Below are positions 1 through 20,241 of a stretch of DNA of 20,241 bases, in pieces. This DNA is from a virus. The notes beneath the pieces were generated by a model. It did no database searches. It saw nothing but the letters and a program-made list of their open reading frames with translations, and was not told the DNA's origin. The position numbers and the translations under genes were made by a program. How positions within the stretch are numbered: position 1 is the first letter of the stretch; each line of letters starts with the position of its first letter. The stretch is from positions 1-20,241 of IMG/VR virus record IMGVR_UViG_3300023301_000152. One strand, 5' to 3'.

Positions 1-3000
1 TCTTTAGCTAATTGCAGATATTTTTCATCTTCAGAACGCACATATTCAGCAGTTACAAAATTCTGAATTATAGGTTGTCCATTTCCTTGAACTAAACTAA
101 TATCATCTAATAAAAATCCATATCCTTCATTATCGTTAGCAAGTATTACAAATTTTATATAATGAAAAGTTAAAAATGGTAAACCAGTACTAGGAACTAT
201 AGCAGATAATTCTTGATATGTGGTAATATTGTTTCTATCATAAATAGGGTCTATTTCTAATGGATAAGATTTTAAAATTCCATTAGCATCAAGTCCAAAA
301 ATAAAAATTCTAAAGACATACCCTTTCTTAACAATAGCCTTATTTTTTAAGCTATATGAAATAGCATCTACGGAATCTACAGCAATAGGCGTTCCTGTCC
401 TAAATGATAAAGCATCATATTGTTCATTTAAAGTACCTTCAATTGAAACAGTTCCTTTTGATGGAAGAGTAGCACTATCCAACACTATCCTAGGATTATC
501 AGGTGTAGCAGAATCGGCATCCCATTCACCCCCTACTTCTTGTGCGTTTTCATCATAAATAGTTATAGTATCAAATCCATCAGGTACAGTAGCATTATCT
601 GGGATAAACACAAAACTACCTTCTAATTGTGAAGCGGAATCTGCTACAACAGGCTCTTGTGGATTTGCTGAGGGGGTACCTTCGATCGCTGTAATAGTTC
701 CGTCTGCATTTAGAACAAACATATCATACCTCCCATATACCCCATCTGCAGGGCTTAAAGTAATTGACTGAGATATTGGAGTAGGTATTCCGTATGTATT
801 ACCATTAATTCTCCAAGAAGCGTAAACAGTAAAATCTAAATTTTGGTTGTGTTTTAAATAATAATAAAGCTTCTTATTTTCTACTGTTCCAAATAATAGA
901 GAAGATAAATAAGGCCTATTATCTGTACCTATACTAAGAGCATTAAAAGGATCCCAGGAGATTCCTTCATCACCTTTAATGCAAATTAACTTATCGTTCC
1001 TATCTACGTGGAATACCTTATCAAATAGGTAGGAATGGATAAACCTATTTCGGCCTATATAATCCTTAGCGAAAGTGGTTTTTGGATTCTGCAAATCAAA
1101 AACCAATGTATTAGGATTCCATTCATAGGTATCATAAGTATCATCAGCTTTATTCCAGAAAATATAATCTGTAAGACCAGTAAATTCTATATCAGAGAAG
1201 GCCGCTGAGGTTTGGGATCTCGCAGCAAAACCAACTTTACTAATAACTTTTGCTCCTTCGAGTAATGGATCGCTATTTAAATCCAAGGTAATCTCAGTGG
1301 TATCATCGATAAGAAGGCTCCCAAATTGAGAGCATTTTATGGAGAATGTATCGGCAGTTCTAATCACTCTTACTCTGGTGGGACCATTTGCAAACCATCC
1401 ATTTACAGCACCCCCAGGAAGAGGGGCTAGATTAGTTCCATCAAATAACAACTTTTGAGTTGTTTGAGTAAAATTATAAATCAACTGATAGGTCCAATTT
1501 CCTTGTGCAGAAATCTCGATCATTGCCCGAACGATTGAAATAGTGTGTTGATATCCGGTTGTAGGATCTGTCCAGAAAGCAATTACCAATGCGATAAAAT
1601 CATCATCAGTATTTGCAGAGCTCATGGTAGCTTCCAGAGTATAATTGGCGTATTCTCTCGGAGAGATAAGTCCTGTATAGGCATGGTAGTTTGCACTTAG
1701 AAATATTTGACTATTAACCTCATCATAGCTCCATGCAGATCTATTGTAAAAGGCTTCTGCAGTCAGGCTTACACTTGCACCATCATCAGGATTTAATGCG
1801 GGGAAATTCGGGGGAGAATAAGCTCCGATTCCTCCTCCTGCGTGTGAGCCGGAATAATGAGAAAACATTTCCCAACTGTCAAAAATATTCTTTATATCAA
1901 TCCCATTGGCGGTAGCAAAATCCCATTCTTCTTGTGATTGTACAACGGTAGCCCTAGCCATAAGCCAATCAGGCAGCACTTTATTGGTTCCTTCTTCAGT
2001 AATGAAATACAACTGATCTTTAATACCCTTAGGTAATCCTTGAATATCTGCTAATGAAGGTAAGCCATCGAGGTCATAATAATTATTGGTAGTACCTACC
2101 TTAGAGATAGTAAGGATTTCTGTAGCATCTTGCGAAAGCGTAATTGTTCCATTGGCATTCAAGACAGCTGTAAGAAGAAATCTTTCAAAGTCAGCCTCAT
2201 GTGTAGTAAGGTCGCTTTCGATAATCAAAAGGACATTTGGCCTGTCAACATCCCACTCTACACTATATATATTGATATCTGTAACATCAGGTAGTAATGG
2301 AAGTAAATCTAAGGAAAGTTCCTGTATGACATTTAGCTCATTCCTATATTTCCAAGTAACGGTAGTTCCTGTGATCGTAGGCTGTACCATAGCGGTTAAA
2401 GTCTCAAAGATATCTACAGCGTTCACTTTAAAGATACGGTTCCTGTTAGGAGCTGCATTGAAGTCTGTAAGGACAACCGGTACTGCGGCTTCGACTTCCC
2501 AACTATCTGAAAGCTCGGTATTGTCAAACAATCGTATAGTTGAGGTTCTGGTGGTTCCAACGGTAGTTACTTCAAAAGCAATTACAGGGTTCTGAAGATC
2601 AGATCCGGGAACCATCAGGATATAATTTGTTTTTATATTGACATTCTCCCAAGGAAGTAAAGAAAATAGATGGTCAATGGTTCTTATATTTGTCAAGCTA
2701 GAGCTGACATTAAACCCGATTAATAAATCTGTTTCCTTTACTCCTACACCTTGAATAAAAGTGGTGTCTGAGAGATTATCAGGATCGATAAATAGCAAGA
2801 TCCCATTAGTATTGGAAAGTAGTTTCTTTCCTAAAGCATTATAGTCTGCAATGATATCATCTATATTCTTCGTGAATTCATAAAGCACGCCATTGTGGAT
2901 AGCGAATGAATCACTTAATTCCAGACGAAGGTTCTGTGAGTTTACGGCAGAGAATTCAGTTCCGATTACGACAACATCGCCTCCTAAGGTCAGGGGTAAA

Positions 3001-3170
3001 TATGGCAAGCTTGTAATTGTAACTTTGGAATATGTTCCTCCTGCCGGGTCATAGAAATTTTCAGAAAAATCACCTTCTCCGAAGAGAGTGATGATTTTAT
3101 TAATACTTCTGTAATTATTACTTACCGTAGGCTTGTAAGTAGGGGCTATTTTATTTATGTTTAATTCCAT
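1..3170 (-). CDS. Very large fibre/adhesin-like virion protein, 3' end outside window
   Basis: Reading from an ATG at 3170-3168, the frame stays open to the left edge, giving at least 1,056 residues without a stop. It begins MELNINKIAPTYKPTV. The start lies 4 bases past the stop of the preceding neck gene, so the two are probably co-transcribed. The first ~400 residues are Thr/Asn/Asp-rich and beta-like, with repeated short patterns such as ITGTTVTWKYRN that are typical of phage fibres. Residues ~430-665 look like a lectin-type (LamG/concanavalin-like) domain, with a GVGAY-like glycine-rich entry and an AARSQTSAAFSDIEF exit strand. Residues ~890-1025 resemble a carbohydrate-binding jelly roll ending LLDDISLVQG. 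I infer a tail fibre, head fibre or receptor-binding protein that attaches to surface glycans. The domain calls rest on pattern recognition, and the C-terminus is not visible. That this is one large coding frame is near certain. Confidence 0.85.
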   Translation of the reverse strand, partial: MELNINKIAPTYKPTVSNNYRSINKIITLFGEGDFSENFYDPAGGTYSKVTITSLPYLPLTLGGDVVVIGTEFSAVNSQNLRLELSDSFAIHNGVLYEFTKNIDDIIADYNALGKKLLSNTNGILLFIDPDNLSDTTFIQGVGVKETDLLIGFNVSSSLTNIRTIDHLFSLLPWENVNIKTNYILMVPGSDLQNPVIAFEVTTVGTTRTSTIRLFDNTELSDSWEVEAAVPVVLTDFNAAPNRNRIFKVNAVDIFETLTAMVQPTITGTTVTWKYRNELNVIQELSLDLLPLLPDVTDINIYSVEWDVDRPNVLLIIESDLTTHEADFERFLLTAVLNANGTITLSQDATEILTISKVGTTNNYYDLDGLPSLADIQGLPKGIKDQLYFITEEGTNKVLPDWLMARATVVQSQEEWDFATANGIDIKNIFDSWEMFSHYSGSHAGGGIGAYSPPNFPALNPDDGASVSLTAEAFYNRSAWSYDEVNSQIFLSANYHAYTGLISPREYANYTLEATMSSANTDDDFIALVIAFWTDPTTGYQHTISIVRAMIEISAQGNWTYQLIYNFTQTTQKLLFDGTNLAPLPGGAVNGWFANGPTRVRVIRTADTFSIKCSQFGSLLIDDTTEITLDLNSDPLLEGAKVISKVGFAARSQTSAAFSDIEFTGLTDYIFWNKADDTYDTYEWNPNTLVFDLQNPKTTFAKDYIGRNRFIHSYLFDKVFHVDRNDKLICIKGDEGISWDPFNALSIGTDNRPYLSSLLFGTVENKKLYYYLKHNQNLDFTVYASWRINGNTYGIPTPISQSITLSPADGVYGRYDMFVLNADGTITAIEGTPSANPQEPVVADSASQLEGSFVFIPDNATVPDGFDTITIYDENAQEVGGEWDADSATPDNPRIVLDSATLPSKGTVSIEGTLNEQYDALSFRTGTPIAVDSVDAISYSLKNKAIVKKGYVFRIFIFGLDANGILKSYPLEIDPIYDRNNITTYQELSAIVPSTGLPFLTFHYIKFVILANDNEGYGFLLDDISLVQGNGQPIIQNFVTAEYVRSEDEKYLQLAK

Positions 3171-3174
3171 AGTT

Positions 3175-4359
3175 TTATATACTTACCCATATACCATCGA
3201 TCTTATCTCTGATAGAGAAAGACAGCGAATCTGTTTGTATGTCAAAAGGATCTATTCCTAAGTGTCCTAGTTTTTCGTAGTAAAGATCATCCCTTGTAAT
3301 GACAACCAATTCCTGTAGCTCCTGTCCATCAAAGTAGAATGTTCCGGAGTTGTTAGGATTGATAGCATCGATTCTAACAGAATGAATAGGATCATTTTCA
3401 AAATCGCTGTAAGCAGGATCAGCATTCTCCATAAAATAATCCAGAGTTATTGTGGTAAATGTTCCCGCGGTAACGTCGATGTTAATATCTCCCATAGAAG
3501 GGGGTTGGTTTACTCCTGGTTCTGGTTCTGGATCTACTGGAGGCACATAATCAGGATCAGGATAGCTTCCGTCTCCATCTATAGAAGCACCGGTTCCGTC
3601 TCCACCATTAGTAGTTCCTTGATTATCGACTGCAGGTAATACTTGTCCTGGGCTGGTGCCTATCACACCAAGTTCTCCCGTATCAGGATCATATACCGGC
3701 AGCGTATCTTCAGGGATAGCACCAAAGCATCCTCCACTCTCAGAGTAAAGCAATACGTCTTTAGAGCTCATATTCATAAGCTGAGCAAGTTTGGTCCATT
3801 CAGCATCCGTAGATGGCATAGCATCATCACCTCGAGCTTCACCAATTCTATCGTGGTAGTAATTTTCGTAGTAAGCTAATAGTGAGTTTGAGCCTTTATT
3901 GCGGAATACACTGGCCTTATACAGCCAATATACGATTCCGGCTACCACAGCTTCACTGTGGTTCTCCGTAGTGACAGGATTTCCTTCACCATCAGAGAGT
4001 AGGGCATAATATACAAGATTGAATCCTTCAGGAACAAAAGTTCCTCTAAAAAATAACCAGTCTCCCTGAATCTGATAATCTCCAGGACATACTCCCTCTG
4101 AGCAAGTGCCAATAGCTTCCAGATAAAGGATATCTGGGGGAAGCCTTAGCTTTGCGTTCTTTTCGGTCTGAATAATCGTTCCAGCTGTTACAGAGTATTT
4201 TACTCTTTTCAGGATAGTAGTACCACCAAAGCCGATATCTTTCTCAGCGCGGTATATAAATCTTCGGATTTTGGGATATAGATTTTTAGTGATTTCGATG
4301 CCTGTATCATCTTTCACTAATTCTATGATTGACTGGAAGGGGGTTAGTCCAGAGAACAT
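3175..4359 (-). CDS. Head-tail adaptor (P22 gp4-like) fused to a cadherin/Ig-like domain
   Basis: This 394-residue protein has three parts. Residues ~1-210 are mostly helical, starting FSGLTPFQSIIELVKDDTG and containing RRFIYRAEKDIG, LRLPPDIL and an AVVAGIVYWLYKA helix. That arrangement resembles the neck/tail-stabilisation ring proteins of short-tailed phages. Residues ~238-287 are a low-complexity Gly/Asp/Pro linker (NGGDGTGASIDGDGSYPDPD). Residues ~287-394 look like a cadherin/Ig-like domain: an opening PPSMGDINIDVTAG, a middle FDGQELQE, and a closing TDSLSFSIRDKIDGIWV. I infer that the helical part sits in the neck ring and the C-terminal domain is displayed outside, where it may bind glycans or dock a fibre. 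Its start overlaps the end of the preceding gene by 16 bases, which suggests translational coupling. The giant fibre gene follows 4 bases later. Confidence 0.75.
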   Translation of the reverse strand: MFSGLTPFQSIIELVKDDTGIEITKNLYPKIRRFIYRAEKDIGFGGTTILKRVKYSVTAGTIIQTEKNAKLRLPPDILYLEAIGTCSEGVCPGDYQIQGDWLFFRGTFVPEGFNLVYYALLSDGEGNPVTTENHSEAVVAGIVYWLYKASVFRNKGSNSLLAYYENYYHDRIGEARGDDAMPSTDAEWTKLAQLMNMSSKDVLLYSESGGCFGAIPEDTLPVYDPDTGELGVIGTSPGQVLPAVDNQGTTNGGDGTGASIDGDGSYPDPDYVPPVDPEPEPGVNQPPSMGDINIDVTAGTFTTITLDYFMENADPAYSDFENDPIHSVRIDAINPNNSGTFYFDGQELQELVVITRDDLYYEKLGHLGIDPFDIQTDSLSFSIRDKIDGIWVSI

Positions 4360-4877
4360 AAGTAGAGGGTTTTATTTTTCTTAGATTGTTTTAATTCAGT
4401 TTTAAAGATAGGCAAAAGATCTTTGTTAAAACTATTTTTATAGTGAGCTTCTAAAACAGGAATTCGATTAGTGGTTCCTGTAAGCTTTTTTAGCTCTACC
4501 ATATAATACATCTTCCGACTTGGGCGAAGATACCAATATATTCCCAATGCTTTATCGCCTCCGGCTCTTCGACCTTTTTGAAATCGTACCCACGTAGGAT
4601 AAACTACTTTTTTTATATAACCACCAAAAGGAAAATACAGCGATTTGTTTATAGAAAAGAACTCAAAGAAATACATCTTAAAGAATTCTAATACAATACG
4701 CTTATATAACATTTTATCTACCTTCTGCCTTCCACCTCGCTTAACCTTATGATCGGTATGGAAGAGTTCCCGCGCATATTTATGGTTCTCCTTATTAAAT
4801 ATTTCAAAAAAGAACTTTATATTAAAAACCTCAGGCTTAGGTTTAGTGTTCTTCCGGTACGTTTTGGGGGTTTGCAT
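4344..4877 (-). CDS. Basic aromatic-rich protein in the neck gene cluster, unknown function
   Basis: This 177-residue protein is strongly basic, with Lys/Arg clusters at residues 1-15, 44-60, 100-105 and 155-170. It is also very rich in Phe and Tyr. Residues ~55-95 read as a helix-turn-strand unit (MLYKRIVLEFFKMYFFEFF, then YFPFGGYIKKVV). The pattern vaguely recalls HU/IHF-like or other small DNA-binding phage proteins that carry a buried aromatic helix followed by a glycine turn. It has no signal peptide or membrane segment; the Phe-rich helix carries charged residues. It overlaps the upstream gene by 35 bases and the downstream gene by 16, so it lies in a tight, probably co-translated neck gene run. 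A DNA-binding or DNA-end-associated virion role is possible, but this is inference. I do not recognise the family with certainty. Confidence 0.6.
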   Translation of the reverse strand: MQTPKTYRKNTKPKPEVFNIKFFFEIFNKENHKYARELFHTDHKVKRGGRQKVDKMLYKRIVLEFFKMYFFEFFSINKSLYFPFGGYIKKVVYPTWVRFQKGRRAGGDKALGIYWYLRPSRKMYYMVELKKLTGTTNRIPVLEAHYKNSFNKDLLPIFKTELKQSKKNKTLYLCSLD

Positions 4878-5559
4878 TGTTTCTCATATCTCCTGTTTCA
4901 TCGGATTTCATCCTAAGAAACAAATTAAATTCTCTCGCGTTGACAGAGTTGATAAGATCCTCGATGAGATCATCCGGCATAGGATAATTTGATTTTGTCC
5001 AATCATAACCAGGTTCATCATCGGTATCTACTAATACGGTCTGCGTATCTAAGCTTATTGTTCCGTCAACTACAGCCGAGTTCGAAATATCAGTTACCGT
5101 TGCATTTAGTCTTGAAGACGTAAACGGAACTAATTGTGCCGGTTGTATTAATCCATTTTTAAGCACCAGTCTATTGTTTAGGAGCTTTAGTATTGGATGG
5201 TTCTTATTGAATTTGTCATAGCTGGCATTGACATAGGAATCAGCACTAGCCACTGAGATCGGATATCCATTATAATCTACAGAGAGTCCAGAATTATGCT
5301 TGAAGCTTATAAGCTTCGGGATTGCTGTAGAAATGAATTCTTTGTAATTGGTGTTATAGGTAAAAGTAATAGGGCCCAAAAATTGAAAGACTTCATCCGG
5401 CAACTCTAATCCTTGTTGATATACTTTGTTGAGGTGTTTCCCTCTGTGGATCCTTAGGAATGCACGAAGTAACCGTTCATTGATAGAATCATCCTGATTG
5501 CTTTCACTGGCTCTTACAACATCCCAAATGGCGTGAATAACATCTACTTCTCTATTCAT
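4843..5559 (-). CDS. Probable head-completion / neck ring protein
   Basis: This 238-residue protein has a helical N-terminus (ERLLRAFLRIHRGKHLNKVY), a beta-rich middle at residues ~60-175, and a C-terminal stretch (DDEPGYDWTKSNYPMPDDL, residues 181-199) followed by a helix (IEDLINSVNAREFNLFL). The 'YPMP-DDLI-helix' ending resembles proteins I associate with the adaptor cluster of Bacteroidota podovirus-like phages, where such proteins form rings under the portal. The start is fused to the upstream stop: the A of TAA is the A of the ATG (5559). This arrangement usually means termination-reinitiation coupling and fixes the start well. The 3' end overlaps the next gene by 35 bases. The exact structural role is inferred from neighbours. 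Confidence 0.6.
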   Translation of the reverse strand: MNREVDVIHAIWDVVRASESNQDDSINERLLRAFLRIHRGKHLNKVYQQGLELPDEVFQFLGPITFTYNTNYKEFISTAIPKLISFKHNSGLSVDYNGYPISVASADSYVNASYDKFNKNHPILKLLNNRLVLKNGLIQPAQLVPFTSSRLNATVTDISNSAVVDGTISLDTQTVLVDTDDEPGYDWTKSNYPMPDDLIEDLINSVNAREFNLFLRMKSDETGDMRNNANPQNVPEEH

Positions 5560-6203
5560 TATTTAGTAAATTTCCTGTATGCATCTTCAATCAGATAATT
5601 GCTCTGGAATCTAGGATCCGCAGTAGACTTGAATAAGCTCGTTACCGTGCTTAAAATTATATTCTCAATAGCATCATCAGGGAGGTTAATAATCCTTTGG
5701 GTTTTTTGACTGGTTTTGGCAAAGGTGGGTTTCTTGCAATATTTTATCACCATAGTTTTAGGCACATCTGTACCAGAGTCTATCTGAAACAAGTTGTTCT
5801 CCTGGAGAATAATAGGGTAATACTTTGTAGGTTGCTTTGTTGGATTTATCAGCGCATTTTTATACTCCGCTTGCTTCATTAAATCTGCCCTTCGGCATCT
5901 AGTACCATCAACATAGAGGATATCGTAACTCACAAGACGAAGGTAATTCATAGGAACACCAGCGACATATCGCAAGGTGTCATTAGGGTCTTCAGTAATG
6001 GGGAGATTGCCGGGAATAATAAGTGGCCGAATATCATCGACCACCTCTTGTGTTTTTTCCAATATTCTCAACTTCTCTCCAATAAACTTTAAAGCCGCAG
6101 TTTCAAAGTGACTTAGCAGAATGGGCAAAGGGAAGTAGTCGCTTTCCACTTTGTCCACAAACTGCTTTAACTTTTCATCGACTTCTTTGAGAGTATAGTC
6201 CAT
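5559..6203 (-). CDS. Probable neck/tail ring adaptor protein
   Basis: This 214-residue protein is helical at the N-terminus (residues 1-60, including FETAALKFIGEKLRILEKTQ). A beta-rich core follows, with NYLRLVSYDILYVDGTRCRR and a RINLPDDAIENIIL helix near residue 175. It has no signal peptide or membrane segment. The sequence and its position, third after the capsid gene and directly before two more adaptor-like genes, fit a connector that stacks on the portal. It starts 3 bases after the stop of the preceding gene and shares its stop codon with the next start. The family assignment is by resemblance and gene order. A capsid-vertex or tail-hub role cannot be excluded. Confidence 0.6.
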   Translation of the reverse strand: MDYTLKEVDEKLKQFVDKVESDYFPLPILLSHFETAALKFIGEKLRILEKTQEVVDDIRPLIIPGNLPITEDPNDTLRYVAGVPMNYLRLVSYDILYVDGTRCRRADLMKQAEYKNALINPTKQPTKYYPIILQENNLFQIDSGTDVPKTMVIKYCKKPTFAKTSQKTQRIINLPDDAIENIILSTVTSLFKSTADPRFQSNYLIEDAYRKFTK

Positions 6204-6206
6204 GGG

Positions 6207-7031
6207 TTATTTTTTGAGTTTTGAATATAACTTTCCGGTAAGCTCAGTATAGAATTCTACATTGTCTTTGAAATATTTCATCAAAGACTCAAAAGAGATC
6301 CCGATCTGATTTCCGTGATACATATACATTCCGTTGTTGATTTGAAGGATATCCAAACGGATCATCTCCTTGATCTCATAAACGAATTTAGCTTCGTCGA
6401 GGTTTTCGATAACATCCTCTACAGCTTTGGCATTCTTCAGGGAAGTCCTGATAAAATCTTTCAATTTCTTACGCAGCTTTTTCTTCTCTGTGGTAGGATC
6501 CGAAACGTGCTTTAAATCATAGTAGGTAAGATTTAGTCGCGATAAGATAAACCTCAACTTATCTATGCCTAATGCTTTTGGACCACCATCCAAAACAATT
6601 ATTCCAACGACCTTATCAATCGTTTCTTCATCGTCTAAAGAAGATAGATCCTGGTGATCTAAATTAGTTAATTTGGCTCTGTTATTCGATAATTTATGCT
6701 CAGCGTATCTCTTGTCTATACGAACCTGATTCATAGGAACCGTAACCTCGGGAGAACCAATAAGCCAGTCTATGATAAGCCTGTGCTTAGGATTCCGCTC
6801 CGGATCAAAGTCCTGAGAGGTATGGTTGATGTGATACCCGGCCTGCTCCTGTCCGTTAGGATCTAAAAGAATACGTTCTTTCCCCGTTACGGCATCAGGG
6901 TAATTTGCAAGCATTTTACCTCCAAAGCCGGCAATACCGTTGGGATTAATTAACGTGTAATTTAATCTCCAAATTCCCTTTAAATGCCCGCTGTCTTTGA
7001 CAACGGCTAATTGTTTTTCTGTTGTTTCCAT
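6207..7031 (-). CDS. Uncharacterised virion-associated protein downstream of the capsid gene
   Basis: This protein has 274 residues from the ATG at 7031-7029 (METTEKQLAVVKD). An in-frame TTG nine bases upstream could extend it by three residues. I prefer the ATG because it is a standard codon with an A/T-rich lead typical of this window. The N-terminal third holds Asn/Gly-rich strands (GIWRLNYTLINPNGIAGFGG). Residues ~140-250 are strongly helical and charged (EKKKLRKKLKDFIRTSLKNA). There are no membrane segments or recognisable catalytic motifs. The gene sits immediately after a strong terminator-like hairpin that closes the capsid gene, so its expression probably depends on read-through. Possible roles are capsid decoration, head completion or a cargo protein; none can be chosen from sequence alone. 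Confidence 0.6.
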   Translation of the reverse strand: METTEKQLAVVKDSGHLKGIWRLNYTLINPNGIAGFGGKMLANYPDAVTGKERILLDPNGQEQAGYHINHTSQDFDPERNPKHRLIIDWLIGSPEVTVPMNQVRIDKRYAEHKLSNNRAKLTNLDHQDLSSLDDEETIDKVVGIIVLDGGPKALGIDKLRFILSRLNLTYYDLKHVSDPTTEKKKLRKKLKDFIRTSLKNAKAVEDVIENLDEAKFVYEIKEMIRLDILQINNGMYMYHGNQIGISFESLMKYFKDNVEFYTELTGKLYSKLKK

Positions 7032-7048
7032 TTTATACAAAAAATTAT

Positions 7049-7079
7049 AAAAACTCCCTTCTTCGTGAAGGGAGTTTTT
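7049..7079 (-). terminator. Intrinsic terminator after the major capsid gene
   Basis: A perfect inverted repeat has 13-base arms (aaaaactcccttc at 7049-7061 and gaagggagttttt at 7067-7079) around a 5-base loop. On the minus strand the GC-rich stem is followed by a T-run and lies 17 bases past the capsid stop at 7097. The arm structure would work in both directions, but no plus-strand gene ends here. It probably limits transcription into the less-needed downstream neck genes while allowing high capsid expression. Confidence 0.85.
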
Positions 7080-7096
7080 GGTTATTAATAAACTTC

Positions 7097-8773
7097 CTAA
7101 AAAGTGAAGTCATAAGCTTGCTGACCAGCAAGTTCGTGACCTGCTAATTCTCCACCAGCCCAAGCTGCAGAAGCTTTCAAGATACCACAAGACTTCACAT
7201 CGTAAAGTACTGCCATAAGCTCAGAAAGCATGTGGATTACACAACCATCGAATCCGGAAGCAGCAGTGCTACCAGCATCTTCTACAGGATCAAAGGAATG
7301 CATACCACCTACAGTTTTCTTAACCAGGTTTCTCCCTTGACGAGATAATACCTCGAAGTTTGGAACTCCTTCTACTTCCGTAGTGTTTAAGATATAGATG
7401 TTACCACTTCCTACCATTCCACCATTCATATCATAAAGACCTGGATGGTTGAACAATTCATCTTCGATGAAGATAAATTTATTCCCAAGATAGTTGTATT
7501 GAGTGACCTCAAAACCAAGTGTCATTTCCTGTCCAGTCGCAACATTGTAAACAATGTTAGATGATCCAGAAGTAGCACTTGACTGATCGTATTGCAAAAG
7601 CAATTTCATACCAGCATCAAAAGCGGTACGGCCTATACGGTCGCCAATAGCCATAAAGGTATTTCCTGAACTTCCTGCAGGGCTACGAGTAGCTAGCAAG
7701 TTGGTCATACTTTCAATAAGCTTGTGGCCTAGTCCGTTGTTCGGGTTGTAATCGAAGGTGGCGTTATCCTGAATCTCAGGAATCCAACCATTACCAATTA
7801 CTGGAGCCGTAATCCCAGACTCAGCATTAAAGCCATCTACGGTCAACTCATTGGTTCCGTAGTTTTCATACCAGGAGTGAGTAGCCGGATCCATAGAGAT
7901 ACGAGAATATCTAAGACCTTGCTCATTGAGCATTCTAAAGATTTTCTCCCCTCTAAGTACTTCAGCAAATTCCCAAGACTTATCATCACGGGCTTCACTG
8001 TTGTAGATCTGAGCAATTTTCTGCTTTTTAGCAGAACCGGTCATAGTCAAGGAATAACGAGTAATAAAAGAATAATTTATTCTCCACTCATTACGGGCAA
8101 CCCTTTGGCTACCTTTCATAGAACCTTCACCGAAAGCAGAACCGATTTCAGTAAATACTTTACCGGTTGTTAAGTGAGAGGCACTAAATAGCGCTGCAGG
8201 TCCGATGGTTTTTCCATCATAAACATAATGGTCATTGGTTGAAGCACGTCTTCCCTTTCGGGTAAAGATGATCGTAATACCTAGACCGTTGTCTAAGTTC
8301 ACCCTGTCATTCGGGTTAAATTTATCACCATAAATACCATTGGCCGGGTCGTGCTTCACAGAAACAGAACAGCGAGTGTTTGTTGCTATGTTGTCTAAAC
8401 CGGCGGTAATAGTACCTAAGTTAGTCACGCCATTGGCGGTCATATCTGGTGATGGATTGGCGCTATCAAACCAACCTCCGAAAGAAGCACCTCCGAAAGA
8501 GTATGCAGGTAAGATGTCCATACCTTCATAAGAAATTCGGTAAGCATTGTCGTTGATATCAGAAGACGCGGCTTTCATTTTTCCTTTTTTCAAGCCCTGG
8601 TTTACACGTCCAGTGTAATACATCCAAGACTGGAATTTGTTGTACTTATTGAAAAGATCAAACGTCTTTCTTGCGATTGCGAAGTCTTTTTTCATTAACG
8701 TAGTCAATGAATTTGCTTCTGTGTGGATTTGCGGATTGAATCTTTCTTCAGATCCTCTTAATAAAACACCCAT
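7097..8773 (-). CDS. Major capsid protein
   Basis: This 558-residue protein follows the portal and scaffold-like genes, the usual place for the shell protein. Its composition is typical of HK97-fold capsid proteins: Gly/Ala/Asn-rich, low in Cys, with a helical N-arm (residues ~20-50, LMKKDFAIARKTFDLFNKY) followed by a Gly/Ser-rich loop (SFGGASFGGWF) that could be the E-loop region. A long helix-rich P-domain-like section and a C-terminal helical/strand ending (CVIHMLSELMAVLYDVKSC) follow. The protein ends with a small internal near-repeat (GGELAGHELAG). The gene is set apart by its own 135-base leader and a near-perfect terminator, which suits a product needed in hundreds of copies. It is the most likely client of the phage chaperonin encoded upstream, by analogy with T4 gp23 and gp31. 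The HK97 fold is inferred. The capsid call rests on order, length and composition. Confidence 0.8.
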   Translation of the reverse strand: MGVLLRGSEERFNPQIHTEANSLTTLMKKDFAIARKTFDLFNKYNKFQSWMYYTGRVNQGLKKGKMKAASSDINDNAYRISYEGMDILPAYSFGGASFGGWFDSANPSPDMTANGVTNLGTITAGLDNIATNTRCSVSVKHDPANGIYGDKFNPNDRVNLDNGLGITIIFTRKGRRASTNDHYVYDGKTIGPAALFSASHLTTGKVFTEIGSAFGEGSMKGSQRVARNEWRINYSFITRYSLTMTGSAKKQKIAQIYNSEARDDKSWEFAEVLRGEKIFRMLNEQGLRYSRISMDPATHSWYENYGTNELTVDGFNAESGITAPVIGNGWIPEIQDNATFDYNPNNGLGHKLIESMTNLLATRSPAGSSGNTFMAIGDRIGRTAFDAGMKLLLQYDQSSATSGSSNIVYNVATGQEMTLGFEVTQYNYLGNKFIFIEDELFNHPGLYDMNGGMVGSGNIYILNTTEVEGVPNFEVLSRQGRNLVKKTVGGMHSFDPVEDAGSTAASGFDGCVIHMLSELMAVLYDVKSCGILKASAAWAGGELAGHELAGQQAYDFTF

Positions 8774-8908
8774 AATTTTTGTTTTAGATTTTTTAGTAAA
8801 TAATTGTTTTTAAAAAATCCCAAAACTTCACTACCATTGGCTGTTAGGTTGTAGGGGGGCAACATAAAATAAATAAAAATCTAGCTGTTAGCGGCATTGC
8901 CAGCTTAA
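8774..8908 (-). promoter_or_regulatory. Leader region of the major capsid gene
   Basis: This 135-base gap is the longest between genes in the window. It is A/T-rich with a C6-run on the minus strand inside a 4-bp GTTG/CAAC hairpin near 8850-8866. The last ~40 bases before the ATG are A/T only apart from a few bases, ending in AAAACAAAAATT, the type of A-rich start context seen in Bacteroidota. I see no exact TAnnTTTG promoter box. The length and isolation suggest a capsid-specific promoter or a stabilising 5' UTR, but neither is shown. Confidence 0.4.
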
Positions 8909-8909
8909 C
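8871..8909 (-). terminator. Possible weak terminator after the scaffold-like gene
   Basis: On the minus strand the end of the scaffold-like gene can fold as GUUAAGC / GCUAAC around an inner GGC-AAU-GCC, about nine pairs with two one-base bulges (8887-8909). An alternative AGCUG/CAGCU stem sits nearer the T-run. A UUUUUAUUUAUUUU tract follows. The bulges and the gap before the U-tract make it weaker than the other three terminators. Confidence 0.35.
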
Positions 8910-9934
8910 TACCTAGACAAACTCGCCATGAGTCCTTTAGATGCATCTGCGCCACCAGCTGTGCCCTTTTTCTGGGCTTTAACGATGTCTGCTCCGGAGC
9001 TCTTGTCAGGACGAGATTTAAACTCATCGACAACGGAACGTACACCATCGCTATAAGATGATCCATTAGAGGTCTTCTTACTTATTTCATCGAAGTAAGC
9101 TTCCATCATGGCCGTCCTAGCTAGTGCTTTTTTATCAGATTGCAACTTCTGGATATAATCACCCGAGGTTACTCTTTTGTAAGCTTCCTCGATCTTTTCC
9201 TTTTCAGGAACGATACCAAAGAAATTCTTACTCTTGAAGATTTCTGCAAATTCATTCTGCAGAGTCTCTTTATCGGTTTTTTGCTGAGCTTCCGTTCTTT
9301 CCGTACGGGATTTCTCAACATCACTTTTTACTTTTAACGCTGGATCTAATACAGCTGTTTTTAACTCACCTCGCAGCTTGTCGGCTCTTAGATCTAATTG
9401 TTTAGAATCTATAAGCTCTTGAATTTTATCATTGATCTCATACTGAGTATCTTCATCAGCAAGCTTCTTTCCTTCACCCCTGGCAACAGCCTCATACTCT
9501 CTACGCATAAGGGTTTCGTCATTCGTGATAGTCTGATCAAGCAAGGGGCCATAGAATTCAATCTGATTCTCCGCAGAGGTTAATTCTGTTTCCTCCGAAG
9601 CAGTCTCATCGACAGCATCCGATTTATTCAAGAAGCTTTTCAGTTCTTCAACCGTCTGGTAGTCTGTACCGAGCTTAGCATTTAAATCAGCAAGATCATC
9701 TTCCGTAACCGTAGGGCCTCCTTCTGGAACCTCATCTTCTTTCTTCTCTTGAAAAAGAGGGGAATCCGCTTCTGCAGCTTCATCCACTTCAGGAGTAGCT
9801 ACTTTTTGCTCATTTGCCAATCCGTCGTAATCGGAGTAATCTTCTTCTTCTTCCTGATTATCTTCCGGATTGTAATTGAAGATATCATTTAAATCTTCGT
9901 TTGAGTTGTTCGTTTGTTCTTGTTCTTTTGCCAT
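8909..9934 (-). CDS. Capsid scaffold-like protein
   Basis: This 341-residue protein lies between the portal and the capsid genes, the usual place of a scaffolding protein. The first ~125 residues are very acidic and disordered-looking (DNQEEEEDYSDYDG, many Glu/Asp). Residues ~125-300 are charged and helical, consistent with coiled coil (ETLQNEFAEIFKSKNFF, EKEKIEEAYKRVTSG). The C-terminus is short and basic (DIVKAQKKGTAGGADAS, ending SLSR), the part that in known scaffolds contacts the shell. It has no protease catalytic motif, and no separate prohead protease gene is in the window, so any maturation protease would have to be elsewhere or host-supplied. Scaffold is inferred from position and composition. 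A virion-internal core or cargo protein is the alternative. Confidence 0.65.
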   Translation of the reverse strand: MAKEQEQTNNSNEDLNDIFNYNPEDNQEEEEDYSDYDGLANEQKVATPEVDEAAEADSPLFQEKKEDEVPEGGPTVTEDDLADLNAKLGTDYQTVEELKSFLNKSDAVDETASEETELTSAENQIEFYGPLLDQTITNDETLMRREYEAVARGEGKKLADEDTQYEINDKIQELIDSKQLDLRADKLRGELKTAVLDPALKVKSDVEKSRTERTEAQQKTDKETLQNEFAEIFKSKNFFGIVPEKEKIEEAYKRVTSGDYIQKLQSDKKALARTAMMEAYFDEISKKTSNGSSYSDGVRSVVDEFKSRPDKSSGADIVKAQKKGTAGGADASKGLMASLSR

Positions 9935-9953
9935 TTCTTTAATATTATGTTAA

Positions 9954-9961
9954 CAAATCTA
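9954..9961 (-). promoter_or_regulatory. Possible Bacteroidota -7 promoter box upstream of scaffold/capsid genes
   Basis: The minus strand reads TAGATTTG, an exact match to the TAnnTTTG -7 consensus known for Bacteroidota primary sigma factor. It lies in the 61-base gap after the portal gene, and initiation a few bases downstream would give a leader of roughly 10-15 bases before the ATG at 9934. I see no good TTG element at the -33 position, and an 8-base match in AT-rich DNA can arise by chance. Confidence 0.3.
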
Positions 9962-9995
9962 TGAATTTAATTATTAGGAATTGAGGGTTAGTCGA

Positions 9996-12233
9996 TTATT
10001 TCCCTTTATCGCTCTTTTTTTCGTCTTCCTCTTTAGCTAGTTCCGCAGCTAATTGAAGCTCATCAGAATCGTTTTTCATATTGGTGCTTTTGGACTTACT
10101 GTCCGCATAAATATTCGCTACTTGTATTTCAGTATCATTTCCTTCTCTGGATTTAAGGATATCAGTGTCAATAATAGCTTGCTTAGCAGCAGCTTCAGCT
10201 TTAGCTTGTTCTGCTCCTGCAGCCTCAGCAGCTTCACGTATTTTTTCCATAGAGTTTACCATCCTTTGGAATACCGCTTTCTTTTCAGAAGCGGATTCCC
10301 CTTCGAATACTTCAATTAATCCCATAACCATATCTGGAGTGTTTCCAGCAGATCCTAAGGCTCTGTCTGCAGCAGCATCAATTCTGTCTGCAGCAGCCTT
10401 ATCTTTCCTGGAATCAGCAAGAAAAAGTCCAAGGTCAGCTTCAAAGAAATCTTTATACAGCTTGATAAACTTCGTCTTCATTTCCCCGAAGATATAAGTG
10501 ATCACTTCTCCTTCAGGATAATCCTGGCGCATCTTAACCAATACTTTTTCAAGCAATGCCTGAATAAATTCATCAAAGGGAGTATAGATCACTTCCGTTC
10601 TGGCAGCACTTCCACGAATAGCAGCATCCGTTCCATTGGCAGTCTGGTATTGTCCAACATTCCCTTCACGCTCTGGGGATATTCCCACAAATTTACTGGC
10701 GAGGTCTTCAATAACAGCAAGGCCATTAAAGAGATCTTGAATCACACCTTTTTGAGAGAGGTCCATCGAGGAAAATTGGTTGAATCCATTTTTAGAAGCG
10801 CCTTTGTCTTTGGAGTTAAAAAACATCATCTTATCTTTCTTAACGTGATGCATTACCTTATTTAAACCGGCATTGTAACTACCTTTAGAAAAAGCTTTGG
10901 GAGTCTGAGCCACATCATATAGCAATACGCGGCTATCTCCAGAATGTTTAAAAGCCAATCTTATTTCAAATAAAGCTTCTGAAGCTAGTTGCTGTAATTG
11001 GTATAATTTTGCAGCGACAGATTTTATCTGAGAGGTGCCAGTGACATTATCCCTAACAATAGAGATCACAGGGAGAATGCATCCATAAGGATCCTCAACA
11101 GTAGAGAATCGTTGCTTCATTAATCCCCAGGAGACACAGACCTCAGGCCCAATCATAACACAGTGTCTTGGCATTTCTCCTTCGATTTTCTCCAGCTCAT
11201 CTTTATCACGGATTTCTTTATCCTTCACTTTTTTAAGAAGAGCTTCCCCGGTAAATTTATCTTTTTTCTTTTTGAAAGTTACAGTCTTTGCAGATTTCCA
11301 CATTGCCGATATCAACCGTATGCGGCCAATCTTATTTGTCGTCTGGTACCATCCATCATATTTGTAAGTCGTAGATAAAGACTCACTATCCTCCCTACTG
11401 GAACTGTTTACAGATCCAGCATCTTCAAACATTTTCTTGACCTGAGCTTTCTTCTGGGGAGTCAGCTTATAGCTGTTATATACTTCATTCTCTGTAAGCC
11501 AGTAATTCTCAAAGAAATATTCGTGATCATCTTGCACCACTTTGTAAGGATCGATATCGTAATCAGCATCTAACGGATGCACCTTTCTGATGGAAGTGTG
11601 TCCTTTGGTTTTGTCGATTACCGCATGAGCTCTATCGACAACACAGTAATCTACAAACAGTTCTTTGAATTTGTTTTTCTCTTTCCGGACATCCAGAAAG
11701 AAGTCCATTAATTTATCCGCGACATCTTCAGCAATAGTCTTAAAGTCTTTCTCAAAAAACTCTTCCACATCTTCGGGAAGTTGCATATCAGGATTCTCGG
11801 TCTTTGCTTCAAAGCCTAAATCCGGTTGCACATCTTTTGAATAGCTTCTCATTATTTCTTCAGAGAGCATTGCTAGTTTATCGTTGTACTTCTTGTTCTT
11901 GGATTTTTTGTCTACCACATAGGTTTTTCTACGAATAGGCCTAAGAAGATACTCCCCTACAATCTGTTCAATCTTCGTTTGTATAAGGGGATATACGATA
12001 TACTCAATTCCGAGATCAGTGCCATTAGGACAAGTGATAGCTTTTGCGAGCTTCATTTCCTCCGGACTCAATTCTGCATTATACCCACGATAATATTTGA
12101 GCATATTCTTACGCTCATCTTTGTAGATACTAGAAGAGGAAAAAGAAGCAAATGCTTGGGGATGGAGTTTATGCCATTCCTCGTCTTTTTTACTATCTGG
12201 AATGCTTTGGTCGGGGATGGGTAGAAGACTCAT
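9996..12233 (-). CDS. Portal protein
   Basis: This 745-residue protein sits directly after the large terminase, and its size fits large podovirus portals. The N-terminal part (residues ~30-110) includes KDERKNMLKYYRGYN and then YIVYPLIQTKIEQIVGEYLL, where a portal 'wing/clip' region begins in related phages. The centre carries an R/K-rich helix (FKKKKDKFTGEALLKK) and a segment reading SVAAKLYQLQQLASEALFEI, typical of long portal helices. Residues ~640-745 are an Ala/Glu/Lys coiled-coil tail (AAEAAGAEQAKAEAAAKQA), compatible with a barrel inside the head. Twelve copies should form the unique vertex for DNA passage and for docking the terminase and neck proteins. The start ATG at 12233 lies 23 bases past the terminase stop. 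The assignment is well supported by order, length and composition. Confidence 0.85.
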   Translation of the reverse strand: MSLLPIPDQSIPDSKKDEEWHKLHPQAFASFSSSSIYKDERKNMLKYYRGYNAELSPEEMKLAKAITCPNGTDLGIEYIVYPLIQTKIEQIVGEYLLRPIRRKTYVVDKKSKNKKYNDKLAMLSEEIMRSYSKDVQPDLGFEAKTENPDMQLPEDVEEFFEKDFKTIAEDVADKLMDFFLDVRKEKNKFKELFVDYCVVDRAHAVIDKTKGHTSIRKVHPLDADYDIDPYKVVQDDHEYFFENYWLTENEVYNSYKLTPQKKAQVKKMFEDAGSVNSSSREDSESLSTTYKYDGWYQTTNKIGRIRLISAMWKSAKTVTFKKKKDKFTGEALLKKVKDKEIRDKDELEKIEGEMPRHCVMIGPEVCVSWGLMKQRFSTVEDPYGCILPVISIVRDNVTGTSQIKSVAAKLYQLQQLASEALFEIRLAFKHSGDSRVLLYDVAQTPKAFSKGSYNAGLNKVMHHVKKDKMMFFNSKDKGASKNGFNQFSSMDLSQKGVIQDLFNGLAVIEDLASKFVGISPEREGNVGQYQTANGTDAAIRGSAARTEVIYTPFDEFIQALLEKVLVKMRQDYPEGEVITYIFGEMKTKFIKLYKDFFEADLGLFLADSRKDKAAADRIDAAADRALGSAGNTPDMVMGLIEVFEGESASEKKAVFQRMVNSMEKIREAAEAAGAEQAKAEAAAKQAIIDTDILKSREGNDTEIQVANIYADSKSKSTNMKNDSDELQLAAELAKEEDEKKSDKGK

Positions 12234-12256
12234 TATTAGGGGGTTTGTTAAATATA

Positions 12257-14437
12257 TTAATTTTTATTGATATTTTTGTGTATTTCGTTCAAAGTAAATG
12301 ACATTACGTCCTGGTCATATTTATCAAAGATAGCGTCACGCTCCTGTTTTATCTTATCTTCATAGGATAATTGATTGTTCTGGTATTCGTCTTTCTGAAC
12401 ACCAACTAAGTCATATTCAGGATCGAATATAGATTTCTTTTCTTCATATCCATAAGGATCGCCATTTTTCTCTTTGTATTGGTCTTGATAGCTTTTAAAA
12501 ACCATCTGGCCATCTTCCATTACCCAGGAAGAGAACTCCTCCAAAGGATCTGTATAACCCTCTTCATCTTCAATACCATCGGTAAGCTCGGTAAACATAT
12601 CCAGCTTATAGGCTAGTACCATTCCGTAAGCAGAAGCTAAATCGGCATTCTCATCCCCAAAGTCAATTAGGTGGTTTAATATTTCCTCGAACCATATCTT
12701 ATTCCAGTTCTCATTGACTTCTTTCTGTAGAAGCTTAGTGATAAACCTATGTGCATATTGGTTCGGCATTTTCAATCCATAAGTATTGACCGCTTTGGAA
12801 TTATATCCTGAGGATTCCAGATCAGGGCGTTCCTTCAAGTGAGCCTCTCCCCCGATATCTAGGAAATAATTTTTGATTAGAATTTTAGTATGCTCCAGGA
12901 GCATCTTAGTATCATAATATACAGCCAATCTAAAGGTAGCAGAATAGAACTCATCATCATTGTCAGAGCCACCACGATCTAATAGATATGCGATAGGCAT
13001 ATCATAAGGCTGGTTAATTCCGCAGAATACGCGATATACAACGGTAGCCCCCAGGGAACCTTTCCCCTCAGCAACCTCATCATCATAACTATCACAACCG
13101 ATGATATCAGGATTGTAAGGGAGTTTAGAATGATCTATAGGATCCAGGATCTTTTTGATGGTTCCTAGTTTTTCGTCCTCGACGAAAACTAGCTTAGACT
13201 TTCTCTGGAAGTGTATTTTATCTCGCTCCTTTAGGTTTTTAGCGCGGGAGACAAGTTTTAAAGTCTGCTCATCTTTAGTGATCCATTCCAGAGTACCTGT
13301 CTTTTGCAAGTATGGAGAGGAATCAAGCCTTGTAGTTTGAGCATTTAATTTCTTGCGGTTAAGTAAGCCTCCAGAGTTCTTTATAAAGATATCAGATTCT
13401 TTCAGTGGGTAGAACTGTATGTGTTTTACATATCCTTCAGATCCTTCTTTAAGAGCTCTTTCTTTCAGGATATGTTTTAAAGCTTCCTTGCTGTTGGTTT
13501 TCCCTGTTCTAAAGTCAAAGAAAGAAACAGATTTTCCAGTCTCCTCATCCGGAACGCCATCCCCAGGGAAGTAATCAGTAGCAGAAATAAATACCTTTTT
13601 AAGTCCGTAAAGCTCTGGCTTAGACCAGAGAGTTTTATATCCTTTGGATCCCTTGTCGATATCTCCTCCCGTTCCATAGACCAGTGGCGTACCAAAGAAG
13701 ATACTCCCTTCTTTGAAGCAAGGTTCTGTAGATTGGAAAGCTGCGATGAGGTCCATAAATAACCCAGCTTCTTCAAAGATTGCTATGGATAAAGATTTTC
13801 CTTCAAATCCTGTTGGCTTAGAGTACATCGTTTTCATGTACATACTAGACTTCATTCCAATCTCAACATCCTGCTTATTCTCTTTATACTTGTAGCTCAA
13901 TCGGATCTCATCCGTATTTCTAACGCTGATAGATGCCCTGTACTCTGGGCGTATATTGTCGAGAAGGTATTGCACTTTCTCGTAGAAATCCTGAGCCTTA
14001 TCATCTTGTCCTGCGGCAACGCCAATCTTATTTTCGAGATACATAAGAAGCTCATAGGCACAAATGGCAGAACCGAACCAGGAAAGTCCTACCCTTCGGG
14101 GTTTCCCGATAATAAGTCCGTGCTTATTTTTTTTGGCACCATCAAACTCATCATACATTCTACGGTCAAGTTCCCTGTAGAATGGAGAGCCTTTTGATTT
14201 TCTTGTAGCTCCAGGTTCCAATAACTCAATATTTGCCATATTGAGGTAGAAGTAATGTACCCCTGTAAGTTTAGGCATATCAGGGCGAGGCTTATATCCT
14301 TCCAGACATCTTCGATCTTGTTCATCCCAGAAATCATCATACGCGAGAGTACCCGGTTTGAAGTCGGGCATTTCGGTATTGATAAGCGGCTTGTATAAAG
14401 AACTGTCAAACCTGTTCCAGTCGATGTTTAATTTCAT
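12257..14437 (-). CDS. terL: Terminase large subunit (ATPase and nuclease)
   Basis: This 726-residue protein is the DNA-packaging motor. The ATPase half shows a deviant Walker A (GKPRRVGLSW, residues 111-120), Walker B with catalytic acid (IAIFEEAG, 218-225) and a coupling motif (FFGT, 247-250). The RNase H-fold nuclease half shows motif I with Asp449 (IIGCDSYDDE), a probable motif II acid near Glu515 (LLEHTK) and motif III with Asp599 (ENADLASAYGM). The motif I tail GKGSLGATVVYR resembles that of crAss-like and other Bacteroidota phage terminases. The C-terminal ~110 residues are acidic and charged. It cuts the concatemer and pumps DNA through the portal encoded next. A terminator-like hairpin lies just upstream, so the gene may have its own promoter. 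All key residues are present, so it looks intact. Confidence 0.93.
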   Translation of the reverse strand: MKLNIDWNRFDSSLYKPLINTEMPDFKPGTLAYDDFWDEQDRRCLEGYKPRPDMPKLTGVHYFYLNMANIELLEPGATRKSKGSPFYRELDRRMYDEFDGAKKNKHGLIIGKPRRVGLSWFGSAICAYELLMYLENKIGVAAGQDDKAQDFYEKVQYLLDNIRPEYRASISVRNTDEIRLSYKYKENKQDVEIGMKSSMYMKTMYSKPTGFEGKSLSIAIFEEAGLFMDLIAAFQSTEPCFKEGSIFFGTPLVYGTGGDIDKGSKGYKTLWSKPELYGLKKVFISATDYFPGDGVPDEETGKSVSFFDFRTGKTNSKEALKHILKERALKEGSEGYVKHIQFYPLKESDIFIKNSGGLLNRKKLNAQTTRLDSSPYLQKTGTLEWITKDEQTLKLVSRAKNLKERDKIHFQRKSKLVFVEDEKLGTIKKILDPIDHSKLPYNPDIIGCDSYDDEVAEGKGSLGATVVYRVFCGINQPYDMPIAYLLDRGGSDNDDEFYSATFRLAVYYDTKMLLEHTKILIKNYFLDIGGEAHLKERPDLESSGYNSKAVNTYGLKMPNQYAHRFITKLLQKEVNENWNKIWFEEILNHLIDFGDENADLASAYGMVLAYKLDMFTELTDGIEDEEGYTDPLEEFSSWVMEDGQMVFKSYQDQYKEKNGDPYGYEEKKSIFDPEYDLVGVQKDEYQNNQLSYEDKIKQERDAIFDKYDQDVMSFTLNEIHKNINKN

Positions 14438-14446
14438 AGGTGGGGG

Positions 14447-14486
14447 CCTAAAATATAAAAGACACCGCTGCTTTCACAACGATGCC
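14447..14486 (-). terminator. Intrinsic terminator upstream of terL
   Basis: On the minus strand a 10-bp stem forms between GGCAUCGUUG and CAGCGGUGUC around the 6-base loop UGAAAG. It uses three G-U wobbles in RNA of this strand and is followed by UUUUAUAUUUU. The complementary strand would have A-C mismatches instead, so the element is specific to leftward transcription. It lies 33 bases past the stop of the 201-residue gene. Confidence 0.75.
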
Positions 14487-14518
14487 TCAGGGAAACAAAA
14501 GAACAACTTTAAATATTT

Positions 14519-15124
14519 TCATCGTATCTGATTATAAAAAGATGTATTCTTTGAGATTTTCTGCTCTAAGCGCGAAAGTGAATATCCGTTCTTAGTTGTT
14601 GGAGCATCTTCATAGAGATCCTTCCCTTCATTTTGTTTTTCGTAAAGTTTTATATCCTCATTGATTTTTCGCAAAGAGGTAGCAATCACTGCGGGATTTT
14701 CAAAAATCATAGCTTCTCCATTGGCATCTTTGAGTTCATGGTGTTTATTGTAGTATTTCTCAGATTCCATAAATTCCTTCAGCTTACTGACTTTCCGCTG
14801 ATAATGTATTTGCCCTTCCACAATGGTAGGGTTGTATTGAAGATCGTCGTATTTGTTAAGGGCAACTTGAATTTTCTCCTGGTTCCAAACGAACTTATCC
14901 CGATCTCCAGTAACCTCTTCCATTGCTGCACGAGGTCTGTCTGTAGTACCGTAATTCCTCTTTGGAGATAAGTGATCTACAACAAGGGCAATAGCTGTTA
15001 AACATTCCAGTCCTAAGGTAGGGTCGTCCAGAACATCACGAAAAGCTTTGATAGCATAAATACCATCCTGAGTATCTGAAATATCCAGAAGCCCGGTTTT
15101 CTTAATGATCTTTGTCAAATACAT
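14519..15124 (-). CDS. Terminase-adjacent protein, small terminase candidate
   Basis: This 201-residue soluble protein lies immediately upstream of the large terminase, where the small terminase subunit is usually found. Residues ~15-55 are helical (DGIYAIKAFRDVLDDPTLG, LTAIALVVDHLSP). A conserved-looking basic patch RNYGTTDRPRAAMEE (57-70) follows. Residues ~80-175 are charged helices consistent with an oligomerising coiled coil, ending near NGYSLSRLEQKISK. No clear helix-turn-helix is visible, so the DNA-recognition role is inferred from position and helical character. I have a sense that this pattern recurs beside TerL in large Bacteroidota phages, but I cannot verify it here. Terminators lie on both sides. 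The start ATG is only 4 bases past a TATATTTG box, so a short or leaderless mRNA is possible. Confidence 0.55.
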   Translation of the reverse strand: MYLTKIIKKTGLLDISDTQDGIYAIKAFRDVLDDPTLGLECLTAIALVVDHLSPKRNYGTTDRPRAAMEEVTGDRDKFVWNQEKIQVALNKYDDLQYNPTIVEGQIHYQRKVSKLKEFMESEKYYNKHHELKDANGEAMIFENPAVIATSLRKINEDIKLYEKQNEGKDLYEDAPTTKNGYSLSRLEQKISKNTSFYNQIR

Positions 15125-15128
15125 TTAA

Positions 15129-15136
15129 CAAATATA
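15129..15136 (-). promoter_or_regulatory. Possible -7 promoter box beside the 201-residue gene
   Basis: The minus strand reads TATATTTG, matching TAnnTTTG, just after a terminator and 4 bases before the ATG. If used, transcription would begin at or near the start codon, giving a leaderless message. The surrounding TATATATA context makes chance matches likely, and no -33 TTG is obvious. Confidence 0.3.
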
Positions 15137-15141
15137 TATAA

Positions 15142-15172
15142 AAAAAGAAGCACCGATAGGGTACTTCTTTTT
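15142..15172 (-). terminator. Intrinsic terminator closing the chaperone/accessory block
   Basis: The stem arms are 15142-15154 and 15160-15172 (13 bases each) with a 5-base loop. On the minus strand the arms pair fully, using one U-G wobble, and the stem ends in a T7 tract. On the plus strand the same position is a C-A mismatch, so the hairpin is optimised for leftward transcripts. It begins two bases past the TAA of the 108-residue gene. Confidence 0.8.
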
Positions 15173-15174
15173 AT

Positions 15175-15501
15175 TTATTGGAAGAAAGGGGTTTCCTTAA
15201 ACTTTTTCAAATTTCTTTCTATCTGCCTTCGGCTTAGAAATACATCATATCGAGTGTTCAGAATTTCACAAATCTGATCAAATGTTTTCTCCGGATATGG
15301 ATATATCGTTTTTAAAAATTCAGCTAAGAATCCGCTTTTATAGACAGATTTTTCCTGATTTGTAATAAGGAGCGGATGAACTCTAAAAAAGATCTCCCCG
15401 TTCATATCACAAAGCCGAAGCTTTGCAATATGGGATTCCTCCAGCGCTTCTAAATGAGAAAGGCTGTCGATCCGTATGGTTGAGTCTTTTGTTATAATCA
15501 T
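15175..15501 (-). CDS. Small protein with possible C-terminal helix-turn-helix
   Basis: This 108-residue protein has a strand-rich N-terminus (residues 1-47, including HIAKLRLCDMNGEIFFRVHP). The helical C-terminus (FLAEFLKTIYPYP, then KTFDQICEILNTRYDVFLSR, 72-91, and RQIERNLKKF) reads like a helix-turn-helix with a basic recognition helix. It could be a small regulator or a packaging accessory; I do not recognise the family. It is the last gene before a terminator, 5 bases after the preceding stop, so it is probably co-expressed with the GroEL and KTSC genes. Confidence 0.5.
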   Translation of the reverse strand: MIITKDSTIRIDSLSHLEALEESHIAKLRLCDMNGEIFFRVHPLLITNQEKSVYKSGFLAEFLKTIYPYPEKTFDQICEILNTRYDVFLSRRQIERNLKKFKETPFFQ

Positions 15502-15506
15502 CAGTT

Positions 15507-15890
15507 CTAAGTTACTTTAAGGTCTATAGATTTCTTCTCCGATTTATCAACTTCAGGTTCCTGCTTTGCATTTTGCTTCGCGAATTCCTCTGCAGATTTC
15601 CTCACACGCTTATACAAGCTAGTCAAAGCACTTGGCATTGTCACACCAGGCATATTTTTTCTAACACGATTATAGATTTCCTTTTCTATGGAATCTATGT
15701 ATTCATTGTTTTTCAAAATCTTTGGCTGCAGCTCATTGAGGATATCTTCGTAGAAGATTTTAGGCACACTGCCTTCTTTTACGAATCCCTCCAGCTGCGT
15801 AGCAAACTGATCAAGGTGTTCATTGGACATTCCGATAAGATTTTGATAAGCCACCAACTCCGTGGTGGACATTGATTCTACTTTTTTCAT
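15507..15890 (-). CDS. Small helical charged protein, unknown function
   Basis: This 127-residue protein is almost entirely predicted helix. It has an N-terminal helix pair (residues ~8-45, TELVAYQNLIGMSNEHLDQF), a middle helix (NNEYIDSIEKEIYNRVRKNM) and a Lys/Glu-rich disordered tail after residue ~105. It has no membrane segment or catalytic motif. Its ATG overlaps the stop of the KTSC gene by 4 bases (ATGA), a classic coupled arrangement that fixes the start and suggests linked expression. Function is unknown. An accessory role in packaging or chaperone function is possible only from position. Confidence 0.5.
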   Translation of the reverse strand: MKKVESMSTTELVAYQNLIGMSNEHLDQFATQLEGFVKEGSVPKIFYEDILNELQPKILKNNEYIDSIEKEIYNRVRKNMPGVTMPSALTSLYKRVRKSAEEFAKQNAKQEPEVDKSEKKSIDLKVT

Positions 15891-16147
15891 GGGGCTTCGA
15901 TTTTATTTACCTTTAGGGTTAATGATTTTTTAAAATTCTTTGAGAAGTAAGCGCCTCTGCTCGGAGAGTCTTCCAACTTCTGGAACTTTGCTTGGGTTAC
16001 AGGCGTATAGCTATACACACTGTCATTGGCACGAAATTGAACGTAGAGAATCCCTTTTACAGGATTATAAGCTACTTCTTTCATCTGAGAACTCTCAGGA
16101 GTTGTGAATCTCGGCCAGCTGGGGTTGATAGGTACGATTTGATCCAT
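15887..16147 (-). CDS. KTSC-domain protein
   Basis: This 86-residue protein matches the KTSC pattern. It has a Ser-rich entry (residues ~18-22), a V-x-Y-N step (EVAYNPVKGILYVQF, 24-38), the Y-x-Y strand with Val-containing turn (SVYSYTPVTQAKFQKL, 43-58), and the 'S-x-G-x-F' exit (SPSRGAYFSKNFKK, 61-74). The KTSC domain is named for resemblance to the C-terminus of lysyl-tRNA synthetase. It is common as a stand-alone phage protein, but no biochemical role is established. It starts 3 bases after the GroEL stop and its stop overlaps the next start by 4 bases. Confidence 0.75.
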   Translation of the reverse strand: MDQIVPINPSWPRFTTPESSQMKEVAYNPVKGILYVQFRANDSVYSYTPVTQAKFQKLEDSPSRGAYFSKNFKKSLTLKVNKIEAP

Positions 16148-16150
16148 AGT

Positions 16151-17881
16151 TTAGTATTTAACGGTTTCTACAGGTTTCATATTTAGGATTACGCATTCGG
16201 TAGTAAGCAGCATACCTGAAATAGATGCAGCACTTTCCAAAGCAACGCGTGTAACCTTTACAGGATCTATAATCCCGGCTTTGATCATATCACCCTCAAT
16301 CATTTTGGTCTTAGCATTAAAACCGACATTAAAAATATCTTCACAATCATTGATTTCTTCAGCGGAAAGGATATTGTCATAATCCCAAGCATTCACACCT
16401 GTAAAGAAGATTAAAGAAGCGGTAAGGATTTCAAAGAATCCCTTAGGGCTTCGCTTCATAGGCTCTCCGGTAACATTCTCAATGATCTGAAAGAAAGGCT
16501 TTCTAATGGCTCTCATAACAACATCAGAACCGTACTTCATACTCTCATTTTGAGACTTACTATCCAGAACAAGATGTTTGGAGATACTTAACAATGCGGT
16601 TCCACCTCCGGGGATTATTCCTTCTTCGTTGGCGGATTTAATCGCATAAAGGGCATCCTGGAGCCTTGCCTGTTTTTCAAGAAACTCGGTATTTGACTTA
16701 GAACCAATATTAATGAACGCAATCCCATCCGATAGTCTGGAGATACGCGCTTGTAATACGGATTTTTCATATTGAGTCATTGTTTTAGTGATCTTAGCGC
16801 GTAATAAATCAGCACGCTCGATTTTCTGTTTTGCTATCTGCTTTAATTGTGTGTCACTAACCCCTGAGGCTTCTTTTACAGAAAGTGTATTCTCCGTAAT
16901 AACGACCTCCGAAGCTCTAGGCAACCAATTGAATAGATCTTTTTGAGGCAGGTCCTCAAATTGAATGCTCACATTCTCTATAAATGGTTCTTTCCCCAGT
17001 ATCGTACCAAGATCACTAAGCAAATCAGCGCCCTCATTCCCGAATCCGGGAGTTCTAGCAACACAAGCCTTTAAACTTCCCTGCACCACATTACGGATAA
17101 TCATTTCTGAAACGTGGTAATCCATTTCAGGACAGATAATCAAAAGTGCAGCCTCATCCTCAGCAGCCTTTGTCAATAGGTATTCGAGGTTAGGACTGAG
17201 CTTTGAGATCTTCTTATCAGTACTATAGATCCAAGGATGCTCGAGGATACACGTTTCATTCTCTGCATTGATATAATACTTAGAACGGAATCCAGTAGGC
17301 AAGGTCATACCTTCAATGGAAGTCATATGACTGTCGTAACTCTGAGATCGCTTGATATTCACTATACCTTGCCTTCCAGCTACCTTAAAGGCATCATAGA
17401 CTAATTCTGAAATCTCCTTATCATAATTAGATGCTATTAAAGCAACCTCTTTCAACTTCTCAGGATTGTTCTGAATTGGAATAGCACGCTTCTGCAACTC
17501 CTGGACAATAAGAGCAACTGTCTCATCCATTCCTTTTTTAATCTCCAATAGGTTGAGGTGTTCCGGGAAGTTCAATCCCTCAGTAAAGATAGCCTCAGCA
17601 ATAACCGTAGCTGTGGTGGTACCATCTCCGGCACCAGCATCGGTATTGTTGGCGATATCCTGAACAGACTCAATGGCTATTTGCTCAAAGGAATCATCAG
17701 AGTGTACTTGGCCGGCCACAGTCACACCGTCTTTGGTAGAGAATGGGCGCTGTTCCATATCGTTTTTTATCAGAACATTCCTTCCACTTGGACCTAGTGT
17801 TGTTTTTACAGCGGTTCCGATAATATTAAAGCCAGAGAGTAATCTCTCTCTGGCTTCATTTGAATATATAATATCCTTCAT
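16151..17881 (-). CDS. Phage-encoded GroEL-type chaperonin (Hsp60)
   Basis: This 576-residue protein is a full-length group I chaperonin. ATP-site signatures are intact: STKDGVTVAG with Asp51, GAGDGTTTATV with Asp86, and the P-GGG loop (IIPGGGTALL, 422-431). Asp409 in QARLQDALYAIK corresponds to the hydrolysis Asp398 of E. coli GroEL. The apical domain (~185-375) keeps IEGMTLPTGF, TDKKISKL and ARTPGFGN, so substrate/GroES-binding helices are likely present. Two differences from bacterial GroEL stand out. The C-terminus (MKPVETVKY) lacks the GGM repeats, and ~30 extra residues (about 474-518) sit in the C-terminal equatorial domain just before the nucleotide-contact loop. The ATG follows the previous stop with no gap (TAA|ATG). 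By analogy with phage chaperonin systems it probably folds the capsid protein or other large phage proteins, with the GroES-like protein two genes upstream as partner. Confidence 0.95.
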   Translation of the reverse strand: MKDIIYSNEARERLLSGFNIIGTAVKTTLGPSGRNVLIKNDMEQRPFSTKDGVTVAGQVHSDDSFEQIAIESVQDIANNTDAGAGDGTTTATVIAEAIFTEGLNFPEHLNLLEIKKGMDETVALIVQELQKRAIPIQNNPEKLKEVALIASNYDKEISELVYDAFKVAGRQGIVNIKRSQSYDSHMTSIEGMTLPTGFRSKYYINAENETCILEHPWIYSTDKKISKLSPNLEYLLTKAAEDEAALLIICPEMDYHVSEMIIRNVVQGSLKACVARTPGFGNEGADLLSDLGTILGKEPFIENVSIQFEDLPQKDLFNWLPRASEVVITENTLSVKEASGVSDTQLKQIAKQKIERADLLRAKITKTMTQYEKSVLQARISRLSDGIAFINIGSKSNTEFLEKQARLQDALYAIKSANEEGIIPGGGTALLSISKHLVLDSKSQNESMKYGSDVVMRAIRKPFFQIIENVTGEPMKRSPKGFFEILTASLIFFTGVNAWDYDNILSAEEINDCEDIFNVGFNAKTKMIEGDMIKAGIIDPVKVTRVALESAASISGMLLTTECVILNMKPVETVKY

Positions 17882-18751
17882 TTACTTTCTTTTTGATGCC
17901 AATGTTCTACCAAAGTAGAATTTAGCTTCTCTTAAATTAATTACGGCTTGGGTTCTGGCAATAGAGAATTCCCTGGAAACATCTGCTTGAACTCTCTCCA
18001 TAGGATCTATCACATCCTCGAGATCTGTCCTCAGCTGAACCAGAGCTTCAACATTGTTTTTGAGGGTAAACTGTCTCCTTTTGATATGGAAGTCTGTACC
18101 GTCATTTTTCTCTGCTGTAGGTGGAATGTCTTTCGCTTCTGTCAAAGGCTTCTCAGTCTTATAAGGATTCGTAGTTCCTAGTTCGTGAAGCATTATTCCC
18201 ATCCAGGCTTTTCCTTTGAAGAGAGTATCTTGAACTTGCTGATCTACATTTAAAGCCATATGACTCTCCTGGAACTGCATCAACTCATCGATCTTTAATC
18301 GCCATTTCTTGGTAATTGTAATCGCTCTATCTAAAGCTTCGTCTTGCTGCTTTGCTATGGCATCTTTTTTAGCTTTGATTTCGTCTTCTGCATCCACCTG
18401 CTCTTGTGTAGGTTTTACTGGTCCTTCACTGGTATCTACAGAATTTGGATCCTGTATTCCCTGTGCTTCCGGAGTATTTTCCGAGCTAGGATCCGGCTCT
18501 ACTTCTGTGCTGTTATTCAACACCTGTTTTCTATCCTCAAAGATTTGATAAGCTCCTATGCGATCTTGTCCTGTTTCTTCTTGATCCATAAGAGTGGATA
18601 AACTTTCTAAGCTTTCAATCTGATCAACGGCAACTTTCAGTTCGCCAAGATTGAGGTCTACAAGAGCAATAGGTTTCGAAGATTCTACTTCTGTCTTAGC
18701 AGCTTTTGGGGCTGCATCTTTCTTTGTGGTTTTCTTTGGAATTTTTGGCAT
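17882..18751 (-). CDS. Two-hairpin protein with Acb2-like (anti-CBASS) C-terminal signature
   Basis: This 289-residue protein starts with a Lys/Ala-rich disordered tail (KKTTKKDAAPKAAK). A helical segment (37-80) and an acidic Pro/Ser linker (~81-120) follow. Two helical hairpins come next. Hairpin 1 (~139-192) ends KGKAWMGIMLHELG and is followed by NPYKTEKP and a DIPPTAEKND linker. Hairpin 2 (~224-288) ends REFSIARTQAVINLREAKFY. As I recall them, Acb2/Tad1-type hairpin domains share this ending: a RE-L-SLA helix start, then L-(E/Q)-E-A-x-(M/F)-(W/Y)-x-G-x-(A/T)-L. Acb2 proteins are hexameric sponges that bind CBASS cyclic nucleotides. I infer a candidate anti-CBASS or related cyclic-nucleotide-binding protein, or a virion protein with the same fold. 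The gene abuts groEL with no spacer and is 17 bases from the GroES candidate. The protein is certain; the function is a hypothesis. Confidence 0.65.
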   Translation of the reverse strand: MPKIPKKTTKKDAAPKAAKTEVESSKPIALVDLNLGELKVAVDQIESLESLSTLMDQEETGQDRIGAYQIFEDRKQVLNNSTEVEPDPSSENTPEAQGIQDPNSVDTSEGPVKPTQEQVDAEDEIKAKKDAIAKQQDEALDRAITITKKWRLKIDELMQFQESHMALNVDQQVQDTLFKGKAWMGIMLHELGTTNPYKTEKPLTEAKDIPPTAEKNDGTDFHIKRRQFTLKNNVEALVQLRTDLEDVIDPMERVQADVSREFSIARTQAVINLREAKFYFGRTLASKRK

Positions 18752-18768
18752 TTTAATTTAAATTTAGA

Positions 18769-19203
18769 TTAATAATTATCTTCAGTTTGATCCAGACGGA
18801 TCAATATCTTAAACGTATCAGCAACCATATGATGAGGGCCTTTAATCCCTTTTATATCCACCACATCAGCAATATCCTTCTGGAAGTATATGATCTTCCC
18901 TACGTGTGCCTGTGGTAGTTCTTCCCCTGCGGCATCAATCACACCCACATTAAACTTGTTGTTCTCCTGGATCGTAGCGTCAAATCGCTTTGTCTCCGCT
19001 TTTTGAGCAAAGTAATCAGGGATCAACCTAACAGCATAATCCTTAGGATTTAATACGATTTTATCCTTAATCTCTTTGTCTGTATCTTCCATTAACCAAT
19101 CGGTATGATGTTGGTAGGTAGTCTTAGGATTCTCCTTAGCGAATTCCGCAGTAACAATCCTGCCGGTATCAGCACTTTTCCAAATAAAATTCTGTTTTCC
19201 CAT
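18769..19203 (-). CDS. GroES-like co-chaperonin candidate with an N-terminal TGR-type extension
   Basis: This 144-residue protein has two parts. Residues ~8-31 (SADTGRIVTAEFAKENPKTT) match a short motif I recall in many small phage and bacterial proteins, of unknown role. Residues ~50-138 have the size and order of a cpn10 barrel: opening LNPKDYAVRLIPDYF (compare GroES IRPLHDRVIV), a polar flexible stretch (AETKRFDATIQENN, 69-82) where GroES has its mobile loop, KFNVGVIDAAG like GEVLAVGNG, HVGKIIYFQ like KVGDIVIFN, and the closing MVADTFKILIRL like LIMSESDILAIV. The canonical IVL tripeptide is not obvious; ATI (76-78) may replace it. The groEL gene lies one gene downstream in the same operon, which strongly supports a pair. 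Sequence identity to GroES looks low, as in T4 gp31, so this call needs a profile search. The start is 2 bases past the exonuclease stop. Confidence 0.6.
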   Translation of the reverse strand: MGKQNFIWKSADTGRIVTAEFAKENPKTTYQHHTDWLMEDTDKEIKDKIVLNPKDYAVRLIPDYFAQKAETKRFDATIQENNKFNVGVIDAAGEELPQAHVGKIIYFQKDIADVVDIKGIKGPHHMVADTFKILIRLDQTEDNY

Positions 19204-19205
19204 AT

Positions 19206-20234
19206 TTATAGTTGTTTTAAAAATTCATGCAATTTCTTATTCCAGCGAGCATCTGCCAGGGCATTATGCTCATTCTCCTGTTTAGGATAACTTTCTAATA
19301 ATTTCATTTCTTTTAATCCGCGATAGAAACTCATATTAGTATGATGTCCACTATTGAAAGATTCAAAATCAGTAAGCGTACTAGCCTTCTCATCTAATAT
19401 CTGCTTCAAGTCCTGACAGTACATCGGGAACCCTTTAGGCAAATCCATCATCGTTCCGAAAAGCTGGCAGAAGACTACCCAATCATAATCCGCATAGTAA
19501 GCGTAGAATATAGGATCTTTAATTTCGGAATAAGTTAAAGTAAATCCTTCATTTGAATAATCTCTGCTTGATTTACAAAACTTAATAACTTCTTCAGCAA
19601 TCTGATTATTAGTCTTTCCATATTGCTGAATCAAAGAGTTAAGATTGCCTATGTCAAAAGGATCCCCTACAACATAGTTTTGATTTCTAGAATATGGATC
19701 TTGATTCTTATGATAAGGATTATCTTGAAGATACTTGTTTTTAAGCTCCTTGTAAATAGGCCACAATACATTCTCCCGGATCCAATATTCCTTATAAGGA
19801 TCGCACTTTTCTTCTCGCGCACAGCTACCACTTTCATTTTTATTCTGACAAGTACCAGCTCCATAACATTCTTTTTCTTGAAACCTATTCCAAGCTTCGT
19901 CAATATTAAAGTCCTTAGAAATAGCATAATATTCCCTACCATCATCACCCACAATACCTATACTGATCAAATCAATCGTAGGTTTTGTCATTCCATACTT
20001 AATCCCAAATAAGCGCTTCTCCTGAGGGCCCTCAATAAATTCCGTATCTAAATAATAATTCATATATCTGTTCTTTTTTTTGTAATTCTTCCCAAGCATT
20101 TTCTTCCTCCTTTTCTCACTCCACTCCACAGTAGCAAAAAATAGCATCTTACCACTTATAGGGATTTCCCTCATTAAGTGCATTACTTCTTTATCTGGAA
20201 ATGGACCTTCCTCCCATTTTATATTATTTGCCAT
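19206..20234 (-). CDS. DEDDh 3'-5' exonuclease with four-cysteine insertion
   Basis: This 342-residue protein carries the DEDDh motifs: MNYYLDTEFIEG with Asp63 and Glu65 (Exo I), YYADYDWVVFCQLFG with Asp249/Asp251 (Exo II), and EHNALADARWN with His323 and Asp328 (Exo III). The 'YLDTEFIE' opening and 'ADYDWVVF' centre resemble Rv2179c-type RNases, which trim 3' ends of RNA. Between Exo I and Exo II an insert holds Cys123, Cys129, Cys138 and Cys144 (C-x5-C-x8-C-x5-C), a possible zinc site. The first 57 residues precede the core and are unusual for the family. The ATG at codon 58 (20063) follows an A-rich run and would give a core-only protein, so the true start is uncertain. Role could be RNA decay, DNA/RNA end processing or nucleotide salvage. 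It is the first gene seen in this block. Confidence 0.8.
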   Translation of the reverse strand: MANNIKWEEGPFPDKEVMHLMREIPISGKMLFFATVEWSEKRRKKMLGKNYKKKNRYMNYYLDTEFIEGPQEKRLFGIKYGMTKPTIDLISIGIVGDDGREYYAISKDFNIDEAWNRFQEKECYGAGTCQNKNESGSCAREEKCDPYKEYWIRENVLWPIYKELKNKYLQDNPYHKNQDPYSRNQNYVVGDPFDIGNLNSLIQQYGKTNNQIAEEVIKFCKSSRDYSNEGFTLTYSEIKDPIFYAYYADYDWVVFCQLFGTMMDLPKGFPMYCQDLKQILDEKASTLTDFESFNSGHHTNMSFYRGLKEMKLLESYPKQENEHNALADARWNKKLHEFLKQL

Positions 20235-20241
20235 AATAATT

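Follow-up and report, generated by a model that had tools for sequence, protein, structure and literature searches.

The window analysed here is a viral contig of 20,241 bp in IMG/VR, in which the gene for a 289-residue protein, protein X, lies directly upstream of a phage groEL. A first-pass annotation took X for a possible anti-CBASS, Acb2-like protein carrying two hairpins in one chain, which raises the question of whether X is a sponge for cyclic-nucleotide immune signals and what such a gene would do beside a chaperonin.

The X gene and its place in the groEL operon

The X ORF is, from comparison with its relatives, genuine and not spurious, because it has orthologues (27-38% identity) at more than a dozen loci. 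The whole module is common to related contigs of the same collection (TerL identity 60-70%; Table 1). It starts with an Rv2179c-like 3′-5′ exoribonuclease (window 19206-20234, minus strand; PF16473; 'RNase H' in PHROG), and a KTSC-domain protein (15887-16147, minus strand) directly downstream of groEL is kept in most relatives.

Table 1 Protein X, its parts and its principal neighbours in the window
Feature	Position	Strand	Description and basis
Protein X ORF	17882-18751	minus	289 aa; two-hairpin Acb2/Tad1-hairpin-related protein
N-terminal extension of X, residues 1-77	18521..18751	minus	basic tail, then small orthologue-conserved region (alignments, composition)
Linker of X, residues 78-133	18353..18520	minus	acidic, net charge -10, poorly conserved
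Hairpin 1 of X, helices 135-163 and 171-190	18182..18349	minus	AlphaFold; probable duplicate of hairpin 2; invariant R151, D155, W183, G185
Crossover linker NPY...IPPTAEK, residues 195-215	18107..18169	minus	conserved across core sequences
Hairpin 2 of X	17888..18097	minus	short helix 219-229, long helices 233-253 and 260-288; hhalign, reciprocal HMM, AlphaFold
REFSIART signature of X, residues 260-267	17951..17974	minus	within hairpin 2
Phage GroEL	16151..17881	minus	Pfam 1.3e-41; PHROG 5725 2.7e-110
Small conserved ORF upstream of X ('GroES candidate')	18769..19203	minus	
Large terminase (TerL), crAss-like	12257..14437	minus	PHROG 1.6e-52; crAss-like phage matches

X had been placed directly between a GroES candidate and groEL. 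The groEL half of this cassette is confirmed and adjoins X, whereas the GroES half is unproven, because the ORF at 18769-19203 is not recognised as a Cpn10: Pfam and a loose window search found no match, and hhalign against one phage Cpn10 gave only 0.5%. We therefore rejected a canonical GroES at this position. No other ORF was recognised as Cpn10 in the tested X-bearing groEL contigs either, and phages with this GroEL may encode an unrecognised cochaperonin or use that of the host.

Orthologues of X were found in about ten distinct crAss-like lineages (L002, L003, L004-L008, L009, L011/L012, L015, L017 with a broken frame, L039 and L050/L051), upstream of groEL in every one. The GroEL start codon directly follows the X stop in the window (0-nt gap), and the spacing is -1 to 6 nt where measured, the exception being L005/L006, with 379 bp between; the small ORF upstream is separated from X by 11-19 nt. 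These homologues were reached only through the TerL neighbourhood and profile scans. GroEL was unproductive as an IMG/VR bait, and direct searches with X found no match in phage records (tblastn), in a single-sequence scan of IMG/VR or among PDB sequences. In L017 (745-1174) the X gene lies in pieces just upstream of an intact groEL, with the hairpin-2 reading frame still open, reflecting either a frameshift or an assembly error.

The retention of this position directly before groEL, with such short gaps in most lineages, favours the main rival to a sponge role, namely that X is a virion-assembly or chaperonin partner (a substrate adaptor, or a chaperone for capsid or terminase) built on an Acb2-like hairpin and sponging no nucleotide. 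A fixed place near TerL and GroEL is also unusual for an accessory gene and counts against a sponge. We consider an assembly partner unlikely, though deserving of serious weight. The rate of change of X speaks against it, since GroEL, TerL and capsid all evolve far more slowly. No genes in the module are less conserved than X and the 127-aa ORF at 15507-15890, whose relative bit scores are 0.08-0.20 and 0.15-0.37, respectively, compared with 0.41-0.56 for GroEL and 0.64-0.71 for TerL. The low conservation of X is what an arms-race gene would show.

Homology of hairpin 2 to Acb2

The first-pass annotation had read an Acb2/Tad1-type signature in the C-terminal hairpin and a second, upstream hairpin followed by a conserved linker. 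Both elements are present in X. Hairpin 1 ends in KGKAWMGIMLHELG (residues 180-193), shortly before the NPY...IPPTAEK linker, and the end of hairpin 2 reads REFSIART...LREAKFYFGRTLA (residues 260-285).

Curated models leave X below the threshold of the family. As a single sequence it scores 13.8 bits against PF24729 (Acb2_Tad1_hairpin), below the cut-off of 27, and its L039 orthologue reaches 16.8 bits, also below cut-off; NCBIfam and PADLOC searches with X gave no match, and the best PHROG match was only 0.033. When the 82-kb L039 phage was scanned blind with PF24729, the sole match was X (E 6.7e-4, sub-threshold).

We then compared alignments. An Acb2 alignment was built from phage proteins (eight of its seeds scanned, 7/8 above the PF24729 cut-off); one version of it, with 27 sequences, finds T4 Vs.4, its own member, at 5.7e-17 and PaMx33 p26 at 0.014. 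Against the Acb2 alignment, hhalign gave X hairpin 2 88-92% and a score of 33.7-36.8, compared with 12.2 for reversed Acb2, a maximum of 14.3 over 60 column shuffles and at most 19.9 for 16 unrelated families from the same phages. A separate protein comparison gave 85.6%. The relation is reciprocal across 4,966 ORFs: X orthologues rank directly after the true Acb2s and T4 Vs.4 with the Acb2 HMM (best E 0.0011), and Acb2s rank next after X's own family with the X-hairpin-2 HMM (best E 2.2e-5). Among the 20 non-X matches listed for the latter, 19 are Acb2 and one is the broken X of L017; this ORF set is enriched in Acb2 loci (~80/4,966), a share that the 19/19 next shown far exceeds.

We take Y11/K26 and R67 to be ligand residues of PaMx33 Acb2 (p26). 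The 8h2j alignment pairs R260 and T267 of X with R67 and T74 of p26, while the N-terminal Y11/K26 region has no clear counterpart in X. Within the groEL clade R260 is present in 9/10 and T267 in 10/10 sequences, and this retained R/T pair suggests that an ancestral pocket was kept. The signal is diluted to 34% with the full 289-aa X alignment and falls to 51% for hairpin 2 when stand-alone homologues lacking R/T are added; hhalign against T4 Vs.4 alone, a single sequence and too far, found nothing.

On these profile comparisons, hairpin 2 and the Acb2/Tad1 hairpin are remotely homologous. X as a whole is Acb2-related in sequence and departs from the family in two membership features, the curated score and the presence of one hairpin per chain. 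Of the first-pass reading, the homology of hairpin 2 is supported; the curated searches give no support, and neither does hairpin 1, for which hhalign gave no direct signal against Acb2 (0.3%).

Predicted fold, probable duplication and a second conserved site

The AlphaFold model of the X core (residues 134-289, from a 34-sequence alignment) has a pLDDT of 92.5 and a pTM of 0.84, and its helices form hairpin 1, a crossover, a short helix and hairpin 2 (Table 1). Folded alone, hairpin 2 retains the same helical elements. The Acb2 protomer consists of a short helix and two long antiparallel helices (PMC10419184), and the prediction for hairpin 2 has this layout. Two related hairpins in one chain, as first annotated, are supported by both the model, which contains exactly two hairpins, and the sequences, in which hairpin 1 matches hairpin 2 with a score of 24.6 against a shuffle maximum of 16.1. 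Because hairpin 1 resembles hairpin 2 without a direct match to Acb2, the simplest reading is that it is an internal duplicate of hairpin 2 that has since diverged.

Foldseek returned no match at E <= 0.001 for the core in either PDB or BFVD. With either query, core or isolated hairpin 2, nothing was significant and no Acb2, Vs.4 or Tad1 appeared among the top 50 matches, helical hairpins being weak queries and the search carrying no positive control. The recurrent top matches were ferritin/Dps-like bundles (TM ~0.3-0.55). These matches would fit a generic four-helix bundle of ferritin-like topology, resembling Acb2 by convergence, which we judge quite improbable: none of them has a significant E-value, no conserved ExxH-type metal motif was seen in the alignment, and the hhalign controls and reciprocal HMMs make convergence unlikely.

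Profile scans also revealed stand-alone homologues of X (~165-240 aa) in other phages. These consist of the core only; the N-terminal extension is missing from them and, by alignment, is found only in the groEL-linked clade. Across the core sequences, R151, D155, W183, G185, P196 and Y197 are invariant (34/34), whereas the Acb2 R/T pair (R260 and T267) is kept in 14/34 overall. Most stand-alone homologues have lost R/T and kept the invariant site of hairpin 1 and linker. They belong to a related unannotated family (24 stand-alone members aligned) with its own strictly conserved putative ligand site. This family (L147-L183) is common in uncultured tailed phages, often close to terminase, and has the motif KAWLGKVLxELGxxxPY...IEPTAD...HIEKVDWLR...EARFWLGFEL. 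A genome scan with a family-subset profile recovered two contigs of one MAG; the whole-family profile was too diverse.

The strongest counter-argument to a sponge is that the site invariant across the whole family, as aligned, differs from the Acb2 signature, so another ligand or a structural role is still viable. One such alternative is that X is a binder of the Acb2 superfamily whose specificity has moved to a different nucleotide-type ligand, such as gcADPR, linear oligonucleotides or a metabolite of the phage, with its main pocket in hairpin 1 and the linker. The linker residues are strictly conserved, polar and aromatic, most stand-alone homologues have kept this site and lost the R/T pair, and Tad1 demonstrates that the hairpin family can bind gcADPR (PMC12043709). 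The groEL clade, X included, retains R/T, and we regard retargeting as improbable.

The same invariant site, unrelated to the Acb2 motif, and an N-terminal extension confined to the groEL-linked clade would also suit an assembly partner, as would the surroundings of the wider family, whose members in several other phages have TerL at most a few kb away or Cpn10 nearby. Several stand-alone homologues sit 0-6 kb upstream of TerL, and a true Cpn10 lies within ~1 kb of X in 2/4 tested stand-alone contigs. Against such a partner, all of the tested stand-alone-X contigs (10/10) are without GroEL, and the best-supported homology of X points to the sponge family. X is not an obligate GroEL partner, because these stand-alone members exist without GroEL, and an obligate cofactor was rejected.

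Proposed role and comparison with known systems

We tentatively propose that X is a putative single-chain, two-hairpin cyclic-nucleotide sponge, a reading that we find plausible without holding it firmly. A hairpin would have been duplicated inside one chain of an Acb2/Tad1-hairpin relative, hairpin 2 keeping the Acb2 signature while a second site, strictly conserved, arose in hairpin 1 and the NPY..IPxTAE linker. The chain may fold as a pseudo-dimer and assemble through its hairpins, binding and sequestering a CBASS-type cyclic oligonucleotide immune signal, and the N-terminal extension may tether or localise it. Translated after the small upstream gene and before GroEL, X would be made together with the virion-assembly chaperonin, and the sponge would therefore be present during capsid making. 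Phages deleted for acb2 are reported to escape CBASS through major-capsid mutations, which links the capsid to CBASS (reviewed in PMC10419184). Given this link, a location in the chaperonin operon is sensible, although the link proves nothing.

A fuller version of the proposal is doubtful: in some crAss-like phages X would be a single-chain nucleotide sponge that has two hairpins and two different ligand sites, expressed from the operon of the chaperonin that folds the virion proteins. Immune suppression would then arrive along with capsid assembly, a step that CBASS may sense. In this version the wider NPY..IxPTAD family would form another branch of the hairpin sponges. The literature searched describes no anti-CBASS gene for crAss-like phages. 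The known Acb2-type sponges are small and have a single hairpin. A single-chain relative with a duplicated hairpin would bring these phages into the family, and the linked chain would be a natural construct for studying how hairpins make binding sites.

True Acb2 genes also occur near phage GroEL. Upstream of groEL, at a distance of 0.7-1.2 kb, three contigs that lack X and have a diverged GroEL (L023, L024 and L026) encode a genuine Acb2_Tad1_hairpin protein. Among 25 further phage contigs chosen for Acb2, GroEL was present in 7/25, at 0.8-3.7 kb from Acb2 in 7/7; similar gaps and scores indicate that these seven represent roughly four lineages. The two genes thus lie 0.7-3.7 kb apart in 10/10 contigs carrying both (L023, L024, L026, L074-L077 and L081-L083). 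Because the seven represent roughly four lineages, this linkage is suggestive and not proven, and a shared proximity of both genes to the terminase module may account for it. The recurrence points to a testable connection between the folding of virions and evasion of CBASS. In L026, a 266-aa ORF (3123-3923) has an Acb2_Tad1 hairpin at its C-terminus and an N-terminal part resembling a separate L024 protein (3221-3646), a possible natural fusion judging by sequence. In L024, the stretch before groEL holds the Acb2 gene, the gene for a crAss001_48-related protein (5472-5984; PF21825, E 5e-17) and a KTSC-like ORF, in that order.

These small FNPS-type Acb2_Tad1_hairpin proteins (L023, L024, L026 and L074-L083) share with X both superfamily and GroEL neighbourhood. 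They are mostly single-hairpin proteins of ~70-80 aa (Pfam E 1e-9 to 2e-6 where scanned), and their genes lie one to several genes from groEL, whereas X is directly coupled to it. Tad1, the Thoeris anti-defence protein, shares the hairpin family with X by Pfam definition and carries an N-terminal beta-sheet domain (PMC12043709), whereas the X model, which covers core residues 134-289, is without strands. The closest comparison is with Acb2 itself (PaMx33 p26, PDB 8h2j/8ixz; T4 Vs.4, PDB 7uq2). Acb2 is a homo-hexamer that sequesters cyclic di- and trinucleotides and inhibits CBASS; X was modelled as a monomer. Both are phage-encoded, and hairpin 2 of X shares with Acb2 the helix layout, the helix-A pattern and the R..(S/A)I..T signature. 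Acb2 has one hairpin per chain, whereas X has two, together with an N-terminal extension in its 289 residues; between the T and the EAKF motif of X there are about four more residues than between the T and the AxMW motif of Acb2; the NPY..IPxTAE linker and hairpin-1 site conserved in X are missing from Acb2; and X, unlike Acb2, sits in a groEL operon.
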